Assembly: GCF_000716535.1 (NCBI RefSeq)
Contig: NZ_JNWV01000022.1
Coordinates: 97,095-161,094, forward strand
DNA length: 64,000 nt
Origin: Streptomyces flaveolus
Lineage (GTDB): Bacteria > Actinomycetota > Actinomycetes > Streptomycetales > Streptomycetaceae
Direction: 5' to 3'
Below the pieces are notes generated by a model. That model ran no database searches and was not told the origin of the DNA. It worked only from the letters and a program-made list of their open reading frames with translations. This document shows positions 1 to 64,000 of this stretch, one piece after another. Each line of letters begins with the position of its first letter. Positions within the stretch are counted from its first letter, which is position 1. The translations under genes and the position numbers were made by a program.

Positions 1-465
1 GTCGCGCTGGCGCCGCTGCTGGCGTCGGCGGTGATCGGAGCGAGCCTGTACAGCGCCTCGGACGAGCTGGACCGCACGGCCGTGCGCCCCTGGTGGCCGC
101 GCCGGCTGGTCCAGCTGACGGCCCTGACCGCGCTGGCGGCCCTGCTGGTCGTCCCGGCGGTGCTCGGCCACGCGGAGAACTTCGGCCCGCCCGCCGTCGT
201 CCGCAACACCCTGGGCTGCACGGGCGTCACCGCGACGGCGGCCGTCCTCCTGGGCGCCCGGCTGAGCTGGCTCCCCGCGTTCGCCTACGTGACCGCCGTC
301 TACCTGGGCTCCTCGGCCGCGCGCGGGCGCGCGGCGACGGTGTGGGCGTGGCCGATGCAGCCGGGCGCCGAGCCGGGCGCCTGGGCGGTGGCCCTGGCCG
401 CGTTCGCGGTGGGCGCGGCCCTGTACGCGGCGCGCGGTGCCCGCCCGGAGGGGGTAGGCGGCTAG
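1..465 (+). CDS. Membrane protein of unknown function, C-terminal part
   Basis: The frame is open from base 1, so the gene starts upstream of the window; an internal GTG at 31 is available but has no clear ribosome binding site. The visible 154 residues hold about four hydrophobic stretches (near residues 1-15, 40-60, 70-105 and 130-147) separated by short charged loops, so it is an integral membrane protein. The next gene is convergent. No family signature is recognisable; an ABC-2-like permease fragment is possible but unproven. Confidence 0.7.
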   Translation, partial: VALAPLLASAVIGASLYSASDELDRTAVRPWWPRRLVQLTALTALAALLVVPAVLGHAENFGPPAVVRNTLGCTGVTATAAVLLGARLSWLPAFAYVTAVYLGSSAARGRAATVWAWPMQPGAEPGAWAVALAAFAVGAALYAARGARPEGVGG

Positions 466-574
466 ACGGGGGCGCGGGGAACCGCGCGGCCGGCCCCCAC
501 GCACCCACGGCCGCCGACGAGCCACCACGCCCCTTGCTCATGTGGTCATGGGGCGCAAACACACCGGCCCGGAT

Positions 575-1111
575 CTAGGCAGAGATGCCGTCGATCCGGG
601 CCATGGCGTCATCCGCGCCGTACGGCTGCAAGTACGGCAACCAGCGCGGGTCACGATGCCCCGTGCCGATGATCCGCCAGGCGAGCCCCGTCGGCGGAGC
701 CGGTTTGTGCCGCAGCCGCCAGCCCAGTTCCACGAGGTGACGGTCGGCCTTCACGTGGTTGCAGCGGCGGCACGACGCCACCACGTTGTCCCAGACGTGC
801 TTGCCCCCGCGACTGCGCGGGATGACGTGGTCGACGCTGGTTGCGACGCCACCGCAGTACATGCACCGGCCCCCGTCGCGCGCGAACAGCGCACGGCGGG
901 TCAGAGGAACAGGCCCCCGATAGGGGACCCGGACGAATCGCTTGAGCCGGACCACGCTGGGCGCGGGGAGGGTGACGGTTGCGCTGTGCATATAGGCGCC
1001 GGATTCCTCGAGGGAGACTGCCTTGTTCTCCAGGACGAGGACGAGCGCGCGGCGGAGCGGTACGACGCCGAGCGGCTCGTACGACGCGTTGAGGACCAGG
1101 ACATGCGGCAC
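575..1111 (-). CDS. HNH endonuclease family protein
   Basis: This is a 178-residue HNH nuclease. The zinc-binding and catalytic module sits at about residues 85-135: CMYCGG, then DHVIPRSRGG (the histidine of the HNH core), a W-x-N segment, then a second C-x2-C followed by N-x2-K. The N-terminal half (VLNASYEPL...) is the conserved extension usual in actinobacterial members. The GTG start at 1111 is chosen because AAGGAGG lies 5 bases upstream. A longer frame reaches 1585, but its extra residues look like non-coding high-GC translation. The family cleaves DNA, and such stand-alone copies are conserved in actinobacteria without an assigned substrate. It is transcribed convergently to the membrane gene before it and divergently from the MscS gene. 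Confidence 0.9.
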   Translation of the reverse strand: MPHVLVLNASYEPLGVVPLRRALVLVLENKAVSLEESGAYMHSATVTLPAPSVVRLKRFVRVPYRGPVPLTRRALFARDGGRCMYCGGVATSVDHVIPRSRGGKHVWDNVVASCRRCNHVKADRHLVELGWRLRHKPAPPTGLAWRIIGTGHRDPRWLPYLQPYGADDAMARIDGISA

Positions 1112-1428
1112 GGGTGCCTCCTTGGGCGTCGGCGGCGCGTGGCTCGCGCCGGGACGATCTGCAGTCAGTCTCTCCTCATGCCTGGTGGACGCGCCACCAT
1201 GTCCCGGTAACGGGCTGGGAGTGTTTTCGACCACATCCTGATTCATCCCCCGGATCATGGCCTGTTCAAGCCCGCGTGAGCCGTGTCTCTCCTGCGCGCC
1301 TCCTGTGCGGATCGGCGCCAGGCATTCACAATGCCCCGTTAGTGTGGTGGTCCTGTCCGTCCGGTGACCTTTTCGTGACCTTGACCGCCCGCCGGTACGG
1401 ACCGCGCAGCACCTGGGAGGTACCTGCC

Positions 1429-2541
1429 GTGTCGTCCCTGCCCGCCGCCGTCCTGGCCGCCGGCGCATCGCCGTCTCCTTCGCCGTCGCCGTCGGGATCG
1501 ACGGCCCCGGCCGTGCCGACGCTCCAGGACGCCCAGGAGAGCGCGACGAACGCGGCGAGCTGGGTCGAGCAGAACTGGTCGACATGGCTCGCGATGGCCC
1601 TGCAGATCCTGCTGATCGTGGCCGTGGCGATCGCGCTCCGGGCGGTGGTCCGGCGGGCGATCACCAAGCTGATAGACCGGATGGGCCGTAGCCCGCAGGC
1701 GACGGAAGGCAGCTCGCTGGGCGGGCTGCTGGTCAACGCCGAGCGGCGCCGGCAGCGCTCGGCCGCGATCGGGTCGGTGCTGCGCTCGGTGGCGAGCTTC
1801 CTGATCCTCGGCACGGCCGCGCTGATGGTGCTGGGCACCTTCAAGATCAACCTGGCGCCGTTGCTGGCGTCGGCCGGTGTCGCGGGTGTGGCGATCGGTT
1901 TCGGCGCGCGCAACCTGGTCACGGACTTCCTGTCCGGCGTGTTCATGATCCTGGAGGACCAGTACGGCGTCGGGGACGTGATCGACGCGGGTGTGGCGAC
2001 CGGCGAGGTGATCGAGGTCGGCCTGCGCGTGACGAAGCTGCGCGGCGACAACGGGGAGATCTGGTACGTCCGCAACGGCGAGGTCAAGCGGATCGGCAAC
2101 CTGTCCCAGGGCTGGGCGACGGCCGGGGTCGACGTGACCGTGCGGGCGAGCGAGGACCTGGACCGGGTGAAGGCCACGCTGGACGAGGTCGCCGAGAAGA
2201 TGAGCAAGGAAGAGCCCTGGAACGAGCTGCTGTGGAGCCCGGTCGAGGTGCTCGGACTGGACTCCGTGCTGATCGGCTCCATGGTGGTCCGGGTCTCGGC
2301 CAGGACGATGCCGGGCAAGTCGGTCACGGTGGAGCGGGAGCTGCGCTGGCGGATCAAGCGGGCGTTCGACGCGGCGAGCATCCGCATCGTGGGCGGCGCG
2401 ACGGCCGTCGAGGACCAGGAGGACAGCCCCGACCCGACGGCCACGGTCGCGGCCCCGTCGGTGTACTCCAACGCGGACTCCCCGCAGTCGGCGGCGGCCA
2501 CCCCGATCGCTCCGCAGCGCTCGGCACCCTCGGGGAAGTAG
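1429..2541 (+). CDS. Small-conductance mechanosensitive channel (MscS family)
   Basis: This 370-residue MscS-type channel releases solutes when membrane tension rises after osmotic downshock. Three membrane helices are visible at about 54-72, 118-138 and 144-165. The third is the Gly/Ala-rich pore helix (ASAGVAGVAIGFGARNLVTD). The cytoplasmic beta domain follows (DQYGVGDVIDAGVATGEV...), then a Ser/Pro/Ala-rich tail from about residue 320. The N-terminus contains a short SPSPSPSP run. The GTG at 1429 is preferred because GGGAGG lies eight bases upstream; the frame extends back to 1114 but that stretch overlaps the divergent promoter region and lacks family character. It stands alone, transcribed away from the HNH gene. 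Confidence 0.9.
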   Translation: MSSLPAAVLAAGASPSPSPSPSGSTAPAVPTLQDAQESATNAASWVEQNWSTWLAMALQILLIVAVAIALRAVVRRAITKLIDRMGRSPQATEGSSLGGLLVNAERRRQRSAAIGSVLRSVASFLILGTAALMVLGTFKINLAPLLASAGVAGVAIGFGARNLVTDFLSGVFMILEDQYGVGDVIDAGVATGEVIEVGLRVTKLRGDNGEIWYVRNGEVKRIGNLSQGWATAGVDVTVRASEDLDRVKATLDEVAEKMSKEEPWNELLWSPVEVLGLDSVLIGSMVVRVSARTMPGKSVTVERELRWRIKRAFDAASIRIVGGATAVEDQEDSPDPTATVAAPSVYSNADSPQSAAATPIAPQRSAPSGK

Positions 2542-2626
2542 CGGAACGGTTCGGCACACACGTTCGAGTGAACGGGCGGGGCATTCCGGCGCACGGTGCG
2601 CACGGGGTGCCCCATCGTTCTGCCGC

Positions 2627-3253
2627 ATGAACACCGACCGCCCCGGGGAGCCGGACCTCATGGCCCGCATGGAGCCCGTCCAGCTCCTGGCGGCGTACGA
2701 GGCGGTCTCTCCCGTGCCCGTACGCGCCGAGTTCATCGAAGGCCGGGCCTACCTACCGCTGGCGCCGCCCGGTGACGGGCACGGCGACACGGTTCTGGAA
2801 CTGTGCTTCCAGCTCCGATCGGCAGCGGTCCCACACGTCGGCACCGGCAACGGCTTCCGGTTCGCCGCTCCTGCCGACGGCACGACAGCGTTGATCATCC
2901 CGGACCTCCACGTCATGCGCCGCAAGCCGACGGGTGCGGACGAGGCGCACTTCGCCGCGCATCCCGGCTGGTACCCCATCGACATGCTCGCCCTGGTCGG
3001 CGAAGTCACCTCCACCAACCACGAGACCGACACCGGCCCCAAGCTCCGTACCTACGCCGCCGCCGGCGTCCCCGTCTACGTCATCATCGACCGCCACTCC
3101 GGAACGGCCCACTGCTACACGGACCCCGTCCTCCCCGGCGACGACCCCACCGAGGCGTACTACGCCACCGACGCCAAGGTCGATCTCGGCGAGCCCCTTC
3201 CGCTCCCGGCGCCCTACCCGACTCTGGACACCGCCCCCTTCATCGAGGGCTGA
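2627..3253 (+). CDS. Uma2 family endonuclease (DUF820)
   Basis: This 208-residue protein has the PD-(D/E)XK-like Uma2 fold. Key pieces are an early E-x-I-E-G-like strand (RAEFIEGRAYLP), the central PDLHVMRR strand with the acidic residue, and the core 'LALVGEVTSTNHETDTGPKL' with its catalytic Glu, followed by K-L-x-x-Y-A-A-A-G-V and a 'VYVIIDRH' strand. Uma2 proteins are abundant in Streptomyces and cyanobacteria; their biological target is not established. The start ATG is at 2627. Its 3' end overlaps the convergent lipoprotein gene by 14 bases. Confidence 0.85.
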   Translation: MNTDRPGEPDLMARMEPVQLLAAYEAVSPVPVRAEFIEGRAYLPLAPPGDGHGDTVLELCFQLRSAAVPHVGTGNGFRFAAPADGTTALIIPDLHVMRRKPTGADEAHFAAHPGWYPIDMLALVGEVTSTNHETDTGPKLRTYAAAGVPVYVIIDRHSGTAHCYTDPVLPGDDPTEAYYATDAKVDLGEPLPLPAPYPTLDTAPFIEG

Positions 3254-3851
3254 GCGGGCCGCAGGCCAGCTGGTAGGCCTCGCGGACCCACGCCTCCCCG
3301 CCCGGGTCGGTGCCGCAGGACAGGGACGCGCCCTGGGTGCCGGTGAGCCAGGTCGTCACGCTGCCGTAGTGCGTGCCGTCGGGGCAGCTGACGGCGAAGC
3401 TCGCGTCCACCACCTTCACGGCCTCCGCGGTGACGAAGCGGCCGGCGCCGTCGAAGTCGATACGGTCGGGGTGCCGGGGATGGCGGGCCGTGTTCTCCCC
3501 CGGAGCCATCAGGTCGCTCGTGTCGTAGCCCAGGTGCCGCGCGAGCGAGGCCATCGCCCGCCGCCGGGACAGCTCCACGCCGTTCGTCCGGATCCAGGCG
3601 ACGACGGTCCGCACGGGCACGTTGTGGAAGGTGGTCCAGCCGTCCTCCTTGCCCAGCGGCACCACCGGGGAGACACCGGTCAGCCGCGTCTCCTGCCGTA
3701 CCGCCCCCCAGCGGAAGGTGCCGGAGCCGCAGGGCGGCGACGCGGGGGGCTCCACCGAGGGCGCCGTCCGGACCTGACGCGGCTGCTGCGCCGTACACGC
3801 CACCGCTCCCAGCAGCAGCACGACCGCCACCGCCATCGAGCCGCTTCTCAC
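3240..3851 (-). CDS. Putative secreted lipoprotein, unknown function
   Basis: This 203-residue protein starts at GTG 3851, which overlaps the stop of the upstream gene by four bases (GTGA). An N-terminal hydrophobic stretch ends in a lipobox-like LLGAVAC, so it is probably exported and lipid-anchored. The mature part has several cysteines (PPCGSG, VSCPDG, LSCG, LACG) that could form disulphides. No catalytic motif is recognisable. It is translationally coupled to the membrane protein at 3848-4393, which suggests a joint envelope role. Confidence 0.75.
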   Translation of the reverse strand: MRSGSMAVAVVLLLGAVACTAQQPRQVRTAPSVEPPASPPCGSGTFRWGAVRQETRLTGVSPVVPLGKEDGWTTFHNVPVRTVVAWIRTNGVELSRRRAMASLARHLGYDTSDLMAPGENTARHPRHPDRIDFDGAGRFVTAEAVKVVDASFAVSCPDGTHYGSVTTWLTGTQGASLSCGTDPGGEAWVREAYQLACGPLSPR

Positions 3852-4393
3852 TCGGTCTCCCCCAGTCTCGTCACCTGGCACAGCGCCACGAACGCGCTCG
3901 CCATGCGCTGCCCCGGCATGCCCATCAGCCCTTGGTCCGCGCGCAGCAGGACCCGGGCCCGGCCCGACGACCGGTCCACGGTCAGGGAACCGCTGACCGC
4001 GTGCCGGCCGCGGAACGGGCGCCACTGGAAGTCCCACGCCCCCGCCTCGCCCGTCACCTCGTACGCCCGCCCGGATCCGGCGATCCCCGCCCGCAGCCGT
4101 TCCGCCTCCCCCGCCGGGAACGCCCGCTCCTGCGCGGCCCGGAGGGCGTCCACGGTGACCGGGATGCCGGTGCCGCGCGCCCGGCGGACCAGGGCCGCGT
4201 ACACGTAGAAGGCGGCGAGCAGGCTGAGGGCGGCCCAGACGAGCAGGGTGAGGCCCAGGTCTTCGGCGGACGACCGGGACAGGCCCTCGCCCAGGAAGTC
4301 GCTCAGGCCCACCGTGATCAGCAAGGGCACGAAGCCGGACATCGTGGCCGTCCACAGCCTCCACACCAGCCTCGGGTCGGCCATCCCCACCAT
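3848..4393 (-). CDS. Membrane protein of unknown function
   Basis: This 181-residue protein has two N-terminal membrane helices (about residues 15-33 and 48-68: FVPLLITVGLSDFL and LTLLVWAALSLLAAFYVYAAL) followed by a soluble region of about 110 residues with alternating strands. ATG 4393 is chosen because GGGGGGA lies eight bases upstream; ATG 4384, three codons later, is an alternative. It forms a two-gene unit with the downstream lipoprotein through a GTGA overlap. No family assignment. Confidence 0.7.
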   Translation of the reverse strand: MVGMADPRLVWRLWTATMSGFVPLLITVGLSDFLGEGLSRSSAEDLGLTLLVWAALSLLAAFYVYAALVRRARGTGIPVTVDALRAAQERAFPAGEAERLRAGIAGSGRAYEVTGEAGAWDFQWRPFRGRHAVSGSLTVDRSSGRARVLLRADQGLMGMPGQRMASAFVALCQVTRLGETE

Positions 4394-4624
4394 CCCCGCT
4401 GTCCCCCCAGTTCGTCCGTCGCCCGAATGTAGGCCCTGTGACCAGCGAAAACCACATCCTTGACGGACTCGTGACGCGCCCTTGGCCCCCGCCCGAACGC
4501 AGATCGTCTTCACAGGAACCCCGCGCTTCCTCCGCATCCTGTGATCGTCTAGGGTCGCCTCCACAACGGGCCCTTGTTCTGGAGCGCGACGCCGCCCGGG
4601 GGCCCGTGTCGAATGTGGGGAAAC

Positions 4625-5452
4625 ATGCGCAAGCTCGCCATCGGCACCGCCCTGTCCGGTGCCCTGGCCCTGGCCGGCCTGGCCGCACCCGCCGCGTCGG
4701 CGGCCGGTACGCCGGACCTGACGTTCGCCGGCGTGACCGTGAACAAGGGCAAGCCGATCGTGGTCGGCACCACCAAGGTCGTGAACGTGCCGGTGTCGTA
4801 CACCCTGACCCGGCCGAAGGACCTGGTCATCGACCAGAAGAAGACGGTCCAGGGCGTGCTGCTGTACCGCGGCACGCTCAAGTCGCTCGACAACGAGCTG
4901 GGCCCGCAGAAGGCTCCCGTCTGCACGGCCACCGCCACGACGGACACGACCGTCACCGAGAGCTGCACCGAGACGATCGTCGCCGCCCCGGACGAGGCGC
5001 TGTACGAGGCCGCCGACGCGGGCACCTGGAAGGCCGCCGGTGTCTACGCGCACAGCGACGGCAGCGCCTCGGACGACTACCTGCACAGCGAGAACGACGT
5101 CACCATGTGGGGCAACCTCGCCTCGACGCAGGTCAAGCGCGCCGCCCAGCTCACCGCGAACGCCGCCCCGGAGCCCGTCGTCAAGGGCCGGACGCTGACC
5201 GTCAAGGGCAAGCTGACCCGCGCCAACTGGGCGACCGGCACGTACACCGGGTACAAGGACCAGAAGGTCGTCCTGCAGTTCAAGGCGGACGGCGGTGCCT
5301 ACGCGAACGTCAGGACGGTCACCTCCGGCACCGGCGGCGCCCTGTCCACCACGGTGAAGGCGGGCAAGAGCGGCACCTACCGCTTCGTCTTCGCCGGAAC
5401 GGCCACCACGGGCGCGAAGACGTCCGCCGGGGACCACGTGACCGTGAAGTAG
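4625..5452 (+). CDS. Secreted protein with repeated beta-domains
   Basis: This 275-residue exported protein has a clear Sec signal peptide (MRKLAIGTALSGALALAGLA, cleavage near PAASA-AG). The mature protein is Thr/Val/Lys-rich. It appears to contain two beta-sandwich-like halves; the second ('GRTLTVKGKLTRANWATGTY ... YKDQKVVLQFKADGGAY ... VRTVTSGTGGAL') resembles the Ig-like calcium/carbohydrate-adhesion repeats common in Streptomyces surface proteins. ATG 4625 is chosen over upstream ATG/GTG codons because it begins the signal peptide and follows GTGGGG at 4615-4620. A strong terminator follows. Function unknown. Confidence 0.8.
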   Translation: MRKLAIGTALSGALALAGLAAPAASAAGTPDLTFAGVTVNKGKPIVVGTTKVVNVPVSYTLTRPKDLVIDQKKTVQGVLLYRGTLKSLDNELGPQKAPVCTATATTDTTVTESCTETIVAAPDEALYEAADAGTWKAAGVYAHSDGSASDDYLHSENDVTMWGNLASTQVKRAAQLTANAAPEPVVKGRTLTVKGKLTRANWATGTYTGYKDQKVVLQFKADGGAYANVRTVTSGTGGALSTTVKAGKSGTYRFVFAGTATTGAKTSAGDHVTVK

Positions 5453-5476
5453 GCCCGGCACTCCCCCGTACCGCAG

Positions 5477-5512
5477 CGCCCCCGAGGTAACGACTCTGTT
5501 GCCTCGGGGGCG
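5477..5512 (+). terminator. Rho-independent terminator
   Basis: A perfect 11-bp inverted repeat (CGCCCCCGAGG / CCTCGGGGGCG) extends to 15 pairs with one wobble around a 6-base loop and is followed by TTGTCTATT. It lies 25 bases after the secreted protein gene and just before the csn promoter, so it separates the two units. Confidence 0.85.
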
Positions 5513-5519
5513 TTGTCTA

Positions 5520-5548
5520 TTGACGCCCCCTTCGTCCTCGGCTTACGT
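5520..5548 (+). promoter_or_regulatory. Candidate promoter of the csn operon
   Basis: TTGACG at 5520-5525 is separated by 17 bases from TTACGT at 5543-5548, a good SigA/HrdB-like -35 with a plausible -10. A transcript would start near 5555, just ahead of the palindrome at 5563 and about 100 bases before csnR. Confidence 0.55.
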
Positions 5549-5562
5549 TCCTCCCACCCCAA

Positions 5563-5577
5563 TAGGAAAGTTTCCTA
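5563..5577. promoter_or_regulatory. CsnR-type operator palindrome
   Basis: TAGGAAAGTTTCCTA is a perfect 15-bp palindrome placed just after the predicted transcription start. A repressor bound here would block initiation or early elongation. From memory, CsnR of S. lividans recognises an AGGAAA...TTTCCT operator in front of chitosanase and csn genes, so autoregulation by the adjacent ROK gene is the natural reading. Confidence 0.8.
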
Positions 5578-5657
5578 ACAGTGATCTCCGGGCGACCGTT
5601 GATCAAGACTGGACGTCATGCCCAGGTCACTGAAAAGCTGGGCGGCTGGAAAGGCAG

Positions 5658-6881
5658 GTGTCGACCCCCATGGCAGGAACCGCCGGTACGCCGGGCACCC
5701 CGCGCGTCCTGCGCGCCATGAACGACCGCGCCGCCCTGGACCTGCTGCTGGAGCACGGGCCGCTGTCGCGCACCCGGATCGGCAAGCTCACCGGCCTGTC
5801 CAAGCCCACCGCCTCCCAGCTCCTGGCCCGTCTGGAGGCGGCCGGACTGGTCCGGGTCACCGGCACCAGCGAGGGCCGGCCGGGCCCCAACGCCCAGCTC
5901 TACGCGGTCAACCCCGCAGCCGCGTACGCCGCCGGGCTCGACGTCACCCCGCACCGCATCCGGGCCGCGGTCGCCGACATCACCGGCCGCACGGTCGGCG
6001 AGTACGAGCTGCCCACCCCGGGCCGGCGCCCGGCGCACCCCGTCGTCCGGCAGGTCACCGACGCCCTCGACGGCGCCGTCAAGGCCGCCGGGCTCGCCCG
6101 GTCCGACGTGCACCGGCTGGTCATCGGCACGCCCGGCGCCTTCGACCCCAACACCGGGCGGCTGCGCTACGCCTCCCACCTGCCGGGCTGGCACTCCCCC
6201 GCACTGCTCGACGACCTGGCGGCGGCCCTGCCGATGCCGGTCGAGTACGAGAACGACGTCAACCTCGTCGCCATCGCCGAACAGCGGCTCGGCGCGGCCC
6301 GCGGCCACGCGGACTTCGTGCTGCTGTGGAACCAGGAGGGCCTCGGCGCCGCCCTGGTCCTCGGCGGCCGGCTGCACCGCGGCTGGACCGGCGGCGCCGG
6401 CGAGGTCGGCTTCCTGCCGGTGCCGGGCACCCCCCTGGTCCGGCAGGTCACCAAGGCCAACAGCGGCGGCTACCAGGAGCTGGCCGGCTCCCAGGCCCTG
6501 CCGAAGCTGGCCCGGGAACTCGGTGTCGAGGACGTGCCCTCGGGGCCGTACACCGAGGCGGCCACCGCGCTCGTCGCCCGCGCCGCCGACCACGCGAGCG
6601 GCCCGCACCGGGAACTGCTCCAGACCTACGCCACCCGGCTCGCCACCGGTCTCGCCTCGCTCGTCTCCGTCCTCGATCCCGAACTCGTCGTCCTCAGCGG
6701 CTCCGCCCTGACGGCCGGCGGCGAGGTGCTGCGCGCCCTCGTCCAGGCCGAGCTGGAGGAGCTGGCCGCGGCCCGGCCCCGGCTGGTCGTCGGCGACGTC
6801 CAGGAACACCCCGTGCTGCGCGGCGCGCTGGAGTCCGCGCTCGCCGCCACCCGCGACGAGGTCTTCGACACCTCGCGCTGA
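5658..6881 (+). CDS. csnR: ROK-family transcriptional repressor CsnR
   Basis: This 407-residue regulator has an N-terminal winged helix-turn-helix (residues about 26-65, 'RIGKLTGLSKPTASQLLARL') fused to a ROK sugar-sensing domain (about 85-395). The Cys-rich zinc motif of typical ROK kinases (C-x-C-G-x2-G-C) is absent; the equivalent segment reads GGYQELAGSQ, so it is a sensor, not a kinase. It heads the operon with a sugar ABC transporter, a GH4 hydrolase and a sugar kinase, the order I recall for csnR-K in S. coelicolor (SCO2657-2662). The GTG at 5658 follows GGAAAGG; ATG 5670 is an alternative. Inferred role: repress chitosan-oligosaccharide uptake genes through the palindrome at 5563 until glucosamine oligomers bind. 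Confidence 0.85.
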   Translation: MSTPMAGTAGTPGTPRVLRAMNDRAALDLLLEHGPLSRTRIGKLTGLSKPTASQLLARLEAAGLVRVTGTSEGRPGPNAQLYAVNPAAAYAAGLDVTPHRIRAAVADITGRTVGEYELPTPGRRPAHPVVRQVTDALDGAVKAAGLARSDVHRLVIGTPGAFDPNTGRLRYASHLPGWHSPALLDDLAAALPMPVEYENDVNLVAIAEQRLGAARGHADFVLLWNQEGLGAALVLGGRLHRGWTGGAGEVGFLPVPGTPLVRQVTKANSGGYQELAGSQALPKLARELGVEDVPSGPYTEAATALVARAADHASGPHRELLQTYATRLATGLASLVSVLDPELVVLSGSALTAGGEVLRALVQAELEELAAARPRLVVGDVQEHPVLRGALESALAATRDEVFDTSR

Positions 6882-6925
6882 GCGCCCCCTCTTTTCCCGA
6901 CCCCGTCCCCCTGGGAGACCTCGCC

Positions 6926-8269
6926 ATGCCCACAGCCATACCCGAAGTCGCCCGAAAGGCGGCTTTTGCCCTGACTGCCTCCGCCGTGCTCCTCACCGCC
7001 GCGTGTACCGGCCAGTCCGACTCCGGTGCCACCGACGACCCCTCGAAGGACACGACGATCAACTTCTGGCACGCCTGGAGCGCGCCGAACGAGGTGAAGG
7101 CCGTCAAGTCGCTGGTCGCCGGCTTCGAGCACGCGCACCCCAACATCCACGTGAACGTCGTCGGCAACATGACCGACGACAAGATCAACCAGGCGCTGCG
7201 GGCCGGCGGCGAGAAGGCCCCGGACGTGATCTCGTCGTTCACCACCAACAACGTGGGCAAGTTCTGCTCCTCGGGCGCGCTGGTGGATCTGAACCCGTTC
7301 TTCGAGAAGTCGGGGATCGACCCGGAGAAGACGTTCCCGAAGCCGATGAACGAGTACACCCAGTTCGACGGCAACCGCTGCACGGTGCCGCTGCTCGGTG
7401 ACGCGTACGGGCTCTACTACAACAAGACGGCGTTCGAGAAGGCGGGCATCGCGCACCCGCCGAAGACCTGGTCCGAATTCGAGGCGGACGCCAAGAAGCT
7501 GACGATCTCCCAGGGCGACGGCTACAAGCAGCTCGGGTTCATGCCGAACTACCACGGCTGGGAGTCCACCACCGAGCACTACCTCGGCCAGTTCTCGCCG
7601 ACGTACTTCGACAAGGACGGCAAGTCGAACCTCGCCAAGGACCCCGCCTTCGAGAAGGGCTTCACGCTCCAGAAGAAGCTCGTGGACGAACTCGGCGGGT
7701 TCCAGAGGCTGGAGAAGTTCCGCGCCACGCTGGGCGACGAGTGGGGTCCCAAGCACCCCTTCCACACCGGTCAGGTGGCCATGCAGCTCGACGGCGAGTG
7801 GCGGCTCGGGATGGCCGAGGAGGCGAAGCCGGACTTCGAGATCGGGGTGGCCCCGCTGCCGGTCCCGGACGACCAGGCCGACCAGTACGGCAAGGGCTAC
7901 ATCACCGGCACCATCGCGGGCATCGCCGCCACCAGCCACAAGCGGAACGCGGCCTGGGAACTGGTGAAGTACATGACGACGGACACGGACGCCGTGGTCG
8001 GCTTCGCCAACGACATCCACAACGTGCCCTCCACGCTGGCCGCGCTGAAGTCGCCGAAGCTGAAGTACGACCCGCGCTTCAAGACCTTCCTGGACATCGC
8101 CGCCAACCCGCACTCGACGACGACTCCCGCCTCGATCAACGGCGGTGTGTACCTGGTGACGATCCAGCAGTTCGGCTACGACTACGAGAGCGGCAAGGTC
8201 ACCGATCTCAAGGCCGGGCTGAAGAAGACGGCCGCGCAGATCGACACGGACATCGCGCAGGCGAAGTGA
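6926..8269 (+). CDS. csnE: Sugar ABC transporter substrate-binding lipoprotein CsnE
   Basis: This 447-residue family 1 solute-binding protein is tethered by a lipid. The signal peptide ends in the lipobox LLTAAC, so Cys27 is lipidated. The mature N-terminus reads 'TTINFWHAWSAPNEVKAVKS', typical of oligosaccharide-binding components, and 'LYYNKTAFEKAGI' is the family strand-helix signature. ATG 6926 has GGGAGA seven bases upstream. It lies 44 bases after csnR and overlaps the first permease start by one base (TGATG). No ATPase is encoded in the operon, as is usual in Streptomyces sugar importers served by the shared MsiK ATPase. The substrate is inferred to be glucosamine oligosaccharides. Confidence 0.9.
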   Translation: MPTAIPEVARKAAFALTASAVLLTAACTGQSDSGATDDPSKDTTINFWHAWSAPNEVKAVKSLVAGFEHAHPNIHVNVVGNMTDDKINQALRAGGEKAPDVISSFTTNNVGKFCSSGALVDLNPFFEKSGIDPEKTFPKPMNEYTQFDGNRCTVPLLGDAYGLYYNKTAFEKAGIAHPPKTWSEFEADAKKLTISQGDGYKQLGFMPNYHGWESTTEHYLGQFSPTYFDKDGKSNLAKDPAFEKGFTLQKKLVDELGGFQRLEKFRATLGDEWGPKHPFHTGQVAMQLDGEWRLGMAEEAKPDFEIGVAPLPVPDDQADQYGKGYITGTIAGIAATSHKRNAAWELVKYMTTDTDAVVGFANDIHNVPSTLAALKSPKLKYDPRFKTFLDIAANPHSTTTPASINGGVYLVTIQQFGYDYESGKVTDLKAGLKKTAAQIDTDIAQAK

Positions 8270-9210
8270 TGAGCGCCGTATCCCTCGCGTCGAAACGCCG
8301 GCGCTCGGCCCTGCGCACGCTCGCCTTCATGTCCCCGTGGCTCATCGGCTTCGCGGTCTTCTTCGCCTACCCGCTGATCTCCACGGTCTACTTCTCCTTC
8401 ATGCACTACGACGGCTTCCGGCCGCCGACGTGGAGCGGCGGGAAGAACTGGACGTACGTCTTCGAGCACTACCCCCTGTTCTGGCCCGCCCTGCGCAACA
8501 CGCTCTGGCTGGTCGTGATCATGGTGAGCCTGCGGGTGCTCTTCGGGCTGGGCGTCGGGCTGCTCATCACCAAGATCAAGACCGCTACGGGCGTCTTCCG
8601 CACCCTGTTCTACCTGCCGTACCTCGCCCCGCCGGTCGCGGCCACCATGGCCTTCGCGTTCCTGCTCAATCCCGGCACCGGCCCGGTGAACTCGATCCTG
8701 GAGAAGGCCGGGCTGCCGGCGCCGGGCTGGTTCAACGACCCCACCTGGTCCAAGCCGGCGCTGACCCTGCTGGCCCTGTGGGGCGTCGGCGACCTGATGG
8801 TCATCTTCATGGCCGCGCTGCTCGACGTACCCACGGAGCAGTACGAGGCGGCGGAGCTGGACGGCACCTCGGCCTGGCAGCGCTTCCGGTACGTGACCCT
8901 GCCGAACATCGCCCCGATCGTGATGTTCGCCGTCGTCACCGGCGTGATCCAGACCATGCAGTACTACACGCAGCCGCTGGTCGCGGGGAAGGTCGCCTCC
9001 GGCGTGATCCAGGGCGCCGGCACCCAGTTCGAGCCCGGTTACCCCGACAAGTCCACGCTCACCCTCCCCCAGCTCGTCTACAACCTCGGCTTCCAGCGCT
9101 TCGACTACGGCTCGGCGTGTGTGGTGGCGCTGGTGCTGTTCGCCCTGTCGATGGCGTTCACCGCGCTGCTGATGCGGCGCCGGGGCGGCCTGATCCAGGC
9201 AGGTGACTGA
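8269..9210 (+). CDS. csnF: Sugar ABC transporter permease CsnF
   Basis: This 313-residue inner-membrane permease belongs to the MalF/UgpA type. About six membrane helices are visible, starting with 'WLIGFAVFFAYPLISTVYFS'. The EAA loop that contacts the ATPase is 'EQYEAAELDGTSAWQRF' at about residues 188-204, with the conserved A-x2-D-G. The ATG overlaps the csnE stop by one base, so translation is coupled. It pairs with CsnG two bases downstream to form the membrane channel. Confidence 0.9.
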   Translation: MSAVSLASKRRRSALRTLAFMSPWLIGFAVFFAYPLISTVYFSFMHYDGFRPPTWSGGKNWTYVFEHYPLFWPALRNTLWLVVIMVSLRVLFGLGVGLLITKIKTATGVFRTLFYLPYLAPPVAATMAFAFLLNPGTGPVNSILEKAGLPAPGWFNDPTWSKPALTLLALWGVGDLMVIFMAALLDVPTEQYEAAELDGTSAWQRFRYVTLPNIAPIVMFAVVTGVIQTMQYYTQPLVAGKVASGVIQGAGTQFEPGYPDKSTLTLPQLVYNLGFQRFDYGSACVVALVLFALSMAFTALLMRRRGGLIQAGD

Positions 9211-9212
9211 CC

Positions 9213-10106
9213 ATGACCCAAGTACTGGACCAGCCGGTGAAGCCGGCGCCGCTCGTCACCGGAGCGGAGCGCACCGCCCGCCGCCGGGCGCTGCTGGAGT
9301 GGATCGCGGTCCACTCGCTCGGTGTCGCCGCCGCGCTGTTCTTCACGCTGCCGTTCGTGTTCGTGGTTCTGACCTCGCTGATGAGCGACAGCCAGGCCCT
9401 CAGCCGGGACCTGATCCCGCACACCTGGGAGTGGGGCAACTACCGGAAGGTCTTCGACACGCCCGGCTTCCTCACCTGGTGGAAGAACACCCTGATCTAC
9501 GCCGGTCTCGGCACCCTGCTGACCGTGGTGTCCTCGATCCCGGTGGCGTACGCGCTCGCCAAGTTCCGCTTCCGGGGCCGCAACCTGTCGCTCATGCTGG
9601 TGATCTCGATGATGATGCTGCCCCCGCAGGTGGTCGTCATCCCGATGTACCTCTTCTGGGCGAAACAGCTCGACCTGTCGGGCACCCTGTGGCCGCTGAT
9701 CGTCCCGATGGCGTTCGGGGACGCGTTCTCCATCTTCCTGCTGCGCCAGTTCCTGATGACGATCCCCAACGAGTACCTGGACGCGGCGAAGGTGGACGGC
9801 TGCGGCGACCTGCGCACCCTGCTGCGGGTCGTCCTGCCCATGGCGAAGCCGGGCATCGCCGCCGTCGCCCTCTTCCAGTTCTTCTACGCCTGGAACGACT
9901 ACTTCGGCCCGCAGATCTACGCCTCCGAGAACCCCGGCGCCTGGACGCTGTCCTACGGCCTGGAGTCCTTCAAGGGCGCCCACCACACCGACTGGAACCT
10001 CACCATGGCCGCCACCGTGCTGGTCATGGCCCCCGTGATCCTCGTGTTCTTCTTCGCCCAGAAGGCGTTCGTCGAGGGCGTCACCCTCACCGGAGTAAAG
10101 GGTTGA
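9213..10106 (+). CDS. csnG: Sugar ABC transporter permease CsnG
   Basis: This 297-residue permease belongs to the MalG/UgpE type. It has six hydrophobic segments and the EAA motif 'NEYLDAAKVDGCGDLRTL' near residues 187-204. The run 'LMLVISMMMLPPQVVVIPMY' is the conserved helix-3/4 region with the Pro pair. It lies two bases after csnF and seven bases before the GH4 gene, inside one operon. Confidence 0.9.
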   Translation: MTQVLDQPVKPAPLVTGAERTARRRALLEWIAVHSLGVAAALFFTLPFVFVVLTSLMSDSQALSRDLIPHTWEWGNYRKVFDTPGFLTWWKNTLIYAGLGTLLTVVSSIPVAYALAKFRFRGRNLSLMLVISMMMLPPQVVVIPMYLFWAKQLDLSGTLWPLIVPMAFGDAFSIFLLRQFLMTIPNEYLDAAKVDGCGDLRTLLRVVLPMAKPGIAAVALFQFFYAWNDYFGPQIYASENPGAWTLSYGLESFKGAHHTDWNLTMAATVLVMAPVILVFFFAQKAFVEGVTLTGVKG

Positions 10107-10113
10107 ACTGGCT

Positions 10114-11379
10114 ATGAAACTCACCGTGGTCGGCGGCGGCTCGACCTACACACCGGAACTCATCGACGGCTTCGCGCGGCTCAGGGACACCCTGCCCGTC
10201 GAGGAACTGGTCCTGGTCGACCCGGCCGAGGACCGACTGGAGCTGGTCGGCGGCCTGGCCCGGCGGATCTTCGCCAAGCAGGGCCACGGCGGCCGGATCG
10301 TCACGACGTCCGACCTGGACGCGGGAGTCGACGGCGCCGACGCCGTCCTGCTCCAGTTGCGCGTCGGCGGTCAGGCGGCCCGGCAGCAGGACGAGACCTG
10401 GCCGCTGGAGTGCGGCTGCATCGGCCAGGAGACCACCGGTGCCGGCGGCCTGGCGAAGGCCCTGCGCACCGTCCCGGTGGTCCTGGACATCGCCGAACGG
10501 GTCCGCCGGAGCAACCCGCGCGCGTGGATCATCGACTTCACCAACCCGGTCGGCATCGTCACCCGCGCCCTGCTCCAGGCCGGGCACCGGGCGGTCGGCC
10601 TGTGCAACGTGGCGATCGGCTTCCAGCGGAAGTTCGCGGCCCTGCTGGGCGCGGCCCCGGCGGATGTGCATCTGGGCCATGTGGGCCTGAACCACCTCAC
10701 CTGGGAAACCGGTGTGCGTCTGGGCGGACCGGAGGGCGAGAACGTCCTGCCGAAGCTCCTGGCCGAGCACGGCGAGGCCATCGCCGACGACGTCCGCCTC
10801 CCCCGCCCCCTGCTGGACCGCCTCGGCGTCGTCCCCTCCTACTACCTGCGCTACTACTACGCGCACGACGAGGTCGTCCGGGAACTGCGCACCAAGCCGT
10901 CACGGGCGGCCGAAGTGGCGGCGATGGAACGCGAACTCCTGGCGATGTACGGCGACCCGGCCCTGGACGAGAAGCCGGCCCTGCTCGCCAAACGCGGCGG
11001 TGCCTTCTACTCGGAGGCGGCCGTGGACCTGGCGGCGGCCCTCCTGGGCGGAGGGGGCAGCCCGTACCAGGTGGTGAACGCGCTCAACAGGGGCACGCTG
11101 CCCTTCCTCCCGGACGACGCGGTGATCGAGGTGCAGGCGGCGGTCGGCCCGGCCGGCCCGGTCCCGCTTCCGGTCCCCGACCTGGACCCGCTCTTCTCCG
11201 GCCTGGTCGCGAACGTGACGGCGTACGAGGACCTGGCCCTGGAGGCGGCCCTGCGCGGCGGCCGGGACCGCGTCTTCCGCGCGCTGCTGGCACACCCCCT
11301 CATCGGCCAGTACGCGTACGCCGACGCCCTCACCGACCAGCTGATCGCACACAACCGGGAGCACCTCGCGTGGGCCTGA
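10114..11379 (+). CDS. csnH: GH4 family glycosidase (6-phospho-beta-glucosidase type) CsnH
   Basis: This 421-residue family 4 glycoside hydrolase needs NAD and a divalent metal. The dinucleotide loop is VVGGGSTYTPEL at residues 5-16. The metal ligands expected in the family are present: Cys164 in GLCNVAIG and His194 in GLNHLTW; Asn145 in FTNP contacts substrate. The family cleaves phosphorylated disaccharides through a redox mechanism at C3. In this operon the likely substrate is a phosphorylated glucosamine oligomer made by the adjacent kinase; that specificity is inferred. It starts seven bases after csnG and overlaps the kinase by ten bases. Confidence 0.88.
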   Translation: MKLTVVGGGSTYTPELIDGFARLRDTLPVEELVLVDPAEDRLELVGGLARRIFAKQGHGGRIVTTSDLDAGVDGADAVLLQLRVGGQAARQQDETWPLECGCIGQETTGAGGLAKALRTVPVVLDIAERVRRSNPRAWIIDFTNPVGIVTRALLQAGHRAVGLCNVAIGFQRKFAALLGAAPADVHLGHVGLNHLTWETGVRLGGPEGENVLPKLLAEHGEAIADDVRLPRPLLDRLGVVPSYYLRYYYAHDEVVRELRTKPSRAAEVAAMERELLAMYGDPALDEKPALLAKRGGAFYSEAAVDLAAALLGGGGSPYQVVNALNRGTLPFLPDDAVIEVQAAVGPAGPVPLPVPDLDPLFSGLVANVTAYEDLALEAALRGGRDRVFRALLAHPLIGQYAYADALTDQLIAHNREHLAWA

Positions 11380-12356
11380 CCGCACCCGACCCGCTGACGG
11401 TCCTCGCCATCGACGCGGGCAACAGCAAGACCGACGTGGCCGTGGTCACCGCCGCCGGGGAGGTGCTGGCCACCGCCCGCGGCGGCGGCTTCCGGCCGCC
11501 CGCGGTGGGCGTGACGGCGGCGCTGGACGCGCTGGCGGAACCGGTGGCCCGGGCGTTCGCGGACGCCGGGGTCACCTCCGTCAGCCACGTCGCGGCCTGC
11601 CTGGCCAACGCCGATCTCCCGGTGGAGGAGGAACAGTTGGCGGCCTCGCTGCACGCGCGCGCGTGGGGCGCGTCGGTGGAGGTCCGCAACGACACCTTCG
11701 CGATCCTGCGGGCGGGCGTCGCCGAGCCGCGCGGGGTGGCGGTGGTGTGCGGCGCGGGCATCAACTGCGTGGGCATGCGGCCCGACGGCCGCACCGCCCG
11801 CTTCCCGGCCATCGGCCGTATCTCCGGCGACTGGGGCGGCGGCTGGGGCCTGGCGGAGGAGGCCCTGTGGCACGCCGCCCGCGCGGAGGACGGGCGCGGC
11901 GACCCGACCTCCCTGGCCCGCACCCTGCCCGCGCACTTCGGGCTGCCCACCATGTACGCCCTCATCGAGGCGCTGCACCTGGAGCGCGTGGACCACGACC
12001 GCCGGCACGAGCTGACGCCGGTCCTGTTCGCCACGGCGGCGGACGGCGACCCGGTGGCCCGCGCGATCGTCACCCGGCTCGCGGAGGAGGTCACGGTGAT
12101 GGCGACGGTCGCCCTGACCCGCCTGGACCTGCTCGACGAGGAGACCCCGGTCCTCCTCGGCGGCGGGGTCCTGACCGCCGGCCACCCCCAGCTGAACGAC
12201 ACCGTCCGCGCCCTCCTGGCGGCCCGCGCCCCCAAGGCCGACGTCCGCGTGGTGACGGCGAGCCCGGTGCTGGGCGCGGTCCTGCTGGGCCTGGACCGGC
12301 TGGGGGCGGACGCGGGGGCGCAGGAGCGGGCGCGGGGTCACTGGGAGGCGGGCTGA
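11370..12356 (+). CDS. csnK: BadF/BadG-type amino-sugar kinase CsnK
   Basis: This 328-residue ATPase/kinase has the actin-like ASKHA fold. The phosphate-1 motif is 'VLAIDAGNSKTDVAVV' near residues 10-25, and the phosphate-2 and adenosine regions are GVAVVCGAGINCVG and the C-terminal VLLGGGVL. BadF/BadG proteins include N-acetylglucosamine and glucosamine kinases. GTG 11370 overlaps csnH by ten bases, so the two are coupled. Its likely job is to phosphorylate imported glucosamine oligomers or the released monomer. It ends the csn operon; the permease gene starts 72 bases later. Confidence 0.82.
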   Translation: MGLTAPDPLTVLAIDAGNSKTDVAVVTAAGEVLATARGGGFRPPAVGVTAALDALAEPVARAFADAGVTSVSHVAACLANADLPVEEEQLAASLHARAWGASVEVRNDTFAILRAGVAEPRGVAVVCGAGINCVGMRPDGRTARFPAIGRISGDWGGGWGLAEEALWHAARAEDGRGDPTSLARTLPAHFGLPTMYALIEALHLERVDHDRRHELTPVLFATAADGDPVARAIVTRLAEEVTVMATVALTRLDLLDEETPVLLGGGVLTAGHPQLNDTVRALLAARAPKADVRVVTASPVLGAVLLGLDRLGADAGAQERARGHWEAG

Positions 12357-12428
12357 TCCTGAGTCGTCCCTGGGGCGTGGCGGGGCAACAATGTGACCAG
12401 AGGTGCGGACCCGACCTCGGGAGGCGTC

Positions 12429-13883
12429 ATGAGCACATCAGGCGAGCCAAGAGTGTCCGGTCTCGAAGTCCGGTCCATCGACTACGTCCCGCTGGACGAG
12501 CGGCACGGCAAGCTCTGGCACCTGGGCCCGCTGTGGTTCATGTCCAACGCCCAGATCGCCACCCTGGCGGTCGGGCTGGTCAGCATCACCCAGGGCGGCA
12601 ACCTCGTCTGGTCGCTGCTGGCCATCGTCTCCGGCACCGTCATCGGCACCTTCTTCATGGCCTTCCACTCCGCCCAGGGGCCCCAGCTCGGGCTGCCGCA
12701 GATGATCCAGTCACGGCCCCAGTTCGGCTACGTCGGCGCGCTGCTGGTGTGGCTGTTCGCCTATGTGCAGTACGCCGGGTTCAACGTCTTCAACAGCATC
12801 CTCGCCGCCGACTCCCTGCACACCACGCTGCACGGCGGCGTCAAGCTGTGGGTCGTCGTGGTGACCGTCGTCGCGCTCGTCATCGCGCTGGTGGGCTACG
12901 ACATCATCCACAAGGCCGAGCGGATCCTGACGTACACCTTCCTGGTGATCTTCGGGATCTTCACCGTGGGCGTCCTGGTCACCCTGCACTACCCGGCGGG
13001 CTCCTTCGACCTCGGCGGCTTCCGGTGGACGCCGTTCCTCGCGCAGTTCGGCGTGGTCGCGGGCTACCAGATCAGCTGGGCCATCTACGTCTCCGACTAC
13101 TCCCGTTACCTTCCTCCGGACGTGACCGTCCGCAAGACCTTCTACTGGACCTACTTCGGCTCCGCGCTGGGAGGCATCTGGCTGATGGTGCTCGGGGCGC
13201 TGCTGGCGGCCTGGGCGGGCCCGAAGACCTTCCAGACGATCCCGGCGATCGACTCCGCGGGGGACAAGGTGTTCACCGGCTTCGGCGCCGTCGTGCTGCT
13301 GTTCTCGGCACTCGGCCTGGTCTCGGTGACCGCGCTGAACATGTACGGCGGCTCCCTCACGCTCATCAGCGCCATCGACTCCTTCAAACGGGTCCGGCCG
13401 ACGCTCGCCGTACGGCTGCTCACCCTCGGCCTCACCGCGGCGCTCTCCCTGGTCGGCGCGCTGGCCGCGACGTCGAACTTCCTGGCGAACTTCGAGAACT
13501 TCCTGCTCCTGGTGCTCTACCTGTTCATCCCGTGGACCGCGGTGAACCTCATGGACTACTACGTGGTGCGCCGCGGGCACTACGCCATCGCCGAGATCTT
13601 CAACCCGCACGGCATCTACGGCCGCTGGGGCTGGCACGGCATCATCGCCTACCTCGTCGGCTTCGCCGCCATGGCCCCGTTCTTCTCCGTCGGCACCCTG
13701 TTCCTCGGTCCCGCCGCGAGGGCGCTGGGCGGCGCCGACATCTCCCTCTTCGTCGGCCTCCCCGTCAGCGCCCTGCTGTACTGGTGGCTGACCCGCTCGA
13801 TCGACGTGGAGGCGGAGACCCGGCTGGCGGCGGCGGAGGCGGTGGCCCTGGAACAGGCCGCCCACGAGCACCGCGAGCCGTGA
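12429..13883 (+). CDS. NCS1-type purine/cytosine permease
   Basis: This 484-residue transporter has about twelve membrane helices. The start is ATG 12429, four bases after GGGAGG. The N-terminal 'IDYVPLDERHGKLWHLGPLWF' and the helix 'FVLIIGxVxG'-like segment (SGTVIGTFFMAFHSAQGPQL) are NCS1 hallmarks. The 'QFGYVGALLVW' and 'SWAIYVSDYSRYLP' motifs are those of the nucleobase-cation symporter-1 branch. It should import a nucleobase or related ring compound by proton or sodium symport; the substrate cannot be read from sequence. It is monocistronic as far as seen. Confidence 0.88.
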   Translation: MSTSGEPRVSGLEVRSIDYVPLDERHGKLWHLGPLWFMSNAQIATLAVGLVSITQGGNLVWSLLAIVSGTVIGTFFMAFHSAQGPQLGLPQMIQSRPQFGYVGALLVWLFAYVQYAGFNVFNSILAADSLHTTLHGGVKLWVVVVTVVALVIALVGYDIIHKAERILTYTFLVIFGIFTVGVLVTLHYPAGSFDLGGFRWTPFLAQFGVVAGYQISWAIYVSDYSRYLPPDVTVRKTFYWTYFGSALGGIWLMVLGALLAAWAGPKTFQTIPAIDSAGDKVFTGFGAVVLLFSALGLVSVTALNMYGGSLTLISAIDSFKRVRPTLAVRLLTLGLTAALSLVGALAATSNFLANFENFLLLVLYLFIPWTAVNLMDYYVVRRGHYAIAEIFNPHGIYGRWGWHGIIAYLVGFAAMAPFFSVGTLFLGPAARALGGADISLFVGLPVSALLYWWLTRSIDVEAETRLAAAEAVALEQAAHEHREP

Positions 13884-14078
13884 GGCCGTCCCCGCCGGCC
13901 CGTCGCACAGGGAACCGATCCCCCGTCACCATCGTGTTCCAGCAGGGGGGTGGTGCGTCCGCCGGTACGCGCCCCCGGGGCACGCTGCGATCCGATCAAG
14001 ATCCAGTGAAGGCCGGTGCGGAATGCCGGTGCGGGCGGTGATACTGGGCGGCGTACGGATGACCATGGGGGAGGTCGA

Positions 14079-15536
14079 GTGACACACCCGCCGAAGAGCA
14101 GCGCGGCGCCACCGCCGGCCGGGCCCGCCGGTGTGGCCGGTGTGGCCGGCATCCCCGGCATCCCCGCTCAGCCCGGGCCGCCCGGACCCCCCGCGGCCGT
14201 CGGTCCTGGGGTGCCGCCCGCGCGCCGGACCGCCTTCGCCGAGGGTGCCGAGCGGTTGCGGGCCGCCGCGACGACCGAGCCGGGGCGGTTGCGGATCATC
14301 GGTGCCGTCCTGGCGCTGCTGGTCGTCGGGTTCGGAACGGTCACCGCCTGGCAGACCAGCGACCGCGCGGCCGCCGCCGACGACGTGCTGCACCACAGCC
14401 AGCCGCTCAGTTCCGGCGCGGCCGGCATCTACCGGTCGCTCGCCGACGCCAACACCGCTGCCTCCAGCGGGTTCCTGGCGGGCGGACAGGAGAACGCGCG
14501 GTCCAGGGACCGGTACGAGAAGGACATCCGCACCGCCGCCGACGGGCTCGTCAACGCCGCCGCCAACGCCGAGCCGGGCTCCGCGTCCGAGGAGACCATC
14601 ACCGAGCTGAACCGGCTGCTGCCCGAGTACAAGGGCCTCATCGAGCGGGCCCGGACGTACAACCGGCAGGGCTATCCGGTCGGCGGCGCCTACCTGCGGT
14701 ACGCCAACGAGAAGATGCAGAAGGAGATGCTCCCGGCGGCGGAGGATCTCTACACCACGGAGAACCGGCGGCTCGACGCCGACTACGCGGACGCGACGCC
14801 GTACCCGTGGATCGCCATCGGGCTCGGGCTGCTCGCGCTCGCCGCGCTCGGCTGGGCCCAGCACCGCATGTACCGGCGCACCCACCGCGTCCTCAACCAC
14901 GGCCTGGTCGCCGCCAGCGCCGCGACGACCGTCGCCCTGCTGTGGCTGGTCGTGGGTCACGCCGTCGCCCGGTCGGGGCTCGACGGCTCCTACCAGCACG
15001 GCATCCGCTCGCTCAACGTCCTGCACGACGCCCGGATCGCCTCCCTGAAGGCGCGCGGCAACGAGAACCTGAGCCTGGTGGCGCGCGGCGCGGAGACCGT
15101 CACGGTCGACGGCACGACGTACGACGCCTACTACCGCGACTTCGACAAGGACATCGCCGTGCTCGGCAAGGGGCTGACCGAGGCGGCGCGGCTCGCCGAC
15201 GACCAGGGGGGCACCGCACCGGTCGAGGCGGCCGAGGGCAACATGACGGTGTGGAAGCAGCGCCACTCCGCGGCCCGCGCCGAGGACGAGAACGGCAACT
15301 ACCAGCAGGCGCTGGACAAGGTGATCGGCGCCAAGGGCGCGACCGCCGAGTGCTTCGACGGCGTCGACCGCAGTCTCGCCCGGGCCATCGACCATGAGCA
15401 GGCCCAGTTCCAGAAGGCGGCCGCGGACGGGCGGGACGCGATGACCGGGCTGCCGGAGGGCGCCGCCGTCCTGGCGGTGCTGGGCGCGGCCGGCGCCGTG
15501 GCCGGCATCGGCCGCAGACTTTCGGAGTACCGGTGA
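14079..15536 (+). CDS. glnX: GlnX-like membrane sensor protein of the PknG pathway
   Basis: This 485-residue membrane protein opens with a Pro/Gly-rich collagen-like tail (residues about 8-50). Four membrane helices follow: about 72-94, 245-263, 277-299 and 460-480. Between them are two helical extracytoplasmic domains of similar length that read like duplicated four-helix sensor modules. In mycobacteria GlnX has this topology and passes an amino-acid signal from the lipoprotein GlnH to the kinase PknG. Here the next gene encodes a GlnH-like binding protein and a PknG-like kinase follows, which is the main basis for the call. GTG 14079 lies after GGGGGAGG. The stop overlaps the next start (GTGA). 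Confidence 0.75.
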   Translation: MTHPPKSSAAPPPAGPAGVAGVAGIPGIPAQPGPPGPPAAVGPGVPPARRTAFAEGAERLRAAATTEPGRLRIIGAVLALLVVGFGTVTAWQTSDRAAAADDVLHHSQPLSSGAAGIYRSLADANTAASSGFLAGGQENARSRDRYEKDIRTAADGLVNAAANAEPGSASEETITELNRLLPEYKGLIERARTYNRQGYPVGGAYLRYANEKMQKEMLPAAEDLYTTENRRLDADYADATPYPWIAIGLGLLALAALGWAQHRMYRRTHRVLNHGLVAASAATTVALLWLVVGHAVARSGLDGSYQHGIRSLNVLHDARIASLKARGNENLSLVARGAETVTVDGTTYDAYYRDFDKDIAVLGKGLTEAARLADDQGGTAPVEAAEGNMTVWKQRHSAARAEDENGNYQQALDKVIGAKGATAECFDGVDRSLARAIDHEQAQFQKAAADGRDAMTGLPEGAAVLAVLGAAGAVAGIGRRLSEYR

Positions 15537-16582
15537 CAGGGGGCAAGGCGATGGACCTGAGCCGTGCGCGGTCCGCCCTGCGGGGCTGGGGCGGGGTCGC
15601 CGCGATGGCGGTGCTGTGCGCGCTGGCGCTGGCGTTCGTCCTGCTGCTGCCGTGCACCCAGCGGACGCCGGACGACCCGCAGCGGGCCGGGCAGAAGGTC
15701 GCCACCGGCACCCAGGCCCGCGCCGACGGGTGCGTGGACGCCGAGGCGCACGAGCAGACACTGGCACCGTCGGACGCGGACGGTCCGACGATCGACGCGA
15801 TCAAGGCACGCACGGGCGCCAAGCGGAAGCTGATCGTCGGCGTCGACCAGAACAGCTACCGCTGGGGCTACCGCAACCCCAACACCGAGGGCGCCCGGCT
15901 GGAGGGCTTCGACATCGACCTCGTCCACCGGATCGCCGAGGACATCCTCGGGGACCCGGATGCGGTGCAGTTCAAGGCCATACCGACCAACCAGCGCATC
16001 CCGGCGGTCGAGGACGGACGCGTCGACATGGTCGTGCGCACCATGACGATCACCTGTGACCGGCTGAAGCAGGTCGCGTTCTCCGCGCCCTACTTCAAGA
16101 CCGGCCAGCAGGTCCTCGCCCCCAAGTCCTCACGGATCACGGGCTACGACGACTCGCTGGCCCACAAGAAGGTGTGCACGGCGGCCGGTTCGACCGCCCA
16201 CGCCAAGCTGGCCGCCGACAAGAAGGACGGCCGGCTGCCCGCCACCACCGACATCTCCACCACCGTGCCGAACCAGCTCGACTGCCTGGTCCGGCTGCAA
16301 CTCGGCGAAGTGGACGCGGTGGTGACCGACGGCGCGCTCGCCGCCAGCCAGGCCGCGCAGGACCCGACCGTCGCACTGAAGGGCGAGCCGTTCACGACCG
16401 AGTACTACGGCGTGGCGATGAAGAAGGACGCCGACGATCTGGTACGCCGGGTCAACCGCGTTCTGGTGGACTACCGCGCACACGGCTGGCAGACGTCGTA
16501 CGACGACTGGCTGTCGGCGACACTGGGCAAGGACTCGGCCGCGTCGAAGCCGCCCGCGCCGCAGTACCGGCGCAGCAGTTGA
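15533..16582 (+). CDS. glnH: GlnH-like glutamate/aspartate-binding protein
   Basis: This 349-residue family 3 solute-binding protein has an N-terminal membrane segment (about residues 20-38) ending in LLLPC, which is only a weak lipobox because proline precedes the cysteine. The binding domain has 'LEGFDIDLVHRIAEDIL' and 'VAFSAPYFKTGQQVLA', signatures of polar amino-acid receptors, with Arg in MVVRTMTI likely holding the ligand carboxylate. No ABC permease or ATPase is nearby, so it acts as a sensor, not in uptake. It overlaps glnX by four bases; ATG 15551 is a possible later start. In mycobacteria GlnH senses aspartate and glutamate for PknG; the same is inferred here. Confidence 0.78.
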   Translation: MTGGKAMDLSRARSALRGWGGVAAMAVLCALALAFVLLLPCTQRTPDDPQRAGQKVATGTQARADGCVDAEAHEQTLAPSDADGPTIDAIKARTGAKRKLIVGVDQNSYRWGYRNPNTEGARLEGFDIDLVHRIAEDILGDPDAVQFKAIPTNQRIPAVEDGRVDMVVRTMTITCDRLKQVAFSAPYFKTGQQVLAPKSSRITGYDDSLAHKKVCTAAGSTAHAKLAADKKDGRLPATTDISTTVPNQLDCLVRLQLGEVDAVVTDGALAASQAAQDPTVALKGEPFTTEYYGVAMKKDADDLVRRVNRVLVDYRAHGWQTSYDDWLSATLGKDSAASKPPAPQYRRSS

Positions 16583-16623
16583 GCCGTACCCGACCGGAAC
16601 AGACAGCAAGCGAGAGGTGATCG

Positions 16624-17904
16624 ATGGGCGTCACGGACCCCGCCGGGCCGGTGATGGACCGGGACGAGGTGGACCGTGCGCTGGCGCGGCTCGGCCAGGA
16701 GCACGAGGCGATCGAGACCTCGCTGCTGGCCCTGCAGGACCACGCGGGCCGCAGACTCCTCGAAGGCGCGGAGCTGACCGGTGCCACCAAGGAGCGCTGG
16801 CAGGCCACGGAGGAGCGGATCACCCGGCTGTGGGCGTACTTCGACGCCTACACGGCCGCGCTGCGCGGCGCCCGCGAGATCCGCTCCCGGCGCCGCTGGT
16901 CCAGCCGGGAGGACCTCGCGGAGCTGACCGGGCTGCTGCGCGGCGAGTCCGTGACCGTCCCCGGCGGCGGGAACGGCAGGCTGAGCGAGACGTTCTCGCT
17001 GTCCGCGCTGGTGGACCGGATGAACGAGCTGTACGCGACGAGCCTGGACATGATCGTCGCCGCCGACGCGGTCTGGTCGGCGCTCCCCGCGCGGATCGAT
17101 TTACTCGCCGCGGAACTCCAGCGCACCCGGCAGCTCGCGCACTCCGTCGGGGTGCGCCCCGGCGAGCACCCGGCCGGTGACGACCTGGAACGGATCACGC
17201 GCACGCTGACCAGACTGCGCGAGGACGTCGTCTCCGACCCGCTCGCCTTCTGGGTGCCGGCCGAGGGCAGTTCGGCGCCCGGCGGCGGACGCCCGGACAC
17301 GACGGTGTACGACCGTGAGGCGCGCGCCCTGGAGGACGTGCGCCGGGAGATCGACGCCGTGCTGACCGTCCGCCAGGACGCGGAGGCGCGGCTGATCCGC
17401 CTGCGGGACGTGCTCTCGCGCGCGGACCGCACCCTGGCGGAGGCGCGTACCGCGCGCGGCGAGGTGCTGGCGAAGATCGCCGCGACCGAGGTGCCGGTGG
17501 TGAGCGGTCCGCCGACCGCGCTCCAGGAGCAGCTGGCGACCGCGGCCGAGTACCGCCGCCAGGCCCAGTGGCACCGGCTCTCCCCGCTGCTGGAGGCGCT
17601 GGAGGAGAAGGCGGAGGACGAACTGCTGCGCGCCCGCGAGTCGTTGACCGCGGTGACCGCGCCGCTCGCGGTCCGTGCCGAGCTGCGCGGCCGGCTCGAC
17701 GCGTACAAGGCGAAGGTCGCCCGGCACGGCCTCGCGGAGGACCCGCTGCTGGTCGAGCGGTACGACGCGGCCCGCCGCATGCTGTGGAGCGCGCCCTGCG
17801 ACCTGCGCGTGGCGGAACAGGCCGTGCTGCGCTACCAGCAGGCGGCGGCGGAACTGCTCGGCAGCGCGAGCGCGCCGCGGGACCGTGAGGGGGACGAGTC
17901 ATGA
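16624..17904 (+). CDS. Coiled-coil protein of the PknG locus, unknown function
   Basis: This 426-residue cytoplasmic protein is almost all helical and rich in Arg, Glu, Leu and Ala, with long heptad-like stretches (about 10-70, 150-200, 235-300 and 310-410). No signal peptide or membrane helix is present and no enzymatic motif is visible. ATG 16624 follows GAGAGGTG. Its end overlaps the kinase start by four bases (ATGA), so it is made together with the kinase and may be a scaffold or substrate. It has no counterpart in the mycobacterial three-gene operon that I recall. Confidence 0.75.
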   Translation: MGVTDPAGPVMDRDEVDRALARLGQEHEAIETSLLALQDHAGRRLLEGAELTGATKERWQATEERITRLWAYFDAYTAALRGAREIRSRRRWSSREDLAELTGLLRGESVTVPGGGNGRLSETFSLSALVDRMNELYATSLDMIVAADAVWSALPARIDLLAAELQRTRQLAHSVGVRPGEHPAGDDLERITRTLTRLREDVVSDPLAFWVPAEGSSAPGGGRPDTTVYDREARALEDVRREIDAVLTVRQDAEARLIRLRDVLSRADRTLAEARTARGEVLAKIAATEVPVVSGPPTALQEQLATAAEYRRQAQWHRLSPLLEALEEKAEDELLRARESLTAVTAPLAVRAELRGRLDAYKAKVARHGLAEDPLLVERYDAARRMLWSAPCDLRVAEQAVLRYQQAAAELLGSASAPRDREGDES

Positions 17905-20366
17905 GTCAGCCGGTGCAGGCCTGCCAGCGGCCGGGCTGCGAGGGGACGTACGAGGACGTCGGCGGCGGCGAGCTGTACTGCGACACGTGCGGTCTCGCGC
18001 CGGTCGTCTCGGCGAGAGGCATGGTGGGCTCGCCGCCCACCGGGGTCGCCCGGGGGGCGGCCGACAGCGGCAGTTCCCGCAGCTCGCGCAGCTCGCGTAC
18101 GTCCTCGCAGTCGTCGAGGTCGCGCCGCTCGGTGTCCGGGCGGCTGTCCCGGTCGCTGTCGGGGAAGCCCACGGGCCGCTCGGTGTCGGTGCGCAGCTCC
18201 GGCTCGTCGTCCGGGGCCTCCTCGCGGGGGCGGCTCGGCGCCGGGCTGGTCTCGGTGCCGCAGGTGCCGCGGCCCGACCCGCGCGCGATGGTGCTGGAGA
18301 ACCCGGAGGTGCCGGAGCGGAAGCGGTTCTGCTCGCGGTCGGACTGCGGGGCGCCGGTCGGCCGGGCCCGGGGCGACCGGCCGGGCCGCACGGAAGGTTT
18401 CTGCACCAAGTGCGGGCACCCGTACTCCTTCGTGCCCAAGCTGAGGGCCGGGGACATCGTGCACGGCCAGTACGAGGTGGCGGGCTGCCTGGCGCACGGC
18501 GGGCTCGGCTGGATCTACCTGGCCGTGGACCGGGCCGTCTCCGACCGGTGGGTGGTGCTCAAGGGCCTGCTGGACACCGGCGACCAGGACGCGATGGCCG
18601 CGGCGATCTCCGAGCGGCGGTTCCTCGCGGAGATCGAGCACGCCAACATCGTGCGGATCTACAACTTCGTGGAGCACCTGGACCAGCGCACCGGCTCCCT
18701 CGACGGCTACATCGTCATGGAGTACGTCGGCGGCAAGTCCCTGAAGGAGATCGCCAACGCCCGCCGGACGCCCGACGGCCGCCGCGACCCGCTGCCGGTG
18801 GAGCAGGCGTGCGCGTACGGCATCGAGGCGCTGGAGGCGCTCGGCCATCTGCACAGCCGGAACCTGCTGTACTGCGACTTCAAGGTCGACAACGCCATCC
18901 AGACCGAGGACCAGCTCAAGCTGATCGACATGGGCGCGGTCCGCCGGATGGACGACGTCGAGTCGGCGATCTACGGCACGGTGGGCTACCAGGCGCCGGA
19001 GGTCGCCGAGTCCGGCCCGTCCGTGGCCAGCGACCTCTACACGGTGGCCCGCACGCTCGCCGTGCTGGCCTTCGACTTCCAGGGCTACACCAACGTCTAC
19101 GTCGACTCCCTGCCCGACCCCGACACCATCGAGGTCTTCCGCCGTTACGAGTCCTTCTACCGGCTCCTGGTGCGCGCCACCGACCCCGACCCGGGCCGCC
19201 GGTTCGCCTCCGCGCAGGAGATGGCCGAGCAGCTGACGGGTGTGCTGCGCGAGGTCGTCTCGCTCCAGACCGGGCGGGCACGGCCCGCGCTGTCGACGCT
19301 GTTCGGGCCCGAGACGAAGGTCACGGACACGGAGTTGTTCCCCCGGCTGCACGGCGACGTGTCCCGGCTGGGCGCCCGGCCGCTGCGGAAGGCTCACGCC
19401 ACCGCACCGCCGCCCCCGCCGGCCCTGGTCAGGCCCGTCGACACGCCGGCCGCCGCGCTCGCCCTGCCCGTCCCGCTCGTCGATCCGAACGACCCCAACG
19501 CAGGTTTCCTGGCGGGCCTGCTGGCCTCGGCGCCGGCCGAGCTGATGAGCGTGCTGGCGGCGGCGCCCACGCAGACCGAGGAGACCCGGCTCCGGCAGAT
19601 CCGCGCCCGGCTGGAGAGCGGTGACCACCAGGGCTCGCTGATGAGTCTGGCCAAGCTGGACGAGGAACGGCCCGACGACTGGCGGGTGGTGTGGTACCGG
19701 GGCGTGGCCGCGCTGGTCACCGGCGACTTCGAGCACGCCGCGCTCGCCTTCGACGCGATCTACGACGCCTTTCCCGGCGAGGCCGCGCCCAAGCTGGCGC
19801 TCGGCCTGTGCGCGGAGGTGCTGGGCCAGCTGGACAACGCGGGCGAGTACTACCGCCTGGTGTGGACGACCGACCCGAGTTTCGTGAGCGCCGCGTTCGG
19901 GCTGGCCCGGGTGCAGCTCGCGGCCGGGGACCGGCGGGGCGCGGTGACGACGCTGGAGTCGGTGCCGGAGGCCTCCATCCACTACACGGCCGCCCGGGTC
20001 GCCGCCGTCCGGGCCCGGCTGAGACAGCGCACGGCGAGCGCGGGTGACGTACCGTTCCTGGACGACCTGACGGCCGCCGCCGGTCAGGTCGAGGCACTCC
20101 AGGCGTACGGCCTGGACCCGGCGCGGCGCGAGCTGTTGTCGGCGGAGGTGCTCGGCTGTGCGCTGGACTGGATACTCTCCGGGGGCCAGGGCACCGGGCC
20201 CGCCGCCGGAGGCCGGGTGCTGCTGGGCAGCGGTCTGGACGAGCGGGGCCTCCGCTTCGGCCTGGAGCGCGCCTACCGCACGCTGGCCCGGCTGGCGCCC
20301 GGCGGCGAGGAGAGGATCGAGCTGGTGGAACGGGCCAACCGTTACCGCCCCCGGACGTGGGTGTAG
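17901..20366 (+). CDS. pknG: PknG-like serine/threonine protein kinase with zinc ribbons and TPR tail
   Basis: This 821-residue soluble kinase has the PknG domain order. It starts with an extra zinc ribbon (Cys8/13/27/30), then a Ser/Arg-rich linker (55-110), then a rubredoxin-like ribbon (Cys144/149 and Cys168/171). The kinase domain is about 185-450, and a TPR-like helical tail runs 510-821. The Gly-rich loop is CLAHGGLGWIY (196-206), Lys221 is the ATP lysine, Asp326 in YCDFKVDN is the catalytic base, and Asp343 in LIDMGA replaces the usual DFG. The 'GCLAHGGLGWIYLA' and 'FVEHLD' segments are specific to PknG. In mycobacteria PknG phosphorylates the FHA protein GarA to steer 2-oxoglutarate metabolism. 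Here it sits between glnH and a PP2C phosphatase and a large FHA protein, so a similar switch is likely. Confidence 0.9.
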   Translation: MSQPVQACQRPGCEGTYEDVGGGELYCDTCGLAPVVSARGMVGSPPTGVARGAADSGSSRSSRSSRTSSQSSRSRRSVSGRLSRSLSGKPTGRSVSVRSSGSSSGASSRGRLGAGLVSVPQVPRPDPRAMVLENPEVPERKRFCSRSDCGAPVGRARGDRPGRTEGFCTKCGHPYSFVPKLRAGDIVHGQYEVAGCLAHGGLGWIYLAVDRAVSDRWVVLKGLLDTGDQDAMAAAISERRFLAEIEHANIVRIYNFVEHLDQRTGSLDGYIVMEYVGGKSLKEIANARRTPDGRRDPLPVEQACAYGIEALEALGHLHSRNLLYCDFKVDNAIQTEDQLKLIDMGAVRRMDDVESAIYGTVGYQAPEVAESGPSVASDLYTVARTLAVLAFDFQGYTNVYVDSLPDPDTIEVFRRYESFYRLLVRATDPDPGRRFASAQEMAEQLTGVLREVVSLQTGRARPALSTLFGPETKVTDTELFPRLHGDVSRLGARPLRKAHATAPPPPPALVRPVDTPAAALALPVPLVDPNDPNAGFLAGLLASAPAELMSVLAAAPTQTEETRLRQIRARLESGDHQGSLMSLAKLDEERPDDWRVVWYRGVAALVTGDFEHAALAFDAIYDAFPGEAAPKLALGLCAEVLGQLDNAGEYYRLVWTTDPSFVSAAFGLARVQLAAGDRRGAVTTLESVPEASIHYTAARVAAVRARLRQRTASAGDVPFLDDLTAAAGQVEALQAYGLDPARRELLSAEVLGCALDWILSGGQGTGPAAGGRVLLGSGLDERGLRFGLERAYRTLARLAPGGEERIELVERANRYRPRTWV

Positions 20367-20369
20367 TCG

Positions 20370-21851
20370 ATGTCGCAGATGCCCCAGCAGGCCGCACTGG
20401 CGAAGTGCCCGAGCTGCGCGGAGCCGGTGGAGCCGGGTGACCTGTTCTGCGGAGCGTGCGGATACGACCTTTCGTCGGTGCCCGCGCCGCCGCAGGACCA
20501 CCCGACGCTCACCATGACGGGCCCCGCCGGGCCCGGGGACGGCACGGCGTGGCCCACCCCCGAACCACCCGGCCCCACGGCCTCACCGGCACCCCACCTG
20601 CCGACGGACCTGCCGGGCACCGACTCGGGCGGCACACCGCTGTCCGGTGAGGGACCCGACCCCGCCTCCGCGGCCGCACCTCCGCCGGGACAGGAGTTCG
20701 GGCCCGCCACGGGCGGCGTGCCGTCGGCGGCGGGTGAGGGCGGCTCCGGCCCGGGCGGCACGCCGCCGCCCCCGCACGGGAACGGCCCCGTCCCCGGTGG
20801 TGCGCAGCAGGGCGGGCAGGAGGCCGACGCTGAGCACTCCTCCGGCTCCGGGGTGCGGTTCGACCGGCCGGACGAGCCCGACGAGTACCCGTTGCAGGCG
20901 CCGGACCCGCGGCTGGCCTCCGCACCGGCCGATCCGGCGCAGCTCTGCGTGGCCTGCCGGGCGGGCCGGGTGGACAGCGACGGCTACTGCGAGAACTGCG
21001 GGCACGCCCAGCCGCGCGAACGCGACCACGTGGAGCGGGAGTCGGGGCCGGTCGCCGCCGTCAGCGACCGCGGCCTGCGCCACCACCGCAACGAGGACGC
21101 CTTCGCCGTCGGCCACACCACGCTGCCCGACGGCACGCCGGCCGCGCTGGCGATCGTCTGCGACGGCGTGTCGTCCGCGACCCGCCCCGACGACGCCTCC
21201 CTGGCCGCCTCCCAGGCGGCCGGCGACACGCTGCTGACCGCGCTGCCGCGCGGCACCCACCCGCAGGCGGCGATGCACGAGGCGATCGTCGCCGCCGCGC
21301 AGGCCGTCAACGCGCTGGCCGAGGAGCCCGCCACCGCGCGCGAGCACGCCCCGCACCAGAACGCGCCGGCCTGCACGATCGTCGGCGCGGTGGTCACCCC
21401 GGGGCTGCTGGTCGTCGGCTGGGTCGGCGACAGCCGCGTCTACTGGGTGCCCACCGACCGCACGGCCCCGCCCGCCCGGCTGACCGAGGACGACTCCTGG
21501 GCCGCCCAGATGGTCGCCGCCGGCCTGATGAGCGAGGCCGAGGCGTACGCCGACGCGCGTGCCCACGCCATCACCGGCTGGCTCGGCGCGGACGCCTACG
21601 AACTCGAGCCGCACACCGCGTCGTTCAAGCCGGACCGGCCCGGCGCCGTGGTGGTGTGCACCGACGGACTGTGGAACTACGCCGAGACGGCCGAGGAGAT
21701 GTCCGAGGTCGTCCCGCCGGACGCGGCGGACCGCCCGCTGCACAGCGCGCGGGTGCTGGTCGGTCACGCCCTGGACGGCGGGGGCCACGACAACGTAACA
21801 GTGGCGGTCCTGCCGTTCCCGGTGCCGTCGCAGGGGGCAGGATCGGCCTGA
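20370..21851 (+). CDS. PP2C-type protein phosphatase with two zinc ribbons
   Basis: This 493-residue protein starts three bases after the kinase stop. Residues 13-30 form a C-x2-C...C-x2-C ribbon. A Pro/Gly-rich linker runs to about 185, followed by a second ribbon (CVACRAG...YCENCG, about 192-212). The PP2C phosphatase domain is about 222-485. Metal-binding signatures are present: R-H-H-R-N-E-D-A near the start, 'AIVCDGVSSA', 'WVGDSRVYW', 'VCTDGLWNY' and the terminal GGHDNVTV. It most likely removes the phosphates placed by the adjacent PknG-like kinase. Confidence 0.9.
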   Translation: MSQMPQQAALAKCPSCAEPVEPGDLFCGACGYDLSSVPAPPQDHPTLTMTGPAGPGDGTAWPTPEPPGPTASPAPHLPTDLPGTDSGGTPLSGEGPDPASAAAPPPGQEFGPATGGVPSAAGEGGSGPGGTPPPPHGNGPVPGGAQQGGQEADAEHSSGSGVRFDRPDEPDEYPLQAPDPRLASAPADPAQLCVACRAGRVDSDGYCENCGHAQPRERDHVERESGPVAAVSDRGLRHHRNEDAFAVGHTTLPDGTPAALAIVCDGVSSATRPDDASLAASQAAGDTLLTALPRGTHPQAAMHEAIVAAAQAVNALAEEPATAREHAPHQNAPACTIVGAVVTPGLLVVGWVGDSRVYWVPTDRTAPPARLTEDDSWAAQMVAAGLMSEAEAYADARAHAITGWLGADAYELEPHTASFKPDRPGAVVVCTDGLWNYAETAEEMSEVVPPDAADRPLHSARVLVGHALDGGGHDNVTVAVLPFPVPSQGAGSA

Positions 21852-21966
21852 GGGCCGTATCCGACGGGGGAACGGCACGGGGAAGCCGCGGCGGACCGGA
21901 GGGGACCGGTCCGCTCACAGTCGTCGCCTCGCGTCGGCGAGGTGTCCGAGGGGGATGTGAGCGAGC

Positions 21967-23310
21967 ATGGCCAATTTCGCGAAGTCGAACGTGCCACGGT
22001 TCTCGGTGGACGTCTACCAGAACGAGTACCTGCCCGAGGGCGGCAGCGAGGTCAACGCCATCGTCACGGTGACCGCGACCGGCGGCGGCACCGTAGGCGG
22101 CGCGGTCACCGCGCCGGTCCACGCGCCGGGCGGGCGGCCGTCCGCCGCCGTGGCGATCATGGTCGACTGCTCGGGTTCCATGGACTACCCGCCGACCAAG
22201 ATGCGCAATGCCAGGGACGCCACGGCCGCCGCGATCGACACCCTGCGCGACGGCACCCGCTTCGCGGTGATCGGCGGCACGCACGTGGCCAAGGAGGTCT
22301 ATCCGGGCGGCGGGCGGCTCGCGGTCGCCGACGCCACCACCCGCGAGCAGGCCAAGCAGGCACTGCGCCGGCTGAGCGCGGGCGGCGGTACGGCCATCGG
22401 CACCTGGCTGCGGCTCGCCGACCGGCTGCTGTCCGCGGCGGACGTGACCATCCGGCACGGCATCCTGCTCACCGACGGCCGCAACGAACACGAGTCGGCG
22501 GAGGACCTGCGGGCCACGCTGGACGCCTGCGCCGGCCGGTTCACCTGTGACGCGCGGGGCGTGGGCACCGACTGGGAAGTGAAAGAAGTCACAGGGATCG
22601 CCTCGGCGCTGCTCGGCACCGCCGACATCGTCGCCGACCCGGCCGGACTGGCCGCCGACTTCACGCGGATGATGGAGACGACGATGGGCAAGGAGGTCGC
22701 CGACGTCTCCCTGCGGGTGTGGACGCCGGTCGGCACGACCATCCGGTTCGTGAAGCAAGTCGCCCCCGCCGTCGAGGACTTGACCGGTCGTCGTACCGAG
22801 GCCGGGCCGCGCGCCGGGGACTACCCGACCGGGTCCTGGGGCGACGAGTCCCGCGACTACCACCTGTGCGTGACGGTCCCGCCGGCCGGGCTCGGCCAGG
22901 AGATGCTCGCCGCGCGGGTCTCCCTGGTGATCCCGCAACCGGACGGAACCGCCCAAAGTCTCGGCGCGCAGGGCCTCGTACGGGCGGTCTGGACCGACGA
23001 CATGACCGCCTCCACCGCGCTCAACCCCCAAGTCGCCCACTACACCGGGCAGGCCGAACTGGCGCAAGCCATCCAGAAGGGCCTCGACCTTCGCAAAGCG
23101 GGAGATTTCGATGGAGCAACCGCCAAACTGGGGCGCGCGGTTCAGCTCGCGAACGCCTCGGGGAACGCGGATACTGCGAAACTGCTTGCGAAGGTGGTGG
23201 ACGTGGTCGACGCCGTGACAGGTACTGTGCGGTTGAAGACGAGGGTCGCGGAGGCGGACGAGATGACTCTGGAGACCCGGTCCACCAAGACTGTTCGTGT
23301 GAAGAAGTGA
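21967..23310 (+). CDS. von Willebrand factor A domain protein
   Basis: This 447-residue protein has a VWA domain at about residues 55-230. The metal-ion site is intact: D-C-S-G-S followed by the downstream threonine loop and LLTDGRN. The C-terminal part is beta-rich and ends in a short helical bundle ('GLDLRKAGDFDGATAKLGRAVQLA') resembling a single TPR hairpin. VWA proteins with kinase, phosphatase and FHA partners are a recurring signalling set in actinobacteria. It begins 115 bases after the phosphatase and ends 34 bases before the FHA gene. Exact role unknown. Confidence 0.85.
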   Translation: MANFAKSNVPRFSVDVYQNEYLPEGGSEVNAIVTVTATGGGTVGGAVTAPVHAPGGRPSAAVAIMVDCSGSMDYPPTKMRNARDATAAAIDTLRDGTRFAVIGGTHVAKEVYPGGGRLAVADATTREQAKQALRRLSAGGGTAIGTWLRLADRLLSAADVTIRHGILLTDGRNEHESAEDLRATLDACAGRFTCDARGVGTDWEVKEVTGIASALLGTADIVADPAGLAADFTRMMETTMGKEVADVSLRVWTPVGTTIRFVKQVAPAVEDLTGRRTEAGPRAGDYPTGSWGDESRDYHLCVTVPPAGLGQEMLAARVSLVIPQPDGTAQSLGAQGLVRAVWTDDMTASTALNPQVAHYTGQAELAQAIQKGLDLRKAGDFDGATAKLGRAVQLANASGNADTAKLLAKVVDVVDAVTGTVRLKTRVAEADEMTLETRSTKTVRVKK

Positions 23311-23344
23311 CCCTCGGAAGCGTAGGAGAAGGGGAAGCACCGAC

Positions 23345-25108
23345 ATGCCGACCTGCCCGAACGGACACCAGTCGGGTTCCGACGACTGGTGCGAGGTCTG
23401 CGGTCACCGCATGGCCGGTGCCGTACCTCCGCCCCCTCCGCCGCCCCCGGGCGGTTACGGTTTCCCGCCCCCGCAGGGCGGCCCGGCCGGCGCCCGCCCG
23501 CAGCAGGGCGCCGGGTCCGACCCGGAGCCGGAGCTGTGCCCGCAGTGCCGTACGCCCCGCGAGGGCGGCGCGCCCTTCTGCGAGGAGTGCCGGTGGAACT
23601 TCCTGACCAACACGGCGACCTCCTACACCCCGGCCGCCCCGCGCCCGTCGCAGCCTCGGTTCCAGCCGCCGAGCTCGACGTACGGCGGGGGTGACGGGTA
23701 CGAGTACCAGGGCTCGCGGCCCTCTCAGGTGAACCGGCCCGCCGAGCCGATCCCGTCCTTCCACAGCGAGCCGTCGGGCCCGACGCCGTTCGGCGGCGAC
23801 CGCGGCCCGTCCGGTCCGCCGACCTCCCCCGGCCCCTCGGGCCCGCCCGCCTTCGGCGGCGGCAGCCAGCGCCCGTCAGGGCCGCCGCAGGGCTTCGGCC
23901 AGGGGCCGGGTCAGGGTGGTCAGGGCCAGGGCGGTCCGGGGCAGGGCCCGGGGGCCGGCGGCCCGTCCGGTCCCGGTGGTTTCGGTGGCCGGGGCACGGT
24001 GCCGGGCCAGGGCTCGGGTGGCCCGGGTTCCGGCGGCCCGTCCGGCTTCGGTGGCGGTCCCGGGCAGGGACCGGGTTCCGGTGGTCCGGGTTCCGGTGGT
24101 CCGGGTTCCGGTGGTCCGTCGGGATTCGGCGGCGGTCCGGGGCAGGGGCCGGGTGCCGACGGCCCGTCCGGGTCGTCCGGGTTCGGCCGCGGTCCGGGGC
24201 AGGGTCCCGGTGGCCCCGGCGGCCCGTCCGGCTTCGGCGGCGGCCAGGGTCCCGGTGGCCCCGGCGGCCCGGGATCCGGTGGCCCGTCCGGTTTCGGTGG
24301 CGGTCCGGGGCAGGGTCAGGGTCCGGGTCCGGGTTCCCAGGGCTCCTCCCCCTTCGGGCGCGAGCGCTCCCGTCCGGGTGGTCCCACTCCGCCCGGCCCC
24401 TCCGGCTTCGGCGGTGACCCCTCGCGTCAGGTGCCGCCGCCCGGCGGTCCCGGCGGTGCCCCGCAGGCGTTCCAGCAGTCCGGTGCGTCGGCTCCGCCCG
24501 CGTTCCCGGGCCAGACCCGCCGGCCCCCGGCCGCCGACGACGACTGGGTGATCTCCCCGCCGGCGTCCACCGGCCCCGGCGGTCAGGGCGGCGCCTACGG
24601 CTACCCGCAGTCCGGGGGCACCCAGACCCCGCCGGGACCGGGCGGACCGGGCGGCTTCCCCCAGGCGCCGCAGGCACCGCACGCGCCGCAGGCCCCCCAG
24701 CCGACCACCTGGACCGCGACCATCGGCCCGGACCGCGAGTACTTCATGGCGATGATGCAGCGCTCCGGACCCGAGGCCGCGGGTCTGAACCTGCCCGCGT
24801 ACTCGCCCGAGCAGCAGCGCACGCTGACCGGGAACCAGGTCACCATCGGCCGCCGCCGGCACTCCACCGGCGACACCCCCGACATCGACCTGTCGGTGCC
24901 GCCGGAGGACCCGGGTGTCTCGCACCAGCACGCGGTGCTGGTGCAGCAGCCGGACGGCAGCTGGGCGGTCGTCGACCAGAACTCGACGAACGGCACCACG
25001 GTCAACATGTCGGAGGAGCCCATCCAGCCGTTCGTACCGGTCCCGCTCCAGGACGGCGACCGGGTGCACGTGGGCGCCTGGACGACGATCACCGTCCGCC
25101 GGGGCTGA
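23345..25108 (+). CDS. FHA-domain protein with zinc ribbons and a Gly/Pro/Gln-rich linker
   Basis: This 587-residue protein has two N-terminal zinc ribbons (Cys4/16/19 region and C-x2-C...C-x2-C near 60-80). A roughly 350-residue low-complexity linker of Gly, Pro, Gln, Ser and Phe follows, with repeats such as GGPSGFGGGPGQGPG. The C-terminal FHA domain lies at about 495-587. The phosphothreonine-binding features are GRRRHS, then S-x2-H (VSHQHAVL) and NSTNGTTVN. It should bind phosphothreonine proteins made by the PknG-like kinase. Unlike GarA/OdhI it lacks the short N-terminal ETT phospho-motif, so it is not a direct GarA equivalent. It is the last gene of the unit. Confidence 0.88.
   Translation: MPTCPNGHQSGSDDWCEVCGHRMAGAVPPPPPPPPGGYGFPPPQGGPAGARPQQGAGSDPEPELCPQCRTPREGGAPFCEECRWNFLTNTATSYTPAAPRPSQPRFQPPSSTYGGGDGYEYQGSRPSQVNRPAEPIPSFHSEPSGPTPFGGDRGPSGPPTSPGPSGPPAFGGGSQRPSGPPQGFGQGPGQGGQGQGGPGQGPGAGGPSGPGGFGGRGTVPGQGSGGPGSGGPSGFGGGPGQGPGSGGPGSGGPGSGGPSGFGGGPGQGPGADGPSGSSGFGRGPGQGPGGPGGPSGFGGGQGPGGPGGPGSGGPSGFGGGPGQGQGPGPGSQGSSPFGRERSRPGGPTPPGPSGFGGDPSRQVPPPGGPGGAPQAFQQSGASAPPAFPGQTRRPPAADDDWVISPPASTGPGGQGGAYGYPQSGGTQTPPGPGGPGGFPQAPQAPHAPQAPQPTTWTATIGPDREYFMAMMQRSGPEAAGLNLPAYSPEQQRTLTGNQVTIGRRRHSTGDTPDIDLSVPPEDPGVSHQHAVLVQQPDGSWAVVDQNSTNGTTVNMSEEPIQPFVPVPLQDGDRVHVGAWTTITVRRG
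24073..24117 (+). repeat. 15-bp tandem repeat, three perfect copies
   Basis: GGGTTCCGGTGGTCC is repeated three times head to tail inside the FHA gene and encodes Gly-Ser-Gly-Gly-Pro units. Looser copies continue on both sides (about 23930-24340), so linker length probably varies between strains by slippage. Confidence 0.9.
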
Positions 25109-25114
25109 CCGCGC

Positions 25115-26092
25115 TCAGGGCAGGGGCCAGGCGTACGGCCCCCGCGGGTCGTCCAGCCACGCCCAGGCGTGCTCGCCGGCGACCGTGACGCCGTACCGCC
25201 CGCGCCCCGGCTCGCCCTCGCGCTCCCACAGGGCGTACGCCTCCTGCGGGTCGAGCGTGCCGTGGGTCAGCGCGAGCAGGAAGCGGAACTGCTCCTGCTC
25301 GCGGGCCCGGCGAGGCAGCCCGGCCGACGAGACGAACTCGGGACGCGCCCTGGGCCCGCCGCGCAGCGGCACGAAGAAGGCGGCCCCGGGCAGGAACGGG
25401 CCCTCGGCGTGTTCCGCGTCCCGGACGGTGAGCGTGAGCAGACCGGTGGCGAGCGGGGTGAGGACGCGCGCGCCGGGTCGGCACTGGGCGAGCCAGGCGC
25501 GCGGCACCGTGGGCAGCTCGCAGGTGGCGATGATCCGGTCGAAGGGGGCGCGTTCGGGCACTCCGCGCGCGCCGTCGCCGGTGACGACGACGGGGCGGTG
25601 GCCGGCCGCCGCCAGGTGCTGCCGGGCCGACTCGGTGATCTCCGGTTCCAGGTCGATGGTGGTGACGAGGTCGTCGGCGCCGAGCCGGTGGGCGAGCAGG
25701 GCCGCGTTGTAGCCGGTGCCGGCGCCCACCTCCAGGACCCGGTTGCCGTCCTCGACGCGCAGGGCGACCAGCATGCGGGCCATCAGGGAGGGCTGGCTGC
25801 TGGAGGAGAGCAGCTCGCCGTCGCGCAGCCGGGTGGCCAGCGGTACGTCCGCGTAGGCGCCGCGCACCCAGCGTTCCCGGGCCCGGCGGTCGGGGCTCTC
25901 GCGCCAGAGGCGCTCGTAGCCGCGCGCCCCGGTGACGTAGTAGTACGGCACGAACAGGTGCCGGGGCACCGACGCGAACGCCTCCCGCCACACCGGGTCG
26001 TCCGTCCAGGCCCCGTCGGCGTCGATCTCCCGCACCAGCTCGGCCCGCGCCGCGTCGGCGAGAGCCTCGATCTCGGTGTCGTAGGCGCCCAT
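25115..26092 (-). CDS. Protein-L-isoaspartate O-methyltransferase
   Basis: This 325-residue SAM-dependent methyltransferase repairs isoaspartyl residues. The SAM motif is VLEVGAGTGYNAALLA at about residues 120-135. The family pre-motif with the invariant Ser (LLSSSSQPSLMARML) lies about 15 residues earlier, and 'PFDRIIATCELPTVP' is the later catalytic segment. An extra C-terminal region of roughly 100 residues (from PLRGGPRARPEF) exceeds the usual length of about 210 residues and is common in actinobacterial versions. Start ATG 26092. It converges on the FHA gene with six bases between the stops. Confidence 0.85.
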   Translation of the reverse strand: MGAYDTEIEALADAARAELVREIDADGAWTDDPVWREAFASVPRHLFVPYYYVTGARGYERLWRESPDRRARERWVRGAYADVPLATRLRDGELLSSSSQPSLMARMLVALRVEDGNRVLEVGAGTGYNAALLAHRLGADDLVTTIDLEPEITESARQHLAAAGHRPVVVTGDGARGVPERAPFDRIIATCELPTVPRAWLAQCRPGARVLTPLATGLLTLTVRDAEHAEGPFLPGAAFFVPLRGGPRARPEFVSSAGLPRRAREQEQFRFLLALTHGTLDPQEAYALWEREGEPGRGRYGVTVAGEHAWAWLDDPRGPYAWPLP

Positions 26093-26178
26093 GGGTCCAC
26101 AGTAGGGGCGGGCGGTCCGCGGACCGGGCTGGTCCTAAGCCTCGAGTCCTCGGTCACCCGGTCTGAGACGATGGACGG

Positions 26179-26583
26179 GTGAATGAGATTCGGCGCGGCA
26201 CGCTTCAGGAGCAGACCTTCTACGAGCAGGTCGGCGGGGAGGAGACCTTCCGCCGGCTCGTCCACCGTTTCTACGAGGGGGTCGCGGAGGACCCGCTCCT
26301 GCGGCCGATGTACCCGGAGGAGGACCTGGGTCCGGCCGAGGAGCGGCTGGTGCTGTTCCTGATGCAGTACTGGGGCGGCCCGACGACGTACAGCGCGAAC
26401 CGCGGCCACCCCCGGCTGCGCATGCGGCACGCCCCGTTCACCGTGGACCGGGCGGCGCACGACGCCTGGCTGCGGCACATGCGGGTGGCCGTCGACGAGC
26501 TGGGGCTGTCGGAGGAGCACGAGCGGACGCTGTGGAACTACCTGACGTACGCCGCCGCGTCGATGGTGAACACCCCGGACTGA
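26179..26583 (+). CDS. glbO: Truncated haemoglobin, group II (GlbO type)
   Basis: This 134-residue globin has the group II (trHbO) sequence. The B10 tyrosine is in HRFYEGVAEDPLL, the CD1 tyrosine in MYPEEDL, the proximal F8 histidine in RMRHAPF, and the G8 tryptophan in HDAWLRHM. The E-helix segment is 'QYWGGPTTYSANRGHPRLRM'. It binds haem and can handle oxygen, NO or peroxide; role in the host is not shown. GTG 26179 starts 87 bases from the divergent methyltransferase start. Confidence 0.92.
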   Translation: MNEIRRGTLQEQTFYEQVGGEETFRRLVHRFYEGVAEDPLLRPMYPEEDLGPAEERLVLFLMQYWGGPTTYSANRGHPRLRMRHAPFTVDRAAHDAWLRHMRVAVDELGLSEEHERTLWNYLTYAAASMVNTPD

Positions 26584-26732
26584 CGGGACGTCACTGAAGG
26601 TCGGATTCCGGTCATGCGTCGCCGCATTCCGATCACAATCCGGTATAGACCGGCGGACAACCGCTTACCCGGCGCCCGACCCTCTGCCAGCATCGCCCGA
26701 AGGTCTGGAAGCACCGGACACACGGGGGCCGG

Positions 26733-29700
26733 GTGACGGGGTTCGTCTTCTCACGCGCGCGTGCGCACCGCCTGCTGCTGGGCGCCGCGCTGCTGACGGT
26801 GGTGCTGACCACCACCGTGCTGGCGACGCTCACGGCGTACTCGGGGGCGATCGGCGACGCGGCGCTGCGCCATCTCCTCGCCGACCCGCGGGGCGCCGCC
26901 GACACCGCGTTGATCGTCAAGGCGGACGTGCCCCCGGCCGAGCGGACCGCGGCCGACACCGCCGTACGCCGGGGCGCGCGCCGTACCTTCGCCGGGTTGC
27001 CGGTGACCGTACGGACCCTGCGCCGCTCGGGGCCGTACGCCCTGCCCCGCTCCCTCCAGCCGCCCGCGAGCAGGGCGGGCGACCCGGACCTGACCTACTT
27101 CGCGGCCCTGGACCGCACGCAGGTGCGGGTGGCCGCCGGCCGCCTCCCCCGCCGCACCGACGGCGAGGCCGAGGTGGCGCTCCCGGAGACGGCCGCCCGC
27201 GCGCTGCGGCTGAAGCCCGGCGCGCGGCTCACCCTGGCGAACCGGCTGCGGGGCCCCGCGGTCCGGGTCCGGGTCGTCGGCGTGTACCGCCCCGCCTCGG
27301 TGACCGCACCGTACTGGCGGCTGGACGACCTGCTCGGGCGCGGGGTGAAGAAGTCCGGCTTCACGACGTACGGCCCGCTGCTCGCCGACCCCGCCGTCCT
27401 CACCGGCGGCCGGGTCAGCGCCGGTGCGACGGGCTGGCTGGCGTCGGCGGACTTCGCCTCCGTGACGACCGGACGGATCGGGGAACTGCGCGCGGCGGCC
27501 CGGGCCGGCAGCGCGGCCCTGCGCGAGCCGGCCGCGCTGAGCGGTACGACGGTGTCGCAGACAGCGCTGCCGGACGTGCTGGACCGGGTGGAGCGTTCGC
27601 TGCTCGTGGCCCGTTCCACCCTGCTGATCGTCGCGCTCCAGCTCGTCCTCCTCGCCGGGTACGCGCTGCTGCTGGTCGCCCGGCTGCTCAGCACCGAACG
27701 CGCCGACGAGACCCGACTGCTGAGGGCCCGCGGCGCCTCCCGCACCCGGATCGCCGCACTCGCCGGGGCCGAGGCGCTGCTGCTCGCGCTGCCCGCGGCC
27801 GCATGCGCGCCCCTGCTCGCCGGCCCGCTCACCGCCCTGCTGGCCGGGCACGGCCCGCTGGCCCGGCTCGGCCTGCGCCTGGACCTCCCGCCCGCCGGCC
27901 GGCCCGCCGTCTGGCTGGTCGCGGCCGGGGTCGCCGTCGGCTGTGCGCTGGCGGTGACCGTACCGGCGGTGAGGGGGACGGGGGCCGAGGTGCGCGCGTC
28001 CGGGCGCCGGCGCTCCTGGGCCCTGCGACTCCGGGGGAAGGCGGCCCGGCCGGACGGCGCGCGGGCCGTGCCGGCCCCGCTGCGGGCCGGCGCCGACCTC
28101 GGGCTGCTCGCGATCGCCGGGGTCGCCTACTGGCAGCTGAGCCGGCAGGACTCCGGCGCCGTGGCCGCCGACCGGTCCGGCGCGCTCGGCGTCGATCCGC
28201 TGCTGGTGGCCGCGCCCGCGCTGGCCCTGCTCGCCGGGACCGTGCTCACGCTGCGGCTGCTGCCGCCCGTCGCGCGGTTCGCCGAACGGTGGGCGGCCGG
28301 CGGGCGGGGGCTGCCGGTGGCGCTGGCCGGCTGGCAGTTCAGCCGGCGCACCGCGCGCGGCGCGGGCCCGGTGCTGCTGCTCGTCCTCGCCGTGGCCCTC
28401 GGCATGCTCGCGATCGGGCAGGCCGCCTCCTGGGACCGCTCGCAGGACGACCAGGCCGACTTCCGGGCCGGGGTGCCGGTGCGGGTCCTGGCCACCGGGG
28501 AGGACGAGTTCGGCCGTACGGACCTGTACGCCGGCCTGCCACGGGTGCGCGAGGCGGCCCCGGCCGTGCGCGCCGCCCAGCCGCTGTCCGGTGACCGCAC
28601 GGCGACCGTGCTGGCCCTGGACACCGCGCACGCGGCGGACGCGGTCCTCATGCGCCCCGACCTGGCGGACGAACCGGTACGGCCGCTGCTGGGCCGGCTC
28701 ACCCCCCGGGGCACCCCGGCCGGGGCCGAGGTCCCGGCGGGCACCGCCCGGCTGAAGCTGACGGCGCGGCTGCACAGCTCGACCGGACCGGGCACCACGA
28801 CCACGGTGACGGTGACCCTGACCGACCGGTACGGGGTGCCGTACCAACTGCCGATCGGGCAGCTCACCGCCGACGGGCGCCCGCACGCCCTGATCCTCGC
28901 CCTCGGCACCGCCACCGGACCGGCGACCCTCACCGGTCTCCGCCTGGACCTGACCCAGCCCGCCGAACGGGCCGAGCACCACCGCCTCACCATCGACGGG
29001 CTGACCGCGTCGGGCACGGACGGCACGGAGCACCGGCTCACGCTGCCCGCCCGGTGGACCACCACCGCGGAGGCCGGCGGCGCCGCCGTACCGAGCGCCG
29101 CCACCAGCCCCACCCGCCCCGAGGTCACCGGCACCCACCCGCTGACCTTCGCCTACAGCACCGGCTACCTCCCGGACGCCGACATCTGGACCGTCGCCTC
29201 CGTCACCCTCCGGCTCCAGGCCGCCGAGACCGCGCCCGCCGAAGTGCCGGCCGTCGCGACCGACCGGTACCTGGACGCGGCGGGCGCCCGCACCGGGCAG
29301 CGGGTCGACCTCACCATCGGCGACCGGCGGGTGCCGGTGCGGATCGTACGGGCGGTACGGGCGCTGCCGGCCACCGCCGACCCGGCGGCCACGGGCGCCC
29401 ACGACGGCGGCGCCGTGCTGCTCGACCTGCGCGCCCTGAACCAACTGCTCCAGGCCCGGTACGGCGAGAACGCCGCCCCCACCGAGTGGTGGCTCGCCAC
29501 CACGCCCCGCGCCACCGCGCAGGTGGCCGCCGCCGTCCGGGCGTTGCCGGACGTCGATCCGGGGCAGGTCGTGGTGCGCGACGAGATCGCCGCCGAACTG
29601 CGCGACGACCCGTTCGGCGCCGGGCCCGAGGCCGCGTTCACGGCCGCGGCCGTGGTCGCGGCGGCGCTCGCCGCGGTCGGCTTCGCGGTCGGCGCCGCCG

Positions 29701-30044
29701 GCGCGCAGCGTGCCCGCGGCGCGGAGTTCGCCGTCCTGCGCGCACTCGGCGTACCGCGCCGCCAGCTGGCCCGGACGGTCGCCGCCGAACAGGCCGTCCT
29801 GGTGGGCCTGGCACTCGCGGTGGGCCTGGGCCTGGGCACCGTACTGGCCCGCACCGTCCTGCCGCTGATCGTGCTGACCGGCGAGGCGACCCGCCCGGTA
29901 CCGGACCTGCTGGTCCAACTCCCGCCCGGGCGCGTGGCGCTGCTGCTCACCGCCGTCGCCGTGGCCCCACTGACGATCGCGGCGACGGCCGCCGTACGCC
30001 GGGCGGATCCGGCACGGGCACTGCGTGCGCAGGGGGGTGAGTGA
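26733..30044 (+). CDS. FtsX-like ABC transporter permease (large), first of a pair
   Basis: This 1103-residue permease belongs to the MacB/FtsX-like type. An N-terminal helix (about 8-33) is followed by an extracytoplasmic domain (about 34-285). Helices cluster at about 290-320, 345-375 and 385-410, followed by a second helix cluster (455-540), a second extracytoplasmic domain (550-960), and terminal helices (about 965-1090). The 'LLRARGASRTRIAALAGAEAL' and 'VLRALGVPRRQLARTVAAEQ' segments are the cytoplasmic coupling loops that touch the ATPase. Such systems export lipids, antibiotics or peptides or work on the envelope; the substrate is unknown. GTG 26733 is used. It is followed by a second permease and then an ATPase. 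Confidence 0.85.
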   Translation: MTGFVFSRARAHRLLLGAALLTVVLTTTVLATLTAYSGAIGDAALRHLLADPRGAADTALIVKADVPPAERTAADTAVRRGARRTFAGLPVTVRTLRRSGPYALPRSLQPPASRAGDPDLTYFAALDRTQVRVAAGRLPRRTDGEAEVALPETAARALRLKPGARLTLANRLRGPAVRVRVVGVYRPASVTAPYWRLDDLLGRGVKKSGFTTYGPLLADPAVLTGGRVSAGATGWLASADFASVTTGRIGELRAAARAGSAALREPAALSGTTVSQTALPDVLDRVERSLLVARSTLLIVALQLVLLAGYALLLVARLLSTERADETRLLRARGASRTRIAALAGAEALLLALPAAACAPLLAGPLTALLAGHGPLARLGLRLDLPPAGRPAVWLVAAGVAVGCALAVTVPAVRGTGAEVRASGRRRSWALRLRGKAARPDGARAVPAPLRAGADLGLLAIAGVAYWQLSRQDSGAVAADRSGALGVDPLLVAAPALALLAGTVLTLRLLPPVARFAERWAAGGRGLPVALAGWQFSRRTARGAGPVLLLVLAVALGMLAIGQAASWDRSQDDQADFRAGVPVRVLATGEDEFGRTDLYAGLPRVREAAPAVRAAQPLSGDRTATVLALDTAHAADAVLMRPDLADEPVRPLLGRLTPRGTPAGAEVPAGTARLKLTARLHSSTGPGTTTTVTVTLTDRYGVPYQLPIGQLTADGRPHALILALGTATGPATLTGLRLDLTQPAERAEHHRLTIDGLTASGTDGTEHRLTLPARWTTTAEAGGAAVPSAATSPTRPEVTGTHPLTFAYSTGYLPDADIWTVASVTLRLQAAETAPAEVPAVATDRYLDAAGARTGQRVDLTIGDRRVPVRIVRAVRALPATADPAATGAHDGGAVLLDLRALNQLLQARYGENAAPTEWWLATTPRATAQVAAAVRALPDVDPGQVVVRDEIAAELRDDPFGAGPEAAFTAAAVVAAALAAVGFAVGAAGAQRARGAEFAVLRALGVPRRQLARTVAAEQAVLVGLALAVGLGLGTVLARTVLPLIVLTGEATRPVPDLLVQLPPGRVALLLTAVAVAPLTIAATAAVRRADPARALRAQGGE

Positions 30045-30045
30045 C

Positions 30046-32841
30046 ATGAGCCGTCGACCGCCGCGCGTGGCCGCTCCGTGGGTGCGCACCCGGCTGCGCG
30101 CCGCGCCCGGTGCCGCTGTCGCGCTCGCGGTGCTGGTCGGGCTGGCCGCGTGTCTGGCCGGTGCCTTTCCGCGGGCGGTGGACCGGTACGAGGACGCGGG
30201 ACTGCAGCTAACGCTCCGGCAGGCCCGCCCGGAGCACACCACCGTACGGGTGTCGGCGCCCCAGCCCGACCTCGGCCTGCCGCCCGAGCGGCGCGCCGCG
30301 GCACTGCGCCCCGACGTGCTGAAGCGGCAGTACGAGAAGGTGCTCGGCACGGTCGGCAGCCCGCTGGGCGTGCACCGCGCCCAGTCCGCGTACGGCGTCA
30401 CCGGCACCGTCAGCCCCGCGGTGCCCGACCCGTGGCTGCCCCGGCCGACCGGGCTGCCCGCCCACATCTCGCTGGCCGCGCAGAGCGGCCTCGCCGACCA
30501 CGCGCGCGTGCGCACCGGCCGCCTGCCCGGCGCCCCGCACCCGGTCGACGCCACGACCCCCGAGGTGGAGGCCGCCGTCACCGCCGCCACCGCCAAAGCC
30601 CTGCACATCCGGGTGGGTTCGGTCGTCCACATGCCGGCGCCCGGCCGCGACCCGCTCGCCGTCCGGGTCACCGGCATCCTCGTCCCGCGCGACCCCGACG
30701 GCGCCTACTGGTCCACCGTCCCGTTGCTGCGCACCCCGACCCTGGTGACCCTGCCCACCCCCGGCCCGGACCCGGACAAGTACTGGCTCGGCGCGCTGCT
30801 GCTCGCCCCCGAAGCGGCCCCCGCCCTCCTGGGCACCAGCACCAACCCGGCCCGCTACTGGCACCTCGCGCCCGACCTGCGCGGACTGCACGCCCACGAC
30901 CTGGACCGCCTGCGGCCCGCCGTCGCCGCCCTGGAGTCCGGTCCCGGCCTGCAACGCGCCCGCACCGTCACCGACGACGGCACCGACATCAACACCGACC
31001 TGGACGACGCCCTCGCCTCCTTCTCCCGGCTGCGTTCCGGCATCGCCCCACTGGTCTCCGTGGCCGCCGCGGGCACCGCCACGGTCGTCGCCGTCGTCCT
31101 GCTGATGACCGGTGGCCTGGCCGCCGACCGCCGCCGCGCCGAACTCGCCCTGCTGCGCGCCCGCGGCGCCTCCCTCTCCGGCCTCGCCGGGCGGCTGCTC
31201 GCCGAGACCGCCGTGATCGCCGTACCGGCGGGCGCGCTCGGCCTGGCCGGGTCCCTGCTCGTGGTCCCCGCCGGCCGGGTCGTCCCGGCCGTCCTCTCCG
31301 CCCTGGCCGTCACCCTGGCCGCCTGCGCCGCGCTCCCCCTGCGGGCCGCCCTCGCCCACCGCGCGGTCCGGCTGACGGCCCCGCGCGAGGACCTCGCCTC
31401 GGTACGGCCCTCCCGGCGTCGTACGGTCGCCGAGCTGACCCTGCTGGTGCTGGCCGCCGGTGCGGTGGCCACCCTGCGCCGGCGCGGCACGACGGGCGAC
31501 GAGCTGACGGCCGTGGCGCCCGTCCTGGTCGGCGTCATCGCCGCACTGCTGCTGCTCCGCCTCTACCCGCTGCTGCTGCGCCGCCTGTCCGGCCCCGCCG
31601 GGCGGCTCCGCGGCGCGGTCGGCCACCTCTCCCTGGCCCGCGCGGGCCGCACCCAGGCCTCCGCGGTGCTCCCGCTCCTCGCCCTGCTGACCGCGCTGAC
31701 CACGGCGGCGTTCGGCGGCTCGGTGCTGGCGGGCGTGGCCGAGGCACGCGATCGGGCGGCCCTGCTCACGGTCGGCGCCGACGCCCGCGCCGACGCGGGC
31801 GCCCCACTGCCGGCCGACGCCCCCGCCCGGGCCCGCTCGGTCTCCGGGGTCCGCGCGGTCACACCCGTCAGCATCGCGTACCAGGCGAAGCCGGAGGACG
31901 GCGAGAACGAGGTACCCCTGGTGGGCGTCGACCCGCGCGGCTACGGCGCCCTGACGGCCCACACCGGCCTGGGCACGTTCCCGCCCGACCGGTTGACCGC
32001 GGGGGGCCGGTCCGGCACGGGCCGGCTGACGGCAGGGGGTGGGTCCACCACCGGCCACCTCGCGGCCGACGACCGCTCCGGCCCCCTCCCCGCCGTCGCC
32101 TCCCCCTCCGTCGCCTCCTCCTACGGCACCCGGCGGCCCTTCCTGGTCCGGCTGGAGGACGGCAGCGCGGTCACCGTGCGGATCGTCCTGGTCCGCGACC
32201 GCACACCGGCCCTCTCCGGTCCCGACTTCCTCCTCGTGGACGGAGCGGGCCTCCCCGCCCCGGCCGGCCGCCCCACGACCCTGCTGCTCACCGGCGAGCA
32301 TGTGGACGCGGACGCCCTGCGGAAGGCCGTGGGAGGCTCGGCCGCCGTACGGGTCCGGGCCGAGGAACGCGCCCGGTACGCCGACTCGCCCCTGCAGTCC
32401 GGCGCCGAGCACGTCTACACGGCGGCGGTCGTCACGGGGGCCGGCTTCGCCGTCCTCGCCCTGCTGCTGTCGCTGCTCCGCGCGGCCCCCGAACGGTCCG
32501 CGCTGCTGGCCCGCCTGCGCACGATGGGCCTCACCCGAGCCGAGTCCCGCCACCTGCTGATCCTGGAATCCCTGCCCCAGGCACTCCTCGCGGCCCTGGG
32601 CGGCACACTGACCGGCTGGACCGCGATCCGCCTCCTCGCCCCCGGCATCGACCTGACGACCATCGCCCTCCCGTCGGCCCAGACCCCCTTGACCGAGACC
32701 CGCCTCCACCCGGACACCTGGTCGCTCCTGCTCCCGGCACTCGCGGTGGTGACGGTGGCGGTGGGGGTGGCGGCACTCCAGGCGTGGTGGACGGGGAGGC
32801 GGGGCTCGGTGACGGAACTACGGGCGGGGGACGGCCGATGA
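30046..32841 (+). CDS. FtsX-like ABC transporter permease (large), second of a pair
   Basis: This 931-residue permease has the same plan as its neighbour: an N-terminal helix at about 20-42, a first extracytoplasmic domain, a helix cluster with the coupling loop 'ELALLRARGASLSGLAGRLL', a second domain, and a terminal cluster with 'LLARLRTMGLTRAESRHLLIL'. ATG 30046 is two bases after the previous stop and follows AGGGGGG; GTG 30037 is a possible earlier start. The two permeases differ in length and sequence, so the exporter is probably a heterodimer. Confidence 0.85.
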   Translation: MSRRPPRVAAPWVRTRLRAAPGAAVALAVLVGLAACLAGAFPRAVDRYEDAGLQLTLRQARPEHTTVRVSAPQPDLGLPPERRAAALRPDVLKRQYEKVLGTVGSPLGVHRAQSAYGVTGTVSPAVPDPWLPRPTGLPAHISLAAQSGLADHARVRTGRLPGAPHPVDATTPEVEAAVTAATAKALHIRVGSVVHMPAPGRDPLAVRVTGILVPRDPDGAYWSTVPLLRTPTLVTLPTPGPDPDKYWLGALLLAPEAAPALLGTSTNPARYWHLAPDLRGLHAHDLDRLRPAVAALESGPGLQRARTVTDDGTDINTDLDDALASFSRLRSGIAPLVSVAAAGTATVVAVVLLMTGGLAADRRRAELALLRARGASLSGLAGRLLAETAVIAVPAGALGLAGSLLVVPAGRVVPAVLSALAVTLAACAALPLRAALAHRAVRLTAPREDLASVRPSRRRTVAELTLLVLAAGAVATLRRRGTTGDELTAVAPVLVGVIAALLLLRLYPLLLRRLSGPAGRLRGAVGHLSLARAGRTQASAVLPLLALLTALTTAAFGGSVLAGVAEARDRAALLTVGADARADAGAPLPADAPARARSVSGVRAVTPVSIAYQAKPEDGENEVPLVGVDPRGYGALTAHTGLGTFPPDRLTAGGRSGTGRLTAGGGSTTGHLAADDRSGPLPAVASPSVASSYGTRRPFLVRLEDGSAVTVRIVLVRDRTPALSGPDFLLVDGAGLPAPAGRPTTLLLTGEHVDADALRKAVGGSAAVRVRAEERARYADSPLQSGAEHVYTAAVVTGAGFAVLALLLSLLRAAPERSALLARLRTMGLTRAESRHLLILESLPQALLAALGGTLTGWTAIRLLAPGIDLTTIALPSAQTPLTETRLHPDTWSLLLPALAVVTVAVGVAALQAWWTGRRGSVTELRAGDGR

Positions 32842-32927
32842 CTGCGCCACGCGGCACCCCGCCGGCACGGGCGAGCGGCCCCCACCCCCGCCGGGCACCA
32901 GCACCGCGCACCCTCGCAGGAGACCCC

Positions 32928-33878
32928 ATGACAACCGACCCCACCCTGACCGACCTCGCCAAACGGGTCACGGACGCCAGAGCGACCCCCGGCTACGGCC
33001 ACGACGCCCTGATCACCTGCGACCGCCTCGTCCGCATCTTCACCACCGCCGGCATAGAGGTCCAGGCCCTCCAGGGCCTGGACCTCCTCGTCCGCGAGGG
33101 CGAACTGATGGCCCTGGTCGGCGCGTCCGGCAGCGGCAAGTCCACCCTGATGAACATCCTCGCCGGCCTCGACACCCCCACCGCCGGCGCCGCCCGCGTC
33201 GCCGGCCGCGACCTGCTCACCATGACCGCCGCCGACCGCCTCGCCTACCGCCGCGAGGTCGTCGGGTTCGTCTGGCAGCAGACCGCCCGCAACCTCCTGC
33301 CCTACCTCACCGCGGCCCAGAACGTCGCGCTCCCCCTCCAGCTCTCCCGCACCCGCAAGGGCCGCCGCGCCCGCACCGAACGCGCCCTGGAACTCCTGGA
33401 GTTGCTCCAGGTGGCCGACTGCCGCGACCGCCGCCCGCAGCAGATGTCCGGCGGCCAGCAGCAGCGCGTGGCGATCGCCGTGGCCCTCGCGAACGACCCG
33501 GCCGTCCTCCTCGCCGACGAACCCACCGGCGAACTCGACTCCCAGACGGCCACGCAGATCTTCGACGCGTTCCGCACGGCCAACGAGACCCTGGGCACCA
33601 CGATCGTCATCGTCACGCACGACCAGGCGGTGGCGAGCGAGGTCCGCCGTACGGTGGCGATCCGGGACGGCCGTACCTCCACCGAGGTGCTCCGCCGCAG
33701 CGAGATCGACGCGGCGACCGGCCACGAGACGGTCGTGGCCCGCGAGTACGCCATGCTCGACCGCGCGGGCCGCCTCCAACTGCCGGCCGACTACCTCCGC
33801 GCCCTGGACATGCGCGACCGCGTGGCCCTGGAACTGGAGTCCGACCACATCGGAGTATGGCCGGACGACACACGGTGA
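32928..33878 (+). CDS. ABC transporter ATP-binding protein with C-terminal AbrB-like extension
   Basis: This 316-residue LolD/MacB-type ATPase powers the two preceding permeases. Walker A is GASGSGKST, the Q-loop is FVWQQ, the signature MSGGQQQRVAIA, Walker B VLLADEPTGELD and the switch His in VTHDQ. After the ATPase core (to about residue 255) there is an extra tail of about 60 residues. Its part 'MLDRAGRLQLPADYLRALDM' followed by RDRVALELESD looks like a SpoVT/AbrB swapped-hairpin unit. ATG 32928 follows AGGAG; an in-frame ATG at 32838 overlapping the permease stop (ATGA) would add 30 Pro/Arg-rich residues and cannot be excluded. Confidence 0.88.
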   Translation: MTTDPTLTDLAKRVTDARATPGYGHDALITCDRLVRIFTTAGIEVQALQGLDLLVREGELMALVGASGSGKSTLMNILAGLDTPTAGAARVAGRDLLTMTAADRLAYRREVVGFVWQQTARNLLPYLTAAQNVALPLQLSRTRKGRRARTERALELLELLQVADCRDRRPQQMSGGQQQRVAIAVALANDPAVLLADEPTGELDSQTATQIFDAFRTANETLGTTIVIVTHDQAVASEVRRTVAIRDGRTSTEVLRRSEIDAATGHETVVAREYAMLDRAGRLQLPADYLRALDMRDRVALELESDHIGVWPDDTR

Positions 33879-33901
33879 GCCGACGTATGGCCGGACGGCA
33901 C
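33855..33901 (+). repeat. 17-bp direct repeat at the ABC ATPase 3' end
   Basis: GTATGGCCGGACGACAC at 33855-33871 recurs with one change at 33885-33901. The first copy is the end of the ATPase gene and the second lies just after the stop, so it looks like a small 30-bp slippage duplication. Confidence 0.7.
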
Positions 33902-33947
33902 CCAGTGATCCGTACCGCCCGGCTCGGGACGCACGGACCCGCCCCGC

Positions 33948-34628
33948 TCAGCGCACGCTGACCCCGAAGGCTCCGAGCAGTCCCGCCTGCCGCACGGCCA
34001 CCGAGCCGTACGGCGTACGCAGCCGCAGCCACGCCCCCGAGGAGAACAGCCCGATGTCGCCGGGCTCGGTGCGGGGCCGCAGGAAGCCCAGTGACTGGGC
34101 CGCGTGCACGGCCCGTACCGGCAGCCGGGTGTCCGCGATCTGCCGGGACCAGATGTCCTGCCCGATCCGGTCCAGCTCCGCGCGGGTACGGCCCTCCGGT
34201 CCCAGTTCCTCGGTGCGCGAGCGGAACTCGGCCACCGCGGCGGCGACCGTGGCACGCAGCGCGTCGGGCGCCGGCAGCCCCGGCTCGGGCTGCCAGCCGG
34301 CGCGCGGCGGCAGCACCCCCGCCCACGGCGGTCCGGTGACCGCGCCCGGGACGGCGGCGGTGGCCGCGCGCTCGTCCACGGACTCCAGGAACTCACCGGC
34401 GGAGACGGTCACGTCGAGGGAGACGTCGAGCCCGTCCTCGTACGGCTTGGCCAGCCGCACCGCGCGAACGGCCAGCACCTCGAAGGACGGCGGCCGGCCG
34501 AAGACGGCGAGCGCGGTGCCGGCCGCCTGCAGCCGCACCGCGGCTCCACGGTCGAAGTGGAGCAGCCGGGAGAGGAAGGCGGCGAGGTCCGCCGCCTCCG
34601 TCTCGTCGGCCAGGTGCAGCACGGTCAT
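33948..34628 (-). CDS. Conserved hypothetical protein
   Basis: This 226-residue soluble protein has no signal peptide or membrane helix. The N-terminal half ('HLADETEAADLAAFLSRLLH') is helical and the middle alternates strands and turns, with no catalytic signature I can name. Its ATG overlaps the stop of the thioesterase gene by four bases, so it belongs to the ettA-thioesterase operon. Function unknown; context offers only weak links to translation or acyl-CoA metabolism. Confidence 0.75.
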   Translation of the reverse strand: MTVLHLADETEAADLAAFLSRLLHFDRGAAVRLQAAGTALAVFGRPPSFEVLAVRAVRLAKPYEDGLDVSLDVTVSAGEFLESVDERAATAAVPGAVTGPPWAGVLPPRAGWQPEPGLPAPDALRATVAAAVAEFRSRTEELGPEGRTRAELDRIGQDIWSRQIADTRLPVRAVHAAQSLGFLRPRTEPGDIGLFSSGAWLRLRTPYGSVAVRQAGLLGAFGVSVR

Positions 34629-35068
34629 GCCGCGACGGCCTCCCCTTCGGGCTCGGGCTCGGTGGCCACGGGCTCCTCGGCGGTGTCCGTGTACTCCTGG
34701 AGGAACTCACGCTCCTCCGCGGTGATCCGCCGCGGACGCTGGGCGTCGAAGTCGAACGGGACGATGACCGTCGACGCCCGCACGTAGACGAGATCGCCGT
34801 CCTTCACCTCGTAGGTGAGGGTGAAGGACGCGGCCTTGATCTCGGTGACCCACAGCTCGATGTCCACCGGCTCGTGCCGGTGGACGAGCTGCCGCTTGTA
34901 GTCGATCTCGTGGCGCGCCACCACGGACCCCTGCTTGAAGTCCTTGTCCGGACGGAACAGGAAGTCGATCCGGGCTTCCTCCAGGTAGCGGAGGAACACC
35001 ACGTTGTTGACGTGGCCGTACGCGTCCATGTCCGCCCAGCGGAGCGGGCAGCGGTAGAGGTGGCGCAA
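34625..35068 (-). CDS. Acyl-CoA thioesterase, hot-dog fold
   Basis: This 147-residue 4HBT/FadM-type thioesterase has the catalytic Asp in 'RWADMDAYGHVNNVVFLRYL' (residues 10-29) and the following E-E-A-R helix. The strand 'VARHEIDYKRQLVHRHEPVD' is typical. It hydrolyses acyl-CoA thioesters, chain length unknown. The start is TTG 35068, six bases after the EttA stop; no ATG or GTG gives the conserved N-terminus. The acidic C-terminal tail (EEPVATEPEPEGEAVAA) is a Streptomyces extra. Confidence 0.85.
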   Translation of the reverse strand: MRHLYRCPLRWADMDAYGHVNNVVFLRYLEEARIDFLFRPDKDFKQGSVVARHEIDYKRQLVHRHEPVDIELWVTEIKAASFTLTYEVKDGDLVYVRASTVIVPFDFDAQRPRRITAEEREFLQEYTDTAEEPVATEPEPEGEAVAA

Positions 35069-35074
35069 GACCGA

Positions 35075-36739
<1,665 letters not shown>

Positions 36740-37103
36740 GAGAAACCGTCCGGCAGCTTGAAATCTGGCAGTGGGCAGATACACCCCATCTTGCCGTACG
36801 GCCACCCCTGGGCGGAAACGCGTATGGCCCGGACGCGCTGACCTGGGGCTTCGCTGCTGCGCGCGGCGACTCGTCTGTCACTGTCCGGCACCGTCGGCCG
36901 GCCTCGGGCGCCCTCGCGCGGCCCAGGGACAGGATGCTTCGACCGCTCACCGACAGCTCTGTACCGCGCTCTCAGGTTTGGCGGAAACGAACCGTTGCCG
37001 CCTCGTGGCCCGCCCCGCAGCCTGGAGGTCGGGCGCGGGAGCGCTCCCATGCGCCGCCGCCACAACCCCACAGTGACCCGTCCCCCACAGGAAGAGCCTC
37101 GCC
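36740..37103. other. Divergent promoter region between ettA and the LPMO gene
   Basis: These 364 bases hold no convincing gene. They must carry the ettA promoter (minus strand) and the LPMO promoter (plus strand); the only clear element is the CebR-type box at 37036. Confidence 0.6.
37036..37049. promoter_or_regulatory. CebR-type operator upstream of the LPMO gene
   Basis: CGGGAGCGCTCCCA contains the perfect 12-bp palindrome GGGAGCGCTCCC. It differs at one outer base from the CebR consensus TGGGAGCGCTCCCA that I recall from cellulose-use genes of S. scabiei and S. griseus. It lies 54 bases before the LPMO start, so cellobiose or cellotriose should relieve repression. Confidence 0.88.
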
Positions 37104-37790
37104 ATGCATTGTCATGAGCATGAAATTCGTGAGCGCGCACGTCGTACGGGCAGCCGTCTGGCGCTCGTCCTGAGCACCCTCGTCGCGGTACTCGTCAGCC
37201 TGTTCACCTGGGGCGGCACCGCCTCCGCCCACGGCTCGGTGATCGACCCGGCCTCGCGCAACTACGGCTGCTGGCAGCGCTGGGGCAGCGACTTCCAGAA
37301 CCCGGCCATGGCGGAACAGGACCCCATGTGCTGGCAGGCGTGGCAGGCCAACCCCAACGCCATGTGGAACTGGAACGGCCTCTACCGCAACGGTTCCGCC
37401 GACAACTTCCAGGCCGTCATCCCCAACGGCCAGCTGTGCAGCGGCGGCCAGACCGAGGCCGGTCGCTACAACTCCCTCGACGCCGTCGGCCCCTGGAAGA
37501 CCACGGACATCGGCGCCGACTTCACCGTGAAGCTGTACGACCAGGCCAGCCACGGCGCGGACTACTTCCTCGTCTACGTCACCCGTCAGGGCTTCGACCC
37601 CACCAAACAGCCGCTGACCTGGAACGACCTGCAACTGGTCGCCCGGACCGGCAAGTACGCGCCCAGCCAGAACTACTCGATCCCCGTCAGCACCTCCGGC
37701 TACAGCGGCCGCCACGTCGTCTACACCATCTGGCAGGCCTCGCACATGGACCAGACCTACTTCCTGTGCAGTGACGTGAACTTCCGCTGA
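37104..37790 (+). CDS. Secreted lytic polysaccharide monooxygenase, family AA10
   Basis: This 228-residue single-domain copper enzyme oxidatively cleaves crystalline polysaccharide. A Sec-type signal peptide ends in GGTASA and the mature protein starts with His43. The second copper ligand is His150 in QASHGADY, and the axial aromatic is Phe220 near MDQTYFLC. Four cysteines can form two disulphides. The numbering and sequence closely match my recollection of ScLPMO10B (SCO0643 type), which acts on cellulose and also chitin. No binding module is attached. The CebR box upstream and the CBM2-Cip1 gene downstream place it in cellulose breakdown. Confidence 0.93.
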   Translation: MHCHEHEIRERARRTGSRLALVLSTLVAVLVSLFTWGGTASAHGSVIDPASRNYGCWQRWGSDFQNPAMAEQDPMCWQAWQANPNAMWNWNGLYRNGSADNFQAVIPNGQLCSGGQTEAGRYNSLDAVGPWKTTDIGADFTVKLYDQASHGADYFLVYVTRQGFDPTKQPLTWNDLQLVARTGKYAPSQNYSIPVSTSGYSGRHVVYTIWQASHMDQTYFLCSDVNFR

Positions 37791-37899
37791 CCTGCCCGAC
37801 CCCGCCCCCCACCGGCCCCACAGCTCACTGTCATCACCCCCGTCCCCACCCAACGGACGCGGCCCGGCCGAGCCGAGACCGGGTCGCGTCCACCTCTGT

Positions 37900-37913
37900 C
37901 GGGAGCGCTCCCA
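37900..37913. promoter_or_regulatory. CebR-type operator upstream of the Cip1-like gene
   Basis: CGGGAGCGCTCCCA, identical to the 14-mer in front of the LPMO gene, sits 61 bases before the next start. A second copy indicates that the two genes have separate promoters under one repressor. Confidence 0.88.
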
Positions 37914-37974
37914 ATACCGCGGGGGGCCCTCCCCCTCCCCCTCCCTCCCCGCCCCCTCCCGCTAGGAGCCGCAC

Positions 37975-39216
37975 ATGCCCGCCCTGCTCGTGCGATGCCT
38001 GCGATGCGTCCGGTGCTCCCGACGCACCCGATGCCCCCGATGGCTACGCCGGCCCTGGACCGCAGCCGCAACCGCACTCGCAGCCACGGCCGCTCTCGCG
38101 CTGGTGGTGCCGCTCCTGGTCGCGATGCCCGCCAGTGGCGCCGGTACGGCGACCGGATGCCGCGTCGACTACGCCGTCAACAAGTGGGCCGGCGGCTACA
38201 CCGCCCAGATCCGCGTCACCAACCTCGGCCCGGCGCTGAACGGCTGGCACCTGACCTGGACCTATGGCGGCGACCAGCACGTCACCTCGGCCTGGAACGC
38301 CACCGTCACCCAGACCGGCCACTCCGTGACCGCCGCCGGCCTGGACTGGAACGCCGCCCTGCCCAGCGGCGCCGGTACCGACTTCGGGCTGCAGGGAACC
38401 TGGCAGTCCGCCGACCCCGCTCCCACCGACTTCAGCCTCAACGGCGTGCCCTGCGCCGGTGACGGCACCGTCCCGCCGACCACACCACCCACCACGCCGG
38501 GCACCCCTCCCCCTACGGACCCGCCCGCCGACTGCGACGGCGCGGCCCTCTGCACCGGCTTCGAGGACCAGGCCGGCACCTCTCCGTCCGGCGACTGGCG
38601 CTTCACCGCGCCCGACTGCCAGGGCACGGGCGCGGCCGTCGTCGACACGGCCGTGGCGCACAGCGGCACCAGGTCAGTGCGGGTGGACGGGCGGGCCGGC
38701 TACTGCAACCACGCCTTCGTCGCCGCCACCGCCGACCTGTCCTCGGTCGGCCCGGTGCTGTACGTCCGCCTCTGGATCCGGCACACCACCCCACTCCCCT
38801 CTTCCCATGTCACCTTCGTGTCCATGCCGGACTCCTCCCAGGGCGGCCGGGCGCTGCGGGTCGGTGGCCAGAACGGTGCGCTCCAGTGGAACCGGGAGAG
38901 CGACGACGCCACGCTGCCCGCGCAGAGTCCGGCGGGTGTTGCGCTGAGCAGGCCGCTCCCGACGGGCAGTTGGCAGTGCCTGCGGTTCGCGGTCGACACC
39001 TCCGCGCCCAAGCTGGACACCTGGCTCGACAGCGAGCAGGTGCCCGGGCTGCACGCCGACGGAGTGCCGACCCAGGACGTCGACCAGCAGTGGCTCTCCC
39101 GGACGACGCCACCCCGGCCGACGGCTCTGCGGCTCGGCTGGGAAAGCTACGGCACCGGTGACGACACCCTGTGGTTCGACGACGTGGCCGTCGGTTCGGC
39201 GCCGATCGGCTGCTGA
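37975..39216 (+). CDS. Secreted CBM2 - Cip1-like cellulose-associated protein
   Basis: This 413-residue protein starts at ATG 37975 after AGGAG. Its long Arg-rich N-terminus precedes a hydrophobic signal (about 32-55). A family 2 cellulose-binding module follows (about 60-155: 'VTNLGPALNGWHLTWTYGGD' with surface tryptophans and a Cys pair), then a Pro/Thr linker (about 160-185). The C-terminal domain (about 186-413) matches fungal Cip1 of Trichoderma reesei from memory: the APDC, AHSGTRSVRV, GYCNHAF, SSHVTFVSMPDSSQGGRALR, LQWNRESDDATLP, and WFDDVAVGS blocks are all kept. Cip1 is induced with cellulases, and its fold resembles polysaccharide lyases, but its activity is not settled. Confidence 0.88.
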   Translation: MPALLVRCLRCVRCSRRTRCPRWLRRPWTAAATALAATAALALVVPLLVAMPASGAGTATGCRVDYAVNKWAGGYTAQIRVTNLGPALNGWHLTWTYGGDQHVTSAWNATVTQTGHSVTAAGLDWNAALPSGAGTDFGLQGTWQSADPAPTDFSLNGVPCAGDGTVPPTTPPTTPGTPPPTDPPADCDGAALCTGFEDQAGTSPSGDWRFTAPDCQGTGAAVVDTAVAHSGTRSVRVDGRAGYCNHAFVAATADLSSVGPVLYVRLWIRHTTPLPSSHVTFVSMPDSSQGGRALRVGGQNGALQWNRESDDATLPAQSPAGVALSRPLPTGSWQCLRFAVDTSAPKLDTWLDSEQVPGLHADGVPTQDVDQQWLSRTTPPRPTALRLGWESYGTGDDTLWFDDVAVGSAPIGC

Positions 39217-39233
39217 CGAGCCCCGTCCCGGGG

Positions 39234-40640
39234 TCACCCGCCGTGGGTCGACTCCCTCTTTCGCAGCACGATCAGGACGGCGCCGCCGATCACCACCAGC
39301 CCGATGGCCACGCCCGCGATCATGGGAGTGATCATGGAGCCACCGGTCGCGGCCAGGTTGGTGGTGTCCGCGGTGTCACCGCCCGCCGTGGCCGGGCTGG
39401 GCTCGGTGTGGAGCTGGGCCGTCTCCGTCGTGATCGTGCCCTGGGTCTTGCAGTCCAGGACGCCGGTGAAGCGGTGGCTGAAGCCATGCGGGCCGGTGAT
39501 CGTGAAGTCGTACGCCTGGTCCTCCTGGAGCGGCACGGTCACCGTGCGGGACGCGCCCGCGGGGATCGTGTGCTCGGTGCCCATCAGACGGAAGGTGAAC
39601 GGCTCGTCACCCTTGTTGGCCGTGGTGATGTCCACGCCGCCCTTGGCGCAGTTCTTGCGGGCCGAGACCGCCGGTATGGCGCCCTTCTCCGCCCAGCCGG
39701 CCGTGGCGGTCGCGGAGACCGTGGACTCGCTGGAGCCGGCCAGGATCTGGGTCTGGCTGCGGCTCTCGGAGGCGAAGGCCCGGCCCACCGGCACGGTCGT
39801 CGACGCCTGCACGTTGAGCTGGGCCGCTCCGTCCGCGGCGTCCTCGGGGACGTCGAAGAACAGCTGGCTGCCGTTCCGGGCTGAGGTGATCACCTTGCCG
39901 GTCTTGTCGATGATCCGCACTCCGCTGGTGGCCGCGTCGGCCGGCGGGTTCACCGTGACCGCGCCCGCGTTGGTGTGCACGGTCACCGGCCCGAGCAGGT
40001 CGCCCGGCCGGCCGGAGACCGCGGGCGGGTCGAGGGTGAGCGAGGCCTGCGGCTCGGCGACGTTCCGGGCGCTCTTCTCGAGATAGTCGGCGAGCTTCTC
40101 GGCCTGCGGGTCCACGGCGTCGACCTTCGCGCCGTCGGAGTAGCGCCAGATGGCCACCTGGGTGCCGGCCGCCGCGTCCTGCTCGGTCAGCCCGCTCGCT
40201 CCCGCGCGCCGCGCGAGTGCGGCGAGGTCGTTGACCTGGGGGTAGGAGTTCTGCAGGATCCAGCGGATCCGGCCCGCGTCCTTGTTGGTGCCCAGCGAGG
40301 TGCCGCTCCAGGGCGTCTCCTGGTATCTCGCGTCCCGCTGGGTGGGGTTGTGGAGGTCGACGCAGTACGTCTGCAGGGTGCCGCCGCCGTCCACGGACAT
40401 CTCGAACAGGCCCGCGGACACCCGCTGGTCGCCGCCGTCCTCGTGGATCACGGCCTCGCCGTAGGTCTTCAGACCGTTGATCGTGGCCGTCGCGCCGCCC
40501 TGGGTCTGCGGTGTGTCCTCGGCCACGGCCGTACCGGCGCCGGACAGCACGCCGGCCGCCATGAGGCCGGTCACCGTGGTGACGGCGGCCATGCGGGCCG
40601 TTCCCGTGGATCGGCAGAACCCAGAGAGCGCAGCAAGCAC
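39234..40640 (-). CDS. Cell-wall-anchored thioester-domain surface protein
   Basis: This 468-residue surface protein starts at GTG 40640, six bases after AAGGGG. After a signal peptide (ending near GAGTAVA) comes a TQXA domain: Cys in TYCVDLHN and Gln in GTQVAIWRYSDG are the pair that forms the internal thioester. Ig-like regions and a cysteine pair follow (KNCAKGG, LDCKTQG). The C-terminus has LAATGG, a membrane helix and the tail RKRES, a class E sortase signal. Thioester domains bind host or surface amines covalently in Gram-positive cocci; in Streptomyces the target is unknown. No pilus genes are adjacent. Confidence 0.88.
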   Translation of the reverse strand: MLAALSGFCRSTGTARMAAVTTVTGLMAAGVLSGAGTAVAEDTPQTQGGATATINGLKTYGEAVIHEDGGDQRVSAGLFEMSVDGGGTLQTYCVDLHNPTQRDARYQETPWSGTSLGTNKDAGRIRWILQNSYPQVNDLAALARRAGASGLTEQDAAAGTQVAIWRYSDGAKVDAVDPQAEKLADYLEKSARNVAEPQASLTLDPPAVSGRPGDLLGPVTVHTNAGAVTVNPPADAATSGVRIIDKTGKVITSARNGSQLFFDVPEDAADGAAQLNVQASTTVPVGRAFASESRSQTQILAGSSESTVSATATAGWAEKGAIPAVSARKNCAKGGVDITTANKGDEPFTFRLMGTEHTIPAGASRTVTVPLQEDQAYDFTITGPHGFSHRFTGVLDCKTQGTITTETAQLHTEPSPATAGGDTADTTNLAATGGSMITPMIAGVAIGLVVIGGAVLIVLRKRESTHGG

Positions 40641-40922
40641 AGAATTCCCCTTCGAGCAGGACCCGTTGGACGTGGGGGACGGTCCCACCAGCAGAATCGG
40701 CAGCCCCTAGGGGCACGCCCGGCATCCTATGGATCAGTCGGAGCCTCACCCGCCGGTCGGATCATCCGATGGCCGATCCGATCCGTAATCGTTATCGCCG
40801 GGACCGTCCGCGAGCTGGCCGTATCGACAAATCCCCCGGTTCGTACCGCGTGTTCAGAAGCCACGCACAACTCGTGTGGACGGGCTCGGCGCCAACGTAT
40901 GGGCGGCGACGCCTCGCTGACG

Positions 40923-41456
40923 TCACGTCACCGCAACTGCCTGCTGTTCCCGTGGCGCGGGTCCCTCTTCCTCCAAGCCCTGTTCGTGCGTGCCCTGCTG
41001 CTCCTGGCCGCCCTGTTCCGGCCGGCCGCCCCCCGGTTCCGTCGGCCGCGGTGTCTCCCAGTTCGGCTCCGGGCGTGCCGCCGTCGGTGGCGCCTCCGGT
41101 TTGACCGCGCGTTGGAAGAAGGCCATGCCGCGCGACAGGTCGTGGCCGATCGCCACGGCGTCGATGTCGGCGGACGCCCACTGCTGCTGTCCCTGTACCT
41201 CCGTGCGCACCTTCAGCCGGCCCTGGACGACGACCGGCTGGCCCACCTCCACGCACGCGGCCACGTTGACCGCGAGCTGCCGGTTGGCCCACACCGTGAA
41301 GAAGTTGGTGTGCCCGTCGGTCCAGACGTTCTTCTCCCGGTCCCAGTAGCGCGCGGTCACCGCGAGCCGGAACCGGGCCGCCGGTCCCGTCGCCAGCTCG
41401 CGGTAGGCCGGCCGGGTCGCCACGTTGCCCACCACACAGACGTTGGTCTCGTTCAT
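40923..41456 (-). CDS. ssbB: Single-stranded DNA-binding protein paralogue SsbB
   Basis: This 177-residue SSB has an OB-fold of about 110 residues (MNETNVCVVGNVATRP..., 'WTDGHTNFFTVWANRQLAVN', then VVVQGRLKVR). The C-terminal tail is Pro/Glu/Gln-rich and lacks the acidic DDDIPF tip of housekeeping SSB that recruits partner enzymes; it ends QQAVAVT. This is the SsbB pattern, which I recall being needed for chromosome segregation during Streptomyces sporulation. ATG 41456 has GGGGAG eight bases upstream. It is followed after 234 bases by the thioester surface protein gene. Confidence 0.9.
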   Translation of the reverse strand: MNETNVCVVGNVATRPAYRELATGPAARFRLAVTARYWDREKNVWTDGHTNFFTVWANRQLAVNVAACVEVGQPVVVQGRLKVRTEVQGQQQWASADIDAVAIGHDLSRGMAFFQRAVKPEAPPTAARPEPNWETPRPTEPGGGRPEQGGQEQQGTHEQGLEEEGPAPREQQAVAVT

Positions 41457-41537
41457 CTCGATCGCTCCCCTCCCCCGCCCGGGCCTTTCCGGCCGGGCGG
41501 ACACGCGTACGGGCCCGTCCCGTACGGCTGCGTCTGC

Positions 41538-41574
41538 CGTGCCGGCGCGTACCTCTGCCGTACGCGCCGGCACG
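41538..41574. promoter_or_regulatory. 15-bp perfect inverted repeat upstream of ssbB
   Basis: CGTGCCGGCGCGTAC and its exact complement GTACGCGCCGGCACG flank a 7-base loop (CTCTGCC). It ends 82 bases upstream of the ssbB start. It could be a leader hairpin in the ssbB mRNA, an operator or a protein-binding site; no U-tract follows on either strand. Confidence 0.7.
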
Positions 41575-41715
41575 TCCCGACGACCGCCCGCACCGCCCGC
41601 CGCTCCTCCTGGCCGGACCCGCCGTGCGATCGCCGTGACCTCAGACTGCCTCCGCCGGGACGAGCCCGCTGAGCGCTGTGGACGACCGCCCCCCTGTGGA
41701 AAACTCCGCCACCCG

Positions 41716-41835
41716 CACGGGTGCCGGCCCGCACAGGTGACCCTGCATGGGTGCCGACCCTCGCAAATGACCAGGCACGGGTGCCGACCCTCACAGGTGA
41801 CCCGGCACCGGCGACGACCCTCGCAGGTGACCCGG
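41716..41835 (+). repeat. 30-bp tandem repeat, four copies
   Basis: Four head-to-tail units start at 41716, 41746, 41776 and 41806. The consensus begins CACGGGTGCCGACCC and ends with (A/G)GGTGACCCGG. Copies differ at only a few positions; a degraded fifth follows. Confidence 0.88.
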
Positions 41836-41862
41836 CACGGGCGAACGACCCGCACGAGCGGC

Positions 41863-41926
41863 GACCCACGCGGATGACGACCCGCACGGCTGTCGACCCG
41901 CTCGGCTGTCGACCCGCGCGGATGAC
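41863..41926 (+). repeat. 16-bp tandem repeat, four copies
   Basis: Units at 41863, 41879, 41895 and 41911 follow the pattern GACCCGCNCGG(A/C)TG(A/T)C. They share GACCC with the 30-bp family just before, so one may derive from the other. Confidence 0.88.
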
Positions 41927-41970
41927 CACCGCCCGCCACTCCCGTCATCCACCCCTTCCCGGCCGCCTCC

Positions 41971-42064
41971 CCCCGCGCCGGCCGGGCCTTCTCACCTCAC
42001 CTCTCCCCGCCCCGGCCGGGCCTTCTCACCCCACCTCTCCCCGCGCCGGCCGGGCCTCACCTCA
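41971..42064 (+). repeat. 34-bp tandem repeat, 2.7 copies
   Basis: Units start at 41971, 42005 and 42039 with CCCCGCGCCGGCCGGGCC. Each contains a CCGGCCGG core able to form a small hairpin. The last, partial unit runs into the stop codon of the GTPase gene at 42057, so it may serve as its terminator. Confidence 0.85.
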
Positions 42065-44444
42065 CCCCGCTCCCGGTGCGCACGACCCTCCCGTACTGCT
42101 CACGCACCTCCCGGTACCGCAGCAGCTCGGACGCCACCGGATCGAGCACCCGGGCCCGGCCGCAGCTCGCCGCCGCCTCCCGTAGTCGGCGTTCCGCTTC
42201 CTGGCCGTAGCGCCGGGCGGGTCCCCGGGCCGCCATCCGGCAGGCCCACTCCACCAGTGGCCCGCCGATGATCCCGCACACCATGAGCAGCACCGGGACA
42301 CCCAGGTTGGGCGCCATCACCCCGGCGATCTGTCCCACGAGCCACGCGCCGCCCGCGACCTGCAGCAGGGTCATCGCCGCCTGGACCAGTACGGCCACCG
42401 GCCACCAGCCCGGCCGGGGCGGGCGGCCCGGTGGCAGTCCGGCCCGCGCCGCCAGGTCGTCCAGCGCCTCGGACAGCCCATGGGAGCCGCGTACGGCCGC
42501 CTCGCGCACCGCCTGGGCCCAGGGCGCGGGCAGCCCGGCCGAGGCCCGGTCGGACACCGTACGCACCGCCTGTTCGACGCTCTGCCGGGCCGTGGCCTCC
42601 TCGTCGGCCTGGGCGCGCACCACGTGGCGGCCCGTCGTGGAATCGCCACGGCCCTGGTACCAGCGCCACAGCCGCAGCCAGGGCGTGCCGCAGGCGCGGT
42701 TGGCATTGCGCAGCCAGGCGCGCTCGGCGGCCTCACCGGCCGCGGTGGCGCCCACGGCGTCCGCAAGCCGCGCGGCGAACTCCTCGCGCGCCTCCTCGCT
42801 GAGGCCGACCCGTCGTCCGGTGGCGTAGACGGGCCGCAGCTCGGCCGCGGCGGTGTCCACGTCTGCCGCCACCCGGCGGGCCGCCGCGCCGCGCTCCGCC
42901 ACGAACTGGCCGAGTGCCTCGCGCAGGTCGCCGACGCCGTCGCCGGTGAGCGCGGACAGCGCGAGCACGGTGGCGCCCGGTTCGCCGTGCTCGCCGAGGG
43001 CGATGCCGTCCTCGTCCAGCAGCCGTCGCAGGTCGTCCAGGACCTGGTCGGCGGCATCCCCGGGCAGCCGGTCCACCTGGTTGAGGACGATGAACATGAT
43101 CTCGGCGTGGCCGGACATCGGCCGCAGGTACCGCTCGTGCAGGACGGCGTCGGCGTACTTCTCCGGGTCCACCACCCAGATGACCGCGTCGACCAGTTTC
43201 AGGATCCGGTCCACCTGTTCGCGGTGCTGTACGGCGGCCGAGTCGTGGTCGGGCAGGTCGATCAGGACCAGCCCGCGCAACTGACCCTCGGTGTCGGGGC
43301 CGTGCAGCGGGCGGCGCCGCAGCCGGCCCGGGATGCCCAGCCGGTCGATGAGGCCCGCCGCGCCGTCGCTCCAGCTGCACGCGATGGGTGCGGCCGTGGT
43401 CGGCCGTCGTACGCCGGTCTCCGAGATGGGCACTCCGGCGAGCGCGTTGAACAGCTGGGACTTGCCGCTGCCGGTCGCTCCGGCGAGGGCGACGACGGTG
43501 TGCCGCCCGGAGAGCTTGCGGCGCGCGGCGGCCTCGTCCAGGACACGGCCGGCCTCGGCGAGGGTGCGGCTGTCCAGGCGGGTACGGGAGAGCCCGACGA
43601 GTTCGCGCAGGGCGTCCAGGCGGGAGCGCAGCGGGCCGTCGTACGCCAGCGGGGCCGGGGTGTGGCCGCCGGGTCCGCGGTGCGCGGGTTCCGCGGCGGA
43701 GGCGCGCTCGGCGGCGAGGGCGGCGGCATTGGCGTCGGTGACGCGCCGCGCGATGAGACCGTCGTCCCAGGCGCCGGAGGAGTCGGGCTTGGCGTCGGAG
43801 GAGTCGGACTTGGCGTCGGTGCCGGTGCCGGTGCCATTCACGGAGCCGGTCGGGGTCGTGGTCTTGGGCGGCGTGGCGTCGGATACGGGGCGGGCCTTCG
43901 GCGAGTGGGGTTGTGGCCGGGGGACGGAGATGCCGGAGGTGCCCCCCTCCTCGGCACCGTGCCCGCGCGCGGGACGGTCGCGGTCGCCGTTACGGTCGCG
44001 GTCGCTGTTGCCTTCCCGCTCGGGGTCGCGGTCCCGCTCGGCGTCCCGGTCGGCGTTCTCGTCCTTCGCGCGCGGCGGGCGCACGCCGCCGGCGTCCGGG
44101 CCCTTGCCGTCGCCCCCTTCCGGGCCACCGTCCTTGCCCCTGCCGCTGTCCTCCCCCTCCCCCTCCACCTTGCTCTCCTCGTCCGCGGAGAGGCCGGTGG
44201 CGGATGCGGGCCGCGGCGCGTCCGCAGGGCGATCGGTGCCGGGGTCGTCGTCCCCGTGCTTCCCCTTCAGGAGGCTCAGGCGCGCTTCCGGGAGGCCGCC
44301 CGCGCGCTCGACGCCGTCCATGGGGCCCGGGCCGGGGCGACCGCCGTGCTCCCTGGACCCCATGTCGCCGCTGTCGCTGCCGTGGTCCATGCGCCTCATG
44401 TGCTCGGTGTGATCGGTGTGGTCGTGGTCAGTGACGGCGGTCAC
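42057..44444 (-). CDS. YfjP-type GTPase with long disordered N-terminus
   Basis: This 795-residue protein has an Asp/Arg/Gly/Pro-rich disordered region of about 260 residues (with DRDRNGDRDRP) and a GTPase domain from about 312. G1 is GATGSGKS at 322-329, G3 is DLPDHDS, and G4 is NQVD; G5 is SALTGDG. C-terminal hydrophobic helices (about 690-735: 'VLVQAAMTLLQVAGGAWLVG' and 'LGVPVLLMVCGIIGGPLVEW') suggest membrane insertion. GTG 44444 starts three bases after the stop of the dynamin-like gene, so the two are made together. Role unknown; the pair precedes ssbB in the same direction. Confidence 0.85.
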   Translation of the reverse strand: MTAVTDHDHTDHTEHMRRMDHGSDSGDMGSREHGGRPGPGPMDGVERAGGLPEARLSLLKGKHGDDDPGTDRPADAPRPASATGLSADEESKVEGEGEDSGRGKDGGPEGGDGKGPDAGGVRPPRAKDENADRDAERDRDPEREGNSDRDRNGDRDRPARGHGAEEGGTSGISVPRPQPHSPKARPVSDATPPKTTTPTGSVNGTGTGTDAKSDSSDAKPDSSGAWDDGLIARRVTDANAAALAAERASAAEPAHRGPGGHTPAPLAYDGPLRSRLDALRELVGLSRTRLDSRTLAEAGRVLDEAAARRKLSGRHTVVALAGATGSGKSQLFNALAGVPISETGVRRPTTAAPIACSWSDGAAGLIDRLGIPGRLRRRPLHGPDTEGQLRGLVLIDLPDHDSAAVQHREQVDRILKLVDAVIWVVDPEKYADAVLHERYLRPMSGHAEIMFIVLNQVDRLPGDAADQVLDDLRRLLDEDGIALGEHGEPGATVLALSALTGDGVGDLREALGQFVAERGAAARRVAADVDTAAAELRPVYATGRRVGLSEEAREEFAARLADAVGATAAGEAAERAWLRNANRACGTPWLRLWRWYQGRGDSTTGRHVVRAQADEEATARQSVEQAVRTVSDRASAGLPAPWAQAVREAAVRGSHGLSEALDDLAARAGLPPGRPPRPGWWPVAVLVQAAMTLLQVAGGAWLVGQIAGVMAPNLGVPVLLMVCGIIGGPLVEWACRMAARGPARRYGQEAERRLREAAASCGRARVLDPVASELLRYREVREQYGRVVRTGSGVR

Positions 44445-44447
44445 CGG

Positions 44448-46055
44448 TCACCTCTCCTTCTGCAGTACGGACAGCGCGGCGATGAGTTCGGCCTGGGGCT
44501 CGGGATGGACGTCCAGGGCGTCGAGCGGGGCGAGGCGCCGCTCGCGTTCGCGGTTCATGACGCGGTCCACGTGTTCGATGAGCAGCCGTCCGGCCCGGTC
44601 GCGCAGGCGCAGTACGCCGTGGGCGCCGAGCCGCTCGGCGAGGCCCTCGCCCGCGGTGCGTGCCCGGCGGCCGCCGAGCACGGCTGTGGCGACGAGGGCG
44701 GCGACGACCTCCGGGTCGGGTGCGCCGGTGCGTTCCAGCACGCGTACCTCGTCCTCGGCGTACTCCTCCAGCTCGCGCCGCCAGCGCCGGGCCGCGAGCC
44801 CGATGCGGTGCTCGGCGCTCTCCATGGAGGCCTCCCGGGCGGCGAGCCCCGGGGCGTCGGCGGCGGGTTCGCGCCGCCAGGCGTCGTCGACGCGCTCGTC
44901 GGCGGCGGTCACGGCGCACAGCAGCAGGGCGGCCAGGCTGTCCACGAGGGCGTCCAGGAGTTCCCCGGCGGTGCAGTCCAGGGGGAAGGCCCGCCAGCGT
45001 TTGAGGGCGTCCCCGGCGAGTACGGCGCCGGACTGCAGGCGGGCCCGCACGCGCGCGTGTTCCTTGTCGTAGGCGGTCTCGACGGCCGAGGTGAGCCGGT
45101 GGGCCGCCGCGTACTGGGCGGCTGCGGCGCTGGCCAGCTCGGGAAGGCGGGACTTGAGCGAGTTGAGCACGCCGTAGGCCGTACGGGTCATGACGTAGTG
45201 GCGGGCGGCCGGGTCCTGGGCGTGGTGGACGAGCCAGCTCTTCAGGGGTGCGACGGCAGTGGCGGGCAGCAGCCCGGCACCCCAGGCGGACTCGGGGAGC
45301 TCGGGCACGGTGAAGCGGGGTACGTCGCCGAGCCCGGCCTTGGTGAGCAGGGCCGCGTACTGCCGGGAGACCTCCGAGACGACCTGGTGGGGCACCCGGT
45401 CCAGGACGGTGACGAGGGTCGCGTCGTACTCCTTGGCGGTGCGCAGCAGGTGCCAGGGGACGGCGTCGGCGTAGCGGGCGGCTGTCGTGACCATGATCCA
45501 GATGTCGGCGGCGCAGATCAGCTCGGCGGCGAGGACGCGGTTCTCGGCGATCAGCGAGTCGACGTCGGGGGCGTCGAGGAGGGCGAGCCCGCGCGGGAGG
45601 GTGTCGGCGGTCTCGACGCGCAGCACGCGCGCGGGATCCTCGTCGGTGAGCAGAAGCTCGTCGGCGGGGTCCTGGTGGGGCACCCACACGCGGGTGAGCT
45701 GGGGGAGCACGCGCATCCCGCTGAACCAGTGATGATCCTCCGGATGGCAGACAAGGACCGGTGTCCGGGTGGTCGGCCGCAGCACACCGGCCTCGCTCAC
45801 CCGCCGGCCGACGAGGGAGTTCACGAGCGTGGACTTGCCCGCGCCGGTGGAGCCGCCGATGACGGCCAGCAGCGGCGCCTCGGGCTCCCGTAGGCGGGGT
45901 ACCAGATAGTCGTCGAGTTGCGCGAGGAGTTCGTCGCGGTTGGCACGCGCGCGTGGCGCCCCCGCGAGGGGCAGCGGAAAGCGTGCGGCGGCGACACGGT
46001 CGCGCAGAGCGGAGAGTGTGTCGAGCAGCTGAGGCCGTACGTCCAAGGTCACCAC
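44448..46055 (-). CDS. Dynamin-like GTPase
   Basis: This 535-residue GTPase has G1 GGSTGAGKS at 67-75, the switch-I Thr in [11 protein letters not shown], and G3 in LLDAPDVDS; the G4-like segment is VTVLDRVP. The long helical C-terminal half (about 280-535) has the stalk-like character of dynamin relatives. The start is uncertain: GTG 46055 or 46052 gives the conserved [10 protein letters not shown] beginning, while ATG 46094 adds 13 residues; none has a clear ribosome binding site. With its YfjP partner it may remodel membranes. Confidence 0.85.
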
Positions 46056-46375
46056 ATGCGAAGAATGCCCAATTTTAGGGGAATTCTGAAGCATATGGAC
46101 ATGTCTGCGCGCCGACGGAACAGAACGGACGGAAGGGATGACCGGGACACGGGCACAGTCCAGGCATAACGAGTGCACAACACCCGGTGCGTCAGGCGCC
46201 AAAAGCGGTGCACGATTCGTACCTGCCTGCGATTATCAGGACCGCTTCACCGAACCTCCACATCGAGCCACGGAGGCGAGGCGACAGGGTCAAGGAACCG
46301 GGAGCCCTATCCTTGACCCCGGCAACGTCACGGGTCAGCCCCCACCAGGGCACCAGGCACGAGGCCATCCCACCG
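46056..46375. other. Intergenic region between the dynamin-like gene and tRNA-Arg
   Basis: These 320 bases are AT-richer than their surroundings and contain no convincing gene. They should carry the promoter of the GTPase operon (minus strand, a TAAAAT lies near 46075) and of the tRNA (plus strand). No clear tRNA promoter is recognised. Confidence 0.5.
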
Positions 46376-46451
46376 GCCCCCGTAGCTCAGTGGATAGAGC
46401 AGGCGCCTTCTAAGCGCTTGGCCGCAGGTTCGAGTCCTGCCGGGGGCGCCA
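46376..46451 (+). tRNA. tRNA-Arg (anticodon UCU)
   Basis: A full cloverleaf is visible. The acceptor is GCCCCCG/CGGGGGC, the D arm GCTC...GAGC, the anticodon loop CTTCTAA with TCT at 46409-46411, and the T arm GCAGG-TTCGAGT-CCTGC. The discriminator is G and CCA is encoded at 46449-46451. It reads AGA and AGG, rare codons in Streptomyces. Its 3' half is an integration site: a second copy lies at 48302. Confidence 0.97.
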
Positions 46452-46457
46452 TTCTCC

Positions 46458-46481
46458 GCCCTCCCGCTCGGGAGGGCTTTT
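46458..46481 (+). terminator. Terminator after tRNA-Arg
   Basis: GCCCTCCCG-CT-CGGGAGGGC is a perfect 9-bp stem followed by TTTT, 7 bases after the tRNA. Its place right behind the tRNA suggests it survived or arrived with the insertion next to it. Confidence 0.9.
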
Positions 46482-46516
46482 CGCAGGTCAGAGCGGATGT
46501 CAGCGGGCACGACGAA

Positions 46517-46558
46517 GCCCCGGACGCCCTTTTGATGATCAAGGGCAGACTCCGGGGC
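46517..46558 (-). terminator. Hairpin terminator downstream of the first integrase remnant
   Basis: An outer stem GCCCCGGA/TCCGGGGC encloses an inner stem GCCCTT/AAGGGC. It lies 72 bases past the integrase stop on the minus strand and would end that transcript before it enters the tRNA. Confidence 0.65.
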
Positions 46559-46589
46559 CGTCCGGCTGTCACCGGGTTCTCGCGGGTGG

Positions 46590-46611
46590 CCGTGTCGAAT
46601 ACGTGCCGAAG
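46590..46611 (+). repeat. Arm-type-like repeat, left copy
   Basis: Two octamers, GTGTCGAA (46592) and GTGCCGAA (46603), stand 11 bases apart, one helical turn. A 22-bp block around them recurs in direct orientation at 48210 with two changes. Such pairs on both sides of an att core resemble arm-type integrase sites. Confidence 0.65.
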
Positions 46612-46629
46612 TCCTAGACCGGTCGAAGA

Positions 46630-47110
46630 TCAGCCAGCGCCCGGCACCTCCGCCTCCGGAAGACCACCCGCGACTTCCAGCCGCCGCTTCAGGTCCGGCA
46701 GCTGCCCGTCGACGCACCGGGCGTAGGTCGCCAGGAGCACGGCCACGCTGTTCCCGGCCCACCCGGCCACCTGGGCGGGCGGGATCCCGTCGTTGAGCCA
46801 CTCCGTGCGGCGCGTGTTCCGGTTGTCGTACACGCGCCGCTCAGAGGCTGACTCGTAGACATGCGGGGGCAGTACGGCCTTCCGTGCGCGCGCCACGTCG
46901 GCGGATGACGGAGCCGGCGAGGATGCAGCCGGGCTCACCCCGGAAGAGCAGATCACCCGGGTGGAGCTGTTCATCGGCGATGCGCTGCCGCTCTCCGGCG
47001 TCGCTGTGTGGATCAGCAGCTCGCACTGGTCGTCGGCATTGAACGTGGGGGCTTCTCTTGCCAGGAGGCGGCGTACCCGCGGGTGAGTGTCCCGCAGTAC
47101 GCGCCGTCGA
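46630..47110 (-). pseudogene. Tyrosine integrase remnant A (frameshifted C-terminal part)
   Basis: The end of a Streptomyces tyrosine recombinase is spread over two frames. One holds LHPGDLLFRGEPGCILAGSVI (about 46920-46985) and the other continues with ARKAVLPPHVYES, then 'EWLNDGIPPAQVAGWAGNSV' and VLLATYARCVDGQLPDLKRR to the stop at 46630. The second frame retains the motif after the catalytic H-x-x-R and the terminal Tyr in TYARC, but the region of the HxxR box reads VYDNRNTRRTEW, so key residues are lost. Only the last 130 residues or so of an expected 400 remain. It points toward the tRNA, the usual place and direction for int. Confidence 0.8.
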
Positions 47111-47154
47111 CGGACCAGTGACTCGAAGCTTCAGCCGAAGTCGTTCCACCGGCA

Positions 47155-47436
47155 TCAGTTGTTCGGGGACAGCTCTCGACGCATCAGGTCTCGGTAGTCG
47201 TAGTGGCGCTTCTGGAACTCCATGGCTTCATCCATGGTCATGCCTTCCTTGGCTACGTAGACCTCAGCTGCGGCAGTCTGCGCTGTGTGCGCCTGTTCCC
47301 TCAGGAACCCCAACAACTCACTGGCCGTGGCCTCTGGATGCAGTTCTAGCCATGTCTCGGCCATCTGGTAGCAGTACGTATGCATCATGGCTTGGTTGTG
47401 CGCCAAGAAGTCGTGGGTGGCGTTACGGCTGGTCAT
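47155..47436 (-). CDS. Small hypothetical protein in the element
   Basis: This 93-residue protein, rich in Ala, Glu, Met and Tyr, looks helical throughout ('AETWLELHPEATASELLGFL', 'KEGMTMDEAMEFQKRHYDYR'). Codon use is less GC-biased than the neighbours, fitting acquired DNA. No ribosome binding site stands out ahead of ATG 47436. It lies between the first integrase remnant and the GntR fragment. Function unknown. Confidence 0.5.
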   Translation of the reverse strand: MTSRNATHDFLAHNQAMMHTYCYQMAETWLELHPEATASELLGFLREQAHTAQTAAAEVYVAKEGMTMDEAMEFQKRHYDYRDLMRRELSPNN

Positions 47437-47644
47437 GGTTCAAGCATGTCGCTTCTGGCGCAGCCGCGTTGCCTCTTTGCTGAGCCCCCTCCGGGGCATG
47501 TAAGGGTGCTCAGCGACGACCAACGCGCACACCCGCCGACAGCGCTCCCACGGGGACCACGACCGACCTGACCGGGGTGAATCCGCTTCCCTGGGAGCCC
47601 AGGGGCCGTCCGCAGTCCCGCGTCCAGACCGGCCAAAGTGCGGG

Positions 47645-47945
47645 GTGGGCGAGAACGGGGTCCGCCGGGCTCAGGAACTGCTGACTTCCCAGGGTGCGCT
47701 GGAGATCCACGCCGCTTCGGGCTGCTACGTCGCCGAGCCCCGGCAGCGGGTGCGGGTGGTCCGTTCGTCCGCGCGTGAGCGGCCCGACGGGTCTCCGTTC
47801 CGGCGGACATGAAGGCCGGGGGTAGACAAGGGGATTGGGAGAGCCGGACCGAGGCCAAGGTGCTGGCCGGCGGACATCACGGCGCGGCTCGGCATCGCCG
47901 AGGGCGACCTGTGTGTCGGGACAAAGGTTGGCGTGCCAAGTAGGG
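47645..47945 (+). pseudogene. GntR-family regulator fragment
   Basis: From 47645 the frame reads VGENGVRRAQELL, then GALEIHAASGCYVAEP and RVRVVRSSARERPDGSPF before a stop. This is the second half of a GntR winged helix and the start of a UTRA-like effector domain. The protein then continues in other frames (GDWESRTEAKV; ITARLGIAEGDLCV), so it is truncated at the 5' end and frameshifted at least twice. GntR regulators of this type control replication and transfer genes in actinomycete integrative elements. Confidence 0.65.
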
Positions 47946-47954
47946 TCCGCAGAC

Positions 47955-48203
47955 ATGACCACCTCTCCCGATAGCGTCGGCAGCAGAGAAGACCTGGCAG
48001 CGTTCGTCCGTTCCCTGCATCACAGCCACGCCGAAGAAGGAAGCTCGTGGGAGAACGCGGACCTTCCGAGCTTCTTGGAGGCCTTGGCCGCCTGGATAGA
48101 CGATGCGGACGGGTGGTACAGCAACACGGGCCGGGAGTTGCCGCCCGGCGGTGACTGGACCTTCTTCGCTCGAGCCCTGCAAGCGGCGACCGTGTACGAG
48201 TAG
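47955..48203 (+). CDS. Small DUF7660-like protein
   Basis: This 82-residue protein reads 'ADLPSFLEALAAWIDDADGW', then YSNTGRELPPGGDWTFFARALQAATVYE. The W-I-D-D-A-x-G-(W/Y) and terminal ALQAAxVYE blocks match a small family I recall as DUF7660, often found beside phage or immunity genes. ATG 47955 is used. It sits between the GntR fragment and the second att copy, so it is probably cargo of the first element. Function unknown. Confidence 0.65.
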   Translation: MTTSPDSVGSREDLAAFVRSLHHSHAEEGSSWENADLPSFLEALAAWIDDADGWYSNTGRELPPGGDWTFFARALQAATVYE

Positions 48204-48209
48204 GCCGAG

Positions 48210-48231
48210 CCGTGTCGAATGCGTGTCGAAG
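48210..48231 (+). repeat. Arm-type-like repeat, right copy
   Basis: GTGTCGAA at 48212 and again at 48223, 11 bases apart, repeats the block at 46590 in the same orientation. It lies 71 bases before the duplicated tRNA end. Confidence 0.65.
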
Positions 48232-48301
48232 GCCAGTCGATGACGCGCGTGGCACGCGAAGAAAAGCAGATCAGCAAGGGTGTGACCCAGATCCACCAGG
48301 T

Positions 48302-48348
48302 GCCTTCCAAACACTTGGCCGCAGGTTCGAGCCCTGCCGGGGGCGCCA
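48302..48348 (+). repeat. Duplicated 3' half of tRNA-Arg (att site)
   Basis: These 47 bases match tRNA positions 46405-46451 at 43 of 47 sites, from the anticodon loop through CCA. The four changes lie in the anticodon arm and T loop; the T-stem to acceptor part is nearly intact. This is the att copy left when an element inserted into the tRNA, and marks its far end. Confidence 0.92.
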
Positions 48349-48351
48349 GCG

Positions 48352-48815
48352 CTACCTGCGAGAATCTCGCTTCTCGGTCACCGATGATGTCGCGCACGAT
48401 GTGCGGCAGGGACGCCGGTGCCGGGCAGCAAGGTCACCCAGGTGTGCTGGAGATCGTGGAAGCGGACGTCCAGACCCAGACGCTCGCGGACCGGGGACCC
48501 GTGTCGGTTGAGGTTCCGTGACTCGATGGCCATGCCGAGCCGCGGGGTGAACAAGACCCCGGACTCGCGCCGGCGCAAGGCGTAGACGCACACGCAGACG
48601 CGAGGCAGCGGCACCGGCCGCTCGAAGCGGCGTGTCCTCGGCACAGTCAGGACTCGTCGACACGCTCGAGCGCCGTACGGACCTCCAACGAGCCGTCCCC
48701 CAGGTCGACGGCGGCCCGGTGGAGACCGCGCAGTTCCCCACGTCAGAGTCCGGGGTGGAGGGCGACGACGTACGCGGCACCCGGACGGTCGTCGGTCCAC
48801 CTCAGTAGGAGTCGC
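48352..48815 (-). pseudogene. Tyrosine integrase remnant B (multiple frameshifts)
   Basis: Pieces of another tyrosine recombinase lie in order on the minus strand: LRWTDD-like and AAYVVALHPGL (with an in-frame stop), RGELRGLHRAAVDLGDGSLEV, VPLPRVCVCVYALRR, GVLFTPRLGMAIESRNLNRH, and LGLDVRFHDLQHTWVTLL, then RDIIGD in another frame. The catalytic H-x-x-R box reads HDLQH, so its Arg is replaced by Gln, and the final Tyr is missing. It lies just inside the second att copy, in the usual position and direction. It differs in sequence from remnant A, so the elements are not duplicates. Confidence 0.82.
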
Positions 48816-48844
48816 CTCCGGGATGGGGTTGGGACGGGGCGGTC

Positions 48845-49040
48845 CAGGGGACCCCGGCGGTCTCGAACGCTCCTGGTGGCGTACTTGGCGATGTACGCGG
48901 CGACAGTCGGCTGGACAGCTCCGAGGTGCCCGGGTAGCCGGCGGAGTGGATCGGACGGATGCCGAGCTGTGCGCCGAAGCGGACGGTGTACGAGCGGCCG
49001 TCGAGGACGGGGCCGGGGGTCTCTGGGTGGTGGGCGTCCG
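48845..49040 (-). pseudogene. Replication-initiator (RepSA-like) fragment
   Basis: On the minus strand one frame reads LDGRSYTVRFGAQLGIRPI then SAGYPGTSELSSRL; after a one-base slip the next frame gives VAAYIAKYATRSVRD. The Y-I-A-K-Y-A-T block with the preceding RFGAQ...RPI strand is typical of Rep initiators of actinomycete integrative and conjugative elements. Only about 65 residues remain of several hundred. Rep upstream of int, with int next to att, is the standard order for these elements. Confidence 0.7.
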
Positions 49041-49213
49041 AGCGGGTGTTCTGTGATCGAGTTCCGGTCTCTCGCGCCAGGTACTGAAGCCGCAGGTCAC
49101 CGGTGCGACGACCCGGCTCCTCTCCTGCTGTGGACGTTGCCGCCCGGGTATGTGTCGAACCCGACGTGGACGGGCGCAGCGCACGAGATGCCCGCGGGCG
49201 CATACTGGGGGCA

Positions 49214-49435
49214 ATGACAAAGCCTGCTGCACTGAAGCGCCATTTGCCCACCAGCCCCTTCAAGGCCCGGGTCACGCCGGCTCCCCAGCACTTCGCGGTG
49301 GGCGACCAAGTGACCCACGACATGTACGGCCTCGGTCGAGTGATCGGTGTCGAGGACGGGATCGCGGCACTCGTGGATTTCGGCTCGACGCAAGAGCGGA
49401 TCCTGAGCCCGTACGCCAAGATGACCAAGCTGTAG
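49214..49435 (+). CDS. Small CarD-like / Tudor-fold protein
   Basis: This 73-residue protein has the segment 'HFAVGDQVTHDMYGLGRVIG' then VEDGIAALVDFGSTQERILSPYAKMTKL. G-D-x-V-x-H-x-x-x-G-x-G-x-V followed by a V-D-F-G strand is the pattern of the CarD/TRCF RNA-polymerase-interacting fold and related Tudor-like domains. It is much shorter than CarD. ATG 49214 follows GGGGG. It lies at the edge of the decayed elements and may be a core gene bordering them. Confidence 0.7.
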   Translation: MTKPAALKRHLPTSPFKARVTPAPQHFAVGDQVTHDMYGLGRVIGVEDGIAALVDFGSTQERILSPYAKMTKL

Positions 49436-49442
49436 GACCTCT

Positions 49443-49670
49443 GTGTCCAGTCAAGAAACGCCAGGTCCGGCCACGGATCTGTACGGAAAAGGGAGACCTC
49501 TCATCGACCTGACCTCGTTGTTCTCCGCTCCGGAGGGGGCGCCTCGTTCCTCTGCCACAGCATCGCCGTCTCCGACGACGAATCCCTTCCAGGCCCCGGA
49601 CTTCGGGGAGGACGAGGCCGCTGTGTTCGAGGACGAGCAAGGACACGTCTCCGGCGCGAGTACAGCCTGA
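49443..49670 (+). CDS. Small hypothetical protein
   Basis: This 75-residue protein is Ser/Pro/Ala-rich and acidic at the end (FGEDEAAVFEDEQGH). GTG 49443 lies seven bases after the previous stop and has AGGA six bases ahead. It may be translated with the CarD-like gene. No family recognised; it could be a chance frame. Confidence 0.4.
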   Translation: MSSQETPGPATDLYGKGRPLIDLTSLFSAPEGAPRSSATASPSPTTNPFQAPDFGEDEAAVFEDEQGHVSGASTA

Positions 49671-49962
49671 TCCAGTGCGGCCGGCTCCCACCGGTCACGG
49701 GGGACTCGGCGGCCGACGCGGGCCTTCCGTGTCCGTTCCCCCAGCGCTACGGAGCAGCAGGCCCGACATCCACGGCTGAACAACGCCGGAACGAACCAGG
49801 GTGTACACCAGCGTCTCCGTCCGGCTGCCGCGCCAGTCGAGGGGCAGCGGCCAGCGGCCGGAGCGGGCCGCGGGCCGAACTCCTGTAGTGAGTGCCGGCT
49901 GCCTGCGCCTGCTTCGGCAGAGCGTCAGCCGGTCGCCGGCACTTTCCCCGATCACGGGGTTC
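49671..49962. other. Region without a recognised gene
   Basis: Frames here encode only Arg/Pro-rich composition typical of non-coding high-GC DNA. The open frame of the next gene extends back to 49801 but lacks protein-like character before 49963. Confidence 0.5.
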
Positions 49963-50310
49963 ATGGTGTCAAGCATCGTCGTTCAGTACACCGATCTCCT
50001 GCGCACCAGCGACCACGACCTGTGGAGCCGGTTGCGGGAGCTCCTGAAGGGCCAGGGACTCGATCCGGACCGAACGATCGTCGTCGACCTCTTGCAGGAG
50101 GGACCCGGTCACGAGGACGGTCAAGTCATCTCCGAAGACGGCAGGGTCTACCGGTTCACCCTCTTCTATGACCAAGCAGCGGAGCACGGCGCGCGCAGCG
50201 CGTACCTCCACGGCTGGACCGACGTCACCGATTCCTGGCGCATCGGATCGCTGGCCACCCGAACAGCGGACGCCTTCGCTTGGCTTTCTTCGCCCACCGG
50301 TTCGAGTTGA
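49963..50310 (+). CDS. Hypothetical protein
   Basis: This 115-residue soluble protein contains 'YTDLLRTSDHDLWSRLRELL', DPDRTIVVDLLQEGPGHEDG, and RVYRFTLFYD, then a WTDVTDSWRIG strand. The mix of helices and strands and the normal codon bias suggest a real gene. ATG 49963 is chosen because the upstream frame is Arg/Ser-rich. No known family. Confidence 0.55.
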   Translation: MVSSIVVQYTDLLRTSDHDLWSRLRELLKGQGLDPDRTIVVDLLQEGPGHEDGQVISEDGRVYRFTLFYDQAAEHGARSAYLHGWTDVTDSWRIGSLATRTADAFAWLSSPTGSS

Positions 50311-50409
50311 CCGCCGACGCAAGGCGGTCAGCCGATGGCCGGCTGAGTGTCCACCGCGCGTCCACCGCCCCGGCGTAGCGAGTTTGCCGTTGACGTGAGC
50401 GGCAAGCCG

Positions 50410-50844
50410 ATGTCCATGACTGCATCGAACAGCGGCACGAATCAGACTTCCGACTCCAAGCGGAATGCGTCCGCCAAGGCCCGCCAGGCCACGGCGAAGG
50501 CGACTGCTCCCGCGTCGCAGGCGGCGGACAAGGCGGCCGACAAGACCCGTGACGTGGCGTCATCGGCCGCGAACGGGGCCGAGCGCGTGGCCGGGACGGG
50601 CACCGCGGTCCTGCACAGCGCGGCCGAGCGGGTCCAAGCCGGCCGCCAGGCCGTCGTCGCGGCCTCGGGGCAGGCCGTGACCTTCGCCAAGACGGGATGG
50701 ACGCTGATCGCCCAACGAAAGCTCCTCGCCGCCGGTGTCGGTGCGGGCTTGTCGGCGTTGGGTGCCACGTCATACATGGCGGGTCGCCGCGCGGGGCGCC
50801 GCACGCTCGGTCCCATCACCCGTCTGACCGGCGGGCGGATCTGA
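50410..50844 (+). CDS. Ala/Lys-rich protein with a C-terminal hydrophobic segment
   Basis: This 144-residue protein has a helical Ala/Lys/Asp-rich N-terminal half ('ASAKARQATAKATAPASQAA', DKAADKTRDVASSAANGAERV), reminiscent of late-embryogenesis-type or apolipoprotein-like amphipathic repeats. A hydrophobic stretch follows near residues 105-125 (LLAAGVGAGLSALGATSYMAG), then a basic tail. ATG 50410 or 50416 are possible starts. It may associate with membranes. Function unknown. Confidence 0.6.
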   Translation: MSMTASNSGTNQTSDSKRNASAKARQATAKATAPASQAADKAADKTRDVASSAANGAERVAGTGTAVLHSAAERVQAGRQAVVAASGQAVTFAKTGWTLIAQRKLLAAGVGAGLSALGATSYMAGRRAGRRTLGPITRLTGGRI

Positions 50845-51161
50845 GCGGTAGCCAGAACCGCGGCCGACGGCGGCGCTGACGACAACGGCACTCGACAGCC
50901 CGGCGCGGCACTCGCAAGGTGCGACGGGCCACGCCACCAACGCCCGCCCTCAAGCGCGCCGGCAGGGTCCGGCCACACGAAGAAGCTGCCGGCGAAACGC
51001 CCACCTTCAGAGCGGCGAACGCGTGTGGGGCTTGCGCCGGCTCTGACGTCTTTCGCGTTCCCCACCCGGGCTGCCGCATGTGATCGACGGCTGGAGGTGA
51101 CGGGGAAGTGGCAGGGGCCAGAGGGCCGCGCGCTACAGTCCCCGGCAAGGAGGGAGATCGC
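50845..51161. other. Intergenic region before the dehydrogenase gene
   Basis: No gene is recognised in these 317 bases. A TACAGT hexamer at 51134 could be the -10 of the dehydrogenase promoter. Confidence 0.45.
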
Positions 51162-52121
51162 GTGCGACTTCGCTGTGTGGTGCTGGACGACTTCCAGGGT
51201 GTGGCGGCCCGATTGGCCGACTGGTCGGTGATCGAGGACCAGGTCGAGGTCGTCGCGCTGCGCGAGCACCTTGACGGAGAGGACGCCGTCGCCGCGGCGC
51301 TCGCCGACTACGACATCGTCGTCACCCTGCGCGAACGCGTACCCTTCCCCGGCTCGCTGATCGCCCGCCTCCCCCGGCTGAAGCTGCTCATCGCCTCCGG
51401 GATGCGCAACAGCGTCATCGACTACGCCGCCGCCGAGGCGCACGGCGTCACCGTGTGCGGTACGGCGAGTTCCAGCACCCCGCCGGTCGAGCTGACCTGG
51501 GCGCTGCTGCTCGGTCTCGCCCGTGGGATCGTCCAGGAGAGCGAGGCGCTGCGCGGCAACGGGCCGTGGCAGTCGACCGTCGGCGCCGATCTGCACGGCC
51601 GCCGGCTGGGTCTGCTCGGGCTGGGGAAGATCGGCAGCCGCGTCGCCCAGGTCGGCCTCGCCTTCGGCATGCGCGTCAGCGCGTGGAGCCAGAACCTCAC
51701 CAGGGAGCGCGCCGAGGAGGTGGGCGTCGAACTCGCCGGGTCGAAGGAGGAGTTGCTCCGCGACAGCGACTTCGTGTCCGTCCACCTCGCCCTCGGCGAC
51801 CGCACCCGCGGTCTCGTCGGCGCCGCCGAACTCGCCCTGATGAAACCGACCGCCTACCTCGTCAACACCTCACGCGCAGCGATCGTCGACCAGGACGCGC
51901 TGCTGGCCGCGCTGCGCGAGGGTCGTATCGCCGGCGCCGGCGTCGACGTCTTCGACATCGAACCGCTGCCGGCCGGTCATCCGATGCGCACCGCACCGCG
52001 CCTCCTCGCCACGCCCCACCTCGGCTACGTCTCCCACGCCAACTACACGACGTACTACGGCCAGGCCGTGGAGGACATCCAGGCATATCTGGCGGGCTCC
52101 CCCGTACGACGGCTCCCCTGA
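51162..52121 (+). CDS. D-2-hydroxyacid dehydrogenase family protein
   Basis: This 319-residue NAD(P)-dependent dehydrogenase has the nucleotide-binding loop LGLLGLGKIGSRVAQ (about 145-159). The catalytic set is Arg in LVNTSRAAIVD, a Glu in 'AGAGVDVFDIEPLPAGHPMR', and the His in TPHLGYVSHANY; the conserved His is moved into the HLG motif as in phosphoglycerate-dehydrogenase-like members. GTG 51162 follows AAGGAGGGAGA. The substrate (a 2-hydroxy or 2-keto acid) is not defined. It converges on the DUF2087 regulator. Confidence 0.88.
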   Translation: MRLRCVVLDDFQGVAARLADWSVIEDQVEVVALREHLDGEDAVAAALADYDIVVTLRERVPFPGSLIARLPRLKLLIASGMRNSVIDYAAAEAHGVTVCGTASSSTPPVELTWALLLGLARGIVQESEALRGNGPWQSTVGADLHGRRLGLLGLGKIGSRVAQVGLAFGMRVSAWSQNLTRERAEEVGVELAGSKEELLRDSDFVSVHLALGDRTRGLVGAAELALMKPTAYLVNTSRAAIVDQDALLAALREGRIAGAGVDVFDIEPLPAGHPMRTAPRLLATPHLGYVSHANYTTYYGQAVEDIQAYLAGSPVRRLP

Positions 52122-52146
52122 AGGCGGACCGGTCCCGGCGGACCCG

Positions 52147-52208
52147 TCCTGGCACAACGGTCCTGGCGTAACGGTCAGAACCACCAGGTCAGGACCACCA
52201 GGTCAGGA
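52147..52208 (+). repeat. Two adjacent 14-bp tandem duplications
   Basis: TCCTGGCACAACGG at 52147 is followed directly by TCCTGGCGTAACGG; at 52181 CCACCAGGTCAGGA is repeated exactly at 52195. They lie in the gap between two convergent genes. Confidence 0.85.
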
Positions 52209-52214
52209 TTGCGG

Positions 52215-52805
52215 TCAGGCCGCCCGGCCCGGCACACGTACGTACACGCCCTCGCTCCGGCGCAGCTCGTGCAGGTCCACGAGGTACCGTCGGAGCGCCA
52301 CATGGTCGATGTCGTCGGAGCCCTCGCACCACGCCCGCAGGCGCTCGTTCACGACCCGCTCCGGGTAGGCGACACCCGGCTCGAAGGTCCGTTCAGCGAT
52401 GTGCCGCAGCACCTGCTGCTTACGGGTCCACTGGGCCGGCAGCCGCAGCAGCCGGCCGTCCCGGACGAAGGTGCTCACCACGTCGCCCCCGGCAGGGCGC
52501 GCGGAACGCTCCGGTCGCTGCGGGCGGGCCAGTTCGCGCAGGAGGCCGTAGGCGACGGCCAGGCCGTCCTCCGGTCCGTCGGACACGGCTCCCTGCTCGC
52601 GCAGCCTGAGCAGCGCGAGGGCCGTGTCCTTCGGCGGGAGTCCTGCCGTCTCGGCGACCTCCCGCGTGCTCCGCGCCCCCAGCGCCACCGCCGCGAAGGC
52701 CCGCAACCTGTTCTCCTCGGCGAGCACGCCGATGAGCTGCCGCGACCGCTCACGTGCGTCGGGACCGGCGCCGGGAACGCTGCCGGGAACGTTGTCCGTG
52801 TCCAT
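52215..52805 (-). CDS. DUF2087 transcriptional regulator
   Basis: This 196-residue protein has an N-terminal winged-helix region (about 25-80: LIGVLAEENRLRAFAAVALGA, VAETAGLPPKDTALALLRL) and a C-terminal DUF2087 domain. The latter holds FVRDGRLLRLPAQWTRKQQV, FEPGVAYPERVVNERL and 'VALRRYLVDLHELRRSEGVY'. Such proteins combine an ArsR-like domain with DUF2087; the signal is not known. ATG 52805 is chosen; the open frame reaches 52874 without a ribosome binding site. Confidence 0.85.
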   Translation of the reverse strand: MDTDNVPGSVPGAGPDARERSRQLIGVLAEENRLRAFAAVALGARSTREVAETAGLPPKDTALALLRLREQGAVSDGPEDGLAVAYGLLRELARPQRPERSARPAGGDVVSTFVRDGRLLRLPAQWTRKQQVLRHIAERTFEPGVAYPERVVNERLRAWCEGSDDIDHVALRRYLVDLHELRRSEGVYVRVPGRAA

Positions 52806-52989
52806 ACCCGCAGGGTAGGGGCGGGGCCCGGGCCGACGCCCGTGAATAAACACCGGCAGCACGGCGGCGCCCACGTTAAAAGAGTGATCCCCCGCTGGTC
52901 ACCGTGACCAGCCTGGTGCGGCGCCGTTGAACGGGAAGTGCGGTGGCTGCTCCGCCGTCGCGCTTCCCGAGCTACAGAAGGAGAATGTG

Positions 52990-53283
52990 ATGTCTCGCAT
53001 CGCGAAGGCAGCCGGTGTCGCTCTCGGCACCGGTGCCGTGGTGGTCAGCGGGGCCGGGCTGGCCCTGGCCGACGCGGGTGCCGAGGGTGCGGCCCTCAGC
53101 TCGCCCGGCGTGGTCTCCGGCAATGTGATCCAAGTTCCGGTGCACGTCCCGGTCAACGTGTGCGGGAACACCGTGGACATCATCGGGCTGCTGAACCCCG
53201 CGTTCGGCAACGCCTGCGCCAACGACGACGGCCACGGCAAGACCGGCAACCCCGGCCCTGGTCAGAGCGGCTACGGCAACTGA
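52990..53283 (+). CDS. chpG: Chaplin (short type), with an extended C-terminus
   Basis: This 97-residue exported hydrophobic protein helps aerial hyphae break the water surface. The signal peptide (ending GLALA-DAGAEG) precedes one chaplin domain: SPGVVSGNVIQVPVHVPVNV, CGNTVDIIGLLNPAFGNAC, with the two conserved cysteines. A Gly/Asn/Pro tail of about 20 residues (DDGHGKTGNPGPGQSGYGN) follows. AAGGAG lies six bases before ATG 52990. By position next to melC it corresponds to ChpG (SCO2699) as I recall, but the symbol rests on synteny only. A second chaplin lies 5 kb on. Confidence 0.88.
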   Translation: MSRIAKAAGVALGTGAVVVSGAGLALADAGAEGAALSSPGVVSGNVIQVPVHVPVNVCGNTVDIIGLLNPAFGNACANDDGHGKTGNPGPGQSGYGN

Positions 53284-53304
53284 GCGGATCGACCCCCACA
53301 GGCA

Positions 53305-53337
53305 AGAGCCCCGGCACTCCGAGCGCCGGGGCTCTTT
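53305..53337 (+). terminator. Terminator after the chaplin gene
   Basis: AGAGCCCCGGC and GCCGGGGCTCT form a perfect 11-bp stem with a 9-base loop, then TT. It lies 21 bases after the chaplin stop and just before the convergent tyrosinase stop. Confidence 0.85.
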
Positions 53338-53358
53338 CCGCATGCGGGCACGACCCGT

Positions 53359-54225
53359 TCACACGTACCGGTAGATCCCGCTCACGTCCTCCAGCTCGTC
53401 CGGCGTCTCGTCCCACGGCGGCAGCTTCTCGTGCCGGGCGACGACCCGCTGGTGTTGCCGGTCGGAGGTACCGGGCGGCTCGGCCGGGAGGTAGCGGTGG
53501 TTGCGGTGGGCCCGCTGCCATCGGTACCACTGGAGGTCGATGAAGGCGTGGTGGAGCCAGAACACCGGGTCGTTGACGGACGCACCGCCGAGCATCGCGC
53601 CGCCGACCCAGCGGTGCACCCGGTTGTGGTTCTTCCAGGAGCCGCTGCCGCTGCCGGCCCCCCAGCCCTCCAGTTTGTTGCGGAAGCCTCTGCGGACGGT
53701 GGAGTCCCAGGGCCAGGCGTCGTAGACGGGGTCGTCCAGAGCCCACTGCAGCTCTCTCCGGGTGGGCAGTCGGAGAGGTGCGGCGGAGCGGCCGAGGTCC
53801 CGGGTGAGGAACTTGCCGTCGGTGACCCCCTCCTTGAGGGTCCAGTAGCCCGCCGCATAGGCGAACGGACCGGTCATGACCTGCCGGTCGGAGCGCCGGC
53901 CGTTCCCGCCGAGCAGGTCCTTCGTCCACGGCACGGAGGCCGTCGTACGGTCCCGGGTCCAGTCCCAGTACGGCACCGTCACCGAGGAGTCGACACGGCG
54001 CAGCGCCCGCTCCAGTTCCAGCAGGAACCTGCGGTGCCAGGGCAGGAAGGACGGCGCCATGTGGGCGGTGCGCAGCCCGTGCTCGCCGTCGGTGGTGTAG
54101 AAGTCGATGTGCAGGCGCACGAACTCGTCGTACTCGCCGCGCCGTTTCAGCGTCAGCAGCGCGTTCACGAACCGTCGTCGCTCGCCTGCGGTGAGCGTGC
54201 CGACGTTCTTACGCACGTACGTCAT
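53359..54225 (-). CDS. melC2: Tyrosinase (MelC2 type)
   Basis: This 288-residue binuclear copper enzyme oxidises monophenols and diphenols to quinones for melanin. CuA ligands are His39, His55 and His64 (RLHIDF, TAHMAPSFLPWHRRF); CuB ligands are His200, His204 and His226 ('NHNRVHRWVGGAM', DPVFWLHHAFID). Length and spacing match Streptomyces MelC2. It has no signal peptide of its own and leaves the cell with its caddie protein MelC1. The start overlaps melC1 by 17 bases. By location near chaplins it resembles the melD pair I recall for S. coelicolor. Confidence 0.93.
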   Translation of the reverse strand: MTYVRKNVGTLTAGERRRFVNALLTLKRRGEYDEFVRLHIDFYTTDGEHGLRTAHMAPSFLPWHRRFLLELERALRRVDSSVTVPYWDWTRDRTTASVPWTKDLLGGNGRRSDRQVMTGPFAYAAGYWTLKEGVTDGKFLTRDLGRSAAPLRLPTRRELQWALDDPVYDAWPWDSTVRRGFRNKLEGWGAGSGSGSWKNHNRVHRWVGGAMLGGASVNDPVFWLHHAFIDLQWYRWQRAHRNHRYLPAEPPGTSDRQHQRVVARHEKLPPWDETPDELEDVSGIYRYV

Positions 54226-54712
54226 GCGGGCCCCCCTGGTGCGCCTCTTCCCCGGTGTGTGCGCCGAAGTGTCCGACGAATGGGCGCGGCGCCAGGTCGC
54301 GCAGCCGCCGGCCGGGCCCGATCTCGTCCACGGCCGCCCGGGTCGCCTCCAGCGGCGTCCGGTACGACGTGTAGTGGTCGATCATGCTCAGCCAGGTGCC
54401 GTCGGCCCGGCGCATCAGGTGCAGCGGCCTGCCATCGATGGTGATCCGCCACTCGATGTCGGCCTCCTCGCGGCCTGCGGCGGGTACCAGCGCACCGCGG
54501 ATACGGCGGCCCCGGTAGGTCTCGTCGAAAGAGCTGCCGCTGGGGTCTTCGGCCGGTGGCGCCGGCCGGGAGGCGGCGACGAGCGGTGCCAGCGCCAGCG
54601 CGGCGGCGGAGGCCAGCAGCCCCCGCGCCATCTCCCGCCGGGACGGTCTGGCCGCCCTCACCCCGGCCCGCCGCTCCGCACCGACCCCTGCTCCGCCCAC
54701 ACCGACGACCAT
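54209..54712 (-). CDS. melC1: Tyrosinase cofactor / copper chaperone MelC1
   Basis: This 167-residue protein has a Tat signal (SRREMARGLLASAAALALAP) and a C-terminal domain with TYRGRRIRG, IDGRPLHLMRRADGTWLSMI and YTSYRTPLEATRAAVDEIG, the caddie core that covers the tyrosinase active site and delivers copper. His in PLHLMR and the Tyr/His cluster in DHYTSY are the usual metal-handling residues. ATG 54712 follows AGGAG. The longer frame to 54877 has no signal-like start. Confidence 0.9.
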   Translation of the reverse strand: MVVGVGGAGVGAERRAGVRAARPSRREMARGLLASAAALALAPLVAASRPAPPAEDPSGSSFDETYRGRRIRGALVPAAGREEADIEWRITIDGRPLHLMRRADGTWLSMIDHYTSYRTPLEATRAAVDEIGPGRRLRDLAPRPFVGHFGAHTGEEAHQGGPHDVRA

Positions 54713-54812
54713 GCTCGCTCCTCGTCCGGTTCCGATGTCCCTACCGGCTAACCGGCTGGGAGTGCGCGGAGTCACCGCAAGGGAGCCATACGGCGGGTAC
54801 GGTCGTGCCGGG

Positions 54813-55325
54813 CTACAGTCCCGGGCCCGTGCCCACGTTGCCGTCCGCGACGGTCCGCACGACCGGGGGAAGGACACCCGCCTGCGGAACCCTGGCGCCC
54901 GGCAGACCGAAGTCGCCCCCGGCGGGTGCGCTCAGGGGGGCGTCCAGGGACAGGCCCGGAGTGAGGGCCCGCAGGTCGCCGGTGGGTGAGTCCACCTCGA
55001 CGTGGTCGAAGCCGTCGTCGAGGAGGTGCGGCAGCGGAGCCCTGGCGTCCAGGCCGGGCAGCCCGCTGCTCACCGGCAGTTGGGGCAGGGTCCGGTCGGG
55101 GACGAGGCGGCCCGTCACGTACCGGGGCCCGTCGGGGGCGCCGGGCTTCAGCAGCGGCAGTTCGGCGCCGGCCTTGGGAGCCTCCATGCCCAGCGACCGG
55201 GCGGCGCCGCCCAGGGGCACGGGGACGGGGACCGTGCCGGATGCCGCGGCGGGGGCCGCGGCGCCCACGGTGGCCGCGACGCCCGTGACGACGGCGGCAA
55301 GCGTTCCTCGGGTGATCGGCTTCAT
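54813..55325 (-). CDS. Small secreted protein, unknown function
   Basis: This 170-residue exported protein has a clean signal peptide (MKPITRGTLAAVVTGVAATV, cleavage near PAAASG). The mature part is Pro/Gly/Leu-rich without cysteines. It belongs to a run of small exported proteins between the chaplins (also 56267 and 56688), so it may act at the spore or aerial hypha surface. No family recognised. Confidence 0.75.
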   Translation of the reverse strand: MKPITRGTLAAVVTGVAATVGAAAPAAASGTVPVPVPLGGAARSLGMEAPKAGAELPLLKPGAPDGPRYVTGRLVPDRTLPQLPVSSGLPGLDARAPLPHLLDDGFDHVEVDSPTGDLRALTPGLSLDAPLSAPAGGDFGLPGARVPQAGVLPPVVRTVADGNVGTGPGL

Positions 55326-55394
55326 GTCAGGTACGGTCCCTTCAGGAATTGCGGGGGTTCGAGGTCCGTACCGGGTAACGAGCGGAAAACGCCG

Positions 55395-55602
55395 TCATTT
55401 CGGAATTCCCCCGAGTGCCGTAATAGTCGGCTCGTCCAGAAGTCTCACCAACGCACCGCTCAGGCTGCACGGGGACGGAGCCCGGGTCCTCCAGCAGCGC
55501 CGACTCGTCCGCGGCGATGACCGGCGTGGCGAGCAGGCCGGCAGCTCCGGTGAGGATGAGCGAGGGGGCGAGGCCGCGGCTTCCGCCTGCGTCACCGAAA
55601 CG
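55395..55602 (-). pseudogene. Start-less secreted-protein frame
   Basis: On the minus strand a frame reads LAPSLILTGAAGLLATPVIA then ADESALLEDPGSVPVQPERC, which looks like a signal peptide with a cleavage site and a short mature protein. However, no ATG, GTG or TTG lies between the upstream in-frame TGA and the hydrophobic core. Either it is the remnant of a small exported protein, or a sequencing/base change removed its start. Confidence 0.35.
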
Positions 55603-56106
55603 TCAAGCGCGCAGCCTGCGGGCGGGCAGGTAGACGTGCGCGGCGGCGTTCGTCGTTTCCGGGGAGCCCGCGAACGCGGCCAGCTCCGGGCCCGCGACCG
55701 GCCGGCGGGGGCCGGTCGTGGGGCAGACGCGCGTGGTGAACATGAAATAGGTGTAACCGAGGTTCCCGACCGCCTCCAGCCACTCAGCCGGCGGTGTGAC
55801 CTGAGTGGTGACGTTCGGCATCTGCAGGACGATCTGGCCGGCGACGACCAGCATGCTGACCTTCAGGCTCGGCCGGGTCGTGCCGTCGATGGGATCGCCG
55901 CCCACCGGCAGCCGCATGTCGTCCAGAAGCCGGGCCGCGGCGGCGGACGCGCCTTCCGGGCCGCCCGGCCCGTCGCCCAGGGAGCAGGCGAGCAGGCAGG
56001 GGGTCCTGCCGGTGCCCTCCTCGTTCCTGGCCATCCAGGCGAGCAGGGCGAGCGTCCCGAGGTCGGCGGCGCGGAAGGGGCGGATTTCGCTGGGTACTGA
56101 GGTCAC
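55603..56106 (-). CDS. DUF5949 family protein
   Basis: This 167-residue protein starts at GTG 56106. It reads 'EIRPFRAADLGTLALLAWMA', PCLLACSLGDGPGGPEGASAA, and 'PAEWLEAVGNLGYTYFMFTT', ending in AAAHVYLPARRLR. These blocks match the Streptomyces family I recall as DUF5949. It is soluble and has no known activity. Confidence 0.75.
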   Translation of the reverse strand: MTSVPSEIRPFRAADLGTLALLAWMARNEEGTGRTPCLLACSLGDGPGGPEGASAAAARLLDDMRLPVGGDPIDGTTRPSLKVSMLVVAGQIVLQMPNVTTQVTPPAEWLEAVGNLGYTYFMFTTRVCPTTGPRRPVAGPELAAFAGSPETTNAAAHVYLPARRLRA

Positions 56107-56212
56107 CGCGCGACCCTATCGACGGGCCGTGGCGCGCCCTGACAGCTTGTCACCCTTCCGGAGCAGCGTCCGAAGCCACTCCACACGATCGGGGGACGGC
56201 CCCCGTCATACG

Positions 56213-56254
56213 CCGACGGGCCGGTTCCGCATGGCTGCGGGACCGGCCCGTCGG
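56213..56254 (-). terminator. Terminator downstream of the small secreted gene
   Basis: CCGACGGGCCGGT and ACCGGCCCGTCGG form a perfect 13-bp stem, extended by inner CCGC/GCGG pairs around ATGGCT. It lies 12 bases past the stop of the gene at 56267-56554. Confidence 0.85.
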
Positions 56255-56266
56255 GGGCGGAGGGTG

Positions 56267-56554
56267 TCAGCGCTTCAGGGGCAGCCCACCGAGCAGCGGC
56301 CGGTGGTTGACGGACGTGGTGACGTCCTTCAGGTGACCCAGCACGGAGTCCTTGTTCTCGGTGTCGAGCGCCTTCGACTGGTGCTGTAGCGGCATCAGGT
56401 CCTTCACCTTGGGGGGCTTCTCCGCGAGGTGGGCGAGCGCACCGTTGACGCTCATGGGCGGCAGGTGGTGGGCGTCATAGGCGAACGCGGGTGCGGCGAC
56501 GCCGACAAGGGCCACGGAACCGGTGACTACGGCGGCGGCCTTCAGGGACTTCAT
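56267..56554 (-). CDS. Small secreted protein, unknown function
   Basis: This 95-residue exported protein has the signal peptide MKSLKAAAVVTGSVALVGVA (cleavage APAFA-YD). The mature part is short, with His and Lys residues (DAHHLPPMSVNGALAHLAEK) and ends in LLGGLPLKR. AGGAA precedes ATG 56554. A strong terminator follows. It is one of the Streptomyces-specific small exported proteins near chaplins; role unknown. Confidence 0.75.
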   Translation of the reverse strand: MKSLKAAAVVTGSVALVGVAAPAFAYDAHHLPPMSVNGALAHLAEKPPKVKDLMPLQHQSKALDTENKDSVLGHLKDVTTSVNHRPLLGGLPLKR

Positions 56555-56687
56555 CGTGTTCCTTTCTTCGGCAACTCACGTCACCCAGGGGTTTCTGACG
56601 CCGTGACTAACGATGTCCGGCCGGGCCGGAAACTCCGCATCGAGAAGACATATGAAATTGCCGTGCGGCCGCCGGGAACCACACGCC

Positions 56688-57761
56688 TCAGCCGGTCGCC
56701 GACTGGCTGGGCTCCGTGGGGAGGCTGGGCAATGAGGGCAGGGATTCGACGCTGGGAGCGGGCGTGTCCTCACCGAGGAGGGTCGCCCCCACCAGGTCGA
56801 CCAGGCCGGACACCACGTCGGTCGCGGACGACAGGAGCTGGTCGAGCTGCCCGGTGACCGCCTTCACCAGATTGTCGATCGCGGTCTGCAGCGCGGAGAG
56901 CGCGTCACCGGCCAGGTCACGGGACGAGGGCAGGCTGACGATGTCCGCGTGCCGTTTGGCCGCCTGCACGGTGAGGGCCGCCGGGACGCCGGAGACCGCG
57001 GGGGCGGAGGCTGACGCGGGGGTGGATGGTGACGCCGGGGCGGACGGTGACGCGGGGGCGGTGGGGCTCGCGGGGTTGGCAGAGGCCGCCGGGGACACAG
57101 GAGCGGTCGGCGTGGCGGTGGTGATCGGCTTGGCGGGCTTCGTCGCCACCGGGGAAGTCGCCGGCACCGAAGGAGTCGCGGGTTTCGCGGTGGTCGCCGG
57201 TGAAGCGGGTGCCGCAGGCTTCGCCGCAGCCGCGGGCTTCGCCGGTGCGGCAGGAGTCGCGGATGCCGTCGGCGTCGCCTGAGCCGCGGGCTTGGACGCC
57301 GTCGTAGGTTTCGCGGCCGTGGACGTCACGGGAGCCGTGGGCTGCACGGACGCCGCCGGCTGAGTGGGCGCCGACGGCTGGGAGGGGGTCGACGGGCGCA
57401 CGGGAGCGGTTGCCTGGGCCGGAGCCGTCGGGGCGGCCGGTTTCGGGTCGGTGGCGGCCTTGACGATGGCCTGCTTCGCCGCCTCCCCAAGTCGTCTGGC
57501 GTCCTCGGCGGGCAGTTTGCCCTTCTCCAGCGACTGGTTGAGCAGGTCGACGACCGGATCGAGGACGGAACCGGCGGTGCCGAGGGTCCTGACCTGTGCG
57601 AGCAGCTTCTCCTTCTCCGCTGCCGGGACAGGCGCCCGGGAGGCGGCACGGTCGTGCTCCCGGGACGCGTCGGCGGCGACCGCGATCGGGCCGGTGATGC
57701 CGATGAGAACGGACGCGCACAGGACGGTGGACGCGAGACGCCGGACAGGCAGATCACGCAT
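56688..57761 (-). CDS. Secreted Ala/Pro/Thr-rich protein
   Basis: This 357-residue exported protein has a signal peptide to about residue 30 (ASVLIGITGPIAVA-AD). A helical segment follows (48-108: KEKLLAQVRTLGTAGSVLDP, LLNQSLEKGKLPAEDARRLG), then roughly 170 residues of Ala/Pro/Thr/Ser/Lys repeats (KPAAPA, SPAAPA-like units), and a C-terminal helix-rich part with DNLVKAVTGQLDQLLSSATD. The low-complexity centre resembles a wall-spanning or glycosylated stalk. AGAGGAA precedes ATG 57761. Confidence 0.8.
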   Translation of the reverse strand: MRDLPVRRLASTVLCASVLIGITGPIAVAADASREHDRAASRAPVPAAEKEKLLAQVRTLGTAGSVLDPVVDLLNQSLEKGKLPAEDARRLGEAAKQAIVKAATDPKPAAPTAPAQATAPVRPSTPSQPSAPTQPAASVQPTAPVTSTAAKPTTASKPAAQATPTASATPAAPAKPAAAAKPAAPASPATTAKPATPSVPATSPVATKPAKPITTATPTAPVSPAASANPASPTAPASPSAPASPSTPASASAPAVSGVPAALTVQAAKRHADIVSLPSSRDLAGDALSALQTAIDNLVKAVTGQLDQLLSSATDVVSGLVDLVGATLLGEDTPAPSVESLPSLPSLPTEPSQSATG

Positions 57762-57869
57762 GGGTGTTCCTCTCGGTGAACAGTGGGGACCTGTGCCCAC
57801 CGTCGATTCACCGATCTCCGTGCGCAACCGCTCGCGTACGGAATGTGATCCGTTCGGAGGAGCGCAAAA

Positions 57870-57912
57870 CCGGCCGCCCGCCCCGCGACGAGCGCGCGGG
57901 GCGGACGGCCGG
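57870..57912 (-). terminator. Terminator of the second chaplin gene
   Basis: An 18-bp stem with one mismatch (CCGGCCGCCCGCCCCGCG / CGCGGGGCGGACGGCCGG) and a 7-base loop is followed on the minus strand by GTTTTGCG. It starts 20 bases after the chaplin stop. Confidence 0.88.
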
Positions 57913-57932
57913 CCGAAGGATGCGTCCCGATG

Positions 57933-58172
57933 TCAGTCGTTGACGCAGGCGTTGCCGAACGCGGGGTTCAGCAGGGCGATGACGTTGACGGTGTTACCGC
58001 ACACATTGAGCGGGACGTGGATCGGGACCTGGATGACGTTGCCCGACAGCACGCCCGGCGACTTGGCGGCGGCGGCGCCCGCACCGGCGTCGGCGGAGGC
58101 CACGCCGGCACCGCCGGCGACGGCCGCGACGGCGGCGGAGGTCAGGACCAGGCCCTTCGCGATACGCGACAT
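57933..58172 (-). CDS. chpF: Chaplin (short type)
   Basis: This 79-residue protein has a signal peptide (MSRIAKGLVLTSAAVAAVAG, cleavage near VASA-DA) and one chaplin domain: KSPGVLSGNVIQVPIHVPLN, VCGNTVNVIALLNPAFGNAC, ending VND. Both conserved cysteines are present. It has the classic short length, without the tail seen in the chaplin at 52990. By position it matches ChpF (SCO2705) as I recall; the symbol rests on synteny. AAGGAG lies 11 bases upstream of ATG 58172. Confidence 0.9.
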   Translation of the reverse strand: MSRIAKGLVLTSAAVAAVAGGAGVASADAGAGAAAAKSPGVLSGNVIQVPIHVPLNVCGNTVNVIALLNPAFGNACVND

Positions 58173-58386
58173 GGAGAGGTGCTCCTTGGGGTCGACACAA
58201 ACATCCGAGCGGACGCCCGGCGCAGTGTCAACGCACGTCGCCGCCGGGGGTTGTGCCGCCAATGGGGTGATGTGAGGACGGGGTGCCTTCACCTTTCCAA
58301 CACACTTGCAAATCTTGTCCGGATTTGTAGGTATATCGACTAGAGTTGCGGATCTCTTCGGGACGTGCGAAAGGGCACCGCCGGTC

Positions 58387-59484
58387 ATGCGCAATCTCAT
58401 GGGTCCGCTGCTGCGTACAACGGCGGGCGCCCTCGCCTCCACGACCCTCGCCGTCCTCCCGGTCCTGACGACCCCGGCCGCGGCCCGGACGGGCGCGCCG
58501 CCCTCCCCCGAGGCCGCACGCCAGGTCTTCGCCCCGCGTCACCACGCCGTGCAGCACGGCGGCTTCGTCCGCGCGGCCAACACCTCCGTCAGTTGCCGCG
58601 CCTCGAAGGCATCCGCATGCCAGGCGGTGCGAGCAGGACTGACCGCGGCTAACGGCGACTTCGACATGGTCTACGTCGACGTCGACAGCGACCCCCGCAC
58701 CTACAACTCTTCCCGGGCCGAGGTCCGCGTCCCCGAGGGCGGCCGGGTGACGTACGCCCGGCTGTACTGGGGCGGCAATCCTCGCTCCGGCGAGCAGAAG
58801 CCGCCGCGCGACAACGGGCGGGTACTGATCGCCGGACCGGGCGGCACGTACAGGGAGGTCCTCGCCGACACGGTCGAGGGCCACCGGGAGGCAGCCGGCG
58901 TGGACGCCTTCCAGGCCTCGGCCGACGTCACCCGGCTGGTACGGGAGAGCGGTTCGGGACTGTACACCGTCGCGCAGGTCAACATCGCCGCGGGCGGGCC
59001 GACGGCCGGAGCGTGGGGCGGCTGGACCCTGGTGGTGGGATACGAGAACCCCGCGGAACCGCTGCGCGAGCTTGCCCTCTGGGACGGCTTCGAGTCGCTG
59101 GACACCCCCGTTGACGTCCGTCTGACAGGGATGCGCGTACCGGCGGGGGCGGGCGGACGCGTCGGCCTGGTGGCGTACGACGGCGACCGGGGGAGCGTGG
59201 GCGAGACGCTCACGCTCTCCGTCGGCCCCCGGCGTACGCCCGTCGCACTGCGCGACTCCGCCAATCCCTCAGACGACGTACTCAACTCCACGATCAGCGA
59301 ACCGGGTGACGTACCCGCCCGGCGGATTCCGGCCTACGACAACACGCTCGGCTACGACTCCGACGTGTTGGATCTCGGCCGGGCTCTGCGGCGCGGTGGT
59401 GACCAGCCTGGCTTCCGGCTCGTTTCCCACGCGGACGCGGCATGGGCCGGCGCGCTCTTCGCCGCCGTGGACGCCCGTAAGTAG
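58387..59484 (+). CDS. Secreted beta-rich protein (DUF3344-like)
   Basis: This 365-residue exported protein has a signal peptide (about residues 1-33, ending TPAAA-RT). The mature part includes DFDMVYVDVDSDPRTYNSSR, 'GGRVTYARLYWGGNPRSGEQ', YTVAQVNIAAG and 'GAWGGWTLVVGYENPAEPLR'. The V-D-V-D and LYWGG blocks are typical of the beta-sandwich exported proteins annotated DUF3344 or preceding DUF11 repeats. It diverges from chpF and precedes the exopolysaccharide genes. Function unknown; a surface adhesin is one option. Confidence 0.78.
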   Translation: MRNLMGPLLRTTAGALASTTLAVLPVLTTPAAARTGAPPSPEAARQVFAPRHHAVQHGGFVRAANTSVSCRASKASACQAVRAGLTAANGDFDMVYVDVDSDPRTYNSSRAEVRVPEGGRVTYARLYWGGNPRSGEQKPPRDNGRVLIAGPGGTYREVLADTVEGHREAAGVDAFQASADVTRLVRESGSGLYTVAQVNIAAGGPTAGAWGGWTLVVGYENPAEPLRELALWDGFESLDTPVDVRLTGMRVPAGAGGRVGLVAYDGDRGSVGETLTLSVGPRRTPVALRDSANPSDDVLNSTISEPGDVPARRIPAYDNTLGYDSDVLDLGRALRRGGDQPGFRLVSHADAAWAGALFAAVDARK

Positions 59485-59538
59485 AAGCCGCGTTCACCAC
59501 CGCAGTCCTGAGCGCCCCCTGAGCGAGGTAACCCGCGC

Positions 59539-60801
59539 ATGCACCAGCCAGCACCCGTCCTTCGGCCCCGGCTCCTGCACCTCGCGCAACCCGTCGACGG
59601 CGGTGTCGCCCGGGTCGTGCTCGACCTGGCGCGGGCCCAGCTCACGGCGGGCCTGCGCGTCACGGTGGCCTGCCCGGACGGCCCACTGGCCGCCGGCCTG
59701 CGGCACCTGGGCGCCGACGTCCGGCAATGGCGGGCGGGCCGCTCCCCGGGGCCCGGTCTGCCGGGCGAGGTACGTCGGCTCGCACATCTGATCGACGAGG
59801 TTCGGCCCGAACTGGTACACGCGCACAGCGCCAAGGCAGGTTTGGCCGCGCGGCTCGCCGTCCGCGGGCGCGTGCCGACCGTGTTCCAGCCGCACGCCTG
59901 GTCCTTCGAGGCGGTCGGCGGCGTCACCGCTGCGCTCGCCCTGCGCTGGGAGCGGTGGGGGGCGCGCTGGGCGGACCGGGTGGTGTGCGTCAGTGAGGCG
60001 GAGCGCACGACAGGTCTGCGCGCCGGGGTGCGCGCGGCCTACACGGTCATCCCCAACGGCATCGACACGACCCGCTTCTCCCCGGCTCCACCCTCCGGCA
60101 CCGCGCCCGGCCGCTCGACAGCCCCCTCACCCGCACCGCGAGCCGCCGAGGAGCTCCCGCTGGGATCACCCGCACCCGGCGACGAGGGCCGTCCCCTGGT
60201 GGTGTGCGTGGGCCGCCTCTGCCGCCAGAAGGGTCAAGACGTACTGCTACGGGCCTGGGAGGAGGTCGTCGGCGTGCTGCCACGGGCGAGGCTCGTGCTC
60301 GTCGGTGACGGCCCCGACCGCGAGGCCTTACGACGACAGGCACCCTCCTCCGTCCACTTCACCGGCGCCGTCCCCGACCCCGTGCCCTGGTACCGGGCCG
60401 CCGACCTGGTGGTGCTGCCCTCACGCTGGGAGGGCATGGCGCTCGCCCCGCTGGAGGCACTGGGCTGCGGAACACCCGTCGTGGTCACCGACGTCGACGG
60501 TGCCCGGGAGAGCCTGCCGCCCGCGCTCGCCGAGCGTTGCCTGGTGCCGCCACAGGATCCCACCGCACTGGCCGGCGCGGTCACCGGGCTGCTGTCCGAC
60601 CCGACACTGCGCGCGGCGCTCGGCGACCAGGGCCGTCAGTACGTCCTGTCCACGCACGACGTGCGGCTCACGGCCGAACGGTTCGCGGCCCTCTACCGCA
60701 CCCTCCTCGGCACCGCCGACACAGACTGCGACGCCCCGGCGGCGACCGGCGGAACAACCGAGCTCGTGTCCTCCGAGTGCAGGGAGTCCAACCACTCGTG
60801 A
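59539..60801 (+). CDS. Glycosyltransferase family 4 protein
   Basis: This 420-residue GT-B enzyme transfers a sugar from an NDP donor. The N-terminal acceptor domain begins LLHLAQPVDGGVARVVLDLA with the G-G-V-A loop. The C-terminal donor domain (about 205-400) holds VCVGRLCRQKGQDVLLRAW, LVGDGPDR, and the E-x7-E motif 'PSRWEGMALAPLEALGCGTP'. The Ala/Pro insert near 190-215 is a linker between the domains. Its stop overlaps the next start (GTGA), so it works with the polyprenyl transferase in building an exopolysaccharide repeat. Confidence 0.9.
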   Translation: MHQPAPVLRPRLLHLAQPVDGGVARVVLDLARAQLTAGLRVTVACPDGPLAAGLRHLGADVRQWRAGRSPGPGLPGEVRRLAHLIDEVRPELVHAHSAKAGLAARLAVRGRVPTVFQPHAWSFEAVGGVTAALALRWERWGARWADRVVCVSEAERTTGLRAGVRAAYTVIPNGIDTTRFSPAPPSGTAPGRSTAPSPAPRAAEELPLGSPAPGDEGRPLVVCVGRLCRQKGQDVLLRAWEEVVGVLPRARLVLVGDGPDREALRRQAPSSVHFTGAVPDPVPWYRAADLVVLPSRWEGMALAPLEALGCGTPVVVTDVDGARESLPPALAERCLVPPQDPTALAGAVTGLLSDPTLRAALGDQGRQYVLSTHDVRLTAERFAALYRTLLGTADTDCDAPAATGGTTELVSSECRESNHS

Positions 60802-62219
60802 CTGCGGAAAGCACCGTCCCCTCCCCCGGCGCGCAGCCATGGGACCACGGATTCTCACCTGTCTCCGTCCTGCCGGCCCGCGGCGAAGGCGGCTTCCGGT
60901 TCCCGCCGCGACGCCCGCCCGAGCGGTCCGCCTCACCGCTGCCCTTGCTCGCCACCGACCTGCTCGCCGCACTGGTGGGCGGCCTTGCGCTCGACGAGGC
61001 CACCCGCCGCCCGCTGCCGGTCGCGGTGCTGGTGTCCGGCGCGCTGCTGCTGCGCCCGCCCTCCGCGCGATCGGTGCACGGCGTCCTCGACGAACTCCCC
61101 GCGGTGTGGGGGCGGATCGCGGTGGTCTGGCTGTGCCTGGCCGCCCTGCTCGCCACGTACGCCCCCGGCAGCGCCCTCACCACCTCCACGCTGCTGCTGG
61201 GCTGCGCTCTGCACGCGGCGGCGGCCGGTGCGGGGCGGGGCGCGGTGCACTGGCGGCGCCGGGTCACGCTGCGCCGCCACCCGCGTCCCGCCCTGGTGAT
61301 CGGGCCGGCGGTGACCGCTCGGCGGGTGGCCGCCGCGCTGCTCCGGCAGCCGGGCTGCGGGGTGCGCCCTGTGGGCGTGGTCGCGGAACACCCGGACGGC
61401 GCCGGCGGGCTGCCGGTGCTCACCACCGGCGAGGAGGTGGAGCGGGCGCTCATCCAGAACGGGGTCGGAGTCGTCCTCACCGTCCACCCGGCCGTGCGCA
61501 CGGAGAAGGCGCCGCTGCTGCGGGCGCTCGCCGAGTCCGGCTGCACGCTGTGGGAGGTGGACGCGGACAGTCCGGCGTACGGGATGCGCGACCAGCTCGC
61601 CGGGTTCGCCGTGCGCCGCCTGGACCTGGGCGCGCGGCGGCGGACGAGCGTGGCCAAGCGGCTGCTGGACATCGCGGTGTCCGGGGCGTTGCTGGTACTG
61701 GTCAGCCCCGTGCTGCTGGTGTGTGCGGTGGTGCTGCGGCTCACCGACGGGCCCGGGGTGGTGTTCCGGCAGGAGCGCATCGGCAAGGACGGCCGGCCCT
61801 TCACACTGCTGAAGTTCCGCACCCACCGTCCGGCCGACGAGCACGAGGCGGCCACCCGGTGGAGCGTGGCCGGTGAACGGAGGATGAACCCCTTCTGCCG
61901 GTTCCTGCGGCAGACCTCGTTGGACGAGCTGCTCCAGCTGTGGAACGTCGTACGGGGCGACATGAGCCTGGTCGGCCCGCGCCCCGAACGGCCCTATTTC
62001 GTCGCCGAGTTCAGCCAGACCTACCCCGGTTACGCGGCCCGCCACCGCATGCAGACGGGCATCACGGGGCTCGCCCAGATCAACGGGCTGCGCGGCGACA
62101 CCTCGATCGAGGACCGGGCCCGCTTCGACAACGCCTACATCGACAACTGGTCGCTGTGGCAGGACGTCTGCATCATGCTGCGCACCGCCGCCGCGCTCGT
62201 ACGGTCCACGGGGAGCTGA
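60798..62219 (+). CDS. Exopolysaccharide polyprenyl glycosylphosphotransferase (WcaJ/WbaP type)
   Basis: This 473-residue enzyme transfers sugar-1-phosphate to undecaprenyl phosphate, the first step of repeat-unit assembly. Several N-terminal helices (about 45-140) are followed by a CoA-binding-like domain (about 150-280). The catalytic bacterial sugar-transferase domain (about 288-473) carries KRLLDIAVSGALLVLVSPVL, FRQERIGKDGRPFTLLKFRT, 'TSLDELLQLWNVVRGDMSLV' followed by GPRPERP, and 'TGITGLAQINGLRGD'. GTG 60798 overlaps the upstream stop. The sugar is not predictable. Confidence 0.92.
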   Translation: MTAESTVPSPGAQPWDHGFSPVSVLPARGEGGFRFPPRRPPERSASPLPLLATDLLAALVGGLALDEATRRPLPVAVLVSGALLLRPPSARSVHGVLDELPAVWGRIAVVWLCLAALLATYAPGSALTTSTLLLGCALHAAAAGAGRGAVHWRRRVTLRRHPRPALVIGPAVTARRVAAALLRQPGCGVRPVGVVAEHPDGAGGLPVLTTGEEVERALIQNGVGVVLTVHPAVRTEKAPLLRALAESGCTLWEVDADSPAYGMRDQLAGFAVRRLDLGARRRTSVAKRLLDIAVSGALLVLVSPVLLVCAVVLRLTDGPGVVFRQERIGKDGRPFTLLKFRTHRPADEHEAATRWSVAGERRMNPFCRFLRQTSLDELLQLWNVVRGDMSLVGPRPERPYFVAEFSQTYPGYAARHRMQTGITGLAQINGLRGDTSIEDRARFDNAYIDNWSLWQDVCIMLRTAAALVRSTGS

Positions 62220-62222
62220 CCG

Positions 62223-63584
62223 ATGGCCCTCACCCTGCCGTTCCACCGCCCCGCGCGGCCGTCGCCGGCGCTGCCGGTGCTGGCCGTCGTCGCGCTGCTC
62301 GCGCTGCCGGTCGCCTCCGGCGACGAGGGCGGCGCGGGCCCCGCCGACGCCTTGTCCGCGCTGGTCGTCCTCTTCTGCGCGGTACGGCTGCTGCGTGCGC
62401 GCCGCCGCCCGCTCACCCGCACCGCCGCGCTGATCCTCGGGCTGCCGGTGGCCGGTCTCGCGCTGGCGGCGCTGCACGCGGTGGCGCCGGGTGCCGGGAT
62501 CACCGGGCTCGGCCGTTACCTCCAGGTCTTCGTCCTCGTTCCGGCCGCCGTCGTCCTCCTCGTCCGCGGCCGGGCCGACTTCCGGTTGCTGGCCTGGTCG
62601 GTGGTGGCCCTCGCGGGGTGGCAGGGGGCTTTGGGCGTGCACCAGTACGTCACCGGCACCGGTGCCTCCTACCAGGGCCAGGACATCCGGGCGGTCGGCA
62701 CCTTCGGGGCGACGGACGTGATGGGCATGGCGACGGTGGTGTCCTTCGGGCTGGTGTGCGCCGTGGGCCTGGCGTTCGGCCGGTCCACGGAACGAGGGCG
62801 GGCGTTCGCCGCCTGCTGCGCGCTCGCCCTCGCGGTTCCGCTCGCCCTGTCCTTCAGCCGGGGCGCCTGGATCGCGACCGCGGTCACCGTCACCGTCCAG
62901 CTGGTCCTGGCCGGCCTGCGCCGGGCACTGAAGGCGGGGGCTGCCGTGCTGGCTGCGGGTGTGGTGCTGGTGGGCGGGTTCGGGGTGGGTACGACGATGC
63001 TCCAGGAACGGTTCGACAGCATCACCCAGGTGACCGACGCGCCCGACCAGTCGGTCACCGACCGGTACACGATGTGGGCCGCGGCCATCGACATGTGGCG
63101 CGAACGCCCGCTCACCGGCGTCGGTCTGAAGGGCTTCCCCGAGCACCGCGACGGGCACGCCTCGCTCGCTCTGTCCTCGGGCAGTGACATCGCGGGCGCG
63201 GGCGCCGCCTACCGCCGGCAGCCGCTGCTCTCACCGCACAACATGTACCTGCTGGTCCTCAGCGAACAGGGCTTGCTCGGACTGCTGTGCCTCGCGGGCT
63301 CCTGGCTCGCCCTGCTGGTGTGCGCGCTGCGCGGCCTGTGGCGGACCCGCGCGGCCGGCGGCCGGAGCCTGGACTGCGCGCTGATCGCGTGCGGCCTGTT
63401 GGTGTGGCAGCTCGTGGACTTCGCGTATGCCGACATCGGCGGCCCGTCGACCGTACTGACGGCGGTGTGTTTCGGTCTGGTCGCCTGGTGGGCGCTGGTC
63501 GGCGCAGACCGGGCCGTCTCCTGCGGCAGCACATCCTCCCTCGTCACGCGGGAGAGGGTGACGGGGGAGGCGGCCCTGCGATGA
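62223..63584 (+). CDS. O-antigen ligase / polysaccharide polymerase (Wzy_C family)
   Basis: This 453-residue membrane protein has about ten to twelve helices. The long periplasmic loop (about 255-345) contains 'DRYTMWAAAIDMWRERPLTG' followed by VGLKGFPEHRDGH and the S-P-H-N-M-Y motif (LLSPHNMYLLVLSEQGLLG), the H-N of which is the Wzy_C signature. It should polymerise or ligate the repeat units made by the two preceding genes. It starts three bases after the glycosylphosphotransferase stop. Confidence 0.88.
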   Translation: MALTLPFHRPARPSPALPVLAVVALLALPVASGDEGGAGPADALSALVVLFCAVRLLRARRRPLTRTAALILGLPVAGLALAALHAVAPGAGITGLGRYLQVFVLVPAAVVLLVRGRADFRLLAWSVVALAGWQGALGVHQYVTGTGASYQGQDIRAVGTFGATDVMGMATVVSFGLVCAVGLAFGRSTERGRAFAACCALALAVPLALSFSRGAWIATAVTVTVQLVLAGLRRALKAGAAVLAAGVVLVGGFGVGTTMLQERFDSITQVTDAPDQSVTDRYTMWAAAIDMWRERPLTGVGLKGFPEHRDGHASLALSSGSDIAGAGAAYRRQPLLSPHNMYLLVLSEQGLLGLLCLAGSWLALLVCALRGLWRTRAAGGRSLDCALIACGLLVWQLVDFAYADIGGPSTVLTAVCFGLVAWWALVGADRAVSCGSTSSLVTRERVTGEAALR

Positions 63585-63664
63585 CGGTCATCCACCCGGC
63601 CCGAAGGCGACAGCCGGCACCCCACCGGACGCTGCCCCACCGCAACCGAAGGCCGATGAAATGA
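63581..63664 (+). CDS. Possible 27-codon coupling ORF
   Basis: ATG 63581 overlaps the ligase stop (ATGA) and the short frame, Arg/Pro-rich and encoding MTVIHPARRRQPAPHRTL..., stops at 63664 where it again overlaps an ATG (ATGA). It may only serve to carry ribosomes from the ligase to the next gene. No protein family; it could be chance. Confidence 0.3.
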   Translation: MTVIHPARRRQPAPHRTLPHRNRRPMK

Positions 63665-64000
63665 CGCGCTCCGGAACCGGCGGCGCACCGGGGCCGTGGC
63701 CCGGTCCGGCATGCGGGCCGACGGTGGACGCCAGGACGCGGCCCGGTACGGCGCACCGGCCGACGGTGGACGCGAGACCCGGGGCGGGAGGGGTCGCTCT
63801 GCCGGTGGCCCGGTCGGCCGAACCCCCCACGGTGAAACCCGCCCCCACATCGGGCCAGGCCCATCCGCCGGCACACCCCGCCCCCACCGAGACGAACCCC
63901 GCCGTGACGCCGGTACCACCGCCCCTCGACCCCACCCCCACGCAGCAGCCGCCTGCCCCGGCCCAGCCGCCTCTCCCCCCTCCGGCCCCCACCCCCCCGG
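63661..64000 (+). CDS. Pro-rich N-terminus of a gene running off the window
   Basis: From ATG 63661 the frame stays open to the window end (113 codons seen). The residues are Pro/Ala/Thr/Gly-rich (APTSGQAHPPAHPAPTETNP and similar), a disordered leader without a signal peptide so far. In this exopolysaccharide setting a flippase or chain-length protein with a disordered N-terminus is possible, but the visible part does not show it. Confidence 0.5.
   Translation, partial: MTRSGTGGAPGPWPGPACGPTVDARTRPGTAHRPTVDARPGAGGVALPVARSAEPPTVKPAPTSGQAHPPAHPAPTETNPAVTPVPPPLDPTPTQQPPAPAQPPLPPPAPTPP

What the first reader, a model, noticed from the sequence alone, without database searches (positions are those of the whole stretch)
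14079..25108. Expanded GlnX-GlnH-PknG relay with its own phosphatase, VWA and FHA proteins
Seven co-directional genes, most overlapping or abutting, encode a four-helix membrane protein with two helical sensor modules, an amino-acid-binding protein with no transporter, a coiled-coil protein, a PknG-like kinase, a PP2C phosphatase, a VWA protein and a large FHA protein. The first, second and fourth match the mycobacterial aspartate/glutamate-sensing GlnX-GlnH-PknG operon. The other four are additions that could make a complete write, erase and read phospho-circuit at one locus. The FHA protein lacks the ETT motif of GarA/OdhI, so the reader differs from the mycobacterial one.
Basis: partly seen in the sequence, partly recalled or inferred. 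Interest (0 to 1): 0.72.

Follow-up and report, generated by a model that had tools for sequence, protein, structure and literature searches.

The report
Full seven-gene PknG amino-acid relay
A soil actinomycete carries a seven-gene amino-acid-sensing kinase circuit with its own phosphatase and three partner proteins, and the three-gene version known from tuberculosis-type bacteria looks like a cut-down form of it.

Summary
The seven genes are real, co-directional, and their active sites are conserved. GlnX, GlnH and PknG belong to the mycobacterial relay. But 'expanded' is probably backwards: of 115 PknG loci with enough flank, 58 carry all six partners and 31 only GlnX and GlnH (sample not random). 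The Mycobacteriaceae-like three-gene clade is nested beside seven-gene Nocardia (100/100). One origin of the three-gene state is rejected (AU p 0.0001; group named after seeing the tree). VWA and FHA relatives are missing genome-wide in 8 of 8 such genomes.

New link: PknG has an N-terminal zinc ribbon where a VWA gene adjoins: of 127 main-type loci, 81 have both, 40 neither, 4 ribbon only, 2 VWA only (both apparent sequence faults). Independent pairs over all PknG types: none opposite, median p 0.008-0.016; main type alone 5 pairs, p 0.06.

A GarA with ETTS lies elsewhere in this genome, so the cluster's FHA protein is an extra reader. Roles of VWA, FHA and coiled-coil proteins are inferred.

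The parts
14079..15536 (+). glnX-like: membrane protein with two helical bundles
   Evidence: NCBIfam NF058618 497 bits; AF2 pLDDT 90.8
15533..16582 (+). glnH-like amino-acid-binding protein (alternative start 15551)
   Evidence: SBP_bac_3 7.7e-27; PDB 6h1u 6.8e-43
16624..17904 (+). helical coiled-coil protein (CC), no named family
   Evidence: no Pfam or NCBIfam match; AF2 pLDDT 93.7
17901..20366 (+). pknG-like Ser/Thr kinase
   Evidence: PF16918, PF16919, PF00069; PDB 2pzi 1.2e-169
17922..17993 (+). N-terminal zinc ribbon of PknG (residues 8-31)
   Evidence: C8, C13, C27, C30 at 98-100% in 90 aligned rows
18324..18437 (+). rubredoxin of PknG (about residues 142-179)
   Evidence: PF16919; C144, C149, C168, C171
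19440..20357 (+). TPR domain of PknG (residues 514-819)
   Evidence: PF16918
20370..21851 (+). PP2C phosphatase with two zinc ribbons (residues 13-31 and 193-211)
   Evidence: PF13672, NF033484 below its cut-off; D243, D265, D354, D432, D474
21967..23310 (+). VWA protein with intact MIDAS
   Evidence: PF13768, PF18571; D67, S69, S71, T142, D170 all 100% in 90 rows
23345..25108 (+). FHA protein: two zinc ribbons, long Gly/Pro-rich linker, C-terminal FHA
   Evidence: PF00498; pocket residues

Best explanation
A complete amino-acid-sensing Ser/Thr phosphorylation circuit, probably the older form of the GlnX-GlnH-PknG relay. GlnH binds an amino acid outside the cell; GlnX carries the state across the membrane to the TPR domain of PknG (proposed for mycobacteria and Corynebacterium, inferred here). 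Active PknG phosphorylates GarA, encoded elsewhere in this genome, and its own N-terminal linker or local partners (inferred). The local FHA protein docks on phosphothreonine and acts as a second reader; the PP2C enzyme resets the circuit; the VWA and coiled-coil proteins form a metal-dependent scaffold that holds the kinase by its N-terminal zinc ribbon (inferred from co-occurrence). In Mycobacteriaceae-like and many Pseudonocardiaceae lineages the VWA, FHA and coiled-coil genes, usually the PP2C gene, and the kinase ribbon were lost, leaving the three-gene relay.
For: Family matches. All six partners beside PknG in 58 of 115 loci with enough flank, in this order or with GlnX-GlnH moved to the end. 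Functional residues conserved. Pairwise-distance correlation with PknG over the 58 full loci: CC 0.86, VWA 0.83, PP2C 0.81, FHA 0.76, against GlnX 0.52 and GlnH 0.47. Mycobacteriaceae-like three-gene clade sister to seven-gene Nocardia plus G542 PknGs, 100/100. Ribbon-VWA co-occurrence. VWA and FHA relatives absent genome-wide in 8 of 8 f3 genomes other than G542. Intermediates: L103 lacks VWA, FHA and CC but keeps PP2C and ribbon; L062 lacks them at the locus and its ribbon is partly gone; Lentzea L120 and L121 lack them and the ribbon.
Against: No experiment. Four main-type loci have a ribbon without a VWA gene (L073, L075, L103, L157). Within the main PknG type there are only five independent pairs, p 0.06. 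'Main type' is set by HMM score, and some lower-scoring rows (L060, L063, L065-L067, L114) fall inside it in the tree. Several PknG2 rows lack both ribbon and VWA, so an outgroup argument from the two chosen rows is weak. The Pseudonocardiaceae three-gene group is placed with modest support and its base is unresolved. Nocardia hold both forms, so transfer is possible. The distance correlation is not corrected for the many Streptomyces rows. No phosphoacceptor is found in the FHA protein. GlnH Trp232 is Gln here.
Confidence: 0.58

Rival explanations
1. Ribbon and VWA gene go together only through shared ancestry; there is no physical link.
For: Much of the co-occurrence lies in a few large clades; only five independent pairs within the main PknG type, p 0.06.
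Against: Over all PknG types 6.6 of 8 (or 7.7 of 12) pairs go the same way and none the opposite way, median p 0.016 (0.008); intermediates L103, L062, Lentzea.
Confidence: 0.25
2. The circuit works as a TerY-P-like triad (VWA, PP2C, kinase with zinc ribbon) whose output is stress or defence rather than central metabolism; GlnX-GlnH only supplies the trigger.
For: Same three protein classes as the TerY-P triad described in PMC11090510 (passages); a second PknG2-VWA cluster in this genome has a trypsin-like protein.
Against: Ribbon is N-terminal, while the C-terminus is TPR; VWA has no PADLOC match (I do not know whether that library holds a TerY-P model); GarA-like genes are in 30 of 30 genomes tested.
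Confidence: 0.2
3. The three-gene relay is ancestral and the four genes were gained several times, perhaps by transfer.
For: Nocardia as a genus and one f3 assembly (G542, several PknGs) show both forms; some PknG2 rows lack ribbon and VWA.
Against: Three-gene forms are not one clade (AU) and the Mycobacteriaceae-like one is nested; G313 keeps a VWA frame with two stops beside an FHA gene, away from pknG, which looks like decay.
Confidence: 0.17
4. The downstream genes are unrelated neighbours that merely share a transcript.
For: 115-bp gap before the VWA gene.
Against: Linkage kept across families, also after rearrangement to CC-PknG-PP2C-VWA-FHA-GlnX-GlnH; joint absence.
Confidence: 0.06

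Closest known systems
GlnX-GlnH-PknG-GarA/OdhI relay of Mycobacterium and Corynebacterium (PMC6069109, PMC9769921, PMC8546545; passages of each)
   Same: GlnX family, GlnH-like binding protein, PknG with rubredoxin and TPR (Corynebacterium lacks the rubredoxin), GarA in the genome
   Different: Four more conserved genes; kinase has an extra N-terminal zinc ribbon; GlnH Trp232 is Gln; GarA has its own ribbon here
Threonine phosphorylation pathway of type VI secretion: TagQRST, PpkA, PppA, Fha1 (PMC5995506, passages)
   Same: Proteins upstream of a kinase, a cognate phosphatase and an FHA protein; PpkA has a C-terminal VWA domain (PMC1262709, passages)
   Different: VWA is a separate protein; kinase is PknG-type; no secretion gene among the seven
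TerY-P triad (PMC11090510, passages)
   Same: VWA, PP2C and a kinase with a zinc ribbon
   Different: Ribbon at the N-terminus; TPR and rubredoxin on the kinase; FHA, GlnX and GlnH present

Membership tests
PknG kinases | Rubredoxin, kinase and PknG-type TPR in one chain | tested here: met
   PF16919, PF00069, PF16918 over their cut-offs
GlnX family | Score over NCBIfam NF058618 cut-off | tested here: met
   497 against 250 bits
Protein kinase G-activating GlnX (equivalog NF041460) | Score over 780 bits | tested here: not met
   184 bits
Asp/Glu-sensing GlnH | Side-chain contacts Arg147, Thr162, Trp232 of M. tuberculosis GlnH | tested here: inconclusive
   Arg and Thr kept, Trp replaced by Gln
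GarA/OdhI (for the cluster FHA protein) | OdhI model cut-off and ETT motif | tested here: not met
   20 against 200 bits; no Thr conserved at 93% or more before the FHA domain
TerY-P triad | Kinase with C-terminal zinc ribbon | tested here: not met
   Ribbon at residues 8-31; TPR at 514-819 of 821
TerY-P triad | TerY-like VWA protein | tested here: inconclusive
   No PADLOC match for the VWA protein; presence of a TerY-P model in that library not checked
T6SS threonine phosphorylation pathway | Kinase fused to a VWA domain | tested here: not met
   VWA is a separate gene
GlnX-GlnH-PknG relay | Amino-acid-dependent activation of PknG | not testable with these tools
   needs experiment

The most novel reading that the evidence does not exclude
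The model PknG system of mycobacteria and corynebacteria is a repeatedly stripped remnant of an older seven-protein circuit, in which the VWA protein (with FHA and coiled-coil partners) holds PknG by an N-terminal zinc ribbon; once the partners are lost the ribbon decays.
Probability: 0.48. Interest if true: 0.75.

Novelty: new variant of a known kind. Interest (0 to 1): 0.6.

Why it matters
PknG has been studied mainly in lineages that, on this evidence, lack four of its partners. If right, a laboratory Streptomyces would show how the kinase is reset and read. It turns a zinc ribbon into a testable docking prediction, may explain why the N-terminal tail of mycobacterial PknG is poorly conserved, and gives three uncharacterised protein families (coiled-coil, VWA, FHA) a pathway.

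Tried and rejected
GarA's own zinc ribbon as part of the same co-loss: rejected. Of 31 GarA loci (own genome and 30 others) it is present in 11, absent in 17, unread in 3 because my script took a wrong frame. It is absent in two seven-gene genomes (G423, G536) and present in the reduced G313.

A conserved ETT-like acceptor in the cluster FHA protein: none at 93% or more.

Fold relatives: coiled-coil protein, best PDB hit EzrA 4uxv, E 0.034, TM 0.38; GlnX, no hit at E 0.001 or better, first ranks are TTYH channels with TM under 0.2, and one bundle fits the Vc1313 ligand domain (8bsa_B, TM 0.75 of the target, E 0.3). Neither is significant by E-value.

Defence membership: the VWA protein has no PADLOC match; the kinase has 32 (25 shown, none named TerY-P), PP2C one weak match. 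Promoter and terminator scan: nothing above shuffles.

The first HMM annotation recruited shadow frames of this GC-rich DNA and was thrown away; one search is the clean one. In one search I coded L103 as ribbon-less; that was wrong, and repeats the pair test with the right coding and weaker numbers, which I use.

Rows dropped: from the tree, L072, L141, L178, L185, L188, L191, L167, L088 (truncated, shifted or doubtful), any other row with under 3.2 kb downstream and no VWA, and surplus rows of large genera; from the ribbon count, 4 of 131 for short flanks; from the gene-content count, 16 of 131. L158, counted as 'neither', has masked letters in the region. L167 is called frame-shifted by my reading only. 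L113 counts as lacking FHA by my threshold but has a weak FHA hit beside it.
Full report
OBSERVATION. Their products are a GlnX-family membrane protein, an amino-acid-binding protein, a coiled-coil protein with no Pfam or NCBIfam match, a PknG kinase, a PP2C phosphatase, a VWA protein and an FHA protein. The genome has 10.3 Mb in 232 contigs. Among the 120 listed relatives of the coiled-coil protein (of 2676), those that carry an organism name are Streptomyces.

ANATOMY. In loci with a VWA gene the working parts are conserved (74 to 90 aligned rows by family): kinase K221, E238, D326, N331, D343; phosphatase D243, D265, D354, D432, D474; VWA MIDAS D67, S69, S71, T142, D170; FHA G502, S526, H529, N549, with R503 Arg in 68 and Lys in 6 of 74 rows. 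So writer, eraser and reader are likely active (inference). Zinc ribbons recur: one at the N-terminus of PknG besides its rubredoxin, two in PP2C, two in the FHA protein. Predicted structures are confident: coiled-coil protein pLDDT 93.7, nearly all helical; GlnX pLDDT 90.8, two helical bundles between what I read as four membrane helices. Fold searches gave no significant hit.

DISTRIBUTION. PknG_TPR matches occur in 20 of 158 genomes drawn from the phylum (12 over the cut-off), 67 of 196 from the class (65 over), 94 of 99 from the window's order and 60 of 150 from the order of a three-gene genome (59 over). In 14 of 14 same-genus genomes whose main locus I fetched, the seven genes stand in the same order. 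Named seven-gene loci include Kitasatospora, Streptacidiphilus, Saccharothrix, Kibdelosporangium banguiense, Phytohabitans and six Nocardia (N. colli, inohanensis, neocaledoniensis, transvalensis, panacis, xishanensis); in Nonomuraea, Actinomadura, Actinoallomurus and Nocardiopsis GlnX-GlnH stand at the end. Most Amycolatopsis loci (not L126, which has ribbon, CC, PP2C, VWA and FHA), Kutzneria, Prauserella, Kibdelosporangium aridum, Tsukamurella and Nocardia farcinica have no CC, PP2C, VWA or FHA partner at the locus, as described for M. tuberculosis (PMC6069109, passages). Of 131 main-type PknG loci, 115 had enough flank: 58 with all six partners, 31 with GlnX and GlnH only, 6 lacking only a recognised CC, 5 with GlnX, GlnH and PP2C, 15 other. 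'Main type' means HMM score of 800 or more, minus eight loci that I set aside as PknG2; it is not strictly a clade. The sample is not random: the 80 named loci are the best matches to one alignment and the unnamed ones are my picks. Family names for f-codes are my inference.

DIRECTION OF CHANGE. In a tree of 119 PknG cores without their N-termini and a careful tree of 47, the Mycobacteriaceae-like three-gene clade is sister to seven-gene Nocardia and G542 PknGs, 100/100. The Pseudonocardiaceae three-gene rows lie elsewhere; their nesting beside seven-gene Saccharothrix and relatives has modest support and is unresolved. Holding both three-gene groups together is rejected (p 0.0001; named after the tree was seen). 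The two outgroup rows have ribbon and VWA; other PknG2 rows have neither, so the root state is not proven. VWA relatives (E 1e-20) and FHA relatives (E 1e-12) are absent in 8 of 8 f3 genomes other than G542; the locus was read in four of them. In six f93 genomes there is no FHA relative, and VWA relatives occur only in G481 and G531, each beside its PknG2. G313 keeps a VWA frame with two stops beside an FHA gene far from pknG. I read this as repeated reduction.

RIBBON AND VWA. Of 127 main-type loci, 81 have ribbon and VWA, 40 neither, 4 ribbon only, 2 VWA only; L191 starts inside the gene and L167 reads as frame-shifted there. Of 26 PknG2-like rows the pattern search gave 10 both, 7 VWA only, 8 neither, 1 ribbon only (L065); by eye the seven also show the motif, degenerate in L107. 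Phylogenetic pairs over 119 rows: with ribbon as first trait 8 pairs, 6.6 same, 0 opposite, median p 0.016 (range to 0.0625); with VWA first 12 pairs, 7.7 same, 0 opposite, median p 0.008; main type alone 5 pairs, 4.7 same, p 0.06. L103, L062 and Lentzea look like stages: partners lost, ribbon intact; ribbon partly gone; ribbon gone. PP2C is still present in these, so the ribbon tracks VWA, FHA and CC rather than PP2C.

READERS. This genome has a separate GarA with ETTS and a ribbon (189 bits, just under the 200-bit cut-off). All 30 other genomes tested have a GarA-like hit, 18 over the cut-off. The cluster FHA protein is therefore an extra reader, not a substitute.

LIGAND. Residues matching Arg147, Thr162, Arg169 and Asp250 of M. 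tuberculosis GlnH are kept here, Ser164 is Thr. Trp232 is Gln in 23 of 23 Streptomyces-type rows and 7 of 8 Kitasatospora-type rows, Trp in 13 of 45 other rows with a VWA neighbour and in 37 of 42 rows without. The ligand may differ.

LITERATURE. PMC6069109 (passages) reports the three-gene operon as conserved in Actinomycetales and names Streptomyces; the passages seen name no further gene of this cluster. PMC8546545 (passages) calls the N-terminal sequence poorly conserved. PMC9769921 was seen in passages. Searches: PknG with zinc ribbon, 0 papers; PknG with VWA domain, 1 paper, PMC1262709, whose passages do not treat this cluster; searches list no title on the extra genes. The library is open-access only, so I claim no more than that.

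VERDICT. Known relay, new variant: four conserved partners, a probably reversed history, and a ribbon-VWA link that can be tested in a laboratory Streptomyces.

Noticed in passing
L045 (G000:C20:228307-248254): Second PknG-like cluster in the same genome: trypsin-like protein, PknG2 with ribbon, VWA protein, an unassigned protein with a weak GlnX-like match, and an SBP_bac_1 binding protein.
   Followed up: partly
L118 (G542:C144): A seven-gene cluster on a 25.7-kb contig of an assembly grouped with Mycobacteriaceae-like genomes; transfer, plasmid or stray contig.
   Followed up: no
L001:1018-1848 (G000:C31): GarA of this genome carries a zinc ribbon before its ETTS motif; 11 of 31 GarA loci read do.
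   Followed up: partly
G313:C1:5071372-5073570: Stop-bearing VWA frame beside an FHA gene, away from pknG; looks like a decaying remnant.
   Followed up: partly
window 25115-26583: PCMT-like methyltransferase on the - strand and a bacterial-type globin on the + strand follow the cluster.
   Followed up: no
L195 (record titled Microtetraspora glauca): PknG and cluster group with Streptomyces; the record may be misnamed.
   Followed up: no
L166 (record titled Acidimicrobiaceae MAG): Seven-gene cluster in a MAG labelled outside the usual hosts; its PknG groups with f69-type rows, so binning error or transfer is possible.
   Followed up: no
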